From positions 62,001 through 126,000 of the forward strand of contig NZ_SNUK01000001.1 in NCBI RefSeq assembly GCF_012027495.1: 64,000 nt of DNA. The letters are read 5' to 3'. Shown in pieces: positions 1 through 64,000 of this stretch. The notes beneath the pieces are model-generated. The model saw nothing but the letters and a program-made list of their open reading frames with translations, was not told the DNA's origin and made no database searches. Positions within the stretch are counted from its first letter, which is position 1. Every line of letters begins with the position of its first letter. Origin of the DNA: Thermococcus sp. JdF3. Its GTDB lineage: Archaea; Methanobacteriota_B; Thermococci; Thermococcales; Thermococcaceae. Both the position numbers and the translations under genes were made by a program.

Positions 1-92
1 AACTTCTTTAACAGCCTCGCCTCCTCGTTCTCGAGGATTTGCGGCTCCACTCCCATGCTCCTCGCGAACTCCTCCCAGCTCATCTTCTTCAT
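1..92 (-). CDS. partial gene, N-terminus only, function unknown
   Basis: Thirty codons of a gene running off the left edge. The visible N-terminus reads MKKMSWEEFARSMGVEPQ and continues with an acidic helix-like stretch. The start is placed at the first ATG (92-90) because GGTGAG lies directly upstream; a second in-frame ATG follows at codon 4. A TATA-like TTTTTAAAC sits at about 122-130, so the gene seems to have its own promoter in the gap before pyrK. I do not recognise the family from this fragment. Confidence 0.6.
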   Translation of the reverse strand, partial: MKKMSWEEFARSMGVEPQILENEEARLLKK

Positions 93-139
93 TCTCTCAC
101 CGGCCGAAACAGAGAAAAGGGGTTTAAAAACCTGATTGG

Positions 140-841
140 TCAGAGCAGTCCCCTGAGCTGGAAGCCGTCGAAAACCGGCCCGTCGCGGCAGACGAGGTAC
201 TTTCCAAGGTTGCAGGAGCCGCAGACACCGATTCCACACTTCATGTAGCGCTCCGCCGAAACCTGGACGTTCCTGTGGTCCATAACCCCCAGCACCGCTT
301 TGAGCATCGGCTCCGGGCCGCAGGCGTAGACTTGGTCGAACTCGTTCTTTCTCTCCGCCAGCACGTCCGTTGGGAAGCCCTTTCTGCCAGCGGAGCCGTC
401 ATCGGTCGTGATTACCACTTCGTCCACGTAGTTCTCGATGTCCATCAGTGCCAGCTCCTCTCTGCTTCTTGCCCCGTAGAGGAGTGTTATCCTCTCAAAT
501 CTGCGCCGGTGCTGTTTTGCGAAGGCGTAGAGTGGTGGAATCCCTATGCCGCCGCCGATCAGGGCTATCTTCTCTCCCCTTGGCTCGAAGCCCCTGCCGT
601 ACGGCCCGCGGATCCAGAGGTGGTCTCCCTCAGCCAGCTCGAAGAGCCTCGACGTGAAGGGGCCAACGCGCTTGACGACTATCAAGTCCCTCCAGGCCAG
701 GCTGAAGGGTTTTTCCCCGACTCCCGGGAGCCATGTCATTATGAACTGTCCGGCGGTAAATTCGAGCCTCTTATCGAAGCGGAAGGCTTTAACGTCCCTG
801 GCAGCGTCCCAAACTTCCCTAAGTGTTACCCTTTCCAGCAT
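140..841 (-). CDS. pyrK: dihydroorotate dehydrogenase electron transfer subunit (PyrK)
   Basis: A 233-residue cytosolic iron-sulfur flavoprotein. In the known family it passes electrons between the dihydroorotate dehydrogenase catalytic subunit and NAD(H) in de novo pyrimidine synthesis. The N-terminal half is a ferredoxin-reductase-like FAD domain, followed by the nucleotide-binding segment IALIGGGIGIPPLYAFA. Near the C-terminus CGIGVCGSCNLGKYLVC gives the four cysteines of a [2Fe-2S] cluster. Its first 23 nt overlap the end of pyrC, and a GGAGGGGGT site lies inside pyrC before this ATG, so the two are translationally linked. The catalytic subunit pyrD is not in the window. The length is normal for the family. 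Confidence 0.93.
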   Translation of the reverse strand: MLERVTLREVWDAARDVKAFRFDKRLEFTAGQFIMTWLPGVGEKPFSLAWRDLIVVKRVGPFTSRLFELAEGDHLWIRGPYGRGFEPRGEKIALIGGGIGIPPLYAFAKQHRRRFERITLLYGARSREELALMDIENYVDEVVITTDDGSAGRKGFPTDVLAERKNEFDQVYACGPEPMLKAVLGVMDHRNVQVSAERYMKCGIGVCGSCNLGKYLVCRDGPVFDGFQLRGLL

Positions 842-2051
842 TTATCCTGACCCCCTCCGGCTTTCCCACGATTTCATCTTCCTCCATAACAACCCTTCCT
901 CTGAGAAGGGTCATCAATACCTTTCCCTTCAGCTTTCTTCCCTCCCACGGGCTCCATTTTGCCTTCGTGTAGAAGTCCTCCGGTTTAACCGTCCACTCCC
1001 TCTTGAGGTCCACCACGGTGAAGTCCGCGTCCTTTCCCACCTCAAACCCCTTGTTCCTTATTCCAAATATTCTAATTGGATTCGTGTGCATCTTTTCAAC
1101 GATGTCGGAAAGCTCGAGCATTCCCCTGTTCACGGCGTCGAGGAGAAGCGCCACCTCCGTTTCCAGTCCCGGTATCCCCGCCGCCCCCGATTCCTTGTCC
1201 TCCGGCGTGTGGGGTGCGTGGTCGCTGGCTATGAGTGGAATGCGGGAAAAGTTCCTCCAGAGTGCCCTCCTATGTTCTTCGTCCCTCAGCGGAGGATAAA
1301 CCCTGAGGAGCGGGTTCCCCTCGAAGTCCTTTCTCGTCAGAAAGAGATGGTGGGGAGTAACCTCGAAGCTTACCCACGGAAGGTTTCTCCGCAGTATCGC
1401 CTCGATTCCACCAGTAGTTGATACATGGCAGACGTTGAGGGGCTTCCCCAGCTTTTCTGCCGCGTTCAATGCCCTTTTTATTGCCCTGATTTCGGCTTCC
1501 GGCGGTCTTTCGGGATTTTGGGCGATAATTTCGGCGTCCTCCGCGTGGACGCTAACGATGCTTGGAGCGCAGGAGTAATCCCCTTCAAAATCCTCCGAAA
1601 AGACTCCCCCCGTTGAGGCCCCCATGAAGATTTTGTAGAAGTCCGCACCGGCCTTCACAGCATCCCCGCAGTTGTTTCTTATCAGAAAGCCCAGGGCGTA
1701 GTCAGCGTATGCGGTCCCCTCGAACAGTGCTTTCCTCCGTTCAAATGTCTTAACGTCCAAGACGGGCGGCTGGGTGTTGGGCATGTCGAAGACCGTGGTT
1801 ATTCCCCCGTGAACCGCCGCCATCGTGCCAGTTTCGACAGTTTCTTTTTTTCTTTGGTCAAAATCCCTCAGGTGGACGTGCACGTCTATCAAGCCAGGGA
1901 GTATGACCTTTCCACGACCAATTTGAATGGTTTCTTCTCCCTTCAGCTCGCCCGTTGAGACGCGCAGGATCCTGCCGCCAGAAACCCCTATGCTCCCTTC
2001 TATCAGTTTCCCACCCGTCAGGAACTTCCCTTTCAGAACCAGGTCGTACAT
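819..2051 (-). CDS. pyrC: dihydroorotase (PyrC)
   Basis: A 410-residue amidohydrolase that cyclises carbamoyl aspartate to dihydroorotate, the third step of pyrimidine synthesis. The metal-binding HVH lies at about residues 58-60 in LIDVHVHLRDF; a lysine in DFYKIFMG is the likely carboxylated metal bridge; later metal and substrate motifs include SVHAED and SDHAPH. I start at the ATG at 2051 (MYDLVLKGKF): a longer frame reaches 2123, but the extra 24 residues are not family-like and contain the promoter. Box A at 2081-2090 leaves a leader of only about 10 nt. It is the first gene of a pyrC-pyrK operon. Confidence 0.93.
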   Translation of the reverse strand: MYDLVLKGKFLTGGKLIEGSIGVSGGRILRVSTGELKGEETIQIGRGKVILPGLIDVHVHLRDFDQRKKETVETGTMAAVHGGITTVFDMPNTQPPVLDVKTFERRKALFEGTAYADYALGFLIRNNCGDAVKAGADFYKIFMGASTGGVFSEDFEGDYSCAPSIVSVHAEDAEIIAQNPERPPEAEIRAIKRALNAAEKLGKPLNVCHVSTTGGIEAILRRNLPWVSFEVTPHHLFLTRKDFEGNPLLRVYPPLRDEEHRRALWRNFSRIPLIASDHAPHTPEDKESGAAGIPGLETEVALLLDAVNRGMLELSDIVEKMHTNPIRIFGIRNKGFEVGKDADFTVVDLKREWTVKPEDFYTKAKWSPWEGRKLKGKVLMTLLRGRVVMEEDEIVGKPEGVRINAGKGNT

Positions 2052-2080
2052 AGTGCCCGCTTGGGGGTGGATGCGTTGGC

Positions 2081-2090
2081 ATTTTAAGTT
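2081..2090 (-). promoter_or_regulatory. TATA box of pyrC
   Basis: On the minus strand this reads AACTTAAAAT. Its centre is about 25 nt upstream of position 2060, leaving under ten bases before the pyrC ATG at 2051. There is no clear ribosome site, so the message is probably near-leaderless. This placement is why the upstream extension of the frame was rejected. Confidence 0.5.
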
Positions 2091-2323
2091 TTTTGCCTCT
2101 CTCTGGGAGGGGGTGTCCTTCAAAAAGGCGGCTAACGATTTTTTGGGCTTTCTCCACGTTTGTGTGATCTTCTTTAGAAATTTTGTCTGATTTGCTGTTT
2201 TTTAGTGGTAGTACGTGGGTGTGCGATGGCACAATTGGCGCGAGGCCGTGTGATGGCTGTATTGAGGCTGATTGGCTCCATGTCCTCTTGTTTTCACCGG
2301 CGTTACTTTTACAAGAACGTAAC

Positions 2324-2400
2324 CCTTAAATAGGCTTTCAATGTATATCCTCATGCCATTATACACCACATATGGCAATATTGCCAAAAAGTGAAGGAGG
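2324..2400 (+). promoter_or_regulatory. promoter and leader of the peptide ABC operon
   Basis: A TATA-like CCTTAAATAG lies at 2324-2333, predicting transcription from about 2355. The leader then holds a perfect 12-bp dyad, GGCAATATTGCC, at 2374-2385, followed by GGAGG at 2396-2400 nine bases before the ATG. The dyad position between the transcription start and the ribosome site would suit a repressor. The rest of the 2124-2323 gap shows nothing I can name. Confidence 0.45.
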
Positions 2401-2409
2401 CAGTGGAGT

Positions 2410-4835
2410 ATGAAGAAGGCTTTGGGATTGTTTATTATGGGCTTGATGTTGTTTAGTTTGTTTGCCGTCCACTCCGTCAGCGCGGCGGACTATACCCCGA
2501 AGGACATACCGCTGAACAGCGACGAGGCCAAGGCCCGCTTTAAGGCAGACCTCCAGTGGTACCTCAAGTACGGTCACTTTGTCATCAGCAACGGTCCGTA
2601 CATCCTCTCGATGTACTCTCCCGAGAACCTTTACCTCAAACTTGAGAAGTTTAATGGAAAGAGGACTGTTTTCAATGACGACCCCAAGCTCCCGAAGGAC
2701 GGTTACGCCGATGTTATCGAGTACCAGGGTGTCCAGAACGAGGAGACCATAATTCTCCAGGTCGCCAAGGGCGAGTTCGACGTTGGTCTCTTCGCCTTCG
2801 GTGCCAACAAGTACCAGGGTCTTGGAAGCGACGTCCTCGCCAACCTTAACCTCTACAAGAGCGCCAGCTCCTCCGTCGAGCTGAGCATCAACCCGTACAA
2901 GGACCCAGACCAGGACGCCCCGATCGTCACCGTCGGTGACAACGTTTACTTCAACCCGTTCGCCATCAGGAAGGTCAGGTTCGCCATGAACTGGCTCATC
3001 AGCAGGAACTACATCATCCAGAACATCTACCAGGGTAGCGGTGCCCCGGCCCTCAGCGGTATCACCCGAGCGACCCGGCCGCCAAGTACTTCGATCCCGT
3101 CTACGAGGCGCTCCACCTCACCGCCGACGGAAACGAGGACCTCGCCCTCAAGATGATAAGCGACGCCATGCAGGAGGCCGCCCAGCAGGTCGCCGCTGCC
3201 GGCCACACCCTCGAGAAGAAGGATGACGGCTTCTGGTACTTCGACGGTCAGCCGGTTGAGGTTAAGTTCGTTATCCGTACCGAGGACGAGAGGAAGGACA
3301 TAGGCCTTTACATCTCCGACCTCCTCGAGAAGAAGGTCGGATTCAAGGTTGACAGGATGCTCCTCGACAGGCAGAAGGCGAGCGAGATCGTCTTCAGGAA
3401 GCCGATCAGCACCTACGAGTGGAACCTCTACACCGGTGGTTGGGGTGCCGGTGGTCTTGGAAGCATGTACCCCGACTGGCAGATCTACTACTGGTACTCC
3501 CCGCTTGGCTACTACCCGAACTTCAACGACCCGAGGCACCAGCCCGACGTCACCGTTGAGGACGCCCTCAAGTACATCGGTGACGGCAGCGTTACCGCCG
3601 GCCTGCAGAAGCTCGACACCAAGTACTACACCAGCGAGGAGAGCCTCGGCCCGATACTCAAGTGGACCACCAAGGAGATCGGTTACCTCCTCCTCATGAC
3701 CCAGTACACCGACCCGGCCACCAACACCACCATAGTCCTCAACAACGCCGACCAGTACTGGGACCTCCAGAAGATCGGTATCACCATGGGTATCATGGAC
3801 AGCGTCAGGATCTTCCTCGTTGAGAACTGGGAGTTCTACCCGGTTAACAAGGAGAGGGTTACCGACATCGTCAGTGACGACAGCATTGGTATCGCCAGCA
3901 GGTGGAGCCTCATGAGTGCCAAGACTCCGGACAAGCACCTCAAGGTTGCCCAGTTCGCTTCAACCGGTGCCCTCTTCATGAGCGCCATCAACCCGGTTGG
4001 AGGTATCACCGACGTTTACAGCACCAGGCTCTGGAACCTCATACACGACACCGGCGGTACCACCAACTTCGACGGTATCTACGTCCCGTACAGATGCAAG
4101 TGGACCCTTGAGAGGGGTGAGTTCACCGTTCCGGACGATGCCGTCATCTACAACCAGACCCAGGGCTGGATTGCCGCCCACGCCGGCGAGACCGCCAAGG
4201 TTAAGGTCACCGTCACCTGTGACATGGGTGACTGGCAGAACGGCGTGAAGATGACCGTTGATGACATCAAGTACTACATCGCCTTCTACTACGCCTGGGC
4301 ATACAAGGACACCCCGGACGACCCGTACTACGACAGCGCCCTGAGTGACACTGCCGCCACCTACCAGACCTACCTCGGCTTCCAGTTCACCGACAACGGC
4401 TACGTGGTTTACGGTACCTACGTCCACCCGTTCGCCGATGACATTACCGCGAGCAACTACATCCTCTACCCGAGCATGCCGTGGGAGATGTACTGGGCCA
4501 TGGGTGAGCTCGTCGCCAACGGCGACGCCTACGACGCCAGCAGCAAGTACTCCTTCAGCAGCAGCGGTGAGGGACTCCTCCAGCTCGACCTCCTCACCAA
4601 GCAGCACGTCGATGACCTCGCCAAGGTCATCCTCAAGATCTCCGGCCTCACCTGGGACGACATAACCAGCACCACGACCACCACCGAGACCGGCCCGAGC
4701 GTTACCACCCCAACAACCCCGACAACCTCGACTGAGACCTCAACCGGAGGCGGCAACACCACCACCTACGTCGTCGTTGGCCTGGTGATAATCGTCATCG
4801 CCGCGGCCGCCTGGTACTTCACCAAGAAGAAGTGA
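2410..4835 (+). CDS. peptide-type ABC transporter substrate-binding protein, frameshifted
   Basis: Membrane-anchored family 5 (dipeptide/oligopeptide type) binding protein, about 808 residues if intact. The first part (2410 to about 3064) has a signal peptide MKKALGLFIMGLMLFS and a solute-binding domain. The second (about 3066-4835) continues the domain, then a Thr/Ser-rich stalk and a single membrane anchor VVVGLVIIVIAAAAWYF with a KKK end. The two parts are in different frames; restoring one C in the CCC at 3065-3067 gives a continuous product (SGITPSDPAAKYFDP). No other decay is visible and codon use is unchanged, so this is either a sequencing error or a very recent mutation. The substrate could be peptides or oligosaccharides; the family is used for both in archaea. 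Confidence 0.88.
3064..3068 (+). other. frameshift site in the binding-protein gene
   Basis: Reading frame 1 (ending ALSGIT) must shift to frame 3 (beginning PSDPAAKYF) at this point. The sequence ATCACCCGAGC becomes in frame if it is ATCACCCCGAGC, that is, one C has been lost from a C run. Without correction translation ends at 3156 after 248 residues. Confidence 0.85.
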
Positions 4836-4849
4836 AGTAGTTTCGTTCT

Positions 4850-4885
4850 TTCCCCTATTTTTTGAATTTTACCTGCGTTTTTGAC
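4850..4885 (+). terminator. T-rich probable terminator after the binding-protein gene
   Basis: Three T tracts (TTTTTT, TTTT, TTTTT) occur within 35 nt after the stop codon, as expected for archaeal termination. A separate promoter follows at about 4942. Together they suggest the abundant binding protein is transcribed apart from the permease-ATPase genes. Confidence 0.4.
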
Positions 4886-4905
4886 GGTTCTTTCCAGGCT
4901 CCATA

Positions 4906-4952
4906 GTGCACTTCTATGAAAATGTGCACATCTATGCAGTAAGATATATAAA
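4906..4952 (+). promoter_or_regulatory. operator-like direct repeat and TATA box before the permease genes
   Basis: GTGCACTTCTATG (4906-4918) and GTGCACATCTATG (4924-4936) are 13-bp direct repeats with one mismatch and an 18-bp period. The first copy also lies in an inverted repeat CATAG-N7-CTATG. The TATA-like AGATATATAAAG follows at about 4942-4952, so the repeats sit directly upstream of it, where an archaeal activator or TFB-competing regulator would bind. Confidence 0.5.
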
Positions 4953-5014
4953 GTCAGTTTTACAATGTTGAAAAAGATACATTAAACACGAGCAACCTAC
5001 GTGGGGGTGAAAAA

Positions 5015-6070
5015 ATGGGATATCTAAAGTACTTGGTGTTTAGAATTCTGAACGCCATCCTTGTTCTGCTGATTGTGACGTTTATTATCTCGGCACTCTT
5101 TGTTAAGGTTGCGGAACAGAGCAACCTGGCAAAGATGAACGATGAAATGATGCAATGGGACAGGACCACAGGTCAGAATATCCTGAGAACGCAGGGCCAG
5201 GACGCCTATGAAAAGGCGAAGGCCGAGCACGAGCAGTTCCTTCGTGAGAAATACGAGCTCAACCTTCCGTACTGGCAGAAGGTCTACAACAAGGCCATAC
5301 GTACGCTGAAGCTTGATTTTGGAACCACCACCACGCCTATCTTCGGAACCAACAACGTCTCCGACATCATCAAGGTTGCCGTTCCGAGGAGCATCCTGCT
5401 CTTCACGACCGCGACGATAATAGTTATCATCCTGGGTATCTTCCTTGGAGTCAGAGCCGCCAGGCACGCCGGCAGTGTTTTCGACAGGGGTCTGTCCATC
5501 TTCGCACTGCTCACATACAGTCTGCCGATGTGGTGGACCGGAATGATGTTCCTTCTGATCTTCGCCTTCAAGCTCGGCTGGTTCCCGCTCAGCTCGATGT
5601 TTGACCCTCAACTCACCGGCTGGGAGCACGTTAAGGACGTTATCTACAAGCTCGCCCTTCCTGTAATCACCTACGTCTTCGTTGCCTTCGGCGGCTGGGC
5701 ATGGACAACCAGGAACATCATGATAGGCACCCTCCAGGAGGACTTCATAATGGCCGCCAGGGCCAAGGGTGTCCCTGAGCACAAGATCATCTACGGTCAC
5801 GCCCTCCGCGCCGCGGCTCCGCCGATAGTTACCATGATTATCTTTTCACTCCTCGGTTCGCTCGGCGGTGCCATCATCAGTGAGCTCGTCTTCAACTACC
5901 CGGGAATGGGCAGACTCTACTGGGTCGCCCTTCAGCAGAACGAGACCAACCTCCTCATAGGCCTGACGTACTTCTTCACAGTACTCTACCTTGCGGGAGT
6001 CGTCCTCGCCGACATGGTCTACGGATTCCTCGACCCGCGTGTCAAGGTCGGTGCTTCCTCCAAGATGTGA
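5015..6070 (+). CDS. peptide-type ABC transporter permease, DppB-like
   Basis: A 351-residue inner-membrane permease with about six membrane segments. The first is at residues 8-28; an extracytoplasmic stretch rich in charged residues follows (about 30-115). The cytoplasmic EAA loop that contacts the ATPases is visible as EDFIMAARAKGVPEHKIIYG. A GGGGGTGA site lies six bases before the ATG. It is the first gene of a tight permease-permease-ATPase-ATPase run with gaps of 10-11 nt. With the DppC-like partner it should form the channel for the substrate delivered by the upstream binding protein. Confidence 0.92.
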   Translation: MGYLKYLVFRILNAILVLLIVTFIISALFVKVAEQSNLAKMNDEMMQWDRTTGQNILRTQGQDAYEKAKAEHEQFLREKYELNLPYWQKVYNKAIRTLKLDFGTTTTPIFGTNNVSDIIKVAVPRSILLFTTATIIVIILGIFLGVRAARHAGSVFDRGLSIFALLTYSLPMWWTGMMFLLIFAFKLGWFPLSSMFDPQLTGWEHVKDVIYKLALPVITYVFVAFGGWAWTTRNIMIGTLQEDFIMAARAKGVPEHKIIYGHALRAAAPPIVTMIIFSLLGSLGGAIISELVFNYPGMGRLYWVALQQNETNLLIGLTYFFTVLYLAGVVLADMVYGFLDPRVKVGASSKM

Positions 6071-6081
6071 GGTGATTCACG

Positions 6082-7551
6082 ATGAGATGGGTCGACGTCA
6101 AAGAAGGATTTAAGGAATTCCTTGAAGAGTTTAAGAGGGAGAAGACCGGTATAGCCGGCGTCCTTCTCCTCATCCTCCTCGTCCTCGTCGCGCTTACAGC
6201 CCCGTATACAACAATACCGGACCTCCCTGATAAGTGGAGGAGCTCAGCTTACTGGGAGGACAACCCCAAGAACGTTCCGCCGACCTGGTACAACATGTTC
6301 ACCTCCCAGAAGCTCGTTCCTCAGGTATCTTACTACGGCGATGAGCTCTCGATCACCCACCCGAGCAACACTGAAATCCTGATCGAGGCCCCTTACAGCT
6401 TTTCGAAGGGCTACTACCTCGGCCCGCAGGGAATCATCATAAGGAACATAAACGTGACCCTGAACATGCCGTCCGAGGCTCCGACGTACAGCCTGTACCT
6501 TGAGAGGCCCGATGGAAAGACCGTTCCCCTCGTGGACAACAAGCCCCTCACGAGTTCCACCACCATAGCCGTCGGTAGGGACGCGGCGATCTCCGCCAAC
6601 ATCTACGTCTGGCTCGTGAACGTCACCGAGGGCAGGGAGCTTGACCCGTTCCAGGCCCAGATGGACCCGATAGTCATCATGAACATCAACACCCTCGTGT
6701 CCGCGGCCTTTGCCAAGGTTGAGCCTGGAATGAAGGCTGAGGACATCATAAACAACCCCGAGCCCCTCTGGGGCGACTACAAGCTCGTCCTCAAGATCGA
6801 CAACCCTGCCCCCGACCAGAACAAGGTCGTCATCGATGACATAAAGATCACCTTCCTCGGAAGGAGCTACGGAACCATGGGTACCGACTACCTTGGAAGG
6901 GACCTCTGGGCAGGCATCATCTGGGGTAGCAGGGTCTCGCTCGTCATAGGTATACTCGTCTCCGTCCTCAGCACCGTCATAGGTCTTGTCTACGGAGTTA
7001 CAAGTGCGTACCTCGGTGGAAACGCCGACGAGTTCATGATGCGTATCAACGAGATCTTCGCCTCAATACCGAGCCTGCCGATACTCATCCTCATCGGTGC
7101 CACGGTGGGACACGTGACCCTAATGTTCATAGTCCTGCTGCTGGTCATCTTTGGATGGATGGGAATAGCGAGGATCGCGAGAAGTATGGCCCTCCAGATC
7201 AAGGAGCAGACCTACATCGAGGCCGCCAAGGCCCTCGGTGCCGGCAACGGAAGGATCATCTTCAAGCACATACTGCCGCAGCTCCTGCCCTACGCGTTCG
7301 CCGTCATAGCCCTCAGCGTTCCGGGTGCGGTTATCGCCGAGGCTTCCCTGAGCTTCCTCGGTATCGGAGACCCGACGGCTGTTACGTGGGGACAGATACT
7401 CAACGCGGCTCAGGCGCAGGCGGCGACGACTAAGGGCTACTGGTGGTGGGTTCTCCCGCCCGGGCTCGGTATAGCTGTCGTCGGCCTGACCTTCGTCCTC
7501 ATAGGTACGGCCCTCGATAAGATACTCAACCCGAGGCTCAGGAAGCTGTGA
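6082..7551 (+). CDS. peptide-type ABC transporter permease, DppC-like, with large external insert
   Basis: A 489-residue second permease. After an N-terminal membrane segment (about residues 25-42, LLLILLVLVALTA) there is a soluble insert of over 200 residues, rich in beta-type sequence, before the remaining five segments; bacterial DppC proteins are about 300 residues and lack it. The EAA loop reads QTYIEAAKALGAGNGRIIF near residues 378-396. RBS GAGGTGATTC precedes the ATG. The insert should face outside and may help dock the large membrane-anchored binding protein; that is inference. Confidence 0.91.
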   Translation: MRWVDVKEGFKEFLEEFKREKTGIAGVLLLILLVLVALTAPYTTIPDLPDKWRSSAYWEDNPKNVPPTWYNMFTSQKLVPQVSYYGDELSITHPSNTEILIEAPYSFSKGYYLGPQGIIIRNINVTLNMPSEAPTYSLYLERPDGKTVPLVDNKPLTSSTTIAVGRDAAISANIYVWLVNVTEGRELDPFQAQMDPIVIMNINTLVSAAFAKVEPGMKAEDIINNPEPLWGDYKLVLKIDNPAPDQNKVVIDDIKITFLGRSYGTMGTDYLGRDLWAGIIWGSRVSLVIGILVSVLSTVIGLVYGVTSAYLGGNADEFMMRINEIFASIPSLPILILIGATVGHVTLMFIVLLLVIFGWMGIARIARSMALQIKEQTYIEAAKALGAGNGRIIFKHILPQLLPYAFAVIALSVPGAVIAEASLSFLGIGDPTAVTWGQILNAAQAQAATTKGYWWWVLPPGLGIAVVGLTFVLIGTALDKILNPRLRKL

Positions 7552-7561
7552 GGTGGTATAA

Positions 7562-8521
7562 ATGGCCAAGAACGTACTCGAAGTTAAGAACCTCAAGATG
7601 TATTACTTCACCAACAAGGGTGTCGTCAAGGCCGTCGATGACCTCACCTTCAACCTCAGGAAGGGCGAGGTGCTGGGACTTGCCGGTGAGAGCGGATGCG
7701 GCAAGTCCTCCCTCGGTTTTACCCTTATGGGAATGCCCACCGCACCGGGTAAGATAGTCGGAGGCAGCATCAAAATCGATGGCAGGGAGATAGTCGGTCT
7801 CCCCGAGGACGTCCTCAGGAAGGAGGTCCGCTGGCAGAAGATAGCCATGATATTCCAGGGTGCCATGAACGCCCTCAACCCGGTTTACACCGTCGGTCAC
7901 CAGATGATCGAGCCGCTCCTCCTCCACAAGGGCATGAGCAAGGACGATGCCATTGACAGGGCCCAGAAGTACCTTGAGCTCGTGGGTCTTGACCCTGAGA
8001 TCGTCTACCGCTACCCCCACGAGCTCTCTGGAGGTATGAAGCAGCGTGTCATCATAGCCTCTGCCCTCCTGCTTGAGCCCGAGGTGGTCATAGCCGATGA
8101 GCCGACAACGGCCCTCGATGTCGTTGTCCAGGCCCAGATCATCAACCTCCTGAAGAGGCTCAAGAAGGAGCTCGGTCTCTCCATGATATTCATCACCCAC
8201 GACCTCAGCATCCTCGCCGAGATCAGCGACCGCGTTGCCATCATGTACGCGGGCAAGATCGTCGAGATTGGAGACAGCGAGAAGATCTACTACGAGCCGG
8301 CCCACCCGTACACCCAGAAGCTCCTCTCAGCTATACCGAGGCTCCACGAGGACATTGAGAGGCTTGAGTTCATTCCGGGACAGCCGCCCAACCTCATCAA
8401 CCCGCCGAAGGGATGCCGCTTCAACCCGAGGTGCCCATACGTTATGCAGGTCTGTAAGGAGCAGGAGCCCGAGCTGAAGGAAGTTGATAAGGACCACTAC
8501 GCCGCATGCTGGCTGCTGTGA
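7562..8521 (+). CDS. peptide-type ABC transporter ATPase, DppD-like
   Basis: A 319-residue nucleotide-binding subunit. Visible motifs are Walker A GESGCGKSS (about residues 41-49), signature LSGGMKQR, Walker B VVIADEPTTALD and the switch histidine in FITHDL. The C-terminal oligopeptide-transporter extension has four cysteines (GCRFNPRCPYVMQVC and a later C in AACWLL), the pattern that binds a [4Fe-4S] cluster in some OppD proteins. It should pair with the following ATPase as a heterodimer. RBS GAGGTGGTATAA precedes the ATG. Confidence 0.94.
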   Translation: MAKNVLEVKNLKMYYFTNKGVVKAVDDLTFNLRKGEVLGLAGESGCGKSSLGFTLMGMPTAPGKIVGGSIKIDGREIVGLPEDVLRKEVRWQKIAMIFQGAMNALNPVYTVGHQMIEPLLLHKGMSKDDAIDRAQKYLELVGLDPEIVYRYPHELSGGMKQRVIIASALLLEPEVVIADEPTTALDVVVQAQIINLLKRLKKELGLSMIFITHDLSILAEISDRVAIMYAGKIVEIGDSEKIYYEPAHPYTQKLLSAIPRLHEDIERLEFIPGQPPNLINPPKGCRFNPRCPYVMQVCKEQEPELKEVDKDHYAACWLL

Positions 8522-8531
8522 GGTGTGAGAA

Positions 8532-9539
8532 ATGGCCGAGCCGGTACTTAAAGTTGAAAACCTCAAGAAGTACTTCCCCATCAAGAGAGGCTTCGTGGAC
8601 ACCATCAAGGGTGCCCCGCAGAAGAAGGTTCACGCCGTTGACGGCATAAGCTTCGAGATATACAAGCAGCAGGTCTTCGCCCTGGTTGGTGAGAGCGGCT
8701 GTGGTAAATCAACCACCGGAAAGCTCATCGTCAAGCTCCTCGAGCCGACGGACGGAAGGATATACCTCGAGGGCAACGACGTCACCCACGTCAAGACCAA
8801 GGAGGAGATACTCAACTACCGCAGGCACGTGCAGATGATATTCCAGGACCCGTTCAGTTCAATGAACCCGCGCTTCAGGATATTCGACATCCTCGAGGAG
8901 CCGCTGCTCATACACGGCATAGGCGAGACCAAGGCCGAGCGCGAGGAGCTCATCTACAAGGCCCTCGAGATGGTCAAGATAACCCCGCCAGAGGACTACG
9001 TCGGCAGATTCCCGCACATGCTCTCCGGTGGTCAGAGGCAGCGTGTGGCGATAGCAAGGGCCCTCATCCTCAACCCGACCTTCGTCGTCGCCGATGAGCC
9101 TGTCTCGATGCTTGACGTGTCCATCCGTGCTGAGGTCCTCGAGCTGATGAAGGAGCTCAAGGAGAAGATGGGCGTCACCTACCTATACATCACCCACGAC
9201 ATGTCCACCGCCAGGTACTTCGCCGACTGGATGGCGGTCATGTACCTGGGTAGGATAGTCGAGATGGGACCGGTCGAGAAGGTCATCGACAACCCGCTCC
9301 ACCCGTACACAAGGGCACTGCTCTCCGCCGTTCCGGAGCCCAAACCGGAGCGCAGGAACGTCATCAAGGAGCTGCCCATCAAGGGTGAGGTTCCCAACGC
9401 CGTTGATATACCGCCCGGATGCCGCTTCCACCCGAGGTGCATCTACGCCCAGAAGGGACTCTGCGACGCCAAGCACCCGCAGCTCGTCGAGTACGAGCAC
9501 AACCACTTTGCGGAGTGCCACCTCGTTGGCAAGTACTGA
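8532..9539 (+). CDS. peptide-type ABC transporter ATPase, DppF-like
   Basis: A 335-residue partner ATPase. Walker A is GESGCGKST (about residues 53-61), the signature LSGGQRQR, Walker B FVVADEPVSMLD, and the switch YITHDM. The C-terminus also carries GCRFHPRCIYAQKGLC and a last cysteine in AECHL, the same four-cysteine pattern as its partner. It is the last gene of the importer; a pyrimidine-rich CTTCTTCTTTTCTTT follows the stop and may end the transcript, though the next gene starts only 32 nt later. Confidence 0.94.
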   Translation: MAEPVLKVENLKKYFPIKRGFVDTIKGAPQKKVHAVDGISFEIYKQQVFALVGESGCGKSTTGKLIVKLLEPTDGRIYLEGNDVTHVKTKEEILNYRRHVQMIFQDPFSSMNPRFRIFDILEEPLLIHGIGETKAEREELIYKALEMVKITPPEDYVGRFPHMLSGGQRQRVAIARALILNPTFVVADEPVSMLDVSIRAEVLELMKELKEKMGVTYLYITHDMSTARYFADWMAVMYLGRIVEMGPVEKVIDNPLHPYTRALLSAVPEPKPERRNVIKELPIKGEVPNAVDIPPGCRFHPRCIYAQKGLCDAKHPQLVEYEHNHFAECHLVGKY

Positions 9540-9571
9540 TCTTCTTCTTTTCTTTACTCTGGGTGATGCCT

Positions 9572-10048
9572 ATGGGAACGTTCAGGGATGCCATGGAGTA
9601 CCCTCTTCTCAGGGCTGGCCTGATAATGCTCGTCCTCGCCCTCGTTATATCCGCGGCGGGTTTCTACCGCGTTGGCAAGGTCTATTCGGCCAGTGGAACC
9701 CTGGAGGAGGGAATGCACTACCTGGGTGATGATAAATTCGAGACTGAGTATCTGTACCACAACAGAACGCTGATCCTCTCCTCTTCGGGTGCCAACCTCT
9801 CCCTGATTCAGGGGACCGAAATGACCAACTACACGATTGTGAACCGCGAGATAACGCTCCACCCGAGCGAGAGACCGGTGATATACATTTTTAACGGGAG
9901 CGTGAACTATACTTACAGCGCGACGGCCGTTGACTACCCCTACGCCATCTACTCGGTGGTGGCCTTCGTGCTGATGCTGGTTGGGGTTGTTATGGCCTTC
10001 ATGGGGTACTCCCAGCTGCTGAGGGATGTGAAGGAGGGTAGGAGATGA
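9572..10048 (+). CDS. small two-segment membrane protein, unknown function
   Basis: A 158-residue protein with one membrane helix near the N-terminus ([15 protein letters not shown]), about 90 residues of external beta-type sequence with several NxS/T sites, and a second helix near the C-terminus ([20 protein letters not shown]). Start chosen at the ATG at 9572, since GGTGAT at 9562-9567 then acts as ribosome site; an ATG at 9566 overlaps that site. It overlaps nadE by 4 nt (ATGA). I do not recognise the family; it is probably limited to Thermococcales. Confidence 0.75.
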
Positions 10049-10806
10049 GGGAGCTTGATTACAGCGCCGTCATTGAGAGGATAACCGGGTTCATAAGGGA
10101 GAGCGTTGATGGAGCCGGCACCGATGGCGTCGTCGTGGGTATAAGCGGGGGCATAGACAGCGCCACCGTCGCCTACCTCGCCGCGAAGGCCCTCGGAAAG
10201 GAGAGGGTTCTCGGCCTGATAATGCCCTACTACGAGAACCGCGACCTTGACGACGCCAAGCTCGTCTGCGAAAGCCTGGGGATTGATTACAAAATAGTCA
10301 ACATAAAGCCCATCGTGGACGAGTTCGAGAGGGCCGTTGGAGGGCTCGATACCAGGAGCAGGGGAAACGTGATGGCAAGGACGAGGATGGTGCTCCTCTA
10401 CGCCCACGCCAACGCAATGAACCGCCTCGTCCTCGGAACCAGCAACAGGAGCGAGGTTCTCACAGGGTACTTCACGAAATGGGGCGACGGTGCGAGCGAC
10501 TACGCTCCCCTCATAAACCTCTACAAGACAGAGGTCTGGGAGATAGCAAAGCTCCTTGGAGTTCCTGAAAGGATAATCGAGAAGAAGCCGTCGGCCGGCC
10601 TGTGGGAGGGGCAGACGGACGAGGACGAGCTCGGGATAAGCTACCGCCTCCTCGACGAGATACTCTGGCGCATGGTTGACCTTGGAATGGAGAAGGCTGA
10701 AATAGCGGGGGAGCTTGGAATAAGTGTCGAGAGGGTCGAATACGTCGAGAGACTTGTGAGGGGCAGCGAGCACAAGAGGCGCCTCCCTGTTGGCCCCGTC
10801 CTCTGA
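10045..10806 (+). CDS. nadE: NH3-dependent NAD+ synthetase
   Basis: A 253-residue cytosolic enzyme that amidates nicotinic acid adenine dinucleotide with ammonia and ATP, the last step of NAD synthesis. The N-type ATP pyrophosphatase P-loop SGGIDS is at residues 34-39; [19 protein letters not shown] is the family's substrate-binding segment. It lacks a glutaminase domain, as expected for the short ammonia-dependent form. Its ATG overlaps the stop of the preceding membrane-protein gene. Confidence 0.95.
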
Positions 10807-10815
10807 GGTGAGCCC

Positions 10816-11673
10816 ATGAGGAGGGGATACCTCTTAGTTTTTCTTGCCGCGTCGAGCTGGGGCACCCTCGGCATATTCGCCAAGTACCTCGACGGCTTTG
10901 GCCTCAGTCCGTTCACGATGGTATTTTACCGCGTTCTCTTCGCGCTGATGCTCCTCGGTACGTACCTTGAGCTCAGGGGGATTGGACTGTCCCTAGAAAG
11001 GGAGAGGCTGAAGTTCTACGCCCTCTACGGATTCTTCAGCATCTTCCTCTTCTATACCCTCTACTTCTACACGGTGACCATCTCGTCAGTCTCCTTCGCG
11101 GTCCTTCTCCTCTACACCGCCCCGGTGTACTCGATAGTTCTGGGCAGGTTGATCTTCAAGGAACCCCTGAGGAGGGAGAAGCTCATCGCCCTCGTCATGG
11201 TCATGGCGGGCGTAGTCCTCGTCAACGGTTCCGGGGCCGGGTTCTCGACCAGGGCGCTCCTCTTCGGCCTCCTGACCGGACTGACCTACGCTCTCTACGG
11301 GGTTCTGGCCAAGCTCGCGGTGAGGAAGGAAGAACCCGAGAAGGCCCTCTTCTACACCCTCCTGTTTGGGCTCCTGTTTCTCCTCCCCTTCACTGACTTC
11401 AGCGTTCCAGCGGGGGCGGTTCCATATCTCTTCGCACTGGCGCTCTTCCCGACGTTCCTCGGCTACATCCTCTACAACCACGTGCTAAAGGAAGTTGAGG
11501 TCAGCAGGGCCAGCATAGTTGCCACCATAGAACCCGTGGTCGCCATAGTCCTGGCGTTCGTTCTCTTCGGCGAGAGGCTGAGTGCGGCACAGCTCGCCGG
11601 CGCCGCCCTGATCATAGGGGGCTCGGTGATAGTGCACATGGGGGAGAAGGAGGGGCCGGAGGAAGCCCGCTAG
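10816..11673 (+). CDS. EamA/DMT family transporter
   Basis: A 285-residue membrane protein with about ten helices arranged as two EamA repeats (residues about 6-135 and 145-280). The repeat signature WGTLGIFAKYL opens the first half, and the second ends IEPVVAIVLAFVLFGE. It follows nadE by 9 nt with GAGGTGAG before the ATG, so is probably cotranscribed. The last 4 nt overlap the end of convergent glnA. The substrate cannot be told from sequence; family members export amino acids, metabolites or nucleotide sugars. Confidence 0.88.
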   Translation: MRRGYLLVFLAASSWGTLGIFAKYLDGFGLSPFTMVFYRVLFALMLLGTYLELRGIGLSLERERLKFYALYGFFSIFLFYTLYFYTVTISSVSFAVLLLYTAPVYSIVLGRLIFKEPLRREKLIALVMVMAGVVLVNGSGAGFSTRALLFGLLTGLTYALYGVLAKLAVRKEEPEKALFYTLLFGLLFLLPFTDFSVPAGAVPYLFALALFPTFLGYILYNHVLKEVEVSRASIVATIEPVVAIVLAFVLFGERLSAAQLAGAALIIGGSVIVHMGEKEGPEEAR

Positions 11674-12995
11674 ACGTGGAAGTACCTCTCGAGCTCCCAC
11701 TCCGTCACCTTCTTTGTTTCCTGGGGAATGTCCCGTGAGGCCAGGTACTCCAGGTAGTCTTCCCACTCGCGTTCTTTGTGCTCCACGAAGTTCCTGTAGG
11801 CACCGCCCAGGGCCTCCCTGACGACCCGGTCCCTCTTCAGCTCGTCGAGCGCCTCCCCGAGACTTCCGGGCAGGGTACCTATCCCGAGTCCGGCCCTCTC
11901 GGAGTCTTCCATCTCGTAGACGTTTGCCTCGGTGTACGCCTCCGGCTCCAGCCTTCTTTTTATTCCGTCGAGTCCGGCCATTAGAACCGCCGCGAATGCC
12001 AGGTACGGGTTGGCGCTGGGGTCGGGACACCTGTACTCTATCCTGGCCCCGTTGCCCCAGAACGCGGGAACCCTTATCAGGGTGCTCCTGTTGCGGTAGC
12101 CCCAGCTGATGTACACGGGAGCCTCGTAGCCGGGGACGAGGCGCTTATAGCTGTTCACCGTCGGGTTCGTGACCGCCGAGAGGGCCCTCGCGTGCTTTAG
12201 CAGGCCACCAAGGAAGTGCAGTGCGGCCTCACTGAGGCCGTCCTCCCCGATGAACGCGTTCTCTCCGTCCCTCCAGAGGCTTATGTGGAGGTGCATCCCG
12301 TTCCCGGGAAATCCGTGGATGGGCTTGGGCATGAAGGTCGCGTATAGACCGCGCATCTCGGCTGTCGTTTTGACGATGTATTTGAAGCTGATCACGTTGT
12401 CCGCCGTTTTGAGGGCCTCATCGTAGCGGAAGTCTATCTCGTGCTGGGACTTCCCGACCTCGTGGTGAAGAACCTCCGGGACGAGGCCAAAGGCCCGCAT
12501 GTAGAGCGCTATCTCCCTCCGCAGGGTGCGGGCCCTGTCGAGGGTGACGAGGTCAAAATAGCCCCCGCTGTCGGGTATCTTAAGCTCCCACGTTCCGTTC
12601 TTTTTGAAGAGGTAGAACTCTGGCTCCGGGCCGATGTATGCCCTGAAGCCCTCCTTTTCGAGTCTCTCGATCGCCGCTCTGAGCACCCCCCGCGGATCCG
12701 CACCGTAGGGGCTTCCGTCTTTGTAGATGTATCCGTAGACCCTCGCTATTCCCTCCCATGGGACCTCTGTATAGGTTGTTGGGTCGGGCTTCAGCACGAG
12801 GTCGCTGTCTTCTATCCTCTGAAAGCCGGATATGGATGAACCGTCGAAGGCAATACCCTCCGTCAGAACCTCTTCGTATCTGTCGGCGGGTATCTCCATG
12901 CCCTTTGGAACCCCGTTGATGTCGACGAAGACCAGCTGGACGAACCCCGGCGACCCGGCCCCATGACCAATTCCAACCGTGGAAATTTCGTTCAT
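11670..12995 (-). CDS. glnA: glutamine synthetase type I
   Basis: A 441-residue enzyme that makes glutamine from glutamate, ammonia and ATP; family members form dodecamers. The beta-grasp domain is N-terminal; catalytic segments include GPEPEFYLF, the glutamate/ATP-site GNGMHLHIS, and NPTVNSYKRLVPGYEAP. I see no adenylylation-tyrosine motif, so it looks like the I-alpha form controlled by feedback or transcription. A frame four codons longer exists (start 13007), but GGTGATAAAA directly before the ATG at 12995 decides the start. An inverted repeat lies upstream. Confidence 0.95.
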   Translation of the reverse strand: MNEISTVGIGHGAGSPGFVQLVFVDINGVPKGMEIPADRYEEVLTEGIAFDGSSISGFQRIEDSDLVLKPDPTTYTEVPWEGIARVYGYIYKDGSPYGADPRGVLRAAIERLEKEGFRAYIGPEPEFYLFKKNGTWELKIPDSGGYFDLVTLDRARTLRREIALYMRAFGLVPEVLHHEVGKSQHEIDFRYDEALKTADNVISFKYIVKTTAEMRGLYATFMPKPIHGFPGNGMHLHISLWRDGENAFIGEDGLSEAALHFLGGLLKHARALSAVTNPTVNSYKRLVPGYEAPVYISWGYRNRSTLIRVPAFWGNGARIEYRCPDPSANPYLAFAAVLMAGLDGIKRRLEPEAYTEANVYEMEDSERAGLGIGTLPGSLGEALDELKRDRVVREALGGAYRNFVEHKEREWEDYLEYLASRDIPQETKKVTEWELERYFHV

Positions 12996-13019
12996 TTTTA
13001 TCACCATTAACTGTTCTAA

Positions 13020-13049
13020 CGTTCAATTTTCATGCCAGATTACTGAACG
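13020..13049. promoter_or_regulatory. inverted repeat upstream of glnA
   Basis: CGTTCA (13020-13025) and TGAACG (13044-13049) are perfect inverted copies separated by 18 nt, 25-54 nt upstream of the glnA ATG. A TATA-like CTTTTATCC lies just outside at about 13056-13065, so the dyad would sit around the transcription start. It may be a nitrogen-responsive operator; the assignment is inference. Confidence 0.35.
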
Positions 13050-13119
13050 ATTAATCGGATAAAAGCCTTTTCACAGGATTTTTGTCACTATGACGAGCGG
13101 ATGTGCGGGACTTCCATCC

Positions 13120-13181
13120 TTTGACAGCAAAATGTTCATTCCGTTGTCAGAATCATATGAAATTTACATTTTAATGTCAAA
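13120..13181. promoter_or_regulatory. long inverted repeat before the DUF61 gene
   Basis: TTTGACAGCAAAATG (13120-13134) is repeated inverted as CATTTTAATGTCAAA (13167-13181), matching at 13 of 15 positions with a 32-nt spacer. It ends next to a TATA-like AAAGCTTTTT (13183-13192) that is 25 nt before the DUF61 start. The arrangement suggests a dimeric regulator upstream of the TATA box, or a hairpin. Confidence 0.4.
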
Positions 13182-13215
13182 CAAAGCTTTTTGTGCTTCG
13201 GCCGTAGCCATAAAC

Positions 13216-13623
13216 ATGACAAAGGCGGAGGACATACTGAACAGGGAAATCGCGAGGATGAACCTTCACCTCCCCGCTCTCCGTCCCACCCTTTCCCAGC
13301 TCCTGGCGGAGGAGGAGCCCAGCGTTAGACTCCGCGACGGGAGCTATCACCACTTCCGGCGCTCCGAGCTTGAGTACCTGACGGGCCTGGTGGACGGTGA
13401 TGAGTGCGAGCGCCTCAGGGTGCCCATAGTTCTGGAGATAAGCACCCTCCACAGGGGCTACTTCAGGGTCAGGGGGCGCGTGGAGGTCAAGGTCATAGAG
13501 AAAGTCCTTGGCACCTACAGCATCTTGGATGAGAAGGACGAGGAGCTTTACCCCCGCTACCTGCTCCCGAGGATCAGACGCGTTCTCCCGACCACCACAA
13601 CCTACGCGTTCATAGCGGAGTGA
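13216..13623 (+). CDS. UPF0216 / DUF61 family protein
   Basis: A 135-residue cytosolic protein matching my recollection of the archaeal UPF0216 family: LNREIARMNLHLPALRPTL at the start, then LRDGSYHHFRRSELEYLTGL, and the closing VLPTTTTYAFIAE. Function is unknown. The frame is open back to 13090, but the family begins at MTKAEDILNR, and a TATA-like box 25 nt before the ATG at 13216 suggests a leaderless message. The gene downstream starts 5 nt after its stop. Confidence 0.8.
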   Translation: MTKAEDILNREIARMNLHLPALRPTLSQLLAEEEPSVRLRDGSYHHFRRSELEYLTGLVDGDECERLRVPIVLEISTLHRGYFRVRGRVEVKVIEKVLGTYSILDEKDEELYPRYLLPRIRRVLPTTTTYAFIAE

Positions 13624-13628
13624 TGACC

Positions 13629-13904
13629 ATGGACGAGGACACCAAGGTTCTCAGGGATTATCTGATCTTCACGGTGCCCCACGTCACCGTGCTGGCGGGG
13701 GCCATTCTGGGCGTCATGATGATCCTGGGGGTTCCCGTTACCCTCGCCCTGGGAATTTTTGCCAGCCTGTACGGTGCAATGCTCCTGATTCTTGGGATGA
13801 TAATACGCCCCCACGTCTCAGGTATCCGTGCGTACTGGCTTTTTATTGCGTTCACTGTTTTTCTCATCCTCTCTGGGTGCTTTCTGTCCCTGTACGGTAG
13901 GTAA
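13629..13904 (+). CDS. small membrane protein, three helices
   Basis: About 91 residues, of which nearly all after residue 15 are hydrophobic, giving three membrane helices (VTVLAGAILGVMMIL; LALGIFASLYGAMLLILGMII; YWLFIAFTVFLILSGCFL). Starts at GTG 13620, ATG 13623 and ATG 13629 are all possible; I take the last because GGAG at 13617-13620 is then correctly spaced. Probably cotranscribed with the DUF61 gene. No family recognised. Confidence 0.7.
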   Translation: MDEDTKVLRDYLIFTVPHVTVLAGAILGVMMILGVPVTLALGIFASLYGAMLLILGMIIRPHVSGIRAYWLFIAFTVFLILSGCFLSLYGR

Positions 13905-13905
13905 A

Positions 13906-13912
13906 TTTATAT
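13906..13912 (+). promoter_or_regulatory. TATA box of the CARDB-like surface protein gene
   Basis: TTTATAT lies 33-39 nt before the ATG at 13945. The leader would be about ten bases and carries GGTGAGG at 13935-13941. Confidence 0.5.
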
Positions 13913-13944
13913 CCAATTGTACTTAATAATGACCGGTGAGGTTC

Positions 13945-15567
13945 ATGAAAAAGGCGGGCATTTTGCTGCTGTCCTTGATGTTGCTTTCCACCGCTCACCT
14001 TGTCTCTGCCCAATCTGGACTTGTGACATCGGACACGATTTCAATTGTGCGGGGCGACTACTCCGAGGGGGTGCTGACTCTCAAGAGCACCGTTGGATTC
14101 ACCTATCATGTGGTCAGCTTCAGGGGCTTTCTGGTGTTTGATGAGAACATGAACCGTGTTAATGGGTTCAATTTTACGATCTCCCCGTCAGTGTTCACTG
14201 ACTGGCAGGCGGGCGATACCCACACCGTGCGCTATCGGCTGGAGTGCCCGCGCAACGTCTCCCCCGGCAATTACACACTTCGGCTCAATTTTATTGCATC
14301 GACGCAAAACGGTCTCATATATGTTGTTCCGGTTGATGTGGCCCTTACCGTGATGGGCTCCCCCCTAAAGTTTGGCGACGTCGGGGCCTACGTTCAGGAC
14401 AGGCCCGACTCATCCTACGTTCTGAACGGGGAGACCATAGTCGTTTTCTCCTACGTCACCAACATCGGTCACGGGAACGTCTCCGCGGTGGGGCAGGTCT
14501 CCCTGGTCCGGGATGGAAAAACCTACTTCTTCGAGAACAGGACGCTGACCTTCGTACCCGGGGACGGCCTCGTTCAGTTTGAGGTACCCGTCGGATACGA
14601 CCTTTCCCCCGGGACGTACCGGCTCCACTATCTCCTCAGGTACGATGGGGGCACGTACGGGTACTCCAAAGACTTCCCCGTAAAGTTCGGGGTCACGCTG
14701 GTGGGGGTGTCCCTGAAATCCGACGAGGTGAAGGTGAACGAGGACAACAGGGCGTACGTGACGGTTCTCTCCGAGAGGCTCATCGGCATGAACCTGACGG
14801 TTGAGGCTTACAGGGACGGGGAGCTGATATCGAGGGCCGTGGAGCCAACGGAGATTGGAGGGGGTACAACGGTTCTCGAAGTTCCCCTCCCAACTAACGT
14901 GTCGGGCTCCATCACGGCCGTCATAAAACTGACCTTCGGTGAACGCCTGATCGGGGAAGGCAACGTTACCTACACCGTTTCAGCTCCCCCAGTGCTTGCA
15001 AACGTCTCCTACGAGAGAACTGCCAACGATGAGGTGCTCTTTAAGCTCGCCGTCGAAAACCCCGGGAACGGGAGTGTGAATGGCGTTCTCACCTACAGGA
15101 TATCCTCGGACGACGGGGTACTGTACAAGGACTCCATAGAGGAATCCATACCCCCCGGGACCAGAGAGATAACGGTGAAGTTTGAGGTTCCGGTGGGGAA
15201 GACTGTCTACTACGAGTTTACCCTCATCGCAGCAGGGGAGACGAGCACCGCGAAGGGACAGCTCTACCTGGAGCCCCCCGAGCCGACGACCACGACTTCG
15301 TCCCCCACGCCCACGACCTCATCCACCTCACCATCGAACACCACGACTACCGGTGGTGGCGGTGGCTCCAGGGCCCCCTGGATCGGCCTCGTGGCAGTGG
15401 CTTTCATCCTCCTGGTGGTGGGTGCCTTCTACTACCTGAACCGCGCGGAGGGCACCCGGAAGAAGCGCGTCAGGCCAAAGCCCAAGAGGCGCTCCCCCCT
15501 GGGCAGGTTCAAGAGGCCCAAGAATCCGGAGTTTAAGGAGAACAAGGAGCTCCCCAGGAAGAAGTGA
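13945..15567 (+). CDS. large exported, membrane-anchored surface protein
   Basis: About 540 residues. A signal peptide (MKKAGILLLSLMLLSTAHLVSA) is followed by several beta-sandwich-like repeats with VxVxNxG patterns such as VVFSYVTNIGHGNVSAVGQV and FKLAVENPGNGSVNGVLTY, resembling CARDB-type adhesion modules. A Thr/Ser-rich stalk, a Gly run, one membrane helix (WIGLVAVAFILLVVGAFYYL) and a strongly basic tail end the protein. The start is the ATG behind GGTGAGGTTC, not the GTG nine bases earlier. Role unknown: it may be a cell-envelope component. T-rich sequence after the stop may terminate the transcript before rnpB. Confidence 0.8.
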   Translation: MKKAGILLLSLMLLSTAHLVSAQSGLVTSDTISIVRGDYSEGVLTLKSTVGFTYHVVSFRGFLVFDENMNRVNGFNFTISPSVFTDWQAGDTHTVRYRLECPRNVSPGNYTLRLNFIASTQNGLIYVVPVDVALTVMGSPLKFGDVGAYVQDRPDSSYVLNGETIVVFSYVTNIGHGNVSAVGQVSLVRDGKTYFFENRTLTFVPGDGLVQFEVPVGYDLSPGTYRLHYLLRYDGGTYGYSKDFPVKFGVTLVGVSLKSDEVKVNEDNRAYVTVLSERLIGMNLTVEAYRDGELISRAVEPTEIGGGTTVLEVPLPTNVSGSITAVIKLTFGERLIGEGNVTYTVSAPPVLANVSYERTANDEVLFKLAVENPGNGSVNGVLTYRISSDDGVLYKDSIEESIPPGTREITVKFEVPVGKTVYYEFTLIAAGETSTAKGQLYLEPPEPTTTTSSPTPTTSSTSPSNTTTTGGGGGSRAPWIGLVAVAFILLVVGAFYYLNRAEGTRKKRVRPKPKRRSPLGRFKRPKNPEFKENKELPRKK

Positions 15568-15575
15568 GCTTTCAC

Positions 15576-15592
15576 TTTCTTTTTGTTTCGTT
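15576..15592 (+). terminator. T-rich probable terminator
   Basis: CTTTCTTTTTGTTTCG lies just after the surface-protein stop and before the rnpB promoter, fitting archaeal T-tract termination. Confidence 0.35.
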
Positions 15593-15610
15593 CGATGTCC
15601 CAAATGCCAA

Positions 15611-15620
15611 CCTTTTTATT
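15611..15620 (+). promoter_or_regulatory. TATA box of rnpB
   Basis: CCTTTTTATT is centred about 26 nt upstream of the first base of the P1 helix of RNase P RNA at 15642. Confidence 0.5.
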
Positions 15621-15641
15621 CCTGCTGTCCAAACTACTCAC

Positions 15642-15965
15642 GGCGAGGGGGTCGGGGACTCTCGGGGTGCTCCCGAGGAAGTTCCGCCCACCTCACCGGG
15701 GCCGCGGTGCCGTGAGGCACTTCCCGAGAGGGAGGGCAACGGCGCAGAAACGACACGTCCCGGCGGGTATGGGGATGAAAGCGGCGAAGGGCCCGGCGAC
15801 GGGCTCCGAGCTAACCCGCAGACGACCCGTCGGGGACCGGTGAAACGGCCGTCCCGCGGGGTGCAAGGCCGAGGGAGGGGCGATGAAGTCCCGGTGCGAG
15901 CCCCGTGGTAGGCCGCTCAGTCGAATGTCCCCTTGAGACAGAAGGCGGGCTACGATCCCCTCGCC
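15642..15965 (+). ncRNA. rnpB: RNase P RNA
   Basis: The catalytic RNA that trims the 5' ends of pre-tRNAs. The conserved start of the core, GAGGAAGTTCCGCCCACC (15675-15692), and the conserved 3' core ACAGAAGGCGGGCTAC (15938-15953) are both present, as is GGTGCAAGGCCGAGGGAG in the middle. The ends GGCGAGGGGGTC (15642-15653) and GATCCCCTCGCC (15954-15965) pair as helix P1, which fixes the limits to within a few bases. About 324 nt is normal for archaeal type A RNA. Its last 16 nt are antisense to the end of the downstream EamA gene. The RNase P protein Rnp2 is also in this window at 46.4 kb. Confidence 0.93.
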
Positions 15966-16801
15966 CAAATCAAGTCCAGCGCCGATGCGAGAAGTATGAG
16001 CGTCCCTCCGGCAATCGTTTTTATTCCTGGAACTTCCCAAAAGATAAGAAGGGCGTAAACAACCGCGCTTAGCGGGTCAAGGTAGCTCAGCAAAGCCGCC
16101 TCGCTAACCTCCACCTCCTTTAGCCCGTCCATATAGAGGTAGAGGGCAAAAACCGTGTGAACGGCAACGAGAACCAGAACCGCCCACCAGACAGGTTCTC
16201 CAACGTCCGAGATGGCCACGATGGGGGCCAGGACGAGAGATGCCACGGCAAGCTGAAGGAATGTCAGGGTTTTCCCATCGATTTCTCTGAGGAACCTTCC
16301 CAGATTCGGTATCAGGGCGTAGAAGAAAGCCGCAGTCAGGGCGAGTAAGATCCCGACGAAATCCCTGTCTCCAAGGTCGATTCTCTGGCCGCTCATTATT
16401 AGTCCCACCCCTATGAAGGCCAGCCCGATGAGCCCCCACCTTTTCGCGCTCATCTTCTCTCCGAGGAAGCGCCAGGAGATCAGCGTTGCCAGGATTGGAG
16501 CGGCATAGTAAACGAGGACCGCGTTGGCTATCGTGGTGTAGTTGAAGGCAGTGAAGAGGAACGTCCAGTTGAGGGCAAGGGCAGAGCCGAGTGCCAGGAG
16601 GGGCTTCCATTTGGCCCTCAGGAGTGGGGGGAGCGATTGGAGCCATTCATTCTTCCCGACAAGGATGGCGAGGAGCAGGAGGGCGCCGAGGGAGACCCTA
16701 GCAAAAGCCACACCTAACCCGGACAGCCCCGAAAAGCGGCCGAATATCCCCACGCTGCCCCATATCAGCATCGCCGTGGCGATTTTTATCCTCCCGTTCA
16801 C
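15950..16801 (-). CDS. EamA/DMT family transporter
   Basis: A 283-residue membrane protein with about ten helices in two EamA repeats; IWGSVGIFGRF opens the first repeat and LSYLDPLSAVVYALLIFWE closes the second. The start is a GTG at 16801 that overlaps the priS stop as GTGA, with GGGGATG as ribosome site; a longer frame to 16828 lies inside priS. The last codons (15950-15965) overlap the 3' P1 strand of rnpB on the other strand. Substrate unknown. Confidence 0.86.
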   Translation of the reverse strand: MNGRIKIATAMLIWGSVGIFGRFSGLSGLGVAFARVSLGALLLLAILVGKNEWLQSLPPLLRAKWKPLLALGSALALNWTFLFTAFNYTTIANAVLVYYAAPILATLISWRFLGEKMSAKRWGLIGLAFIGVGLIMSGQRIDLGDRDFVGILLALTAAFFYALIPNLGRFLREIDGKTLTFLQLAVASLVLAPIVAISDVGEPVWWAVLVLVAVHTVFALYLYMDGLKEVEVSEAALLSYLDPLSAVVYALLIFWEVPGIKTIAGGTLILLASALDLIWARGS

Positions 16802-17838
16802 AGTGCATCCCCGTGCTCTTCCAGCCATTCTTCGTAGGCTTCCATGACCTCCTCCTTCCTGAACCTGGGGACGGCATCATCGAAGGGGTTAAACCTTTCG
16901 AGCTTTCTTTCATCCGAGCCGATGTACGTCGTCACGAGTCCGACCTTTGAGTGCAGGCTCGATGGGAGGCGGAGGATTCTCTTAACGTCCACCGTAACGC
17001 GCCCGTCGAAGTAGGCCTTGGAGAAGGTGCTCGAGAGAGAAAACAGCCTTGTCAGGGTTTTGTATCCTATTCCCCGCGGGAACGCGGTTAGGAGTCCCTT
17101 CCGCACGAAGCCCTCGTATATCCCATCCCTTCCCTCCAGGAGCTTCTCAACCTGGCCTTTTTTCAGGCCTATGTTGAACAGGTGGTTCTCGTTGACCCTC
17201 CTTATGAAATACCCGAATCTGAGCCGGAAGACCCTGTAATAGCCGGAGGAAAGCATTATCCTCCTGCTCTGGATATCATCGAAAGTTATCTCCTCCGCGG
17301 CACTGATGTAGGCCAGAACCTTTTCCCTGGCCTTGCCGTCGAGGGAGAGCGCCCAGTCGTCCAGAACGCGGATGTGGTAGCCCCTGCCGGAATAGACAAC
17401 GTGGACATCCTCGAAGCCGAAGTCCTCCCTGAGAACCACGAGGGTGTCCCTCGCCAGCTCCTTCGCGTCCTCGAGACATATCGGGCACACACGGCCGTGC
17501 TCGTGGATGTGGGAGCACCTCCTCAGTGGCAGGTCCTTCGCGTCTATGTCGAAAACGAGCTCGGCCCCGAGCCAGCCCTCCATCCCCTTGGGCTCCTCGT
17601 AGAGGGCGACGCTGGAATAGGCGGCGTAGGGGGCGGTTGTCTTCACGTAGTCCTCCAGATCGCGGACGTCGAGAAAGACGTTCTTCCTGTCGCTCGGCCC
17701 CTCGCCGCTGTGGTCGAATCCAAACTCCCTGTTCTCAAGGGTCCTGACGATGAAATCGGGCAGCCTCTTCGCGCTCCATTCCCGTTTGTAGTAGAGCGCC
17801 CTCTCCTCCTTTGTCATCTCCCTGAGGAGCTCAGCCAT
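16798..17838 (-). CDS. priS: DNA primase small (catalytic) subunit
   Basis: A 346-residue archaeal/eukaryotic-type primase subunit that makes primers for replication. The catalytic aspartates are in ELVFDIDAKDLPL (D97, D99), the zinc-binding cysteines and histidines in CSHIHEHGRVCPIC (from residue 108), and SGRGYHIRVLD carries the nucleotide-binding SGRGxH motif. The start at 17838 has GGTGAGGAAA before it and overlaps priL by 8 nt; the frame extends 19 codons further inside priL. The middle insert after SAAEE is shorter than in the Pyrococcus furiosus protein as I remember it. Operon order is priL-priS-EamA. Confidence 0.95.
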   Translation of the reverse strand: MAELLREMTKEERALYYKREWSAKRLPDFIVRTLENREFGFDHSGEGPSDRKNVFLDVRDLEDYVKTTAPYAAYSSVALYEEPKGMEGWLGAELVFDIDAKDLPLRRCSHIHEHGRVCPICLEDAKELARDTLVVLREDFGFEDVHVVYSGRGYHIRVLDDWALSLDGKAREKVLAYISAAEEITFDDIQSRRIMLSSGYYRVFRLRFGYFIRRVNENHLFNIGLKKGQVEKLLEGRDGIYEGFVRKGLLTAFPRGIGYKTLTRLFSLSSTFSKAYFDGRVTVDVKRILRLPSSLHSKVGLVTTYIGSDERKLERFNPFDDAVPRFRKEEVMEAYEEWLEEHGDAL

Positions 17839-19066
17839 TTTCCTCACCGCCCTCTTTGGTCCCTTCGTCAGGTTCTCCGCCCTTGTCTTCTCCATTCCTC
17901 CGGTTTTCGAGGTAGAGCTTCCTGAGGTAGTAGGTCAGGGGGTTCTTGATGTTCCTGCAGTCCCTGTCCGGCCGGCACAGCTCCGGCGCGTTGGCCCGTA
18001 TCTTGGAGCAGTTGGGAGGGAAGTACCAGGTCGAGTTCCCGCTGTCCTCAAGGGTAGGGTTGTCCGTGAGGCCGAAGCCAAGGTGGTACCAGATGTTCTT
18101 TACCTCGTGGGGCTGGTCCTCGAAGAGGGGCGGTGAACAGCGGTTGCCCGCCTCAATGATCACGGGCAGTATCTCCCTCTCCACAACACCCAGGTCGCTC
18201 ACGCAGTCTCTTATCCTGACGTCCCTCCGTGGCGGATTGGGGCAGAGGCGCGCGTAGCTCAGGAAGCTGGTCAGGAGAACGGTTATAGCGTAGTTCCTGA
18301 GGCCCGAGGGAACGCCGCCCAGGGCAATCTTGACGCACGGTGGGAACAGGTCGAAGCGCAGGGGCTGGGCCTCGGTACGGCCCATCCTCTCCAGCCTCTC
18401 CCTGTAGTGCTCCCGCGCTATTTCGCCGAGCTTCTCGTAGAGCCGGAGGTAGTAGTCGGGCAGCTCGTCCCTTATCTCGTAGAGCAGGTTCACCGCCCTG
18501 TCGAAGTTCCTCTCGAAGGAGCGCTTCCACAGCTCAATGGCGCCTTCCTCAGTGAGGTACGCGTATCCGTTCCTAACGTAGACATCTTTGAGGGAGCCCT
18601 CCCACAGCTCCAGGAACTTTGACAGGTGTATCCTGTATCCCAGCCGCAGCTTCCTCCTCTCGTCGGGGGACAGCTCTGTGTGGTGGGTTCTCTCGAGTAT
18701 GGTTCTGTCCCTCTCGGGGATTTCGCCGCCGGGGACTGCCTCGAGGGGTGTGGAAACCCCCACGAGTGTTCCCCTCTGCAGTATCCTCCGGTGGTATATC
18801 CTCAGGTTGGCCTCCCTGACGACCTCCCTCTCAAGGCCGTACGGTGAGAAGGCCAGCGCTCCCAGGAGTGCGTAGAATGTGAGCAGATCCCGTATCCCCT
18901 CCAGCTCAAGGATGTCCTTGGGTATTTCCCCGGACTTTATCCAGCTAACCCTCTCGAGGGCGGCATCAACCCCAACGTACGACGGTATTATCATGAGCAG
19001 CTCGGTTATTCCACCGAACCCGTCTTTAACGAGCCGCCTGGCCTCGGGCCCGAATGGATCCAGCAT
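17831..19066 (-). CDS. priL: DNA primase large subunit
   Basis: A 411-residue partner of PriS that regulates primer initiation and length. The N-terminal two thirds are helical; the C-terminal domain shows four well-spaced cysteines (FPPCVKIAL, NRCSPPLF, PPNCSKIRA, PELCRPD) that bind the family's [4Fe-4S] cluster. The very end (about 30 residues) is rich in E, G and K and looks disordered. GAGGTGAAGCC precedes the ATG. It is the first gene of the primase operon, divergent from the KaiC-like gene. Confidence 0.94.
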   Translation of the reverse strand: MLDPFGPEARRLVKDGFGGITELLMIIPSYVGVDAALERVSWIKSGEIPKDILELEGIRDLLTFYALLGALAFSPYGLEREVVREANLRIYHRRILQRGTLVGVSTPLEAVPGGEIPERDRTILERTHHTELSPDERRKLRLGYRIHLSKFLELWEGSLKDVYVRNGYAYLTEEGAIELWKRSFERNFDRAVNLLYEIRDELPDYYLRLYEKLGEIAREHYRERLERMGRTEAQPLRFDLFPPCVKIALGGVPSGLRNYAITVLLTSFLSYARLCPNPPRRDVRIRDCVSDLGVVEREILPVIIEAGNRCSPPLFEDQPHEVKNIWYHLGFGLTDNPTLEDSGNSTWYFPPNCSKIRANAPELCRPDRDCRNIKNPLTYYLRKLYLENRRNGEDKGGEPDEGTKEGGEENG

Positions 19067-19310
19067 GGCTTCACCTCTCCAGGGTATTGGTCTCGATTAT
19101 TGTTGACGGGCAAAAAAATGTTTTGTTGGAACGGTATCCCGTTTCTCAGAGAATCTTTCCCATGAAAGAAAAATCTTGGACTTTATCCCACCAACGGCGG
19201 AGTGACGTGGGTGGAATTCCAAAAGTTTTATATTCTTTTCAATCCAGAAGTTATATTAGAGTGGGTGATCAGGTCAAAGCATTACCGACTAACGTTCAAG
19301 GGTGATTTAA

Positions 19311-20057
19311 ATGGGGAGATACGCAGTGGAGAGGGTGAAGAGCGGCATCCCTGGCTTTGATGACTTAATTCAGGGGGGCCTCCCCAAGGGTACCACCGTC
19401 CTTGTCACCGGTCCAACTGGTAGCGGAAAAACAACTTTTGCCGTTCAGTTTGCATACAAAGGAGCCGAGTTGTATAACGAACCTGCCGTTATCGTTACCC
19501 TCGAAGAGAGGGCCCAGGATCTCAGAAAGGAGATGGCCACCTTTGGATGGGATCTTGAGAGGCTGGAGCGCGAGAAGAAGATCGCCATTGTTGATGGTGT
19601 AAGCGCGGTCGTTGGGCTTCCCTCCGAGGAGCAGTATGTGCTTGAGGGCAATCTCAACACCGAGGACTTTCTCCGTTACATCTACCGCGTCGTCAAGGCA
19701 ATCGATGCCAAAAGGCTTGTGATCGACTCAATTCCATCCATCGCGTTCCGGTTGCATGATGAGTCCAGGATACGGGAGGTCCTGCTTCAGCTGAACACTA
19801 TCCTCCTGGAGATGGGGGTTGCTTCAATACTGACCACTGAGGCTCCAGACCCCGGAAGGGGTAAAATAAGCCGCCACGGAATCGAGGAGTACATAGCAAG
19901 GGGGGTTGTCCTTCTTGATTTCGTCGAGAAAGAGGTCGAGCTGAAGCGCTATCTCCTGATAAGGAAGATGCGCGAGACCAAGCACTCGATGAAAAAGTAC
20001 CCCTTTGAGATAACCGAGGAGGGCATAGTGGTCTACCCGAGCGGTGAGGTATACTGA
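19311..20057 (+). CDS. KaiC-like RecA-superfamily ATPase
   Basis: A 248-residue single-domain KaiC-type protein. It opens with VKSGIPGFDDLIQGGLPKG, then Walker A GPTGSGKTT at residues 34-42 and a Walker B-like RLVIDSIPS; TTEAP and RKMRETKHS near the C-terminus are typical of the family. Such archaeal proteins are paralogues of RadA; roles are mostly unknown. GGTGATTTAA precedes the ATG, and TATA-like TTTTATATTC lies at about 19226. It stands alone between the divergent primase operon and an IS605-like end. Confidence 0.88.
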   Translation: MGRYAVERVKSGIPGFDDLIQGGLPKGTTVLVTGPTGSGKTTFAVQFAYKGAELYNEPAVIVTLEERAQDLRKEMATFGWDLERLEREKKIAIVDGVSAVVGLPSEEQYVLEGNLNTEDFLRYIYRVVKAIDAKRLVIDSIPSIAFRLHDESRIREVLLQLNTILLEMGVASILTTEAPDPGRGKISRHGIEEYIARGVVLLDFVEKEVELKRYLLIRKMRETKHSMKKYPFEITEEGIVVYPSGEVY

Positions 20058-20089
20058 CTTTTTTATCTCCTCGGGCAGGGGGACTCTTT

Positions 20090-20157
20090 TCGAGAGGAAG
20101 GGGATGAAAGCCCGGAATCCTCACGAAGCCCCGCCCGCAGGGGCAGGGCGGTTCACT
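20090..20157 (+). mobile_element. solitary IS200/IS605-like right end (omega-RNA-like remnant)
   Basis: The stretch from GAGGAAGGGGATGAAAGCCC (20092-20111) through CACGAAGCC to the hairpin CCGCCC-N9-GGGCGG (20131-20151) and the closing GGTTCAC matches the pattern I know from the 3' end of tnpB-bearing IS200/IS605 elements, where it forms the right end and the scaffold of the guide RNA. No tnpB or tnpA frame is left nearby. A second hairpin, TTCCGCT-CC-AGCGGAA, follows at 20164-20179. Recognition is from memory of the element ends, so moderate. Confidence 0.5.
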
Positions 20158-20163
20158 TCCCAT

Positions 20164-20189
20164 TCCGCTCCAGCGGAAGGTTTTTAAGG
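20164..20189 (+). promoter_or_regulatory. hairpin and TATA box before the exported protein gene
   Basis: TTCCGCT and AGCGGAA (20164-20179) form a 7-bp perfect stem with a 2-nt gap, next to TTTTTAAGG (20181-20189). The latter lies about 25 nt upstream of the ATG at 20210, so the message is probably leaderless. The dyad may be an operator upstream of the TATA box. Confidence 0.4.
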
Positions 20190-20209
20190 TTCAGTGATTA
20201 CGTCTAATC

Positions 20210-21376
20210 ATGGTCACCAATAGAAGAGTGACTATTGTACTTACAGCCTGTCTTTTAGTAGTTTTGACTGCGCTTGCAGTGGTTGGGAATGAGCGGATTG
20301 AATCCGGCTCCTTTGTCGGGCTCTGCGTCCACTCGGGAGATGGCTTCTCTGTTCTGACTGACGGAAAGAGAAGCGTTGGAGTCTACGCTTCCCTGGAAGT
20401 CGGTAAAGTGTACAGAGTCACGGGAATCCAATTCAACTCTTCTTCGGGCATTAGACTGCGGCCGGAGAAAGTTGAGCCTGCGAAACCCACTTTCGCGCTT
20501 GATTCTCTGACCGGAGCGTACTGGCCCTCGAGGGGTCATTATCTACTGACGCCTGACCGGATAAGGCTGGCCCTTCCACTGAAAGCAGAAAAGGGCGAAC
20601 TGGTAAAAGTGGACGGCCTCTGGTATCGCGGGAAGTTCTATCCCATCAATTTCACCGCCTTTGGTTTCCCAGCGAGGCCCTCCGATGGCATGCCCTGGAT
20701 TTCAGAGGGGGTCATCCTTTACTCGGGCCGGAAAACCATCCTCTGGAACGGAAGCGAGGAGGTTGTGCTGTACCTCCCATACGGGATTGAGCTGGAGCCA
20801 GGCCAGAGGATTAGCGTCCTTGGCATAGCCCGGTTTTACTCAACGCTCTCGCTCCTCGTGGACTCCGGGGAGGATGTTCGGCTCCTCGGAACCGGGGAGA
20901 AGGCGCCCATCGGGAGTGCGGAAATTGGAGAGATTGCCACTGGCAACTGTACGGTAGTCGGTAAGGGTCGTTCCCTCAGGCTAAACTGCACTGAGATGAG
21001 GCTCTACGGCTTCCCGGCCAGGACGGGTGACGTTCTCCACGTTGAGGCCCTCCGGCGGAAATCATCCCTCCTGTGCCTGAACTGCACAGTCATCCTTCCG
21101 CGCGAGGAGCTTCCGAACGGTATCTGCCACTTTTTTCCAGGGAAGTTCACAAAGATATCCGGAAACGTCTCGTGGGTCAGGACCTACAAGAACGGCTTTG
21201 GTATAGCCAACGTTACGGAGGCAAACTGCTGGGTTATCCTTAAGCTCAGAAAGTCCCTCGGAGTTTCGGTTGAGATAAACGAAACCGTCACCGCCTACGG
21301 CTTCTTCACGACCTATCGCGGCATGCCAGCCTTTGAGGTTGCCTCGGGTGATGACCTGTGCTCAGGGAACTGCTGA
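20210..21376 (+). CDS. exported protein with OB-fold-like repeats, unknown function
   Basis: A 388-residue protein with an N-terminal membrane/signal helix (VTIVLTACLLVVLTALAVV). The rest looks like four or five similar beta-rich modules, each with a strand pair and a G/V-rich closing strand (GKVYRVTGIQF; GQRISVLGIARFY; GDVLHVEALRRK; NETVTAYGFFTTYRG), suggesting tandem OB-like folds; YGFPAR/FGFPAR recurs. Paired cysteines (GNC, LNC, LCLNC, NGIC, ANC, CSGNC) hint at disulfides outside the cell. Likely leaderless. Its end overlaps the next gene by 19 nt, so the two are probably coexpressed. No family recognised. Confidence 0.75.
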   Translation: MVTNRRVTIVLTACLLVVLTALAVVGNERIESGSFVGLCVHSGDGFSVLTDGKRSVGVYASLEVGKVYRVTGIQFNSSSGIRLRPEKVEPAKPTFALDSLTGAYWPSRGHYLLTPDRIRLALPLKAEKGELVKVDGLWYRGKFYPINFTAFGFPARPSDGMPWISEGVILYSGRKTILWNGSEEVVLYLPYGIELEPGQRISVLGIARFYSTLSLLVDSGEDVRLLGTGEKAPIGSAEIGEIATGNCTVVGKGRSLRLNCTEMRLYGFPARTGDVLHVEALRRKSSLLCLNCTVILPREELPNGICHFFPGKFTKISGNVSWVRTYKNGFGIANVTEANCWVILKLRKSLGVSVEINETVTAYGFFTTYRGMPAFEVASGDDLCSGNC

Positions 21377-22488
21377 TTGGAATCGTGGGCGGCACTGTAA
21401 GCGGCGTTTCGCCGGGAATACACGTCAACACTTTGGGCGCTTTTCTATCTGATGTGGGAGTCCGCAGCAACCTCCTTCTGTTCGCCATGGGTCTGACCCA
21501 CACTCACCTGGACGTCATTCCCTCCGCCTTTCTCGGTGTCCCCGACGAGGGCACAGCGCTTGGCATTCTGCCCGCACACAGGCTCGTGCTCAGAGGCAGA
21601 GCCAGAGAGGTCGTGAGAATCTCTCTATGGGCAAGTTTCCTGGCCGTCCTTCTGGCCTTTCCTCTTATGCCCCTCTACCTAAGGCTGGCTCCGCTCTACC
21701 ACCCCCTGCTGGGGCGCTTTCTCGTCCTCATGCTTGCAGTTTTCCTGGTTCTCACGGAGAGGGGAGTAAAGCGGCTCTATGCCCTCTTTATCCTTCTTAT
21801 CTCCGGCATCCTCGGAATCCTCACCTTCCGCCTCGGCCTCAGCCAGCCCTTCTACCATCTCTTCACCGGCCTCTTTGGAACACCGGTTATCCTGCTGGCC
21901 CTCCAGAACAGCGGTAAGTTTCCGGCCGCTCCGGGGGATGGCGACATCCTAATGGGGAGGAACAGCTTCCTCGGCTTCTCATTCCTTGGGACGGTTCTTG
22001 GAATGGTGGCTTCGCTGGTCCCTGCCTTTACCGCATCCCAGGCGGCCCTCATCGGGTCTTTCTTTTCGAAGGACGAGCGCTCCTTTCTAACGGTGGTCTT
22101 CTCAGTGAACACGGCCAACTTTCTCTTCGCATTTGCCAACTTCCTTGCCACGGGAAGGAGGAGAAATGGTATAGTCGCTTTGATGGACCCTCTTCCCGGG
22201 GGGTTACTCACTTTCTACCTTCTCGCGGCACTGTTCGTTTCAATAACGGTTCTCCTCTACGGCGGGCCTCTGGCTGACCTTATACTCAAACTCCTTGAGA
22301 GAATTCCCTATAAGCTCCTAAATGCCGCGGTTCTTCTCTTCCTTATCGTTCTCTCGTACGCCTTCGACGGATTCCTTGGCATTCTGGCGTTCGCTGGCGC
22401 CGCAATGACGGGCCTGCTGGCCGTTTTGCTTGGGGTTAAAAGGACAAACTGCATGGGGGTGCTGATGCTCCCCATAATAATCGGATAA
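21358..22488 (+). CDS. TctA-like integral membrane protein
   Basis: A 376-residue protein with about ten membrane helices. The start GIVGGTVSGVSPGIHVNTLGAF carries the Gly/Pro-rich motif of the TctA-related archaeal family (tripartite tricarboxylate transporter permease-like). No TctB or TctC partner is adjacent; instead the exported OB-like protein overlaps it by 19 nt. The start is a GTG with GGTGATGACCT before it. A carrier for an organic acid is the family-based guess, but the partner suggests a different use. Confidence 0.72.
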   Translation: MLRELLIGIVGGTVSGVSPGIHVNTLGAFLSDVGVRSNLLLFAMGLTHTHLDVIPSAFLGVPDEGTALGILPAHRLVLRGRAREVVRISLWASFLAVLLAFPLMPLYLRLAPLYHPLLGRFLVLMLAVFLVLTERGVKRLYALFILLISGILGILTFRLGLSQPFYHLFTGLFGTPVILLALQNSGKFPAAPGDGDILMGRNSFLGFSFLGTVLGMVASLVPAFTASQAALIGSFFSKDERSFLTVVFSVNTANFLFAFANFLATGRRRNGIVALMDPLPGGLLTFYLLAALFVSITVLLYGGPLADLILKLLERIPYKLLNAAVLLFLIVLSYAFDGFLGILAFAGAAMTGLLAVLLGVKRTNCMGVLMLPIIIG

Positions 22489-22500
22489 GAAGGAAGAAGA

Positions 22501-22809
22501 TCAGACAGATTTCTCCTTCATAACCTTCTGGAGTTCAGCGTAGTCGGTTACTATCCTCCTGCCGTCAAGCGTGGTGAAACAGGCCTTCTTGACCTTCATC
22601 TTCCTCATTTCAGTGTACTTCATCTCGGGCGGATCGTAAGAACCCGGCTCGACGACCTCGTCCTCGACAATGTATGTTTCCAGATCCGGCTGTCCGACGT
22701 ACTTCCAGACCTCGTAGAAGGCCTCTGGCTCGAGGTGGATTTCGCCGTCAATCTCTATCCAATCCGCCCCGGTTTCTTCAAGAAACTCCTTCACTACCTC
22801 GAAGTGCAT
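22501..22809 (-). CDS. small conserved-looking protein, unknown function
   Basis: A 102-residue soluble, acidic protein with alternating helix and strand (FLEETGADWIEIDGEIHL; YVGQPDLETYIVEDEVVEP; ACFTTLDGRRIVTDYAELQ). GGTGATTCT precedes the ATG, and it diverges from the methyltransferase gene across a 70-nt gap. It has no motif I can name. Coding is supported by the ribosome site, base usage like neighbouring genes, and absence of a better frame. Confidence 0.72.
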   Translation of the reverse strand: MHFEVVKEFLEETGADWIEIDGEIHLEPEAFYEVWKYVGQPDLETYIVEDEVVEPGSYDPPEMKYTEMRKMKVKKACFTTLDGRRIVTDYAELQKVMKEKSV

Positions 22810-22839
22810 AGAATCACCAGCATAGTATAGGACGCTAAG

Positions 22840-22850
22840 GGTTATATACC
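22840..22850 (+). promoter_or_regulatory. TATA box of the rRNA methyltransferase gene
   Basis: GGTTATATACC is centred 35 nt before the ATG at 22880, giving a leader of about ten bases that carries GGTGGTGAGAG. Confidence 0.5.
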
Positions 22851-22879
22851 TATCGCCGAACTTCCACCGGTGGTGAGAG

Positions 22880-24070
<1,191 letters not shown>

Positions 24071-24090
24071 TTCCGCTTCATTCGCGGCGT

Positions 24091-24159
24091 GGGACGATGA
24101 GGAGAAAGCACCTCCACTGAACCCGGCATCTGGATGATGAGAAAACGGGTCCGAGTCCC
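24091..24159 (+). ncRNA. candidate C/D box sRNA
   Basis: A 69-nt stretch in the gap between two methyltransferase genes has the layout of an archaeal C/D guide RNA. The terminal stem GGGAC/GTCCC (24091-24095 and 24155-24159) encloses a C-like box ACGATGA (24094-24100), D' box CTGA (24117-24120), perfect C' box ATGATGA (24134-24140) and a D-like box CCGA (24151-24154). Guides would be AGCACCTCCA before D' and AAAACGGGT before D. The C and D boxes each depart from consensus at one base, which keeps confidence moderate. Confidence 0.45.
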
Positions 24160-24902
24160 TAAGCCTTGAGGATTAGGCTGTGCCTCCACCTCGTTCCGAC
24201 CCTGAAGCGTACGTCCCTGACGGAGTAGCCCAGTTCCTTTCCCTTTTCTTCTATGGTCTTTATCAGAGGCTTTTTGTCCGGAAGGAAGAGGGCAACCCTG
24301 CCGCCGGGCTTCAAATGATCCAGCGCCTCTTCGATTAACCTCACCGAGAAGGCCTCGCCGTGTTTCCCTCCACCGACGCCTTCCCTCTCCGTCAGAACCC
24401 CTTTCGTCGGCCTCTCGTAGTACGGCGGGGCTGAAAAAATCACGTCAAAGCGCTCGCCTTCAGGGATTACTCTCCGGATTATCCCGCCGTTGCTCCTGAT
24501 GAGCTTAACTCCAGCGCCGTTCCGCTCGATGTTCCTCCTCGCGTACTCAAAGAACTCCTCATCAATCTCCGTCGCGGTGACGTCGCAGTTGAAGAGCATC
24601 TCTGCCATTAGCGCCATCATGGCAGTATGCCCCGTCCCTATCTCCAGAACCCTCTCGCCCCCGCGCAGGAAGGTCTTGAGGAATAGGTAGCGCGAGACGG
24701 GAGTTGTTACCAGCCCGCGCGGGTGGTATTCTATATCCAGCCCGAAGACTGCCTTCGCTATGGCTTTGTTGTAGAGTATCCTCGCTTCCCTGTTCGAGAG
24801 GTCGAGCCTGCCGCGTTCATCGAGGTAGTTTTTCAGCTCAGGGAAAAGCCTAGCCGCTTCCCTGACCGGCAGTCCGAGCTTTCCGTCCTTCCAGGTTGGC
24901 AT
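24159..24902 (-). CDS. class I methyltransferase, RlmF/METTL16-like
   Basis: A 247-residue Rossmann methyltransferase. RVLEIGTGHTAMMALMAE is the SAM-binding motif, TATEIDEEFFEYARRN motif II, and VIFSAPPYYERPT corresponds to the (N/S)PPY motif of enzymes that methylate the exocyclic amine of adenine. The N-terminal 70 residues lead into the core and resemble RlmF/METTL16-type proteins. The likely substrate is an RNA adenine; which RNA cannot be told. The gene is convergent with the RlmI-type gene, and its stop touches the candidate sRNA. Confidence 0.8.
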   Translation of the reverse strand: MPTWKDGKLGLPVREAARLFPELKNYLDERGRLDLSNREARILYNKAIAKAVFGLDIEYHPRGLVTTPVSRYLFLKTFLRGGERVLEIGTGHTAMMALMAEMLFNCDVTATEIDEEFFEYARRNIERNGAGVKLIRSNGGIIRRVIPEGERFDVIFSAPPYYERPTKGVLTEREGVGGGKHGEAFSVRLIEEALDHLKPGGRVALFLPDKKPLIKTIEEKGKELGYSVRDVRFRVGTRWRHSLILKA

Positions 24903-24931
24903 GAAAAGGGTTGGGTGAGGGGCTTAAAAGT

Positions 24932-26203
24932 TCAACCCCTCGGGTCTTCGAGCCTCCCGATGAAGAGTATCAGCCCGCTCTCCCTGTCCACTATGAGGAA
25001 CAGGAAGGGATGGTCTGCCCTGAAGACCTTGTACTCCTGCCCCTCTTCCCGGACAGAAACGACAGTGAACGTCACTGCCGTCGCGGCCGCCGCTTCGGTG
25101 CCGTTCTCGGCGACGCTGATGAAGGTCTTGTGGCGGACGTCGCTGATTGCAATTGGCTTTTCTGAGATGCCCGAGAAGTTCGCGTTGTCTGTGAACGCGC
25201 TCCTAATGCCCATCTCCCTGAGGACGTCGCTCAGCGGGTAGCTTTCCCTGAACTCGAACTTGGGAATGGCGACGCTGACGTTCTCGGGGTGCAGTTTCTC
25301 AAGGAGGTTCCCGATAAAGGCCGGGCTTAAGCCCCTCTCCACCCCGCTCAGTCCGTCCGTTTTCCTGGGCAGGATTATCACCATGGAGAAGCTGGAGTCC
25401 TCGTAGGGCATCTCAAGAACCTGCACTTCGTCGGTTTCCGCGTAGTTGAACTCTCCAAGCTGGTGCATCATGGGCACGGTGATTTTTTCTCCGGAGGGGA
25501 GCGTGAATCTCTCGTTCCGTGTGTCCTCCGGTCTGAACCTGCTCGACCAGTTGGCCCTGAAATAGACCGCGTTTGTTATTACCAGCCTCGTCAGGGGGTC
25601 GAGGTTGCCCACTATGTTCTCAATCTTTCCGTTGGTTTCCTCCCTCACCCATTCGTTGATGGCCCTCTCCGCACTCTCTGGGTCGTTCTGGAAGTCGAGT
25701 TCCCTCGCCTCTCCGAGGTAGTACCTACGGATAACGTCAACGTAGTCCTCCCTAACGGGATAGCCCCTCTGAACCCAGAGGGTGTTTGCCACGGTGAGTT
25801 TTATGCCCCCCGGCCTCTCCATGTTGAGCAGGAGTGTCCTGAAGGCCTCCCTCCGTTCGGAGTCGTTCGCCGGCAGATGGAGGACCAGGCCCATTTCCCT
25901 CGCGGTTTCTCCTCCGGCCCCTTCATATGCCATCGCCAGCGCCGTGAAAACGCTGAATGGGGATATGAGGACGTTTCCCTTCTCCCCTGAGAGCTTCAGA
26001 TACAGTTCGGTGCCAAAGAGGTTGCTGGCGCTGACGAGGTTCATGGCTTCATCAGTCTGAACCGGGTTCAGAACGTCGCTGTCCGTTGGGTGTGGGGTTT
26101 TGACAGGGGAGTTCTCCGGGGCGGTTGGGGTTCCCTTTCCCCCGGCTATGCACCCCGAGGTGATGACCATTATGACGATAAGGACCGATACGAAACGCCT
26201 CAT
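24932..26203 (-). CDS. serpin (serine protease inhibitor) lipoprotein
   Basis: A 423-residue inhibitor of the serpin family with a lipoprotein signal peptide (VLIVIMVITSGCIAGG, cysteine anchor) and a Pro/Thr-rich spacer, so it should sit outside the membrane. The serpin core spans about residues 55-420. The hinge NGTEAAAATA is the small-residue type needed for loop insertion, so it should be inhibitory; counting from it places P1-P1' at about Val-Ser in TVVSVRE, suiting subtilisin- or elastase-like targets. The start at 26203 has GTGGTGAACTTC before it; the 24 extra upstream codons are discarded. Stand-alone gene. Confidence 0.92.
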   Translation of the reverse strand: MRRFVSVLIVIMVITSGCIAGGKGTPTAPENSPVKTPHPTDSDVLNPVQTDEAMNLVSASNLFGTELYLKLSGEKGNVLISPFSVFTALAMAYEGAGGETAREMGLVLHLPANDSERREAFRTLLLNMERPGGIKLTVANTLWVQRGYPVREDYVDVIRRYYLGEARELDFQNDPESAERAINEWVREETNGKIENIVGNLDPLTRLVITNAVYFRANWSSRFRPEDTRNERFTLPSGEKITVPMMHQLGEFNYAETDEVQVLEMPYEDSSFSMVIILPRKTDGLSGVERGLSPAFIGNLLEKLHPENVSVAIPKFEFRESYPLSDVLREMGIRSAFTDNANFSGISEKPIAISDVRHKTFISVAENGTEAAAATAVTFTVVSVREEGQEYKVFRADHPFLFLIVDRESGLILFIGRLEDPRG

Positions 26204-26285
26204 GAAGTTCACCACGATTACTCTCGGTGTGAAAATATAAACGTCTGTCGTTCGATTCAAACGGATTTGAAACAAAAGGGAGAGA

Positions 26286-27554
26286 TCAGAGAAGAGCCAG
26301 GGCCGCCATGACCTTGGCGTCCTCGACTAGGTTCTTTATCCAGGCGTACTCGTTGGGCTGGTGGGCCATCTCGTCGAGCGTCGCCCAGACAACCGCGGGA
26401 ATCCTGAGCTTCCTGAAGTATGCCGCGAAGGTTCCGCCTCCTATTCCGCCGACTTTGCCGTCCTTTCCGCGGAGTCTCCTCAGGGCCTCCCGGAGGAGCT
26501 TCACTATCTCGCTGTTCGGGTCCGTCGGCTCCGGGGCGTCCATGCGCTGGAGAACCTCGAATTCAATCTCCGGCAGGACTTTTCCATCGAACTCCCGCCT
26601 GTACTTCTCCCTGACCTCCTCGGCAAGCCTCTCGGCGTCTTTCAGGATATCGTCTATGCTGTACCTCGGCAGAATCCTGCAGTCGAAGACGACCTCGTGC
26701 TCGCCGGGCGCTATGTTCGGGCTGTCGGCCGGGCCGCGAACCATCGTCGGCTCGAAGGTGCTCTCCGGCGGGTCGAACAGCTCGTCCCTCTCGCCGTACT
26801 TCTCGTGGAGCAGTCTGTCGAGGTGGTAGGCGAAGTCGAGGGCGACGCGGTGGGCGTTCAGACCTTTGTCGGGCATGCTGGCGTGGACCTGCTTACCCCT
26901 GACCTTCACCCTGAGCCAGAGAATGCTCTTCTCGGCCACCTCGATGAAGGTACCCTCCTCGTTCCCGCCGTCCGGGACGAGAACGAGGTCGTCCTTGCGG
27001 AACAGCTCCGGGTGCTCCCTCATCAGCCACTCGACGCCGTACTTGCTTCCGGTCTCTTCATCGCTGACGAAGGCCAGAATGACGGTTCTCTTCGGCCTTA
27101 TCCCGAGGTTCATCATGGCCCTGACCGCGTAGAGGCTCGCGACCAAACTCTGCCCGTTGTCCTCGCTTCCCCTGCCGTAGACCTTCCCGTCCTTGACGAC
27201 CGGCTTAAACGGTTCCGTGACCGTCCACTTGCTTAAATCTCCGGGCGGTACAACGTCGATGTGGGTGAGTATCCAGAGCCTCGGGCTTTCCTCGCCCTTC
27301 TCACCGTAGTAGTACGCTAAAATGCTCGGCCTGACACCGTTCTTGGCCCTCTCGTCCGGCGCGTTGTAGACCTCAACTTTGTCGAAGGGCCAGTCCTTTA
27401 TTATCTCAAGCAGCTTCTGGGCCTTGTCGTATTCGCCCTCGTAGCCGTAGTCCGGGCTTATGGCCGGAATTTTAATCAGTTCGACGAGCGTCTCGACCAT
27501 CTCGTCCTGGAGCTTCTCAATCTCCTGCGAGACCTTCTCAAGGGCTTCGCTCAT
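26286..27554 (-). CDS. M20 family metallopeptidase
   Basis: A 422-residue zinc amidohydrolase of the M20 peptidase family. Metal and catalytic motifs are LTHIDVVPPGD, GRGSEDNGQS, DEETGSKYG and a later HQPNEYA near the C-terminus; the dimerisation insert occupies the middle. Relatives include dipeptidases and succinyl-diaminopimelate desuccinylase. Start at 27554 behind GGTGGTGATAACC. It is the last gene of an OPT transporter - PqqD-like - peptidase run (13-nt gap), so cleavage of imported peptides is the likeliest role. Confidence 0.9.
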   Translation of the reverse strand: MSEALEKVSQEIEKLQDEMVETLVELIKIPAISPDYGYEGEYDKAQKLLEIIKDWPFDKVEVYNAPDERAKNGVRPSILAYYYGEKGEESPRLWILTHIDVVPPGDLSKWTVTEPFKPVVKDGKVYGRGSEDNGQSLVASLYAVRAMMNLGIRPKRTVILAFVSDEETGSKYGVEWLMREHPELFRKDDLVLVPDGGNEEGTFIEVAEKSILWLRVKVRGKQVHASMPDKGLNAHRVALDFAYHLDRLLHEKYGERDELFDPPESTFEPTMVRGPADSPNIAPGEHEVVFDCRILPRYSIDDILKDAERLAEEVREKYRREFDGKVLPEIEFEVLQRMDAPEPTDPNSEIVKLLREALRRLRGKDGKVGGIGGGTFAAYFRKLRIPAVVWATLDEMAHQPNEYAWIKNLVEDAKVMAALALL

Positions 27555-27567
27555 GGTTATCACCACC

Positions 27568-27903
27568 TTAGTCTAATTCATCCGTTCTTTTAAACTCAAT
27601 CAAATACCTCTTCGCCAGCTCGAAAAGAAACGTCACCAGGCGCTCGTAGAGGGGCTCTGCGTCCTCTCCAAAGCGTGCCTTCAGAGCCTTCCCTATCTCC
27701 TTCACCGTTCTCCTGCCGTCACACAGCTCCCACGCGTAGGCCCCCATCTCGTCGAGCTCTATCTTCCTGTAGTCCCCGTGGAGCCTCCTGGCCAGAAAGT
27801 CAAGCTTTGAGTCCATGGGAATCAGGAGGTAGTACCTCCCCTCGATCTTCTTCAGTTCAATCTTCTCGTTGCGCACTGGCACGAGGTTCATGTACTCTTC
27901 CAT
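27568..27903 (-). CDS. PqqD-like protein
   Basis: A 111-residue protein whose C-terminal 65 residues fit the PqqD fold: IELDEMGAYAWELCDGRRTV, KEIGKALKARFGED, and a closing FLFELAKRYLIEF. Family members bind peptides, best known as leader-peptide chaperones for radical SAM enzymes. Here no radical SAM partner is adjacent; it lies between an oligopeptide transporter and a peptidase. ATG at 27903 is preferred, as GGAGG is seven bases upstream; ATG 27909 and TTG 27924 are alternatives. Confidence 0.75.
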   Translation of the reverse strand: MEEYMNLVPVRNEKIELKKIEGRYYLLIPMDSKLDFLARRLHGDYRKIELDEMGAYAWELCDGRRTVKEIGKALKARFGEDAEPLYERLVTFLFELAKRYLIEFKRTDELD

Positions 27904-27954
27904 GCCCATTCCTCCGGCGTTCAAAATTTAAAGATTGGGAAAGAAAAGGGGGAG

Positions 27955-29829
27955 TCACTTCCTCCTGCCCGTCATGTAGAGCCAGAGCGCTATTCCGGCA
28001 AGGAGGATAACTCCCAGGATGTTGCTGCTGAAGCCCGAGCTCGGGGCGACGCCTGCAACGATGAGGGCGGCGAAGAATATGCCCATGAGGGCCTCACCGG
28101 CGATGAGTCCTGCGGCGCCGAGGACGCCCGGGTCGGTCGGGTTCTCCCCTTCCTCGTTCCTGGACTTGGTGACGAAGTGCTTGACGAGACCGCCGATGAA
28201 TATCGGAACGCCGAGGCTGAGCGGCAGGTAGATACCGACCGCGACCGGCATGACGGGGGTCCTGAACTTGGAGCCCTTCATGGCGAGTATCTCGTCGAGG
28301 ATTATGAGGGCTATGGCTATTCCGGCGCCTATGTATATCATGTTCCACTCGAGGTTGCCGGTGAAGACACCCTCCGTGACCTTGGCCATGAGGAATGCCT
28401 GCGGGGCGGCGAGAGCGTTTTCCTTGGCGGTCGGGGTTCCCGCTATACCGTAGGCCTGGATGAGCAGGTTGAGCACCGGGGCCATGACGAGGGCGGCGAA
28501 GAAGGTTCCGACCATCTCGAAGACCTGCTGCCTCTTGGGGGTGGCGCCGACCATGTAACCGGTGGCGAGGTCCTGCATGGTGTCACCGGCTATGGCGGCG
28601 GCGGTACAGATAACGGCCGCGACGAGTATGGTTGCCGCCATGCCCTCCATCCCGCTGAGGCCGAGGGCCTTGAGGGCGAAGGCGGTGAAGAGCAGGCTCA
28701 TGATGGTGATTCCCGAGACCGGGTTGTTGGATGAACCGACGACACCCGCGAGGTAGCCGGCTATCGAGCTTCCGAGGAAGCCGACGATGAGGAGTATCAC
28801 CGCCATTATTGCCGCGATTCCCACCGAGCCGATGATGTGGAAGTAGAGCAGGAACAGCGGGACGACGAAGGCCGCTATGAGCATGAGGACATAGTTGAGC
28901 GGGAGGTCCTCCTCGGTTCTGAGGATTGTCTCACCGGACTGCTTCCTCTTGGCGACTTCAAGGCCGGCCTTGATACCCCTCCTTATCGGGTTCCTGAGCT
29001 TGATAAGGCTCCAGAGACCACCCACGACCATCGCGCCGACACCCATGTAGCGGATCTTGGTGCTCCATATGGTCCACGCGAGGTCAATCGGGCTGAGGTC
29101 GGTGTGGCCCATCTGGCCGGCGTAGATTGGGATGGCTATGAACCAGGCTATGGCGCCTCCGAGGAAGACGAGGAAGGCTATGTTGAGACCGACGATGTAG
29201 CCGACGGCTATGAGCGCCGCGGAGAGGTCGCTTCCGAAGTAGTAGACGCGGGAGCCGACCATCTTGGCGGCCTCGACGGTTCCCGACCAGAGGCCCGAGC
29301 TTCCGAAGAGCTTGAAGAGACCTCCGAAGATTCCACCGTAGAGTATCGGTTTGGCGTGGCTTCCTCCCCTCTCGCCGGCTATGAGGACCTCGGCGCAGGC
29401 CATACCCTCCGGGTACGGCAGCTTCTCCTCCGCTATGAAGGCCCTCCTGAGGACTATGGTGAAGAGGGCACCGAGGGAACCACCGAGGGCGGCGATTATG
29501 GTGACTATGTAGTACGGGAAGGTCGTGTAGTAACCGAGGACGACGAGGGCAGGGAACGTGAATATGACTCCAGCCGCGAGCGATTCTCCGGCAGATGCAG
29601 CGGTCTGCACCATGTTGTTCTCGAGGATGTTTCTGTCCTTGAAGGCGAAGAGTATTGCCATCGATATGACCGCCGCAGGGATACTGGCACTCACGGTCAT
29701 ACCTGCGTACATTCCAAGGTAGGCGTTTGCGGCGCCCATTATGATCGAAAGGACGATACCCAAAACAAAAGCCTTGATTGTGTATTCGGGCAATGATTTC
29801 TCCGGTGGTATGTACGGTTTCAACTCCAT
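27955..29829 (-). CDS. OPT family oligopeptide transporter
   Basis: A 624-residue membrane protein with about 14-16 helices, matching the OPT family (proton-coupled oligopeptide import). Gly/Pro-rich motifs include IMGAANAYLGMYAGMTVSAS near the N-terminus, PYPEGMACAEVLIAGE, and SSNNPVSGITIMSLL. Start at 29829 behind GGAGGTGCGAAT; the 13-codon upstream extension is rejected. It leads the operon with the PqqD-like and M20 genes. A box A CATTTTTAATG at about 29877-29887 is a plausible promoter. Confidence 0.92.
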   Translation of the reverse strand: MELKPYIPPEKSLPEYTIKAFVLGIVLSIIMGAANAYLGMYAGMTVSASIPAAVISMAILFAFKDRNILENNMVQTAASAGESLAAGVIFTFPALVVLGYYTTFPYYIVTIIAALGGSLGALFTIVLRRAFIAEEKLPYPEGMACAEVLIAGERGGSHAKPILYGGIFGGLFKLFGSSGLWSGTVEAAKMVGSRVYYFGSDLSAALIAVGYIVGLNIAFLVFLGGAIAWFIAIPIYAGQMGHTDLSPIDLAWTIWSTKIRYMGVGAMVVGGLWSLIKLRNPIRRGIKAGLEVAKRKQSGETILRTEEDLPLNYVLMLIAAFVVPLFLLYFHIIGSVGIAAIMAVILLIVGFLGSSIAGYLAGVVGSSNNPVSGITIMSLLFTAFALKALGLSGMEGMAATILVAAVICTAAAIAGDTMQDLATGYMVGATPKRQQVFEMVGTFFAALVMAPVLNLLIQAYGIAGTPTAKENALAAPQAFLMAKVTEGVFTGNLEWNMIYIGAGIAIALIILDEILAMKGSKFRTPVMPVAVGIYLPLSLGVPIFIGGLVKHFVTKSRNEEGENPTDPGVLGAAGLIAGEALMGIFFAALIVAGVAPSSGFSSNILGVILLAGIALWLYMTGRRK

Positions 29830-30068
29830 ATTCGCACCTCCAAACGGTGACGTAGTAGTTGGACACATGAATCATTAAAAATGTTTTGTTGGGCTTCCTA
29901 TTTTACAAATATCTGGAAAATTTTTGACTCTATCCTGTTCCATTTTGTGGTATGATTATTTGAGGGGGATGTACCTTTTTGACATTATGTTATATGCCAT
30001 TCATATGACTTCCCTGTTATCTATTTGGGTGTTCATATGTTTCCATCCGTGCGGGGAAAGGGCAATGT

Positions 30069-30078
30069 CTTATATACT
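30069..30078 (+). promoter_or_regulatory. TATA box of the metallo-beta-lactamase gene
   Basis: CTTATATACT lies at about 30068-30077. Transcription would start near 30096-30100, leaving a leader of about 25-30 nt to the TTG at 30126. The remaining AT-rich gap back to the OPT start (29888-30067) shows several CATATG-containing words but nothing I can assign. Confidence 0.5.
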
Positions 30079-30125
30079 CCCTCTGTGATACCCCTATGTC
30101 TGCAGAAGAACACGGGGGTGGAGAT

Positions 30126-30941
30126 TTGATAGAGATAACCTTCCTCGGTAGCGGCGGCGGCAGGTTCATCACCATAACGCAGTTCCGCTCCACCGGCGGC
30201 TTCCACATACGCGCCAGCAGGAACATCTACGTTGACCCCGGGCCCGGCGCCCTCGTGCGCTCCTGGCGCTACAAGCTCGACCCTAGAAAGCTCGACGTCA
30301 TCTTCGTCTCCCACAGGCACGTGGATCACTGCAACGATACCGAGGTCATGATAGAGGCCATGACAGGCGGTGCACTCAAGAAGAGGGGTGTTCTCATAGC
30401 ATCCAAGAGCGTCGTCTACGGCGACGAGACCCACACGCCGGCCGTCAGCAAGTACCACCTGGACGTGCTCGAGAGCATACACATCCCGGAGCCCGGAAGC
30501 AGGATAGCGATAGGCGATGAGGAGATGGTGATAACCCCGACCCAGCACTCGGACCCGACCACCATCGGCTTCCGCATGAAGAGCTCCCTGGGCGACATCT
30601 CGTACATCCCCGACACCGCCTACTTCGACGGCCTGACCGACTGGCACGACGGTTCGAGACTGCTCATCGCGGCGGTCACCAGGCCAAGGGACATGGGCAT
30701 TCCGTACCACCTGAGCACCGACGACATCGTTATGATGCTTAAGAGGATGCGTGAGAAGCCCGAGGCCCTCGTGGTGAGCCACATAGGCATGAAGATGCAC
30801 TTCGCGAATCCCTACAAGGAGGCCAAGTACATCGAAACCGTCACCGGCGTCAAGACCTACGTGGCCAAGGAGGGCTTCAAGGTCATGGTGGAAAGGGACG
30901 GCATAGCTGTGAGAACCCTGAGACCAGCGAGGTTCGTCTGA
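30126..30941 (+). CDS. metallo-beta-lactamase fold hydrolase
   Basis: A 271-residue metal-dependent hydrolase. FLGSGGGRF opens the fold; the metal ligands are in SHRHVDH (H63, H65, D67, H68), with a further histidine in TPTQHSD and one in VVSHIGMKMHF. I choose the TTG at 30126 because GGGGGTGGAG is well placed before it and the family starts at IEITFLG; an ATG ten codons upstream (30096) is the alternative and would be leaderless. Substrate unknown; relatives include RNA-processing enzymes and small-molecule lactonases. Confidence 0.82.
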   Translation: MIEITFLGSGGGRFITITQFRSTGGFHIRASRNIYVDPGPGALVRSWRYKLDPRKLDVIFVSHRHVDHCNDTEVMIEAMTGGALKKRGVLIASKSVVYGDETHTPAVSKYHLDVLESIHIPEPGSRIAIGDEEMVITPTQHSDPTTIGFRMKSSLGDISYIPDTAYFDGLTDWHDGSRLLIAAVTRPRDMGIPYHLSTDDIVMMLKRMREKPEALVVSHIGMKMHFANPYKEAKYIETVTGVKTYVAKEGFKVMVERDGIAVRTLRPARFV

Positions 30942-30950
30942 GGGAGTTCG

Positions 30951-31172
30951 ATGGGCAAAAAGGCGCTCTCGTCGGTTTCAATTTTCTCCTTTCTGTTCAA
31001 TACACTCCTTGGTGAATCCAACCTATCGCCCGACCCGCTGGTGCCGATGTTTGTCTACTGGCTCTACCTGTTCGGAGCTGGAGAAAAACCCCGCGTGGGG
31101 ATTCTGGTCAGGGATTTTGCGATAATTATCCTCGCCGGTACTGCCGGCTGGATCATAGGGGCCCGCGTTTAA
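30951..31172 (+). CDS. small membrane protein
   Basis: A 73-residue protein with a hydrophobic first part (FSFLFNTLLG), a central helix (LVPMFVYWLYLFGAG) and a C-terminal helix (FAIIILAGTAGWIIGARV). It begins 9 nt after the metallo-beta-lactamase gene with GAGGGAGTTCG before the ATG, so is probably cotranscribed. No family recognised. Confidence 0.65.
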   Translation: MGKKALSSVSIFSFLFNTLLGESNLSPDPLVPMFVYWLYLFGAGEKPRVGILVRDFAIIILAGTAGWIIGARV

Positions 31173-31188
31173 AGATGGAAAATGGGGC

Positions 31189-32553
31189 TCAGCCCTTCCT
31201 CATGGCTTCCTCTGTTGCCCTTCTGACGGTGCCGTAGGCCAGCTCGAATAGCTCATCGCGCCTCTTCTCGCTCGGTGCCTCGGCGACGACGCGAATCTTC
31301 GGCTCCGTTCCGCTCGGTCTGACTAGAACCCACGAGCCGTCCCTGAGGTTGAACCTGAAGCCGGAGATCGTCAGAACTTCCTTCACCTCACTGCGGAGAG
31401 CCTCCCCGAGGGCATTGTATGCCCTCTCCATCGCTTCTCTCTTGTGTTCGTCCGGGCATTTAACGTTCTTCTTGGTAAGGTAATAGGTTGGTATCTCCTC
31501 CCGGATTATCTGGGAGAGCGGCTTTCCGCGCTCGTCTATGAGCTTGAGGAGCAGCCCCATGGTCACGAAGCTGTCTATCCACGGCCCGAACCTCGGGTGG
31601 ACCAGCTTCCACGGTTCTGCGGCAAATATGGCCCCGTAGCGCTTTATCCCATCGTGCGGCTGGCCGAGGGGGATTCTTACGACCCTTCCGCCTGCGTTCT
31701 CAACGACGTGGTCTATCCTTGAGCCGGTGTCGATGGAGACAACAACAGTCCCCCCGCCGTGTTCCTCCACGTAGAGCTTCGCGAAGAGCGCTATTAGGGT
31801 GTCCTCGTTCACGTACTGGCCCTTTTCATCGAAGACCGCTATCCTGTCGGCGTCCCCATCCTGGGCGATGACGAGGTCAACTCCAAGCTCTCTCGCCAGC
31901 TCCCCTAGGTAGGCTATGTTCCCGTACCTCGGTTCCGGTTTCCTTCCCGGGAAGTGGCCGTCAACGTGGGCGTTCACGCTCATCACTTTCGCTCCCATCT
32001 CGCGGAGCAGATAGGGGGCCAAAACGCTTCCCGCGCCGTTGGCACCGTCGTAGAGAACTTTGAGCTCGGTTTCGTGGTTCACGAATTCGAGAACGGCCCC
32101 TACGTAGTCGTCGATGACATCGATGGCTTTTACGGTCTTTATCTCACTCCAGGTGGCCTTTCTGAAGTTTCCGGAGAAAACCAGTTCCTCAAGCTCCCCC
32201 TCCTGCTCGACGTAGAACTCCGTTCCGTCGCCGTTGAAGACCTTTATTCCGTTGTCGGTCGGTGGGTTGTGGCTCGCTGTTATCATGACTCCCCCATCGC
32301 CGTGCTCCCGCGTCCCCCACGCTAGAGTCGGCGTCGGAATCAAACCGAAATCAAGAACCTCGGTTCCCGTCGAGAGAAGTCCCGAGATGAGGGCGCTCTG
32401 GAGCATTACGCTCGACGTCCTTCCGTCCCTCGCAACCGCCACAGTTTTCCCGTTGATGTACGTCCCAACTGCCTTTCCGAGGTTCATCGCGAGTTCGGGG
32501 GTGACCTTCTCCCACAGGGTGCCCCTAATTCCAGCGGTACCGAAGAGCTTCAT
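31189..32553 (-). CDS. phosphohexomutase (phosphoglucosamine/phosphomannomutase family)
   Basis: A 454-residue alpha-D-phosphohexomutase. The phosphoserine loop is TASHNPP (Ser94), the metal loop DGDADR (about residues 236-241), the sugar loop near GAIFAAEPW, and the phosphate-binding RPSGTEPKIRV at the C-terminus. The N-terminus LFGTAGIRG is typical of archaeal GlmM/ManB proteins, which convert glucosamine-6-P or mannose-6-P to the 1-phosphate for nucleotide sugars. Which sugar is used cannot be decided here. GGTGTTATG overlaps the start. Confidence 0.92.
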   Translation of the reverse strand: MKLFGTAGIRGTLWEKVTPELAMNLGKAVGTYINGKTVAVARDGRTSSVMLQSALISGLLSTGTEVLDFGLIPTPTLAWGTREHGDGGVMITASHNPPTDNGIKVFNGDGTEFYVEQEGELEELVFSGNFRKATWSEIKTVKAIDVIDDYVGAVLEFVNHETELKVLYDGANGAGSVLAPYLLREMGAKVMSVNAHVDGHFPGRKPEPRYGNIAYLGELARELGVDLVIAQDGDADRIAVFDEKGQYVNEDTLIALFAKLYVEEHGGGTVVVSIDTGSRIDHVVENAGGRVVRIPLGQPHDGIKRYGAIFAAEPWKLVHPRFGPWIDSFVTMGLLLKLIDERGKPLSQIIREEIPTYYLTKKNVKCPDEHKREAMERAYNALGEALRSEVKEVLTISGFRFNLRDGSWVLVRPSGTEPKIRVVAEAPSEKRRDELFELAYGTVRRATEEAMRKG

Positions 32554-32582
32554 AACACCACCGTGCTTAATTGGGAGGCGGT

Positions 32583-32987
32583 TTAAATACCTTTAGCGGA
32601 GTATATCGCCAGTCCCCTGAAGTTGGTGAGCCTCATAGTCCTCGGCATGGTGTCCCCGGTGAGCGGGAGGATGTAAACGGGGACGTGGAGTTTCCGCCCG
32701 AGCCCCAGGATGGGCCGCACTATCTCCGGGGTCGGCCTCACGGAGTAAAGCGCCGCGACCCCCTCGTAGAGTCCCACGTTTGGGCTGAAGAGGTCGTCCC
32801 TGACGGCGTTCAGGCCGAGCTCCACCGCCCTCTCGACTGACGCAGGGTTCCAGTCAACGGCCAGAACGTCGTAGCCCAGTTCCTTGAGTCTGAGCGCCAC
32901 TTTGAACTGGAAGCCTATTCCAAGCTCGGCTATCCTGCCCTTCGGCACCTCCCTGGCCAGAAAATCGGCGAAGTCCTCTATACTCAT
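32583..32987 (-). CDS. UPF0146 family protein
   Basis: A 134-residue protein with a Rossmann-like start (GRIAELGIGFQFKVALRLKE, then VLAVDWNPASVERA), as in the archaeal UPF0146 family, which resembles a shortened methyltransferase. Typical catalytic motif IV is absent, so an enzymatic role is unproven. It stands between the mutase and the maltodextrin operon, with its own upstream gap. Confidence 0.8.
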   Translation of the reverse strand: MSIEDFADFLAREVPKGRIAELGIGFQFKVALRLKELGYDVLAVDWNPASVERAVELGLNAVRDDLFSPNVGLYEGVAALYSVRPTPEIVRPILGLGRKLHVPVYILPLTGDTMPRTMRLTNFRGLAIYSAKGI

Positions 32988-33020
32988 GGAAAAAAAATAG
33001 GGAAGGGGATTTAAAAAGCT

Positions 33021-34139
33021 TCAGAATACAGCCTTTCCACTTCCCTTCTCGAAGACGTGGACTTTGCGCATGTCGAAGACCACGTCAACCTCCTGGCCCT
33101 CCACGACCTTGGACTCCGAGCGGAAGGCGCCGAGGAAGTTTATGTCGCCGACCCTCAGGTGGACTATCTTCTCGCTCCCCAGGTTCTCTATGATCTCCAC
33201 CATGGCCCGCGCCATGTTCTCGCCCGGTATCTTTACCTGGGCGAACATTGCGTCGTAGAGGTCCTCAGGACGGATTCCGAAGGTAACCTCCTTTCCAAGG
33301 AGCCCCCTGTCCCTCAGAACCTCCGCCTGGTCGGGGAGGAGCTTCAGCCTGAACTCGCCGAAGTCGGCGAAACCGTCCTCCGTTATGGTGGCATCGATGA
33401 AGTTCATCGGAGGGGCCCCGATGAAGCCCGCGACGAAGGTGTTGGCGGGCCTGTTGTAGACTTCGTCGGGAGTTCCGACCTGCTGGAGCACACCCTGGTT
33501 GATGACCGCTATCCTGTCGCCCATCGTCATTGCCTCCACCTGGTCGTGGGTGACGTAGATGGTGGTGACTCCGAGCTGCTTCTGGAGCCTCTTCAGCTCG
33601 GCGCGCATCTTGACACGGAGCTTGGCGTCGAGGTTGCTCAGCGGCTCGTCCATCAGGAAGACGTGCGGTTTTCTCACTATGGCCCTTCCGAGCGCAACAC
33701 GCTGTCTCTGACCTCCAGAGAGCTCCCTCGGTTTCCTCTTCAGAAACTCGGTGAGGCCCAGCATCTCGGCGACTTCCCTGACCCTTTCGTCGATCTCGGC
33801 CTTCGGGACCTTTCTGAGCTTGAGGGGAAACGCAATGTTGTCGTAGACCGTCATGTGCGGATAGAGGGCGTAGCTCTGGAAGACCATGGCTATGTCCCTG
33901 TCCTTGGGCGGGACGAAGATCCCCTTTTCGGGGTCTGCCACGAGCGTATCCCCTATGTACACCTGCCCCCTGCTCGGCTCCTCCAGTCCCGCTATCATCC
34001 TCAGCGTCGTCGTCTTTCCGCAGCCGCTCGGGCCGAGGAGTATCATGAATTCTCCATCCTTAACCTCGAGGTTCATGTCTTTGACGGCGGTGAACTCCCC
34101 AAACTGCTTCCAGACGTTGATGAGCTTGACTTCGGCCAT
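33021..34139 (-). CDS. malK: maltodextrin/trehalose ABC transporter ATPase MalK
   Basis: A 372-residue ATPase of the CUT1 sugar importer family. Walker A GPSGCGKTT (about residues 36-44), signature LSGGQRQR, Walker B VFLMDEPLSNLD and switch YVTHDQ are all present; the C-terminal 130 residues form the regulatory OB-type domain, beginning near FIGAPPMNFI. It is last in the malE-malF-malG-apu-malK operon, 30 nt after the amylopullulanase gene, with GAGGTGATAGA before the ATG. Confidence 0.94.
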   Translation of the reverse strand: MAEVKLINVWKQFGEFTAVKDMNLEVKDGEFMILLGPSGCGKTTTLRMIAGLEEPSRGQVYIGDTLVADPEKGIFVPPKDRDIAMVFQSYALYPHMTVYDNIAFPLKLRKVPKAEIDERVREVAEMLGLTEFLKRKPRELSGGQRQRVALGRAIVRKPHVFLMDEPLSNLDAKLRVKMRAELKRLQKQLGVTTIYVTHDQVEAMTMGDRIAVINQGVLQQVGTPDEVYNRPANTFVAGFIGAPPMNFIDATITEDGFADFGEFRLKLLPDQAEVLRDRGLLGKEVTFGIRPEDLYDAMFAQVKIPGENMARAMVEIIENLGSEKIVHLRVGDINFLGAFRSESKVVEGQEVDVVFDMRKVHVFEKGSGKAVF

Positions 34140-34169
34140 TCTATCACCTCAAAAATTTGAAATGAAAGG

Positions 34170-37100
34170 TCAGCGCCGCCTCCTGACGAGGAGCGGCAGC
34201 AGGGCGAGTCCCACCAGGGCGGCAGGGCCGCAGATGCCGCCTCCACCGCTGGTGGTAGTTGTGGTGGGGCTTGATGTGGTCGTTGGGGTCGTGCTCGGAC
34301 TGGTGGTAGTGGTCTGGCTCGGTGAGCTCGTCGTGGATGTGGTGCTCGAACTGCTCGTCTCGCTGGTGGTCTCGGTCGGGGTCGGCTCCTCCCCGCCGCT
34401 GCCCTCCACGAGGGGTATCATGAGGACGGTGGCGGGCTTCATGTCCTTTGCGTCGTAGCTGCTCAGCTGCTCCTCCTGGGTCGGACTGAAGTCCTCAGGA
34501 ACGAGTTCGTCAATGACCCGGGGTGCCACACCGTTTATTACCGCGTCCGCCTCTGCCCCCCCGGCCTTCCACTGCTCCGCCTCAACGGCCACTGGTCTCC
34601 ACTTGTCGGGGCCGTAGCCGTCCTGGGAGCCGGTGATGACGGCCCCATAGAGCCCGTACTCTCCAACGTTCGGCAGGTACTTCTTCGGAACCTTGACTAT
34701 TATGGCGTTCCTGACGGGGTCAGCTGAAATCTGCATCTCGCCCTGGTAGACGGTTCCGTTCGGGAGGATAATGAGGTTTCCGTAGTCCCATCCCGCGATT
34801 CTGAGGGCCACGTCCCACGGGTGGTGCGGGTCGAGCTGGACGTTGCTTCCGGGCCCGTCCGGGAACATCTTTATCGCCGAGATGTTTCCGCCGTCTCTGA
34901 AGTCGAAGTACGCTTCGATTATCTGGAGGCTGAAGCCGTTTGGACCGTTCCACGGGTTGCCGCCGAGATCCCTGAAGTAGAATTCGAGGGTCCAGTCATC
35001 GTCGCCCTCAGTCATCTTGAACTTGAGGAGATCGAAGACTCCCGGCTTGAAGACCGCGTCCGTTGGGTAGGTGTAGGTTCCGGGCCCGTGGTCGTCCCCC
35101 TCGGGGTCGCTCACAACGATGCCCTGCTTGAGGAGCGGTAGGGCCCTGACGGTGGCGAGCTTCATGTCGTTTGCATCGTAGCTGCTCAGCTGCTCCTCCT
35201 GGGTCGGTTCAAAGCCCTGCGGAACCAGCTCATCAAGGACGCGCGGGGTCACGCCGTTTATGACCGCCTGCGGGTCTGCGCCGCCGAGCTTCCACTGCTC
35301 TGCATCCACTGCCACCGTTCTCCACTTGTCCGGGCCGTAGCCGTCCTGCGAGCCGACGAGGACGTCTCCCCAGAGGCCGTAGTCCTCGTTTATGGCAATG
35401 TACTTCTTCGGGACTTTCACTATCACCGCGTTCTTGACCGGGTCGGCCGAAATCTGCATCTCACCCTGGTAAACGGTTCCGTTCGGGAGGATGATGAGGT
35501 TTCCATAGTCCCATCCGGCAATCCTGAAGGCAACGTCCCAGGGATGGTTCGGGTCGAGGTTGACGTTGGCTCCGGGTCCATCCGGGAACATCTTTATGGC
35601 GGTGCTGTTGCCGCCGTCCTTGAAGTCCAGGTAGACCTCGATTATCTGGAGGCTGAAGCCGTTCGGTCCGTTCCAGGGGTTGCCTCCAAGGTCCTTGAAG
35701 TAGAACTCCATCACGTAGCTGTCGGTCTGCTCGAGCATCCTGAAGCGGAGAAGGTCAAAGGCCCCCTCGACGAAGACCGCGTCCGTTGGGTAGGTGTAGG
35801 TTCCGGGCCCGTGGTCGTCCCCTTCAGGGTCTGCGATGTCCGCTATCGTGACTCCCTTGACCTCGGTGGGGAGCTTGAGCTCGATGGGGGTGGTTATTGT
35901 TTCGAGCCGTCCGTCCTTGACGGTCGAGACCGCGAAGTAGAAGTCGCTCGGGTTCTTGATGTAATCGAAGGGCACGATGACTTCCACTCCGTCGTTCGTC
36001 TGCTCAACGGTTGCGTCTCCAAGCTTCTCGCTCTTCTCGTAGTCGGTGGCACCGTATATCTCAGCCTTTCCGTTCTCGTACACGACGTGCTTGGTTATGA
36101 GGAGACCGACGCTGTCGGCGGAGAACGGGAACATCGAGTACCTGAGCTCGCTCGGCCTCTCCTGAAGGAGTGTGAATGTGTTGCCGACGCGCTCATCCTT
36201 CTCCCAGATGCTCACCTCGAACCTGTCCAGGTTCCCCCTCACTAGGAAGTGGAGCCCATCGCCGTCGAAATAGACGCTCACGCCGTTTGCCAGCGGGGAC
36301 ATGCTCGAGTAGTTCTTCATCTCCCCCTCCTTGAGGCCGTCGAGGGCCCTGGTGACGTAGGGCTCACCGTCCGGGAAGTAGTTTCCAAAGAGGTAGCTCG
36401 GCGGCTCGACTCCGGCCAACTTGTACATCTCGTAGAGGTAGGTCTTCAGGTAGCGGTCGAAGGTGTAGTCCTGCCCGCTGTCCTGGTCGCTTCCGTACCA
36501 CCAGAACCAGTCGCTCGCCTCGGCGCGAAGCAGATACTCGTGGGCCTTCTCCCAGTCCGCCTGGCTCATGCCGCTCCTGTGCTCCATAAGGGCCTTCCTG
36601 GCCATATAGAGCCAGTACCAGCCGTAGTTCTCCTGGGGCTCACCTATCCATGTGGAGAGGGTTCCGTCTATCCAGCTGCTCTCGGGCCACTGCATCTCCT
36701 CCTTGACCCCGACGGCGTCGTAGAGGTCGCCGAGGCTCTGAACCTTGAGGAGGGCGTTAACGTTGTCCCCCGTGAGGTCAAGGCGCTCCATCATCTGCGG
36801 TGTGAGCCTGTTTGCTTCATCGCCGTAGAGCTGGATGTATTCGCTCGGGGTGAGGGTTCTTATGAGTCCCTGCTCCTGGAGTTCGGTCAGCTTCTTGTAG
36901 AGCTCGGTGAGGAAGAGCTCCCCGTCGTAGGGGTAGTGCTCCCACGGGTTCTCGCCGTCGAGGGTGACCACGTAAACCAGCGAGCCGTCGTAGTTCTCCT
37001 TCTGGAGCTTGAGGAGCTCGTTCACGAAGTCCTCAACGGCCTGGTACTGGTTCATTCCGCCGTAGTTGAATCCCACGCGGTCGCTGAGAGCGTGGTCGCG

Positions 37101-38219
37101 CGGGAAGAGGTAGATCTTCTTTCCGTTGAACTCGGCCACCCAGGGCTTGTAGTAGTTCTCAACGGTGTTCTCGACGCCGAGCCTGTCAAGGACGAGCTGG
37201 TCGGTCATGACCCAGGTCCAGCCGTTGTCCGCGAGTGTCTCGAGGGTCTTGTCGTTGAGGGCGGACTCGGCGGCCCAGCCTCCCCTGGGAACTGCCGTTC
37301 CACCGCCGAGGTACTGCCTGTACAGCTCGTCCGCCCTCTTCACCTGGTCGTCGAAGTCGCCCTCCCAGCCGAAGTCGTTGAGTATCGGCCCTATCGGGTG
37401 GGCGTAGGGAACGACCGTGACCTCGACGTTGCCGTTGCCAAGGAGGAGGTTTATCCTCTCGTGCTCCTCGAAGGTGTGGTTGATGAGCCAGAGCTGGGCG
37501 TCGAGGACGGTTTTAACGTCCTCCCTGGTGTAGCCGCCCTCATCAACCTTCTTGTAGAGGTCCCTGAGGGCGGGGGTGTCCATTATGTATCTGTAATCTA
37601 TCCAGGCGAGGTTGAATAGAACCGCGAGGTCGATGTAGTCCTGCTCTGTGAACTCGCCTGTGACCGCCGCCTTCTGCTCCTCGAGCGGCAGGTTGGCGTA
37701 CTTGGCCTTGGCCTGCATCATCTTGTCCTTCAGCTCCGTGTAGCGATCCCAGGGGTCCCTTATCGGGTTGCCGCTGGGGTCGGTTATCGGCTCGCCGTTC
37801 CAGGGGATGGTGTGGTCGAAGAACCCTCCCGGCGCCTGCAGCATGAACCACTTCTCATCGACCGTCAGGGGCTCCCCGTTGGCTATCTTCTCGGTGATTA
37901 TCTGGTAGGTGTCCTTCTTCCCGTTCATGTAGTCAGCGAGCTGGGCTATGAGCGAGCCCGATAAATCAATCGTGGCGTGAACGTCCGGATACTGGCTCAG
38001 GTAGTGGGCCATCTTCCAGTAGTTGTTTGCCGCGTGGAGCCTGACCCAGGGCCTGGTGTAGACGTCCTGGACCGGGTCGTAGTAGTAGGGCTGGTGCTGG
38101 TGCCAGACTATTATGACGTTGAGCGGCTTCGGCTCGGCCGCCCCAACGCCCTTGAAGCTTACTCCCATCAGGCTTCCAACCATCAAAAAGGCAAGGAAAA
38201 GGGCAGCAACCCTCCTCAT
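34170..38219 (-). CDS. apu: amylopullulanase, GH57, secreted and surface-anchored
   Basis: A 1349-residue extracellular enzyme that cuts alpha-1,4 and alpha-1,6 links in starch and pullulan. A signal peptide (VAALFLAFLMVGSLMGV) precedes a GH57 domain with HQHQPYY near residue 40, PYAHPIGP, the nucleophile-bearing GWAAESAL at about residue 318 and the acid in WVMTDQL at about 340. After the GH57 region come two near-identical modules of about 241 residues (glucodextranase C-terminal type), a Thr/Ser-rich stalk, and the end CGPAALVGLALLPLLVRRRR, a CGP-CTERM sorting and anchoring signal. Nine nt after malG; it feeds the transporter encoded around it. Confidence 0.95.
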   Translation of the reverse strand: MRRVAALFLAFLMVGSLMGVSFKGVGAAEPKPLNVIIVWHQHQPYYYDPVQDVYTRPWVRLHAANNYWKMAHYLSQYPDVHATIDLSGSLIAQLADYMNGKKDTYQIITEKIANGEPLTVDEKWFMLQAPGGFFDHTIPWNGEPITDPSGNPIRDPWDRYTELKDKMMQAKAKYANLPLEEQKAAVTGEFTEQDYIDLAVLFNLAWIDYRYIMDTPALRDLYKKVDEGGYTREDVKTVLDAQLWLINHTFEEHERINLLLGNGNVEVTVVPYAHPIGPILNDFGWEGDFDDQVKRADELYRQYLGGGTAVPRGGWAAESALNDKTLETLADNGWTWVMTDQLVLDRLGVENTVENYYKPWVAEFNGKKIYLFPRDHALSDRVGFNYGGMNQYQAVEDFVNELLKLQKENYDGSLVYVVTLDGENPWEHYPYDGELFLTELYKKLTELQEQGLIRTLTPSEYIQLYGDEANRLTPQMMERLDLTGDNVNALLKVQSLGDLYDAVGVKEEMQWPESSWIDGTLSTWIGEPQENYGWYWLYMARKALMEHRSGMSQADWEKAHEYLLRAEASDWFWWYGSDQDSGQDYTFDRYLKTYLYEMYKLAGVEPPSYLFGNYFPDGEPYVTRALDGLKEGEMKNYSSMSPLANGVSVYFDGDGLHFLVRGNLDRFEVSIWEKDERVGNTFTLLQERPSELRYSMFPFSADSVGLLITKHVVYENGKAEIYGATDYEKSEKLGDATVEQTNDGVEVIVPFDYIKNPSDFYFAVSTVKDGRLETITTPIELKLPTEVKGVTIADIADPEGDDHGPGTYTYPTDAVFVEGAFDLLRFRMLEQTDSYVMEFYFKDLGGNPWNGPNGFSLQIIEVYLDFKDGGNSTAIKMFPDGPGANVNLDPNHPWDVAFRIAGWDYGNLIILPNGTVYQGEMQISADPVKNAVIVKVPKKYIAINEDYGLWGDVLVGSQDGYGPDKWRTVAVDAEQWKLGGADPQAVINGVTPRVLDELVPQGFEPTQEEQLSSYDANDMKLATVRALPLLKQGIVVSDPEGDDHGPGTYTYPTDAVFKPGVFDLLKFKMTEGDDDWTLEFYFRDLGGNPWNGPNGFSLQIIEAYFDFRDGGNISAIKMFPDGPGSNVQLDPHHPWDVALRIAGWDYGNLIILPNGTVYQGEMQISADPVRNAIIVKVPKKYLPNVGEYGLYGAVITGSQDGYGPDKWRPVAVEAEQWKAGGAEADAVINGVAPRVIDELVPEDFSPTQEEQLSSYDAKDMKPATVLMIPLVEGSGGEEPTPTETTSETSSSSTTSTTSSPSQTTTTSPSTTPTTTSSPTTTTTSGGGGICGPAALVGLALLPLLVRRRR
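34400..35845 (-). repeat. tandem duplication inside the amylopullulanase gene
   Basis: Two copies of a module of 723 nt follow each other. Each begins near DPEGDDHGPGTYTYPTDAVF and ends near LSSYDAxDMKxATV. The DNA around the module start (for example GACCGCGTCCGTTGGGTAGG on the plus strand at 35052 and 35775) is identical, so the duplication is recent or kept alike by conversion. Confidence 0.85.
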
Positions 38220-38228
38220 ATTATCACC

Positions 38229-39479
38229 TCACTCCTTGAGACCTCCAACTGTAAGACCGCTCCTTATGTAGTTCTGGGCGAGCATGAACGCCACGAACAC
38301 CGGCAGGGCGAAGAGCAGTGCCGCGGCCGCGAAGTAGCTCCAGTCTATTCCCCTGCCTATGCCGCCCAGGAGAAGGTATATCCACACCGACAGCGGCTGG
38401 TGTGGCTCGGTCAGCAGCAGGCTTGCCAGGATGAACTCGGTCCATCCTCCGATAAACGCGAATATTGTGACCGTGGCTATTCCTGGCAGCGCCATCGGGA
38501 GGAGCACGTGCCTGATTATCTGGAGGTAGCTGGCGCCGTCCACCAGGGCAGCCTCGTCGAAGTCCGGGCTTATGGAGTCTATGTATCCCTTGAGCAGCCA
38601 GGTGTTGAAGGGAACGCTTCCGGCGGCATAGATGAAGGACAGCACCGGCAGCTTGTCGTAGAGGCCCAGCTTGACTATCATACCGTAGAGGGCTATAAGG
38701 CCCGCTATTCCGAGACCGCCCGCCACCTGCGTGAACATCAGGTAGAAGTAGAGCACGTGCTCCCTGCCGAAGAACTTCATGCGCGAGAATGCGTAGGCGG
38801 CTGGGACGACGAACACGAGCGTCAGCAGCACCGTTATTGTGGCTATGATGAGGCTGTTCTTGAGGTAGCCGAAGAACTTCGAGTTGACGAACTTCCCCAC
38901 CCTCGTGAACCTGACGGTTCCGCTGTTCCTCGCAACGACGTACTTCTCCATCGGGCCCGAGACGTGGGTGCCCTCAATGGTTCCGCCCTTCAGCTCAACG
39001 TTCCTCATTATCGCGAAGCCCACAGTGCCGTCGTCGTTCATCCTTGTGAGGATGAAGAGTCCCTTGACCTCACCCTTCAGCTGTCCCTGAGCGTTGACGT
39101 CCGTTGAAACGTCGAAAACCAGGTTTTTCACAGGGATCTCAAACACCAGTCCTGTGAAGGGCCCGTATTTGACCTCGCCCTTTATCGTCCCTTCCAGCAG
39201 GTACAGCCTGCCGTCCTGAACGTGGGCGCTTCCCTCGAGGGTTCCTGTGAAGTTCTCCGAGAGTTTGCTTCCTGAGAATCCAAAGAGCACCTCCCTGTAC
39301 GAGTCAAGGCTGACGTTTCGGGGGATAATGTGGAACTCCGTGGTTGCGAGCGTTGAGCCCGGGCTTATTGAGACGACGAAGATGTAGTAGACCGGGAAGA
39401 GTATGATAAACATGACGAAGATCGCCAGCAGGGTCAGGACAAAGCTCCTGACGACCTCCCCTTTGCGCCTTCCCATCAT
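38229..39479 (-). CDS. malG: maltodextrin ABC transporter permease MalG
   Basis: A 416-residue CUT1 permease with about six membrane helices. Between the first helix (LLAIFVMFIILFPVYYIFV) and the second lies an external insert of over 130 residues, which the usual 280-residue MalG lacks. The cytoplasmic EAA loop is DEAALVDGASYLQIIRHVLLP. The ATG overlaps the malF stop (ATGA). It forms the channel with MalF. Confidence 0.93.
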   Translation of the reverse strand: MMGRRKGEVVRSFVLTLLAIFVMFIILFPVYYIFVVSISPGSTLATTEFHIIPRNVSLDSYREVLFGFSGSKLSENFTGTLEGSAHVQDGRLYLLEGTIKGEVKYGPFTGLVFEIPVKNLVFDVSTDVNAQGQLKGEVKGLFILTRMNDDGTVGFAIMRNVELKGGTIEGTHVSGPMEKYVVARNSGTVRFTRVGKFVNSKFFGYLKNSLIIATITVLLTLVFVVPAAYAFSRMKFFGREHVLYFYLMFTQVAGGLGIAGLIALYGMIVKLGLYDKLPVLSFIYAAGSVPFNTWLLKGYIDSISPDFDEAALVDGASYLQIIRHVLLPMALPGIATVTIFAFIGGWTEFILASLLLTEPHQPLSVWIYLLLGGIGRGIDWSYFAAAALLFALPVFVAFMLAQNYIRSGLTVGGLKE

Positions 39480-40375
39480 CCCTTGGCACCCTCCTGAAGC
39501 TTGGTTATCCTGACGTTAACGTACATGTACACGGCAAGCACGAGCGTGGCGATTATCATTATCGCCGCGGCCTTTCCGTAGTGGGGGCTGGCTCCGAAGG
39601 CCTTCCTGAAACCGTAGAGCAGTATGAACTTGTCCTCGAACAGGCCCGCGTTGTAGATGTAGGGCACCATGAAGTACTGGAAGCTCGCCGCGCTGGTGAG
39701 TATGGTGGCGAAGGCTATCGGTTTGCCGACTATCGGGAGGACCACGTGTCTCACCCTCTGCCAGTAGCTGGCTCCGTCTATTATCGCCGCCTCAACGAGC
39801 GTGTCAGGCACGGACTGGAGCGCCGCCGTGATGACGGTTATCATGAATGGGTACGCGAGCCACACCTCGATTATGTTGAGCGCGAGAAAGGCCCACATCG
39901 GGTCGTTAATCCAGTTGGGGAGGTTGTGAACCCCAAGGGATTTAAGCAGCTGGTTTATCGGCCCGAATATCGGGTCGAACATGAACTTCCAGACTGTAAC
40001 GGAGAAGAGCAGCGGCAGCGCCCAGGGGATTATGAGGAGGGAGCGGTAGATCATTTTTCCCTTGACGTATCTGCTGTTGTAGAGCAGGCTGAGGATGATT
40101 CCCGCGAGAACCTTCAGGGTGACGCTGGTCACCACGAATATCCACGTCCACAGGAAGGCGCTCCTGAACGTTTCGTCGCCGAGTATCCAGCGGAAGTTCT
40201 CCAGACCAACGAACTGAAGCTGCGGGGCGTCCGGGGCCTGAACCGGAAAGTTGCCGAGCTGGGCGTTGGTGAATGCGAGATATATCGAGTATATTATCGG
40301 CCATAGGTTGAAAAACAGGAACGCTGCCATTCCAGGCAGGATTAGGAACAGAGCAATGGTCGTGGTCTTTTTCAT
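39476..40375 (-). CDS. malF: maltodextrin ABC transporter permease MalF
   Basis: A 299-residue CUT1 permease with six membrane helices, starting at MKKTTTIALFLILPGMAAF. The EAA loop reads VEAAIIDGASYWQRVRHVVLP. Length is that of the short archaeal form. It starts 39 nt after malE with GGAGGGATTGGA before the ATG and overlaps malG by 4 nt. Confidence 0.93.
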   Translation of the reverse strand: MKKTTTIALFLILPGMAAFLFFNLWPIIYSIYLAFTNAQLGNFPVQAPDAPQLQFVGLENFRWILGDETFRSAFLWTWIFVVTSVTLKVLAGIILSLLYNSRYVKGKMIYRSLLIIPWALPLLFSVTVWKFMFDPIFGPINQLLKSLGVHNLPNWINDPMWAFLALNIIEVWLAYPFMITVITAALQSVPDTLVEAAIIDGASYWQRVRHVVLPIVGKPIAFATILTSAASFQYFMVPYIYNAGLFEDKFILLYGFRKAFGASPHYGKAAAIMIIATLVLAVYMYVNVRITKLQEGAKG

Positions 40376-40414
40376 TCCAATCCCTCCAAAAAGGTATGAA
40401 AAAGGAGAAAGGCT

Positions 40415-41860
<1,446 letters not shown>

Positions 41861-41898
41861 TTAGTCCTCCATGAAAAGAGTGGACCATAGGGGACGGG

Positions 41899-41955
41899 CC
41901 GGGGATGGGCTGTCTGTCCGTGGGGTGCCATCTGCCCCTTCCCCTCATCCCCCGG
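41899..41955 (-). other. possible 3' hairpin after the GH13 gene
   Basis: CCGGGGATG (41899-41907) pairs with CATCCCCCGG (41946-41955) with one bulge, enclosing about 38 nt. It begins ten bases after the GH13 stop on that gene's strand. It could protect or end the transcript; nothing else is seen in the 41826-41964 gap. Confidence 0.35.
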
Positions 41956-41964
41956 GAGAAGACG

Positions 41965-43875
41965 TCAGGGTGTCGTCACATGGAACACGCAGTCCTCAGG
42001 TTCCATCGAGTACCTGATCTCCACCCTGACCCGTTCGTCCCCGAGAACCCTCTCGTATATCATCGTGCGCCCCTGGAACCTTACGGGCACGAACTCGCCG
42101 AGCTGAAGCGCTCTGCTCCTCCTTCTGAGCCGTATCAGCCGTTTCGTGGTTTCGAAAATCTCAGTGTCCCACTTCCCCCTGTCCCATACCATGGACGCCC
42201 TCCCGGCACTCAGGCCACCGCCCAGCCGTCCTCTGAGTCCAATTTCATCGCCGTAGAATATCGATGGAATTCCCTTGTAGGTCATCAGGAAGGCCAGGGC
42301 GCAGAGGTATCTCCGCCTGTCCCCCACGAGGTCGAGGAAGCGTTCGGTGTCATGGTTGTCAAGGAAGTTGTACATCGCGTACTCCACGGGGCCCAGGTGG
42401 GCGCTCAGCAGCTCCAGGCCGTTGAGGAACTCCCCCGCGTCGATTTCACCCTCCGCGAAGAACCTGAGAATGAGCTCGTAGAGGGGGTAGTTCATGGTAC
42501 CGTGGAATGCGTCGGGAACCCAGGGCCGGGGGTCGTCCATGACCTCCCCAACGAGGTACGCCTCCTCTGGCATGGCCTTCCGCATCTCCCTCCAGAGCTC
42601 CGGTGGAACGCCGTGAGCGACGTCCAGCCGCCAGCCGTCCGCTCCCCTCTCGAGCCAGTACTCCATTACCCCCCGGATGAACTTCCTTACCTCCGGGCTG
42701 TCGTGGTTGAGCCTCGGCATCAGCCACACCGAGTAGAAGCTCTCGTAGTTCCAGTCCAGGGATTTCATCCGCTGGTACCTCTCGATCCATGATTCTTCCG
42801 AATGCAGAATCCTCAGGAACTGCTCGGGAACGACGGGAAAGCCTGTTATGCGGTAGAACCCCCGGTACTTACTTCTTTCCCCTGCCCTCGCCACATCCTG
42901 GAAGTACGGGTGGAAGAAGCTCGTGTGGTGGAAAACCCCGTCGAGAATCAGCCTGATGTCCCGCTTTTTGAGTTCCCTCACCAGCTCCCTGAAGACCCCC
43001 CATCCTCCGAGCTTTCTGTCGATACTGAAGTAGTCGGTGACGTCGTAGCGGTGGTACGTCATGGACTCAAAGATGGGGGTGAGGTAGAGGGCGTTGACGC
43101 CGAGTTCTTCGAGGTGCCCCAGCCTCTTTATTATTCCGGCCAAATCGCCGCCGTGGGACTCCTCGCCCCTGAATGCCCTTCCCCTGGGCGTTCCGGGCAG
43201 GCCTCTCTCAAACCTGTCGGGCATTATCTGGTAAAAAACCCTCTCGTAGACCCAGCGGGGAGTTTCCGGGCGGTATGGAACGGCCCTGAATGGTCCCATT
43301 CTCTTTATCTGGCCTTTCCGCGTCTGAATCTCGAAGGAGTACTCCAGTTCGCCGTCTCCGGGCAGGACTGCCTCGAAGTACTCGAACAGCCCATCCCGGG
43401 CTTTTCTCCTCATCCCAACCATGCCCTCGCTTTCCGGGAGGACGAGGGTGGCCTTGGTGACTGCCCCCGCTTTCGCACTCAGGAGAACGTGGGTTCTTCC
43501 GGCAACGGTGTAGAGATAGGTCGCGCTCGGCGCGTGAAAGGGCCAGTCCCCACCGTCGATAACCGCGACGCTCGTTTCCCTTTCAAATTTGTACGAGAGC
43601 CTCCTGTAGACCTCCCGTCTGGGGTTTTCGGGGTCGGGGGTAAACTCGCCGTCGATGGAGAACGCGTAGTGCCAGATCCCCTCAGGCAGCTTTACAGCCG
43701 TCCTCCAGCGGTCCCCTTCCTTCCTCATCCTGAAGGAGCCTTCATTGAACGCGTTGAAGCTCCCGAGCAGGTACGCGTACTTTCTCCCTGGTCCCGCTGG
43801 AATCGAGAACTCGACGATCGCGACCCTCCCGAATTTCCGGTCCGGTTTGAACCCGAAAATTTTATACACTTTCAT
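41965..43875 (-). CDS. GH13 alpha-glucan hydrolase (neopullulanase/cyclomaltodextrinase-like)
   Basis: A 636-residue intracellular enzyme (no signal peptide). An N-terminal E-set/CBM48-like domain (YLLGSFNAFNEGSF) is followed by a second beta domain and the GH13 barrel from about residue 205 (VFYQIMPDRF). Catalytic residues are the nucleophile in DGWRLDVAHG (about residue 418), the acid in VGEVMD (about 443) and the aspartate in FLDNHDTERF (about 508). The position next to malE matches a P. furiosus cyclomaltodextrinase/neopullulanase gene as I recall. ATG at 43875 is 25 nt from a TATA-like TTTATT, so leaderless; a GTG two codons later behind GGTGAT is the alternative. Confidence 0.9.
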   Translation of the reverse strand: MKVYKIFGFKPDRKFGRVAIVEFSIPAGPGRKYAYLLGSFNAFNEGSFRMRKEGDRWRTAVKLPEGIWHYAFSIDGEFTPDPENPRREVYRRLSYKFERETSVAVIDGGDWPFHAPSATYLYTVAGRTHVLLSAKAGAVTKATLVLPESEGMVGMRRKARDGLFEYFEAVLPGDGELEYSFEIQTRKGQIKRMGPFRAVPYRPETPRWVYERVFYQIMPDRFERGLPGTPRGRAFRGEESHGGDLAGIIKRLGHLEELGVNALYLTPIFESMTYHRYDVTDYFSIDRKLGGWGVFRELVRELKKRDIRLILDGVFHHTSFFHPYFQDVARAGERSKYRGFYRITGFPVVPEQFLRILHSEESWIERYQRMKSLDWNYESFYSVWLMPRLNHDSPEVRKFIRGVMEYWLERGADGWRLDVAHGVPPELWREMRKAMPEEAYLVGEVMDDPRPWVPDAFHGTMNYPLYELILRFFAEGEIDAGEFLNGLELLSAHLGPVEYAMYNFLDNHDTERFLDLVGDRRRYLCALAFLMTYKGIPSIFYGDEIGLRGRLGGGLSAGRASMVWDRGKWDTEIFETTKRLIRLRRRSRALQLGEFVPVRFQGRTMIYERVLGDERVRVEIRYSMEPEDCVFHVTTP

Positions 43876-43927
43876 CACCCAAGATATCACCAGTGATGAA
43901 TAAACTATCGCGAGTGAAACTTAAAAG
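43876..43927. promoter_or_regulatory. divergent promoter between the GH13 and TrmBL1 genes with operator-like sites
   Basis: The first bases hold TATCACCAGTGATG (about 43884-43897), a tight dyad of the TATCAC/GTGAT half-sites with only 2 nt between them; a further ATCAC copy lies at 43874-43878. The wider TTCATCAC...GTGATGAA arrangement is also symmetric. The GH13 TATA-like element is at about 43897-43905 on the minus strand; the regulator's own box, AAACTTAAAAG, is at about 43917-43927 on the plus strand. Joint autoregulation is plausible. Confidence 0.55.
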
Positions 43928-43942
43928 ATTGGAGGTCTCGGT

Positions 43943-44965
43943 ATGAACGAAGAGGAAATAGTTGAAAAGCTTCAGAAGCTCGGTCTCACGAAGTACGAGA
44001 GCCTCGCATACATAACGCTCCTCAAACTCGGCCCGAGCAAGGCTACGGACATAACGAAGGAGAGCGGTATTCCCCACACGAGGGTTTACGACGTCCTCAG
44101 CTCCCTCCACAGGAAGGGGTTTGTTGACGTCATGCAGGGCTCCCCTCGCCTGTACAAGCCGGTCAACCCGGAGGTTGTTCTGGAGAAAATAAAGGAGGAC
44201 TTCATAGAGGATGTTGAGAACCTCAAGGTTGCGTTTCTCGAGCTCTACCGCGAGGTTCACGGCGAGGATCTGCCCGAGATATGGACCATCCAGGGCTTTG
44301 AAAACACCGTTGAGCGCGCGGAGTACGTGATAAGGACCGCCAAGCACGAGGTTCTGATAAACACCCCCTTTGAGTTTCTCAAGCTGCTCAAGAGCGAGAT
44401 ACGCGCGAGGAAGGACATAGTCTTCGTCATAATCAGCAACTTCGATGAGATACCCGACTGGCTCAAGGGGAACAACATAATCCTCGCGAGGAGCGGGGGC
44501 GCCCCCTGGCTCATGGCCAGCTGGATAATCGGCGACATCGACTACGCCCTGTTCTTCGGTGCCCTCCCGAAGGACAAGAGGAGGGAGAAGTTCTACTCCT
44601 TCTGGGCCAAGAGCCCCAAGATAATCCAGAACTACATGCACTGGTTCTACACCATCTATCTCGACAACAGCGAGATAATCAAACCCCTCAACTATGCCGC
44701 GGCACCGAAGCCCCTCTCCCTCGTCAACATCAGGACGCTCATAACCGTCCTCAAGTACGTCGAGCTGCCGAGGAAGATCGAGGTCATCGGGAGGCTCGTT
44801 GACACGAAGGAGCCGGTGACCCTAGACGGGGAGATAACCGAATACGAGTACACCCCGCTCACCGCCAACATAACCGTGAATGCCGGCGGAAAGGAGTGGA
44901 AGATCGGCGGTATCGGCAGCTACTTCGAGGACGTCGAGGGCGAGAAGTTCATCCTCCTCGATTGA
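43943..44965 (+). CDS. trmBL1: TrmB-family sugar-responsive transcription regulator (TrmBL1/Tgr type)
   Basis: A 340-residue regulator. The N-terminal winged helix (residues about 5-80; YESLAYITLLKLGPSKATDI, then IPHTRVYDVLSSLHRKGF) binds DNA, a coiled segment follows, and the C-terminal TrmB sugar-binding domain begins near IQGFENTVERAEYV. Known orthologues bind the glycolytic motif TATCAC-N5-GTGATA, repressing sugar uptake and glycolytic genes and activating gluconeogenic ones; maltooligosaccharides reverse this. GGAGGTCTCGGT precedes the ATG. Its place beside malE and GH13 and the motif copies in this window fit that role. Confidence 0.92.
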   Translation: MNEEEIVEKLQKLGLTKYESLAYITLLKLGPSKATDITKESGIPHTRVYDVLSSLHRKGFVDVMQGSPRLYKPVNPEVVLEKIKEDFIEDVENLKVAFLELYREVHGEDLPEIWTIQGFENTVERAEYVIRTAKHEVLINTPFEFLKLLKSEIRARKDIVFVIISNFDEIPDWLKGNNIILARSGGAPWLMASWIIGDIDYALFFGALPKDKRREKFYSFWAKSPKIIQNYMHWFYTIYLDNSEIIKPLNYAAAPKPLSLVNIRTLITVLKYVELPRKIEVIGRLVDTKEPVTLDGEITEYEYTPLTANITVNAGGKEWKIGGIGSYFEDVEGEKFILLD

Positions 44966-45021
44966 GCGGTTCTTTTCCTTCTTCATCTCCCATCCACTGG
45001 TTCATCAGGTAGGTGGTGTCA

Positions 45022-46374
45022 ATGAGGATTCTTATCCTTGGGTTTGAGTACCTGCCCGTTAAGGTGGGCGGCCTTGCCGAGGCCGTGACGAGCATAGCCG
45101 AGGGGCTTGCCGAACTGGGAAACGAGGTCGTCGTTTTCACCCCCGACCACGGTAGAAACCTCGGCGAAGTCTTCGGCTCCTTCAGGGTTTCGGCCTCCGG
45201 CGGGGAGGTTTCGATAACCGTCAGAAAGCGTGAGCAGAACGGGGTGGTTGTCTACTCCCTCGGCGGGGGACTCCTCAGCGAGCCCGATGTTTACGGCCCG
45301 AGCTGGGAGGGCCTGCTCAGGAAAGCGGTTCTCTTTGGAAAGGCGAGCGTCGGGCTGATGAACGAGCTTATTGAAACCTTCAAGCCGGACGTAATCCACG
45401 CCCACGACTGGCACACCGTCTTTGCCCTCGGCCTCTTGAAGAAGTACTTCGGGACAAGGAGCGTCTTCACGGTCCACAGGCTCAACAAGGCGAAGATTCC
45501 AGCTCGCTACTTCGATGAAGCCAATCTCCCTGAACTCGCCCCCTACCCCGGGATAGACCCCGAGCATACCGCCTGCTACATCGCCGACATGGTCACGACA
45601 GTGAGCAGAAGCTATCTGTGGGAGGAGTGGAATTTCTTCAAGCACTTCGAGGGTAAGGTTACGCACGTCTTCAACGGTATAGACTGCTCCTTCTGGAACG
45701 AGGAGCTCATGGAGACGAAGGACCTTCCCAGGGAGGAGAGAAGGAGGCGCGTTCTGGAGCGCTTCGGCCTGAGCGATGGGAAGGCTTTCATGTTCATAGG
45801 ACGCTTTGACAAAGCTCAGAAGGGCGTTGACACCCTCCTCCGGGCGATAGAGGTTCTCTCAGCCGACCCTGCCTTTAAAGAGATGAGGTTCATCATAATC
45901 GGCAAGGGCGATCCGGAGCTTGAGGCCTGGGCCAGAGCCGTGGGAAACCGCTTCCCCGAGAACGTCAGGGTGGTTACCGAGCTCCTCGGCAGGGAAACCG
46001 TCAGAGAGCTCTACGGTTCGGTGGACTTCGTGATAATTCCCTCCTACTTCGAGCCCTTTGGTCTGGTGCAGCTTGAAGCCATGTGCCTCGGCGCGGTTCC
46101 GATAGGAAGTGCCGTTGGGGGGATAAAGGATACCGTAATAGACCTCAACTCCGACCCGGAGAACGCCACGGGACTGCTCGTCCCCCCGAGGGACGCTTTC
46201 GCGTTGGCGAGGGCAATGGTTCTCGCCAAGGAGCTGGACGAGGGAACATTGAGAAAGCTCCGCGAGAACGGAAAGAGAAGGGCCAGAAACGACTTCACGT
46301 GGGAGAACGCCTGCGGGAGGTACATGAAAGTTTACGGGGGGACGGTTGACAGGGCTGTCCCGTTCCTCCGCTAG
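45022..46374 (+). CDS. glgA: glycogen synthase, GT5 family
   Basis: A 450-residue glycosyltransferase of the GT-B fold. KVGGLAEAV (residues 14-22) binds the nucleotide sugar, HDWHT lies in the N-terminal lobe, and [11 protein letters not shown] in the C-terminal lobe contacts the donor. Known archaeal members extend alpha-1,4-glucan from UDP- or ADP-glucose. GGTGGTGTCA precedes the ATG at 45022; two upstream GTGs are in the ribosome site itself. Following the sugar regulator by 56 nt, it probably stores incoming maltodextrin carbon. Confidence 0.88.
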
Positions 46375-46733
46375 CGCCAGCCGTACCCGGCCAGGAACTT
46401 CCTTTTCAATCTTTTTATCGTTCCGGAAACACCGAGGGTTCTGAATATGGCCCTCGAACCGTTTATCTCCGTAACAAGCGTCATGGCGAAGCGCAGTTCC
46501 TCCACATGCTTCCTATCAACTCTGACGATTCCGGTCTGGCTCTTCTCGTCGAACTTGATGAACCAGGGCTTTGCCCTCGCCGAGCCGAGGGTTCCCAGCG
46601 CTGAGATGCTCGCATCCCATATGGCCCTCTTTATCTCATCCTTCTTAAACGGCCTCTCCCCGATGACCTGAAAGGCTATGTAGCGGTGCTTGTCCCTCAG
46701 GGTGGGCGGCAGGTACTTCGGCTTCTCCCTCAT
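46371..46733 (-). CDS. rnp2: RNase P protein component 2 (Pop5 homologue)
   Basis: A 120-residue protein subunit of archaeal RNase P, which with Rnp3 activates the catalytic core of RNase P RNA. The sequence [20 protein letters not shown] at the start and [20 protein letters not shown] at the end are as I recall for the Pyrococcus horikoshii protein. Start at MREKPKY (46733); an ATG two codons upstream sits at a leaderless distance from box A CCTTTTTAAG (46761-46770) and is nearly as likely. The stop overlaps glgA's end by 4 nt. Confidence 0.9.
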
Positions 46734-46805
46734 AGGCATCTGCACAACTTTGCCCGCCAACCTTTTTAAGCTCTCCCCCGCGTTTAGGGTTAGCGAGGTG
46801 AGTGG

Positions 46806-47891
46806 ATGGTCTGGGAGACGCCTTACTTTTCATACGCTGTGAGAGAGCTTCCTAAGGGCTGTCAGCTCTGCGTCAGGGGTGAGAAGCTCGTCCTCTTCAC
46901 AACCGGGGTCTGCCCGAGGGACTGCTTCTACTGCCCGCTGAGCGAGCACAGAATGGGCGATGTTGTTTACGCCAATGAGAGACCCGTCAAAAGCTTGGAC
47001 GACGTGATCGAGGAGGCCCTTTTGATGGAGGCGAGGGGGACCGGCGTTACCGGCGGCGACCCTCTGACGAGGCTCGACAGAACGGCTGAGTATATCCGCG
47101 CCCTCAAGGGGGCCTTTGGCGAAAACTTCCACGTTCATCTGTATACGACGGGTGCCTTGGCGACCAAGAAGAACCTCGAAAAGCTCTACGATGCAGGTCT
47201 GGATGAGATACGATTCCACCCCGATCTGTTCAACCCGAACTCGAAGCTCTTCAGGATCGAGATAGAGAACATAAGGAACGCCTTCGACTTCGACTGGGAC
47301 GTCGGCGGCGAAATCCCATCGATTCCGGGAGGGTTCGAGAGAATGAAGTGGTACGCGGAGTTTCTCGATGACCTTGGGGCTAAGTTCCTCAACGTGAACG
47401 AGCTGGAGTTCAGCGAGACGAACCTGAGGGCGATTCTCGACAGGGGGTACAGGCCAATAAGCGATGAGAGCGCGGCCATCAAAGGCTCCCTTGAGCTGGG
47501 CCTGAAGCTCCTCGAATGGGGCGAGGAGAACACCTCCCTGAGCTACCACCTGTGCACGGCCAGGCTGAAGGATGCGGTCCAGCTCAAGAACAGGCTGAGG
47601 AGGATGGCGAGGAACGTTGCAAGGCCCTACATGGAGATAACCGAGGACGGGACGCTCCGCTTCGGCATAGCGGAATACGATGACCTCGACGAACTCTACA
47701 CGCTCCTCGTGGAGGAGGCCGAGGTCCCGCCTGAGTGGCTCTACATCAACCGCAAGAGGGGCAGGATAGAGATGCCGGAGGAGGTAGCGGTTGAGCTCGC
47801 CGAGGCTATCGAGGGCGACGTGAGGTTCTTCATCGTGGAGGAGTATCCGACGTGGGACAGGATAGAGGTGGAGAGGGTTCCACTGCCATAG
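46806..47891 (+). CDS. radical SAM protein
   Basis: A 361-residue enzyme with the radical SAM cluster motif CPRDCFYC (C36, C40, C43). A further cysteine pair precedes it (KGCQLC, C19 and C22). [10 protein letters not shown] is the SAM-binding GGE-like loop. The family resembles archaeal COG2108-type proteins once called pyruvate formate-lyase activating enzyme-related; the real reaction is unknown. GAGGTGAGTGG precedes the ATG; it diverges from rnp2 and converges on the ATPase gene 1 nt away. Confidence 0.82.
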
Positions 47892-47892
47892 C

Positions 47893-48942
47893 TCATTCCA
47901 GGGCGAGCTTTACGAGTGGATCCGTGAGGCTGTACTCACCGTTTTTCTCTTCAACCCACCCCATCTTCTTCAGGTTCTTCAACAGCTCATGGAGTCTCGG
48001 CTCGGGGGTTCTCATCTTCTTGAGCTCCAGGTAGTCGCGTATGAGGCTCCACCGGTTGTAACCCATAGCTATTGCTCTCAAGATTCCAATGTACCGCCTG
48101 CTCCTTTTCTCGAGCTCTGAGAGCTCGCCGAAGATGAGCCCTTTGGCAACCTCCAGCGTGGCGTTCATGGCCTCCTGGAAGCTCCCCTTCTCAAGGTATT
48201 TCGCCCCAAACAGGACGAGCCAGCCGGGGATTCCATCGAGTACCGATACTGCTTTTTCAATGTCCTCTTCGGATACCTCAACACCCGCCTCTTTGAAACC
48301 TGCCTTTAAGAACGCCTTCGAGGTTTCTCCATCGAAGGGCCTCACGTAAACCTCTCCCCCCACCCTGCCGTAGAGCGGGCTCCCGTAGTCACCTATGCCC
48401 AGGAAGTCGTGGAGCAGACCGACCTCTGAGCCCGTTAGCACTATTCTGAGGTTCGGCAGGCTGTCGTAGGCGTGAGCAAAGAGCGCCAGCAGCTCTTTTC
48501 CACCCCTTGAACCGTAGAACCGGAGGTACTGGGCTTCGTCAAAGGCGATGATGAACCTCCCGGTTTTCTCACCGACCTCGTTCAGCTCCCTGAAAATCTC
48601 CCTCAGCGATGCTCCCCTTGGCTCGACCTCAAGGAACCTCAGGTTCAGCTTTAGCCGGAACTTGGAGAGAACCCTCTGCATCAGAATTCCCTTCGACTGG
48701 AGTTCTCTCACGAGGTCTTCTCTAGCTATGTGCCCGCTCTCGGCATAGAGTTCCCTGCAGTCTATCAGGATCCCCGGGTTCTCGCTGAGGTACGCCCTGA
48801 GCAGGGAGCTCTTTCCAACGCGCCTTATGCCGAGGAGGAGCGTTAGGGGATACCTCTCAATGCTCCTCTCCAGCTCCCTAAACTCCTCGTCCCTGTCAAA
48901 AATCTCCTCTCTCCTGCTCTTCGGTCTCAGGTCGAACAGCAC
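47893..48942 (-). CDS. archaeal AAA+ family ATPase (ATPase_2 type)
   Basis: A 349-residue P-loop ATPase of the archaeal ATPase family (pfam01637 type). It opens FDRDEEFRELERSIERYPL, with Walker A GIRRVGKSS at about residues 38-46 and Walker B FIIAFDEAQYL; TGSEVGLL is the sensor segment. The C-terminal 100 residues look like a winged helix (LIRDYLELKKMRTPEPRLHELLKNL). Start is GTG at 48942 with GGTGG upstream. Many such ATPases are linked to mobile elements or defence, but function is unproven. Palindromes cover its leader. Confidence 0.82.
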   Translation of the reverse strand: MLFDLRPKSRREEIFDRDEEFRELERSIERYPLTLLLGIRRVGKSSLLRAYLSENPGILIDCRELYAESGHIAREDLVRELQSKGILMQRVLSKFRLKLNLRFLEVEPRGASLREIFRELNEVGEKTGRFIIAFDEAQYLRFYGSRGGKELLALFAHAYDSLPNLRIVLTGSEVGLLHDFLGIGDYGSPLYGRVGGEVYVRPFDGETSKAFLKAGFKEAGVEVSEEDIEKAVSVLDGIPGWLVLFGAKYLEKGSFQEAMNATLEVAKGLIFGELSELEKRSRRYIGILRAIAMGYNRWSLIRDYLELKKMRTPEPRLHELLKNLKKMGWVEEKNGEYSLTDPLVKLALE

Positions 48943-48985
48943 TTACGCCACCGTAAGTAACTTACGGGGGCATAAGTTATAAGGG
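48941..48985 (-). promoter_or_regulatory. tandem palindromes in the ATPase leader
   Basis: ACTTACG-N4-CGTAAGT (48941-48958, perfect arms) overlaps the GTG start; next to it is AACTTA-N8-TAAGTT (48959-48978), which includes a third ACTTACG. The TATA-like CTTATAACTT lies at about 48973-48983 on the minus strand. Repeated half-sites from the TATA box to the start codon suggest tight repression, perhaps by the product itself. Confidence 0.6.
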
Positions 48986-49024
48986 TTTCGAAAAGGTTAT
49001 TTACCTTCGGGAATATTAACCACC

Positions 49025-49816
49025 ATGCGGGTCTTTGTCAGGGACTACCTCCTTCCCTGGGCATTCATTGTCGTCTTTTGGTTCGCCCTCTGGCTTATCG
49101 TCCCTCCAATGCGGGAACGCCTAAACGCCGTTAGCCTTCTAATCGTTTTCTTCCTCCTTGGAGTCTTCATCGCCGCTGCCCTTTACTTCGTAGGAAAAGC
49201 CCTTGAACGCTACGGCTACTCCCGCAATGACATAAGGCACCTTCCGGAGATAATCGAGAAAACCCACGGGAGGCTCTACCTTCCGAAAGAGGTGTTCAAT
49301 ATCGTCGGCGACGCCCTTGTCTTCTGGGGTATCTTTGCGTGGGCCCTTCTGGCGACGGGAGACCCAATGATGGGACTTCTAAGCGGAGTTGCAATGTTTG
49401 CTGAAATCATTGCCTTCTTCGTTCTCTTGGTCTCAATGGTCATCTGGGTTATTATCTTTCCCCATTCCCTCTACCGGCTCTTCACCGGGAGGGAGCCGGA
49501 CAGGGGGCTTTTGATTGGGGTTCCCATAAAGCAGAACCTCCTCTGCACGGCAGTCCTCGTCGCGGTCAGGCTCATAGCGCTTCATTCAAACTATCCAGCG
49601 AGTGATGATTTTATTGGGAAGATGGTGGCATTTGGAAGGAACGCGGAGTTGGTGGTCGCTCTCCTTGAGCTTTCGGGCCTAAACTTTCTGTTCGGTATAA
49701 TCGGCCTCTACGGGCCGAGAAAGGCTGGAAAGCTGACAGCGCTGGCATTGACTCTCATCGTCCTCGCGGAGCTGTGGGTTGCTTGGGGAATGCTCGTTGA
49801 TAACCTTCACCTTTAA
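49025..49816 (+). CDS. integral membrane protein, unknown function
   Basis: A 263-residue protein with about seven hydrophobic segments (first WAFIVVFWFALWLIV; then VSLLIVFFLLGVFIAAALYF; DALVFWGIFAWALLA; IIAFFVLLVSMVIWVII and others). A charged loop between the second and third contains a short motif IIEKTHGRLYLP. No transport or enzyme motif is recognised. It starts with leader CCACC after a TATA-like TTATTTACC, so is probably near-leaderless, and reads away from the ATPase. Confidence 0.78.
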   Translation: MRVFVRDYLLPWAFIVVFWFALWLIVPPMRERLNAVSLLIVFFLLGVFIAAALYFVGKALERYGYSRNDIRHLPEIIEKTHGRLYLPKEVFNIVGDALVFWGIFAWALLATGDPMMGLLSGVAMFAEIIAFFVLLVSMVIWVIIFPHSLYRLFTGREPDRGLLIGVPIKQNLLCTAVLVAVRLIALHSNYPASDDFIGKMVAFGRNAELVVALLELSGLNFLFGIIGLYGPRKAGKLTALALTLIVLAELWVAWGMLVDNLHL

Positions 49817-49850
49817 ATAGTTCAGTGGGACGAAAATTGAAATACTATGT

Positions 49851-51308
49851 TTAAAAATGGCTTATTATTTCCCTAATTTTGTTGGCTAAATGTTTTCTAA
49901 ATGCCCTTTTGTCTAGCACAATGAACGGAGAAGCATCCTCTCTGTTAACAAGACGGGATGTTATTCCCAGTTGGTTCATTTCGTTTAATACTGTTGCTAT
50001 CTCATTTTCAGAAACTTCTAGGGCTCTAATGAGCTCTACGAAAGTGCTTCTTGCTGTAGATGGGTCTGTAACATCGGCAACTTTGGCGATGACATAATAC
50101 ATGGCAAGCCGCTGGGCATAGTACGCAAAGTGTTGAGGTGGGCTTGTTCTGGCTATGAAAAATTCAAAAACCTCTTGAGGAACTTTGTAAACCTCACTTG
50201 TTGGACGCCACCGGGAGTCGTATTCATAGTCCCGTATTGCAAGTCCGAGTCTTTCTAGTTCTTCAAAAAATCTAAGGGCAAAATCTCTAAGTGTTGTTTT
50301 AGACAAAAATCTGGTGAGAAGATACACAGATGGAGCATATCGAGCTGGAGCTGTTGTTAGATGAGATCTAACAACTGTTGAAGTTAGTTCTTCTACAAGG
50401 TTTTTCTTGCTCTTTTTTGGTTGATAAATTGCACCATCGTACAGTTTTTCTAAGGGATGAATCTCGTAAACAATCTTATCATTCCGAGATAGAGAACCTA
50501 CCAGTGTCATCCATATCTCTGCCCCATGATCCTCTATGAGTCTATTTAATTCTCCATTGTGTTTTTGTATTAGACGATTGACAAGGGCACGACCAATAAG
50601 TATACTTCGTTCATTGGGCCGTAATATTAGTTTCCTGTCGTATCCCACTCCAACTCTCTCTGAGCTCGCTAACCTTAACTTTTCGAGAATGGTAATAACC
50701 TGTGGAGGCAAATTAACACTCTCGTATTCTCCTGGGATTCTCGCGGCAGGATTATATCCAACTCTTTGCTCCACTTGAAGCGATCCAGAGATATAAATTA
50801 TTCGCAGGGCATCAAAAACGTCTTCAACGAAATTATCCAGTCCCAGCTCTTGTAGTTCATCCTCAACCTCACGGAGAACAGAGTTTTGAGTATTGACAAT
50901 TTCAATAGCTGGCGTTTTTCTGTCCTCACGGGAAAAATACGGGTGCATTGGTGTTATTTTCAAGTCTTTACGTAGCTCATGTTCAAAAACATCTGGAGTG
51001 AGGACTTTTACTACCTCTCCATCAACAATGACTTTGCTAACATGTTTTGAGGGATTTAGTGTGACGATGTACTTGTAGGTGTATCCATTTAAGACAAGTT
51101 TTCTCGCATCTCTTGCGACATCTCCCTTATCAATTACTTCGACCCCTATAGTTACGGAGTCCTTTTTACCAACAACATCAACCCTTCCGTAACCCCCTTC
51201 GGGGAGGAGTGCAGGTTCTTCTTCCCTCGCGTTAAACCCATAAAACCTGAGAATATTCACAATGGTTCTTTTGACTTCATCATGGTGTGAATAGTTGTCC
51301 CTTATCAT
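49851..51308 (-). CDS. unrecognised 485-residue protein with nuclease-like N-terminus in an AT-rich island
   Basis: Base composition is clearly more AT-rich (about 40% GC by eye) than all neighbours, pointing to horizontal transfer. Residues about 25-110 (NAREEEPALLPEGGYGRVDVV, then SVTIGVEVIDKGD and YKYIVTLNPS) resemble a PD-(D/E)XK nuclease core, with D in RVDVVG and E in GVEV, but the usual ExK lysine is replaced. The middle (about 150-330) is helical; the C-terminus (ENEIATVLNEMNQLGITSRL) looks like a winged helix. GGTGATCTAA precedes the ATG. It may be a stand-alone defence or mobile-element gene; I could not place it in a family. Confidence 0.75.
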   Translation of the reverse strand: MIRDNYSHHDEVKRTIVNILRFYGFNAREEEPALLPEGGYGRVDVVGKKDSVTIGVEVIDKGDVARDARKLVLNGYTYKYIVTLNPSKHVSKVIVDGEVVKVLTPDVFEHELRKDLKITPMHPYFSREDRKTPAIEIVNTQNSVLREVEDELQELGLDNFVEDVFDALRIIYISGSLQVEQRVGYNPAARIPGEYESVNLPPQVITILEKLRLASSERVGVGYDRKLILRPNERSILIGRALVNRLIQKHNGELNRLIEDHGAEIWMTLVGSLSRNDKIVYEIHPLEKLYDGAIYQPKKSKKNLVEELTSTVVRSHLTTAPARYAPSVYLLTRFLSKTTLRDFALRFFEELERLGLAIRDYEYDSRWRPTSEVYKVPQEVFEFFIARTSPPQHFAYYAQRLAMYYVIAKVADVTDPSTARSTFVELIRALEVSENEIATVLNEMNQLGITSRLVNREDASPFIVLDKRAFRKHLANKIREIISHF

Positions 51309-51507
51309 TTAGATCACCGTTGCTATATGTTACCGACTCCAACATTTTAACTTTTATGTATTTAGCCCTTGCTTGGCTTGTTCAAGATAATTATAATTCT
51401 CATCTCAACGGTGCTGTAGCTGAGAAGGGGATTAGCCACATGACGGTTATGAAGAATGAACAGTTTTTTAATATTTTTCCGGTAAACCACTATCGAGGTG
51501 ATTGAGA

Positions 51508-51744
51508 ATGAAGTTTATCATAGTGAAGAAGTTTAGGAACGCGGAGGAGGTTGAGGAATTCATTGGTAGCAACAATGAAGGGCATCCATCGGGGTTACTG
51601 AAACTCGCCATGTTCTTGGTGGGAAGCTTTGGTATTTCAAAACTCCCCTCGCTGAGTGATGCTGGCAGAAATCTCCTAGTTCTAATCTGGGGCGTTTTAA
51701 TCTTCGTCTTGCTCCCCAAACTGTTGGATAGGAAGAAAGGGTAA
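51508..51744 (+). CDS. small single-helix membrane protein in the AT-rich island
   Basis: A 78-residue protein: a soluble start (KFIIVKKFRNAEEVEEFIGS) and a C-terminal membrane helix (LLVLIWGVLIFVLLPKLL) ending in basic residues. GAGGTGATTGAGA precedes the ATG. It diverges from the 485-residue gene across a 199-nt AT-rich gap and converges on ileS. No family recognised; whether it works with its divergent neighbour is open. Confidence 0.65.
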   Translation: MKFIIVKKFRNAEEVEEFIGSNNEGHPSGLLKLAMFLVGSFGISKLPSLSDAGRNLLVLIWGVLIFVLLPKLLDRKKG

Positions 51745-51748
51745 AAAG

Positions 51749-54700
51749 TCAGTTTTCAACTCTCTCAATCCCTATCTTCGCCTGAACCTCTGGCCACTCG
51801 ACGACGTAGCCCTTGGCTTCCCCGAAGCGAACTTCCACAGCTCTGGTCTCCTTCATCACGTAGTCGAGGTTCTCGCTGAGGAGCTCGCGGTTCTCGTCGG
51901 TGGTCTCTATGGTGACAACGATTCTGTCGTTCACGTCGAGGTCAAGCCTCTTGCGCATCTCCTGTATCCTCCTGACGAACTCCCTCGCGAGGCCCTCAGA
52001 GAGGAGCTCCCTCGTGAGGGTCTTGTCCACGAAGACTCTTCCGCCCTCGAACTCCTCGGCAACGAAGAAGTCCGGCAGCTTCTCCTCTATGCTCAGGTGC
52101 TCCCTGGTGAGGTGGAAGGTCTTTCCTTCAATCTCAACGTCCATCTCGCCCCTCTCGTAGAGCTCTCTGCCGTGCTCGTTTATCCACGCTATCACGAGCC
52201 TTGCATCTCCCTTGAACTCCGGACCGACCTTAGCGAAGTTCGGCTTTATGACGAGCTCCCTCTCTACCTTGCCAACGACGACCTCCTTGGCGTTGAGCTG
52301 GTCGCGGAGTATTCTGTTGAGTCTCTCGACGGCCTTCTTCACGGTCTCGTCCTCGGTTTCGACGATTATCCTCCTGACCGGGTAGCGGAGCTTTATCCTG
52401 GCCCTCTGTCTTGCGCTTGAGCCGGCCTCGACTATCCTCCTGACGTATTCCATCTCCCTCTCAAGTTCCTCGTCCCTGGTGCCCTCCTCGACCTTAGGCC
52501 AGTCGAGCAGGTGGACGCTCTCCACTCCGACGAACGGCCTCAGCATGTTCTGGTATATCTCCTCGGCTATGTAGGGCGTGAAGGGCGCCATGAGCCTCAG
52601 CAGGACGTCGAAGACCTTCCAGACGGTGTAGTATGCCGCCAGCTTGTCGGGGTCGTCGCCCTCGACCCACATGCGCTTCCTGATTAGGCGGACATACCAC
52701 CTGCTGAGGTCCTCAACGACGAAGTGGTATATCGCCCTGGTCGCCCTTGTGAGTCTGAAGGTCTCTATGCCCTCGGTGACGTCGCCTATCAGCCCGTTAA
52801 CCCTGCTGAGTATCCACCTATCCTCCTCGCGGAACGGAAGCTCCTCCGGCTTGAGCTTCGTCGGGTCGAAGTTATCCAGGCTCATGTAGGTGGCGCTCAA
52901 AACGTAGACGTTCCAGAGTATGTTGAGCATCCTCTTGACCTGAGCCAGGCCCTTCCAGCTGAACTTGAGGTTCTCCCAGGGGTTGGTGGCCCAGAGCATG
53001 TAGAACCTGAAGGGGTCCCTTCCCTCCTTCTGGACGACCTCCTCCGGCCTTATGATGTTGCCGAGGCTCTTGCTCATCTTGTCGCCCTTCTCGTCGAGGA
53101 CGTAGCCGTGCATCGCCACGTGCCTGTAGGGGACGGTGTCGAAGGCTATGACGCTGGCCGCCTGCTGGGAGTAGAACCACTTGGTGACCTGGTCCTCACC
53201 CTCGACTATGAAGTCCGCCGGCCAGAGTTTCCTGAAGTTCTCCTCAGTTCTCGGGTAGTCGAGGGAAGCCCAGCTCGCTATTCCGCTGTCGAACCAGACG
53301 TCAACGACGTCTTTAACGCGCCTCATCTCCTTGCCGTTGACCTTTATGATGAAGGCATCGACGTAGGGCCTGTGCAGGTCCTCCGGGCCGAGCTTCTCTT
53401 CGATGACCCTGAGCTTCTCCTCGTAGCTCTCCGGGAGCTCTATTCTCTCGCTGTTAACCTCTATCGCGACGCTGAGCTCCACCAGCTCCTTAAACGAGCC
53501 GACGACGTGTATCTCGCCGTCCTCGCTCTGCCATATCGGGAGCGGTATGCCCCAGTAGCGCTGCCTGCTTATGACCCAGTCGCCCGAGTTCATGACGCCG
53601 TTATCGTAGCGCACCTTCACCCAGTCCGGATACCAGGTCACCTTCTCGTCGTTCTCCTTGATTATGAGGTCCTTAACCTTGCTGACCTTGAGGAACCACT
53701 GGTCGGTTGCCCTGAATATGAGCGGGGTCTTGCAGCGCCAGCAGTGGGGGTACTTGTGCTCTATCGTTCCGGCCTTCACGAGGTAGCCCTTGGCTTTGAG
53801 GTGCTCTATTATCTCCGGATCGGCATCCTTGACGTAGGTTCCCTTCCAGTGGCCCTCGGTGTAGCGCCCCTCGTCGTCGACCGGGCTGTATACCGGCAGG
53901 CCGTACTGTCTGCCTATCTCGAAGTCCTCCTCACCGTGGCCCGGGGCGGTGTGGACAAGGCCGGTACCCTCCCCCAGCGTCACGTGCTCGCCGAGGATTA
54001 CGCGGTGGGCCCACTCGTACCCCTCGCGGAACTCCTTCTGGATCGGGTACTCGTCCATGAGGACGTGGACGTAGCGCACTCCCTCGAGCTCCTCGCCCTT
54101 GAACTCCTCAACTATCTCTCCCCTGACGCCGACCTCGCTCAGAACCCTCTCAACGAGGGCCTTCGCTATTATCCAGTACTCCTCTCCGTTCTCGGTCTCG
54201 ACCTTAACCTTGGCGTAGTCGTAGTCTGCGTGAACGGTGACGGCGAGGTTGGCCGGGAGGGTCCAGGGCGTGGTCGTCCAGATGAGGAGGTACTCGTTCT
54301 CCCTGCCCTCTATCGGGAACTTGACGTATATGCTCGGGTCCTCCCTTATCTTGTACTCGCCGCGGACCTCGTGTTCAGCCAGGGCAGTCTCACATCTCGG
54401 GCACCAGTGGAGAACGCGCTTGTCCTTCTCAAGCAGGCCCTTCTCGTGGGCCCTCTTGAGCGTGAACCAGCCCGATTCGATGTACTCGTTCTTTATCGTC
54501 ATGTAGGGGTTGTCCCAGTCCATCCAGACGCCGAGCTGCCTGAACTGTCCGGTCATCACTTTGAGGTTGTTGAGGGCGAACTCCTTGCACTTCCTGATGA
54601 AGTTGTCCACACCTATCTCGGTCTCTATGTCCTTCTTGGTCTTGAGCCCGAGGGCCTGCTCGACCTTGACCTCTATCGGAAGGCCATGCATGTCGAAGCC

Positions 54701-54952
54701 CGGCTGCCTGCGGACGTTGTAGCCCTGCATCGTCCTGAACCTTATCACCATGTCCTTGATTATCTTGTTCCAGGCAGTTCCGAGGTGTATTGCACCGCTG
54801 ACGTAGGGCGGCCCGTCGAGGAAGTAGTACTTCGGGCCGTTCTGGCGCGCGGTCTTCACCTTCTCGTAGGTGTTGTTCTCCTCCCAAAAGCGCTCGACCT
54901 TTTCCTCAAGCTTCCCTGGGGTATACTCCCTAAACTCCGGTTCCTTTATCAT
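51749..54952 (-). CDS. ileS: isoleucyl-tRNA synthetase
   Basis: A 1067-residue class I synthetase that charges tRNA-Ile. The HIGH-type motif is HLGTAWN (from about residue 57), the KMSKS motif is KMSKSLGN (about residue 627), and the editing domain occupies roughly residues 190-400 with GTGLVHTAPGHGEEDFE. Zinc-type cysteines appear in HWCPRCETAL and HCWRCKTPL. The C-terminus has the anticodon-binding domain and archaeal extension. GGAGGGTTTTGAC precedes the ATG. Complete, normal length. Confidence 0.97.
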   Translation of the reverse strand: MIKEPEFREYTPGKLEEKVERFWEENNTYEKVKTARQNGPKYYFLDGPPYVSGAIHLGTAWNKIIKDMVIRFRTMQGYNVRRQPGFDMHGLPIEVKVEQALGLKTKKDIETEIGVDNFIRKCKEFALNNLKVMTGQFRQLGVWMDWDNPYMTIKNEYIESGWFTLKRAHEKGLLEKDKRVLHWCPRCETALAEHEVRGEYKIREDPSIYVKFPIEGRENEYLLIWTTTPWTLPANLAVTVHADYDYAKVKVETENGEEYWIIAKALVERVLSEVGVRGEIVEEFKGEELEGVRYVHVLMDEYPIQKEFREGYEWAHRVILGEHVTLGEGTGLVHTAPGHGEEDFEIGRQYGLPVYSPVDDEGRYTEGHWKGTYVKDADPEIIEHLKAKGYLVKAGTIEHKYPHCWRCKTPLIFRATDQWFLKVSKVKDLIIKENDEKVTWYPDWVKVRYDNGVMNSGDWVISRQRYWGIPLPIWQSEDGEIHVVGSFKELVELSVAIEVNSERIELPESYEEKLRVIEEKLGPEDLHRPYVDAFIIKVNGKEMRRVKDVVDVWFDSGIASWASLDYPRTEENFRKLWPADFIVEGEDQVTKWFYSQQAASVIAFDTVPYRHVAMHGYVLDEKGDKMSKSLGNIIRPEEVVQKEGRDPFRFYMLWATNPWENLKFSWKGLAQVKRMLNILWNVYVLSATYMSLDNFDPTKLKPEELPFREEDRWILSRVNGLIGDVTEGIETFRLTRATRAIYHFVVEDLSRWYVRLIRKRMWVEGDDPDKLAAYYTVWKVFDVLLRLMAPFTPYIAEEIYQNMLRPFVGVESVHLLDWPKVEEGTRDEELEREMEYVRRIVEAGSSARQRARIKLRYPVRRIIVETEDETVKKAVERLNRILRDQLNAKEVVVGKVERELVIKPNFAKVGPEFKGDARLVIAWINEHGRELYERGEMDVEIEGKTFHLTREHLSIEEKLPDFFVAEEFEGGRVFVDKTLTRELLSEGLAREFVRRIQEMRKRLDLDVNDRIVVTIETTDENRELLSENLDYVMKETRAVEVRFGEAKGYVVEWPEVQAKIGIERVEN

Positions 54953-55268
54953 GTCAAAACCCTCCAGAAATGATCTTTACGGCTGGCTAACCCAGAATAG
55001 GGGGCTTCAAGCAAGGGCCGCGAAACGGGCGAAGCGAAGGATAAAACACTCCCCCCTCATGGGCATCGGGGCAGAATTGGGAAGCGAGCTTATAAGGTTT
55101 TTGGGTGAGGTGCCCTTCCCGATGGACCTTGGTCACTTCTTCCGGGGTATTGTGGGGACCCCACCGGATTTTAAGGCAAGGACGATTTAAACCCGACGCC
55201 TCTTCATCTGGCTCACCTTTGCGCCTGCCCTCGTTCTTTATGACCTTTTCTCTCTTCAAGCTCGCCCT

Positions 55269-55596
55269 TTATGGCGGGGAGGAGGTCAGCTGAATCACGT
55301 AGTCTATGAACTTCCTGATCTCCTCGAGTTCCTCCTCGGGGATATCTTTGATTTTCCTATTCTTCGCCCTGTACGTCAGCAGCTTGAGGATGGCGAGCCT
55401 TCCGAGCGCCGTCCTGGTGCCTATCTCCCCTCCTTCCAGTCGTGCCATATTGCATTTGCTATGCCGTAGAACTCAGGGATGCTGTCAAGTCCCGGGTCTC
55501 CGACGTCTATGCCTCCGTTCCGAGGTACTTGTAGCGCTTCTCCCTTTCCTCCTTCGAAAGCTCCTTGGTTCTCCCCCTGATGTACGCGTGCACCAT
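55269..55596 (-). pseudogene. about 109-residue gene broken by two lost G residues
   Basis: Three open stretches on this strand join into one protein if a G is restored at about 55511-55515 and another at about 55427-55430: MVHAYIRGRTKELSKEEREK..., GIDVGDPGLDSIPEFYGIAN..., EIGTRTALGRLAILKLLTY... The start has a good GGGTGATACCG site, and each part is protein-like, so this was a real gene. Each single piece is under 60 residues. A third shift near 55280 may let it run to a stop at 55213 (ending ELEERKGHKERGQAQR). Whether the lesions are sequencing errors or true decay is unknown; the family is not recognised. The rest of 54953-55268 shows only TATA-like sequence, perhaps for ileS. Confidence 0.65.
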
Positions 55597-55669
55597 CGGT
55601 ATCACCCGGGAGAATAGTTGCTCTCAGAATTTATTGACCTTTTATTCTTAAACTACCTGTTGTTGTCAT

Positions 55670-56500
55670 TCACTCGCTGTTCCTGATCTCGTTCCATATC
55701 CCCGCCATTATCAGCGCCGCACCCAGGTAGCCCTTGGCGCTTAGGATTTCCCCTATAGTTAGAAACGCCGCAACGTGGCCGAATATGGGCTCCGCGGAGT
55801 AAATCAGCGCCGCCTTGTGCGCCCTCGTGTTCCTCTGGTGCTTCACCTGGAGTGTGAACGCTATCACCGTCGCGAAGACCGAGGTGTACAGGATTCCGGC
55901 CCATGGCAGGGGGTCCGTGGGGAACGTGAACGGCTCGGCGACGAGCGCAAAGGCCAGCGAAAAGACGAAGTTCCACGTTATCTGCCAGAAGGCCAGGCTG
56001 AGGTAGTCCTTCTCTCCAAAGCGCTGGACGAGCACTATCTGGAAGGCAAAACTCAGGGCGCACAGGACCGTGAGCATGTCGCCGTAATTGAAGTTCAGGC
56101 TCGCTCCGGAGATGAGGTAGAGGCCGGTGAGGGCTATTGCGAGCGAAGCGGCATCTCTAAGCTTGAGTCCATCCCCCAGCAGGAAGTAGGCTATGAAGGG
56201 CGTGAAGACGACGTAGAGCGAGGTTATGAAGGCGGAGTTCGAGGCCGTGGTGTACTTCAGCCCGACTATCTGAAAGCCGTGGCCGAAGAAGAGGGTCGTT
56301 CCCAGAATGAAGCCCTCCTTAAAGGTTTCCCTTCGGAGAACCTTCGAGCGGAAAATCAGCAGCATCAGGAGCGAGGCTATGCCGAAGCGGTACGCCAGAA
56401 AGAGTATCGGCGGCAGGTAGGCAAGGCTAACCTTCATGGCGGGGAAAGTGAAGCCCCATATCGCCGTGATGCCGAGGAGTACGAGCTCGGAGCGGTTCAT
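55670..56500 (-). CDS. EamA/DMT family transporter
   Basis: A 276-residue membrane protein of ten helices in two EamA repeats; ITAIWGFTFPAMKVSL opens the first and IYSAEPIFGHVAAFLTIGE closes the second. A TATA-like TCTTTTAAACC about 25 nt before the ATG suggests a leaderless message. It is the third EamA gene in the window and differs clearly from the other two in sequence. Substrate unknown. Confidence 0.87.
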   Translation of the reverse strand: MNRSELVLLGITAIWGFTFPAMKVSLAYLPPILFLAYRFGIASLLMLLIFRSKVLRRETFKEGFILGTTLFFGHGFQIVGLKYTTASNSAFITSLYVVFTPFIAYFLLGDGLKLRDAASLAIALTGLYLISGASLNFNYGDMLTVLCALSFAFQIVLVQRFGEKDYLSLAFWQITWNFVFSLAFALVAEPFTFPTDPLPWAGILYTSVFATVIAFTLQVKHQRNTRAHKAALIYSAEPIFGHVAAFLTIGEILSAKGYLGAALIMAGIWNEIRNSE

Positions 56501-56530
56501 CGAGCTAGGTTATCTGGGGGGTTTAAAAGA

Positions 56531-56839
56531 TTACTCGCCCGGCCCGTTGACGCAGGACATGTTCATGGTGAGCAGGCTTTCCACGTACCCTGACTCAAGG
56601 TTTTCCTTTATTTTATCCGCTAAGGCTTTGAACTCCTCGGGGGTGAGCGGTCTTTTGGTCTTCAGCCACTTAATTTTCCCGTCGTTCTTATCGAGGATTA
56701 CTATCTCCCCCTCCGTGATGAGGGGCACGTAGTTCATCTTTATCCCGTACAGCTCCTCAGCGAAGGTCAGCTTCGCCCTCATGAGCTCGAGGTAGTTCGC
56801 CAGGTCTTCGCCCAGAATCTTCCTGAATTCGCGCTCCAT
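56531..56839 (-). CDS. small soluble protein, unknown function
   Basis: A 102-residue charged protein with helical ends and a short strand pair in the middle (EGEIVILDKNDGKIKWLKTK). Start at MEREFRKI because GGTGGGAAG precedes that ATG; a longer frame begins five codons upstream. The C-terminus NMSCVNGPGE carries a lone cysteine. No family recognised. Confidence 0.68.
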   Translation of the reverse strand: MEREFRKILGEDLANYLELMRAKLTFAEELYGIKMNYVPLITEGEIVILDKNDGKIKWLKTKRPLTPEEFKALADKIKENLESGYVESLLTMNMSCVNGPGE

Positions 56840-56944
56840 CTTCCCACCGGTCAAATCTCAATGCACAGGTTTATTAATCTATCGGGCACATATGGGTAAA
56901 AATGCTCTTTAATTTTTCCGAAATCCAAATAAGCGCCTGTGATG

Positions 56945-56961
56945 TATCACTCCCGGTGAGA
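56945..56961 (+). promoter_or_regulatory. TrmBL1/Tgr-type operator before the GH57 gene
   Basis: TATCAC-TCCCG-GTGAGA matches the glycolytic motif TATCAC-N5-GTGATA at 11 of 12 fixed positions. It lies downstream of a TATA-like CAAATAAGC (about 56926-56934) and runs into the ribosome site GGTGAGACA, so it should repress. The position and spacing copy the malE promoter arrangement. Confidence 0.65.
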
Positions 56962-56963
56962 CA

Positions 56964-58694
56964 ATGGAGATGAAGTACGCCCACCACTTCCACGCCTACC
57001 AGCCCGGCGACATCGTCTACGTTAAAGACGGTGACGGGGATAAACCCATAGAGTACAAGGAGAGAAAAAGCCCCGTTGCGATAAGAATCCGTGGAGAAGA
57101 AGTCCGGGGTGAGAACTGGACGAGGGCGATGCTCTATTCCTACGAGCACATAGCCGATACCCTCTCTCGCATGAAGGGCGTGAGCATAGACATCGAGCCC
57201 TTCACCTTCCTGATGCTCCTTCGCTATCATAAAAGCGCCTTTGAAGAAACCGTTGAACTTCTCCGGAGATTTGACGCCGTCCCTACAATGCCATTCCACC
57301 CGATAGTTCCCCACCTTGATGAGTTTGAGCAGAGAATCCTGGCGAGGGTCTCCTTTGACTTCTACGCCCCGCTGATGGGTGACCGGCCTGTAATCGGCTA
57401 CTGGCTTCCCGAAGCGGTTATAACGAGAAGAACCGCCCAACTGGTTGAGTCATCGACGGACAAAAGGCTCGTCTTTCTCCTCGATGAGAGACAGCTCCTT
57501 TACGACTTTCCCCAGGCGAAGCACTCCTGCAACCGCTATTCAAGCTCCTTCGTCTTCGGAAGGGAATGGGGCATAAGCGACGCCTTCGCCTTCAATACGC
57601 TTGACGTTCCCGGCCTGATTAGAGAGACCCTCTCCTACCACGATGACCACAAGGAGAACCTCGGCGTTCCCTATCTAATCTTCACGGCCAGCGACCTTGA
57701 GAGCCTCCTCGGAAACCCTGCACAGCTCGACCGCTTCACCGCCTGGATGGAGGGACTTGAGAGAAACGGCGTCGAAAGGGTCTCCGCCATGGAGTTCGTA
57801 AGGAAGAAGCTCTCCGGTGAGTTCAAGCGCCTTGACGGCGAATGTTCCTTTGAGATGCCCGTTAAGGACCACTCCGCCTGGAGCGACTACTTCGATTTAA
57901 GCCTCGACGGGAAGACGAGCGATTCCCGGTGGCTTGGCTATAGACGGGCCGATGGGAAGGTTTTTGCGAGGGAAGTGGGCGGAAGGAAAATCTCCCAGCT
58001 CTGGAAGGTGGCCTTCACAGGGCTCTTCGAGGAGCTCAACAGGGCCGTGAGGCTTGGTGTTCTGAAAGGCCTCGCGGAGCTTGGGGCCGATAACGCTGAG
58101 GAGTTCCTCGTTCGCTACGCGAGGATTTTCTTCAGGGACTACTACGACCACTTTGACATGGAAACGTCTCTCGATTACGTCCTTGAACCCGTCTCCGGGG
58201 AGCGGAATGCCCTGAAGCTCGGCAGGATTTACTATCTTGCCCTCCTCGCCAACCACTCCTGCCCGCGCTTCTGGGAGAACCTGGATACGCGCGTTGCCTT
58301 CGGCAACGTCTCGGTCATGGCAAAGGCCCTCGTAGAGCTGATGGAGTACTTCGACGGCGATGAACTTCAGGGTCTCTTCATCGAGGCCTACCTCAAGCTC
58401 CTCAACTTCGAGAGCCTCTACCACCTCTGGGACCTCTCTGCTATGTCCTCCCTGGAGGGCTGGGAGACGGGTGAGAAGGCGTGGCTCGATGCGTTGAAAC
58501 CTGAGGTTCCCAACAGCGGTTACAATGTCGTGACGAGGGCGGCCCTCTACGTTGGAAAGCGCGACCTGAGGGGCGAGCTGAGAGCGTTGATTGGGCACTA
58601 CAACCTCGACTGGGCCGTCGCTGATACGGGCCACATCCCGGGCGAGGTTCACGGGGAGTGGGAGAACCGCGAGTGGTGTGAGCACCTGGGATGA
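56964..58694 (+). CDS. GH57 family glycoside hydrolase/transferase-like protein
   Basis: A 576-residue protein without signal peptide. GH57 motifs are HAYQPGD (residues 10-16), GYWLPEAVI with the likely nucleophile E150, and FLLDERQL with the likely acid D174; a long helical C-terminal part follows. It differs from branching enzyme and 4-alpha-glucanotransferase as I remember them, so the activity is open; an alpha-glucan substrate is implied by the operator upstream. It is the first gene after a small divergent gene, and no partner follows. Confidence 0.82.
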   Translation: MEMKYAHHFHAYQPGDIVYVKDGDGDKPIEYKERKSPVAIRIRGEEVRGENWTRAMLYSYEHIADTLSRMKGVSIDIEPFTFLMLLRYHKSAFEETVELLRRFDAVPTMPFHPIVPHLDEFEQRILARVSFDFYAPLMGDRPVIGYWLPEAVITRRTAQLVESSTDKRLVFLLDERQLLYDFPQAKHSCNRYSSSFVFGREWGISDAFAFNTLDVPGLIRETLSYHDDHKENLGVPYLIFTASDLESLLGNPAQLDRFTAWMEGLERNGVERVSAMEFVRKKLSGEFKRLDGECSFEMPVKDHSAWSDYFDLSLDGKTSDSRWLGYRRADGKVFAREVGGRKISQLWKVAFTGLFEELNRAVRLGVLKGLAELGADNAEEFLVRYARIFFRDYYDHFDMETSLDYVLEPVSGERNALKLGRIYYLALLANHSCPRFWENLDTRVAFGNVSVMAKALVELMEYFDGDELQGLFIEAYLKLLNFESLYHLWDLSAMSSLEGWETGEKAWLDALKPEVPNSGYNVVTRAALYVGKRDLRGELRALIGHYNLDWAVADTGHIPGEVHGEWENREWCEHLG

Positions 58695-58794
58695 TATCCC
58701 TACCCTCTCCGGGACGTTTGGTTATTTAATTTTGTTGGCCTAATCTTTAAAACCTTGCTTACCCTATCAGAAACTACCGGAGACGGGGGGGATA

Positions 58795-59016
58795 GTGTTG
58801 GAGGAAAAGAAACGCCGTGAGGGGGAGTTGTCCCTTCTGGGGCCCGTGTTGATGAAGCTCGGTGGAAAGGAGTACCTGAAGCTCAAACGCATACTCGAGG
58901 ACGCGGAGAGGAAGGGGATGGGAAAGAAGACCCTTCTTCTAGCCCTTCAGATTCCACTTCTCTCTGCTCAGGAAGAGGTAGGCTTCGTTCTCCAGCTCCT
59001 TCGGGACGTAGTCTAG
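58795..59016 (+). CDS. small protein overlapping the cca 3' end, unknown
   Basis: A 73-residue frame (start GTG) rich in charged residues, with KLGGKEYLKLKRILEDAERK in the middle. GGGGGGGATA lies before the GTG, and a box A-like ATCTTTAAAACC at 58743-58754 fits a promoter. Its last 78 nt run over the convergent end of cca, so part of the frame is a reverse reading of a real gene. Coding is likely but not certain. Confidence 0.5.
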   Translation: MLEEKKRREGELSLLGPVLMKLGGKEYLKLKRILEDAERKGMGKKTLLLALQIPLLSAQEEVGFVLQLLRDVV

Positions 59017-60306
59017 GGTTATCCCGGCGTCCCTGATGTTTTCTCTAACGCTTTTACCCATGGCAACCTGGTTCTTCTCCAGGAGTTCGGGGATAACCTC
59101 AACTATTCCCTCCCTGACAACCTTTTCCGCGAAGAGTCTCTTTCCTATAATCCACACCCTATCGTTCTTCCGGTAGAAGTCCAGGCCCCGCTCTGTGAAG
59201 AACTCGGGTCCGGGCTTTATCGTTACCCTCCCACGCTCCCTCCTGTCAACCTCCAGCATTATGAACGCCCTGCCACTTTTACGCCCGACGTTCCAGCCGA
59301 GGACTTTGAAGCCCTCCCGTGAGAGGGCCCTCTCGAAGCCCCGCGCGCTCCTCTCCAGCTGGGGGAGCAGGATGTCATCCACCAGGTCCGGGGCCTGAAA
59401 GACCAGCGTCACGAGGTGGGTTCCCTTCCTCCTCAGTTCGGCGAGGTAGCTTCCGCTTTTCTGTCCCCGCGGAAAGAAGAACCCCTCGGATGGACCCTCC
59501 AGAAACTGGGCTGCTCTGAAGTAGAAAACCCCGTAGCGTTCCCAGCCCAGGTTTGCCGCGACGTTCCGCCTGGGGTCGACGGGGTCGATGACTATCAGAG
59601 GCCTGTCGGCCTCGGCCTCACGCCTGGCGGTTTTCATGGCCGTTTCGTGCTCCCGCTTGAGCCAGTTTCCAGGGTCTATTATCTTCTGCCTCAGCATGAA
59701 GTCGGCATTTTCAAGGACTCCGAGGAATGAACCGTACCTGATGACGAGGATCTCGGCTAAGTAACCGGAGAATCCGCGGATGTATATCTCGCTCCCGTAG
59801 GCGTTTATGCCCTTCAAAAAGCGCTTGAGGAGCCTTACCTCGTCGTTCCTGCCCCTGAGGTTCTCAAAAACCCAGCGGTTGTGGAGTATCGAGCGGTCTA
59901 CGGCAGTCTTCACGTCCCTCCAGCTTTCCACGTCGTAGCAGGGAACGAGGTCGACCTTCACGCCCCTGTAACTTGCCCTCACGTAGGGATGTTCGGCGTA
60001 GGCGATTTCGTGGGAGTCGAGTCTCTCGGCGATGGTCTTGCCAAGTTCTAAACCTCTCTCCCGGAGCTCTCCCAGGGGAGTATCGAGGGGGAAAGCCAGG
60101 AAGAGGTCAACGTCGTGGTCGCCGGCCAGATAGGTGTCCTTCGCGAGGGAGCCGACGAAGTAGGGCTTAACGTCGAGGCCTAGGCTTTCGATGGTCTCCT
60201 CTGCTATGGCCTTCAGTTCCCTCATTAGGTCTTCCACGAAGGCCCTCTCCTCATCCGTTGGGCGTATTCTCGGAAGAATTTTTTGAAGAACGGCCTCGAC
60301 GTCCAT
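58939..60306 (-). CDS. cca: CCA tRNA nucleotidyltransferase, archaeal class I
   Basis: A 455-residue enzyme that adds CCA to tRNA 3' ends. The nucleotidyltransferase signature FVGSLAKDTYLAGDHDVDLF (about residues 50-69) holds the catalytic aspartates, and EHPYVRASYRGVKVDLVPCY carries the third. The following helical and tail domains are of normal length. The start is ATG at 60306 with GAGGTG upstream; a GTG two codons earlier is inside that site. It lies directly after thpR, with a gap of about 9 nt. Confidence 0.93.
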   Translation of the reverse strand: MDVEAVLQKILPRIRPTDEERAFVEDLMRELKAIAEETIESLGLDVKPYFVGSLAKDTYLAGDHDVDLFLAFPLDTPLGELRERGLELGKTIAERLDSHEIAYAEHPYVRASYRGVKVDLVPCYDVESWRDVKTAVDRSILHNRWVFENLRGRNDEVRLLKRFLKGINAYGSEIYIRGFSGYLAEILVIRYGSFLGVLENADFMLRQKIIDPGNWLKREHETAMKTARREAEADRPLIVIDPVDPRRNVAANLGWERYGVFYFRAAQFLEGPSEGFFFPRGQKSGSYLAELRRKGTHLVTLVFQAPDLVDDILLPQLERSARGFERALSREGFKVLGWNVGRKSGRAFIMLEVDRRERGRVTIKPGPEFFTERGLDFYRKNDRVWIIGKRLFAEKVVREGIVEVIPELLEKNQVAMGKSVRENIRDAGITLDYVPKELENEAYLFLSREKWNLKG

Positions 60307-60315
60307 TCCCACACC

Positions 60316-60870
60316 TCACCCGGCCAGTTCGAACCTCGCGACGGTCTCGTAGATCGGGCCCTTCGGCGTGAGCGTGCTCTTCTTCAGCTCTATGGCTTCG
60401 ACATCGAACTCGCCGAAGTCCTCGTTGGCGAGGTCTTTTAACGCCATCGCCAGTTCGAGCTTGTCCCTCACGAACTTAACCCTGCCTATGGTTATGTGGG
60501 CCACGAAGTCCTTGTCCTTCTTGAAGCCGAGCCTCCTCATCTCGCGCTCGACGTCGCTCGCTATAGCCTTAATCCCCTCGTCGTTCTCTATGCCCGCCCA
60601 GATGACGCGGACGTAGTTCGGGTTCGGGAAGACGCCGATGCCCTTAACGCGAACGCGGTGCTTTTTATGCTTCTTCGCTATCTCTCCCAAAGCTCTCTTG
60701 ACCTCCTCCGCTGTTATTTCGTCAATCTCCCCGAGGAACTTGAGCGTGACGTGGAAGTTCTCCCTCTCGACGAACTTTATCTTGGCTGATTTGCTCCCTA
60801 TCCTCTCCTGGGCCTTTAGCAGGTTATCTCGAACCTCGTCGCTGACCTCTATGGCTATGAACGCCCTCAT
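60316..60870 (-). CDS. thpR: RNA 2',3'-cyclic phosphodiesterase (ThpR, 2'-5' RNA ligase family)
   Basis: A 184-residue 2H-phosphoesterase. The two catalytic HxT motifs are HVTLKFLG (from residue 40) and HITIGRV (about 125). Family enzymes open 2',3'-cyclic phosphates at RNA ends, as in tRNA splicing, and can join half-tRNAs in vitro. It precedes cca on the same strand, so a shared tRNA-maturation operon is likely. GGTGATATG forms its ribosome site. Confidence 0.92.
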
Positions 60871-60909
60871 ATCACCACCGAGAAAAGTTGGGAGAGGGGG
60901 TTAAAGATG

Positions 60910-61374
60910 TTACTCCCTCACAACGACGGGGAACTCCTCCCAGGGGAAGACTATCCACTTGTCGGTGCGGAAGACGTAGAAGTCCGGAGCCACCTTCGTC
61001 CAGGGCTTCATGCTGAGGCAGGCGACCTTTACCTCCTTCGCCCCGGCCTTCTTGACCTCTTCGATGACGACTTCGAGGGTTTTTCCCGTGTCGCTGACAT
61101 CATCGACGATGACGACCTTCTTGCCCTCCAGCGAGCCGTGGAGCGGGATGGTTATCTTCGGCTTCTCCATCCTCTCCTCGATGTCCTTGTAGAACTTGAC
61201 GTCGATGACCTTGACCTCCAGATCGCCGAGGATGTGGCTGAGCCTCACGGCCGGGATGAGTCCGCCCCTCGCGACGCCGACGATAACGTCTGGCGTGAAG
61301 TTCTTTCTCAGCTCATCGGCGAGCGCGAAGATGGCCCTGTCAATCTGCCACCACGTGAGATAGACTTTGTCCAT
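60910..61374 (-). CDS. phosphoribosyltransferase (purine, xanthine/hypoxanthine type)
   Basis: A 154-residue type I phosphoribosyltransferase. The PRPP motif is VVIVDDVSDTGKT (residues 87-99), and GVARGGLIPAVRL is the pyrophosphate loop. Relatives salvage guanine, xanthine or hypoxanthine; the short hood does not decide which. GGAGGTGTTGTC precedes the ATG, with a box A-like CCTTAATTAGG at about 61411-61421. Confidence 0.88.
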   Translation of the reverse strand: MDKVYLTWWQIDRAIFALADELRKNFTPDVIVGVARGGLIPAVRLSHILGDLEVKVIDVKFYKDIEERMEKPKITIPLHGSLEGKKVVIVDDVSDTGKTLEVVIEEVKKAGAKEVKVACLSMKPWTKVAPDFYVFRTDKWIVFPWEEFPVVVRE

Positions 61375-61511
61375 GACAACACCTCCGAATATCCAGTGTT
61401 TGGGTGAAACCTAATTAAGGCTTTCGTCTGAGTGGCAGAAGTTAAAACCTTTGGCTTAAAAATGATGTGTTGACACAAAAATGTTGAACAGAAAAATGGA
61501 ATGAAACGGCT

Positions 61512-64000
<2,489 letters not shown>

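What the first reader, a model, noticed from the sequence alone, without database searches (positions are those of the whole stretch)
49851..51744. AT-rich island with an unplaced nuclease-like protein and a divergent one-helix membrane protein
The sequence is visibly more AT-rich than everything around it and has rare-codon-like usage, so it was probably gained. The long gene has a putative PD-(D/E)XK-like N-terminus with a non-standard ExK, a helical middle and a winged-helix-like end, a layout common in stand-alone restriction or anti-element proteins. The small divergent gene could be a membrane partner, but nothing proves the link. This is my best candidate for something undescribed.
Basis: partly seen in the sequence, partly recalled or inferred. 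Interest (0 to 1): 0.6.

Follow-up and report, generated by a model that had tools for sequence, protein, structure and literature searches.

The report
Undescribed archaeal nuclease-like accessory gene
This is a gene passed between heat-loving archaea of the order Thermococcales that encodes a protein with a probable DNA-cutting domain fused to DNA-binding domains; it matches no catalogued protein family, sits near antiviral genes in some genomes, and is probably a one-gene defence against invading DNA.

Summary
Window 49851-51308(-) encodes a 485-aa protein in the most AT-rich stretch of the window (GC 0.41 versus 0.57; GC3 0.34 versus 0.75). Its family has no Pfam, NCBIfam, PHROGs, PADLOC or PDB match. 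It occurs in 15 of 94 Thermococcales genomes, at many unrelated sites, with a gene tree that mixes genera; two copies are decayed. The N-terminus is very probably a PD-(D/E)XK domain: right core topology, Foldseek neighbours mostly PD-(D/E)XK nucleases, D44 and E57 aligned with the D and E of Hjc. The standard lysine is always V or I; invariant R66 and K70 in the next helix could replace it. Residues 138-485 look like tandem winged helices with no overall match in the PDB. Close relatives are under purifying selection (dN/dS 0.07-0.15). In one genome the gene sits 6 nt upstream of a complete Hma defence operon; two others lie near a HSDR_N/helicase pair and type I-A cas genes. I infer a stand-alone DNA-targeting accessory nuclease, most likely anti-invader. 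The small divergent membrane gene is not a partner: it belongs to the ileS side. Cleavage and defence are untested.

The parts
49851..51308 (-). Gene for the 485-aa PD-(D/E)XK-like / tandem winged-helix protein
   Evidence: ORF and SD; 17 homologous loci in 15 Thermococcales genomes, this one included; dN/dS 0.07-0.15 in close pairs among its homologues
50955..51308 (-). N-terminal domain, residues 1-118, PD-(D/E)XK-like; E30, D44, E57, R66, D67, K70 invariant in 14 of 14 N-terminally complete sequences
   Evidence: AF2 topology H8-22 E26-34 E40-49 E52-59 H64-73 E78-83; Foldseek hits; hhalign to Hjc aligns D44 and E57 with the Hjc D and E, score 26.8 versus at most 18.4 in 60 shuffles; conservation
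49854..50897 (-). Residues 138-485: three winged-helix-like segments (about 138-275, 326-390, 391-485) with a hypervariable linker at about 276-325
   Evidence: AF2 model of this part alone, pLDDT 86.3, pTM 0.85; no PDB match with E <= 0.001, only partial low-confidence MarR/PadR-like hits; linker identity 0.27 versus 0.53-0.66 elsewhere
51309..51481 (.). AT-rich upstream region of the gene, with its SD and probable own promoter (TATA-like AAAAGTTAAAAT, also in G018 and G036)
   Evidence: Upstream sequences compared; ileS-side homology starts at about 51482
51508..51744 (+). 78-aa small hydrophobic membrane-type protein; belongs to the ileS-side block, not to the nuclease
   Evidence: Homologues in G009 (84% aa) and G054 (61% aa) beside ileS without the nuclease
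49025..49816 (+). 263-aa membrane protein on the left flank; in G043 its homologue lies 56 nt from ileS, an empty site without the island

Best explanation
The gene is a member of an undescribed, horizontally exchanged accessory family of Thermococcales encoding a stand-alone DNA-targeting protein. An N-terminal PD-(D/E)XK domain, whose catalytic lysine has probably moved to the following helix (R66/K70), would cut DNA, and a C-terminal array of winged helices would bind and select it. The most likely use is single-gene defence against viruses or plasmids. Shown: the family, its spread, purifying selection, invariant D and E, and defence neighbours in some loci. Inferred: catalysis, DNA recognition by the winged helices, and the defence role.
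For: [quoted passage not shown] Foldseek returns AF1548, Bax1, McrC, Can2, Hjc and R.BspD6I among the PDB hits and a phage PD-(D/E)XK protein among the top viral hits. Profile alignment to Hjc puts D44 and E57 on the motif II D and motif III E. E30, D44, E57, R66, D67 and K70 are invariant in 14 of 14 while the lysine position is always V or I, and the nuclease domain is the best conserved part, 0.66 mean identity. Lysine migration to the motif IV helix is described for DUF506, DUF790 (Bax1) and DUF1626 (PMC1913061). Mobility: 15 of 94 genomes, unrelated sites, empty sites, genera mixed in the tree with strong support, two copies in G008 and G083, decayed copies in G011 and G060. Selection: dN/dS 0.07-0.15. 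Defence context: 6 nt before hmaA in G041, with an Endonuc_Holl gene, hmaB and hmaC following; 217 nt from a HSDR_N/ResIII pair in G008; near type I-A cas8a/cas3 in G004. Several single genes embedded in Hma have shown antiviral activity (PMC12988326).
Against: No sequence-profile match to any PD-(D/E)XK family or PDB chain. The PDB Foldseek hits are at E 0.003-0.1, and the hhalign probability is only 22% although P is 0.001. The canonical lysine is missing throughout. G035 and the shared site of G048, G056, G059 and G060 show no recognised defence gene nearby in what was scanned. Enrichment near defence genes was not tested against random loci.
Confidence: 0.52

Rival explanations
1. It is a DNA-binding regulator or repressor whose nuclease fold is catalytically dead and serves for dimerisation or binding; when near defence genes it regulates them.
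For: Canonical lysine absent in all 14; tandem winged helices with partial MarR/PadR-like hits; 6 nt upstream of hmaA in G041. Repressors of defence islands are known, e.g. RptR (PMC12255303).
Against: E30, D44, E57 and the R66/K70 helix are invariant and the nuclease domain is the best conserved part, not expected for a dead domain. Most copies stand alone with their own promoter-like region. RptR is a small homodimeric regulator, not a nuclease fusion.
Confidence: 0.17
2. It is a self-spreading gene, a free-standing homing-type endonuclease that copies itself into new intergenic sites.
For: Single-gene insertions at many unrelated sites, patchy spread, decayed copies, low GC.
Against: No shared target-site duplication, terminal repeat or flanking target. 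Sites are not alleles of one target, as homing requires. Two loci lie near SSV-type integrases and one near a serine resolvase, which could have moved it.
Confidence: 0.11
3. It is a gene of integrated viruses or plasmids, used in their replication or to exclude competitors.
For: SSV-type integrase genes near the copies in G049 and G083.
Against: No homologue in 50,697 phage records, 72,556 plasmids or the IMG/VR pattern scans; most copies are isolated among chromosomal genes.
Confidence: 0.12
4. It is a DNA repair nuclease comparable to Bax1.
For: Bax1 structures are among the best Foldseek hits and DUF790 shares the missing motif III lysine.
Against: Present in 16% of genomes, mobile, fast diverging (58% identity beside 91% for ileS); no helicase partner conserved beside it.
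Confidence: 0.05

Closest known systems
Hjc-like / Mrr-like PD-(D/E)XK nucleases (Hjc, AF1548)
   Same: [quoted passage not shown] D and E of motifs II and III align with Hjc
   Different: No lysine in motif III; fused to a tandem winged-helix array; no significant sequence-profile match
Bax1 / DUF790
   Same: Foldseek similarity; in DUF790, too, the motif III lysine is thought to have moved to the motif IV helix
   Different: Bax1 is an XPB partner with other domains; PF05626 does not match this protein and no XPB-like gene is conserved beside it
Hma-embedded and single-gene putative defence candidates (HEC, PDC)
   Same: Stand-alone gene, in one genome directly upstream of a full Hma operon, patchy and mobile (PMC12988326)
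   Different: No PADLOC model matches it; beside Hma in one of 17 loci; no antiviral test
Winged-helix regulators (MarR/PadR)
   Same: Partial fold similarity of the C-terminal part
   Different: Three winged-helix-like segments in one chain, with an overall arrangement not found in the PDB search

Membership tests
[quoted passage not shown]
   AF2 model, order of elements H8-22 E26-34 E40-49 E52-59 H64-73 E78-83; Foldseek
PD-(D/E)XK nuclease superfamily | Motif II Asp and motif III Glu | tested here: met
   D44 and E57 invariant in 14 of 14 and aligned with Hjc D and E
PD-(D/E)XK nuclease superfamily | Motif III lysine (ExK), which several accepted families of the superfamily lack | tested here: not met
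   Position 59 is V or I in all 14; the described alternative, a basic residue in the motif IV helix (PMC1913061), is available as invariant R66 and K70
PD-(D/E)XK nuclease superfamily | Metal-dependent phosphodiester cleavage | not testable with these tools
   needs purified protein
Bax1 / DUF790 | Match to PF05626 and association with XPB | tested here: not met
   No Pfam match; no conserved neighbour
Known defence family in PADLOC | Match to a model of the family | tested here: not met
   No hit at E <= 1
Single-gene defence system | Location in or beside defence operons | tested here: inconclusive
   Clear in G041, G008 and G004, not seen in others; no background rate measured
Single-gene defence system | Protection against virus or plasmid | not testable with these tools
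   needs experiment
Homing endonuclease | Insertion at a conserved target with defined edges | tested here: not met
   Unrelated sites, no shared repeats at the edges

The most novel reading that the evidence does not exclude
An undescribed archaeal one-protein immune nuclease: a PD-(D/E)XK domain with migrated lysine, exchanged as a module between alleles, controlled by a tandem winged-helix sensor of new overall arrangement that recognises invading DNA without a methylase partner.
Probability: 0.4. Interest if true: 0.6.

Novelty: new member of a known kind. Interest (0 to 1): 0.42.

Why it matters
Archaeal defence beyond CRISPR and restriction is poorly known, and single-gene candidates make up much of what is predicted (PMC12988326). 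This gives a defined, previously unclassified Thermococcales family with precise candidate catalytic residues to mutate, in an order where some species can be genetically manipulated. A restriction-like protein without a methylase would also raise the question of how it spares host DNA.

Tried and rejected
The small membrane gene as a partner: rejected by distribution in both directions. Target-site duplications or terminal repeats: direct repeats do not exceed shuffles; a 13-nt inverted match at G008b and a 10-nt one at G018 are not shared by other copies. Either half in other company: the C-terminal part and N-terminal part are found only in this family in the 115 genomes of the phylum; weak extra hits (E 0.007 and 0.0255) look like chance, the second lying among type I restriction-modification genes. 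Viral, phage and plasmid collections: nothing. GTDB r220 pattern scan: only Thermococci, but it rests on two short peptide patterns and can miss distant relatives. Similarity among the three winged-helix segments: none by hhalign. Literature searches gave no description of this family. A Bax1 profile comparison was planned but PF05626 gave too few sequences nearby.

Full report
Observation. The 485-aa gene at 49851-51308(-) has GC 0.41 and GC3 0.336, against 0.57 and 0.751 +/- 0.090 for window genes, and is the clear minimum of the window. It has a Shine-Dalgarno sequence GGTGATC just before the ATG, and an AT-rich upstream region with a TATA-like stretch shared with G018 and G036.

Family and spread. 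No match was found in Pfam, NCBIfam, PHROGs, PADLOC or the PDB with the protein, nor in Pfam or the PDB with the family alignment. Within Thermococcales, 15 of 94 genomes carry 17 loci; the homologues share 41-58% identity with the window protein. They include two copies each in G008 and G083 (one of them cut by a contig end), a copy broken into two frames in G060 and a remnant in G011. No further member was found in 115 genomes of the phylum, in phages, plasmids or viral contigs, or outside Thermococci by a pattern scan of GTDB. The gene tree mixes genera: starred branches force at least four changes for the window's genus, which points to horizontal exchange.

Site. The gene occupies different places: beside ileS in the window, G018 and G036; between or beside the same conserved genes in G048, G056, G059 and G060; beside a NIF3 gene in G035; and others. 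In genomes without it these sites can be short intergenic gaps, for example 56 nt between the 263-aa membrane gene and ileS in G043, and 22 nt (G036) or 47 nt (G027) at the G059 site. The region behind ileS is variable in general. No duplication or shared terminal repeat marks the edges. Window and G018/G036 proteins share only 57-58% identity while ileS shares about 91%, so this is either fast divergence or separate gain at a favoured slot.

The small gene. Homologues at 84% and 61% identity lie next to ileS in G009 and G054 without the nuclease, and DNA homology runs unbroken from about 51482 through it into ileS. G018 and G036 have the nuclease at ileS without the small gene. It is a separate accessory gene of the ileS slot.

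Selection. dN/dS is 0.07-0.15 in six close pairs with dS 0.4-0.8, so the protein is kept functional in those lineages. Between these close relatives the first 100 codons follow a different pairing from the rest: G049 and G056 are 96-97% identical there but only 63-71% to G048 and G059, against 70-97% over the remaining 50-codon windows. This suggests exchange of the nuclease module by recombination; it was seen in one group only.

Structure. AlphaFold2 with six sequences gave pLDDT 81.9. [quoted passage not shown] Foldseek against the PDB gave no hit below 0.001, but the sensible high-probability hits are AF1548, Bax1, McrC, Can2, Hjc and R.BspD6I; against viral models one of the top hits is named as a PD-(D/E)XK protein. 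A profile alignment with 17 Hjc-like proteins collected by PF01870 placed D44 on the Hjc D and E57 on the Hjc E, with I59 opposite the lysine; its score, 26.8, exceeds all 60 column shuffles (highest 18.4). Its stated probability is low (22%), so fold and conservation carry the weight. E30, G39, G41, R42, D44, G47, E57, G62-D67, K70 and Y80 are invariant in 14 sequences; position 59 is always V or I. In DUF506, DUF790 (the Bax1 family) and DUF1626 the motif III lysine is proposed to have moved to the next helix (PMC1913061); R66 and K70 sit in the equivalent helix here. I could not measure distances in the model, so which of the two reaches the active site is open. The rest, folded alone, gave pLDDT 86.3 and pTM 0.85 with three winged-helix-like segments (my reading of the secondary structure) and a poorly conserved linker. 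Foldseek found only partial, low-confidence MarR/PadR-like matches, and the three segments do not match each other by profile. Neither half was found in other company.

Neighbours. In G041 the gene ends 6 nt before hmaA and is followed by an Endonuc_Holl gene, hmaB and hmaC, with a serine resolvase on the other side. HmaA at E <= 1e-60 occurs in only 11 of 94 genomes. In other Hma operons of the order the hmaA-hmaB slot is empty or holds a 151-aa membrane-type protein or a 184-aa protein, and several genes embedded in Hma have shown antiviral activity in tests reported elsewhere (PMC12988326). In G008 one copy follows a ResIII helicase and a HSDR_N gene; in G004 type I-A cas8a and a Cas3-like helicase lie a few kb away. 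G049 and G083 have SSV-type integrases nearby. Other sites show no known defence gene among those scanned, and I did not measure how often random loci would. The context is suggestive, not proof.

Conclusion. I judge the PD-(D/E)XK fold likely (about 0.85), retained catalysis more likely than not (about 0.65), and a defence use the best single guess (about 0.55-0.6).

Noticed in passing
window around 51745 and left of it; loci L065-L094: The stretch behind the 3' end of ileS is a variable slot in this genus: among 30 genomes it holds different small or accessory genes nearly every time.
   Followed up: partly
window 47893-48942(-): An ATPase_2 protein with PADLOC PDC-S27 similarity (E 2.4e-12) lies near the island, and relatives lie near the nuclease in G018, G036 and G008; but related genes also sit at ileS without the nuclease in several genomes.
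   Followed up: partly
L185-L190 and L031 (hmaA-hmaB junction): Thermococcales Hma operons carry an exchangeable slot between hmaA and hmaB: nothing, a 151-aa membrane-type protein, or a 184-aa protein (Endonuc_Holl in G041).
   Followed up: partly
L008, L010, L011, L013, codons 1-100 of the nuclease gene: The nuclease domain appears swapped between otherwise similar alleles: G049 and G056 agree at 96-97% there but differ from G048 and G059 at 63-71%.
   Followed up: partly
window 49025-49816(+): The 263-aa membrane protein left of the island has no Pfam or NCBIfam match and recurs beside ileS in several genomes.
   Followed up: no
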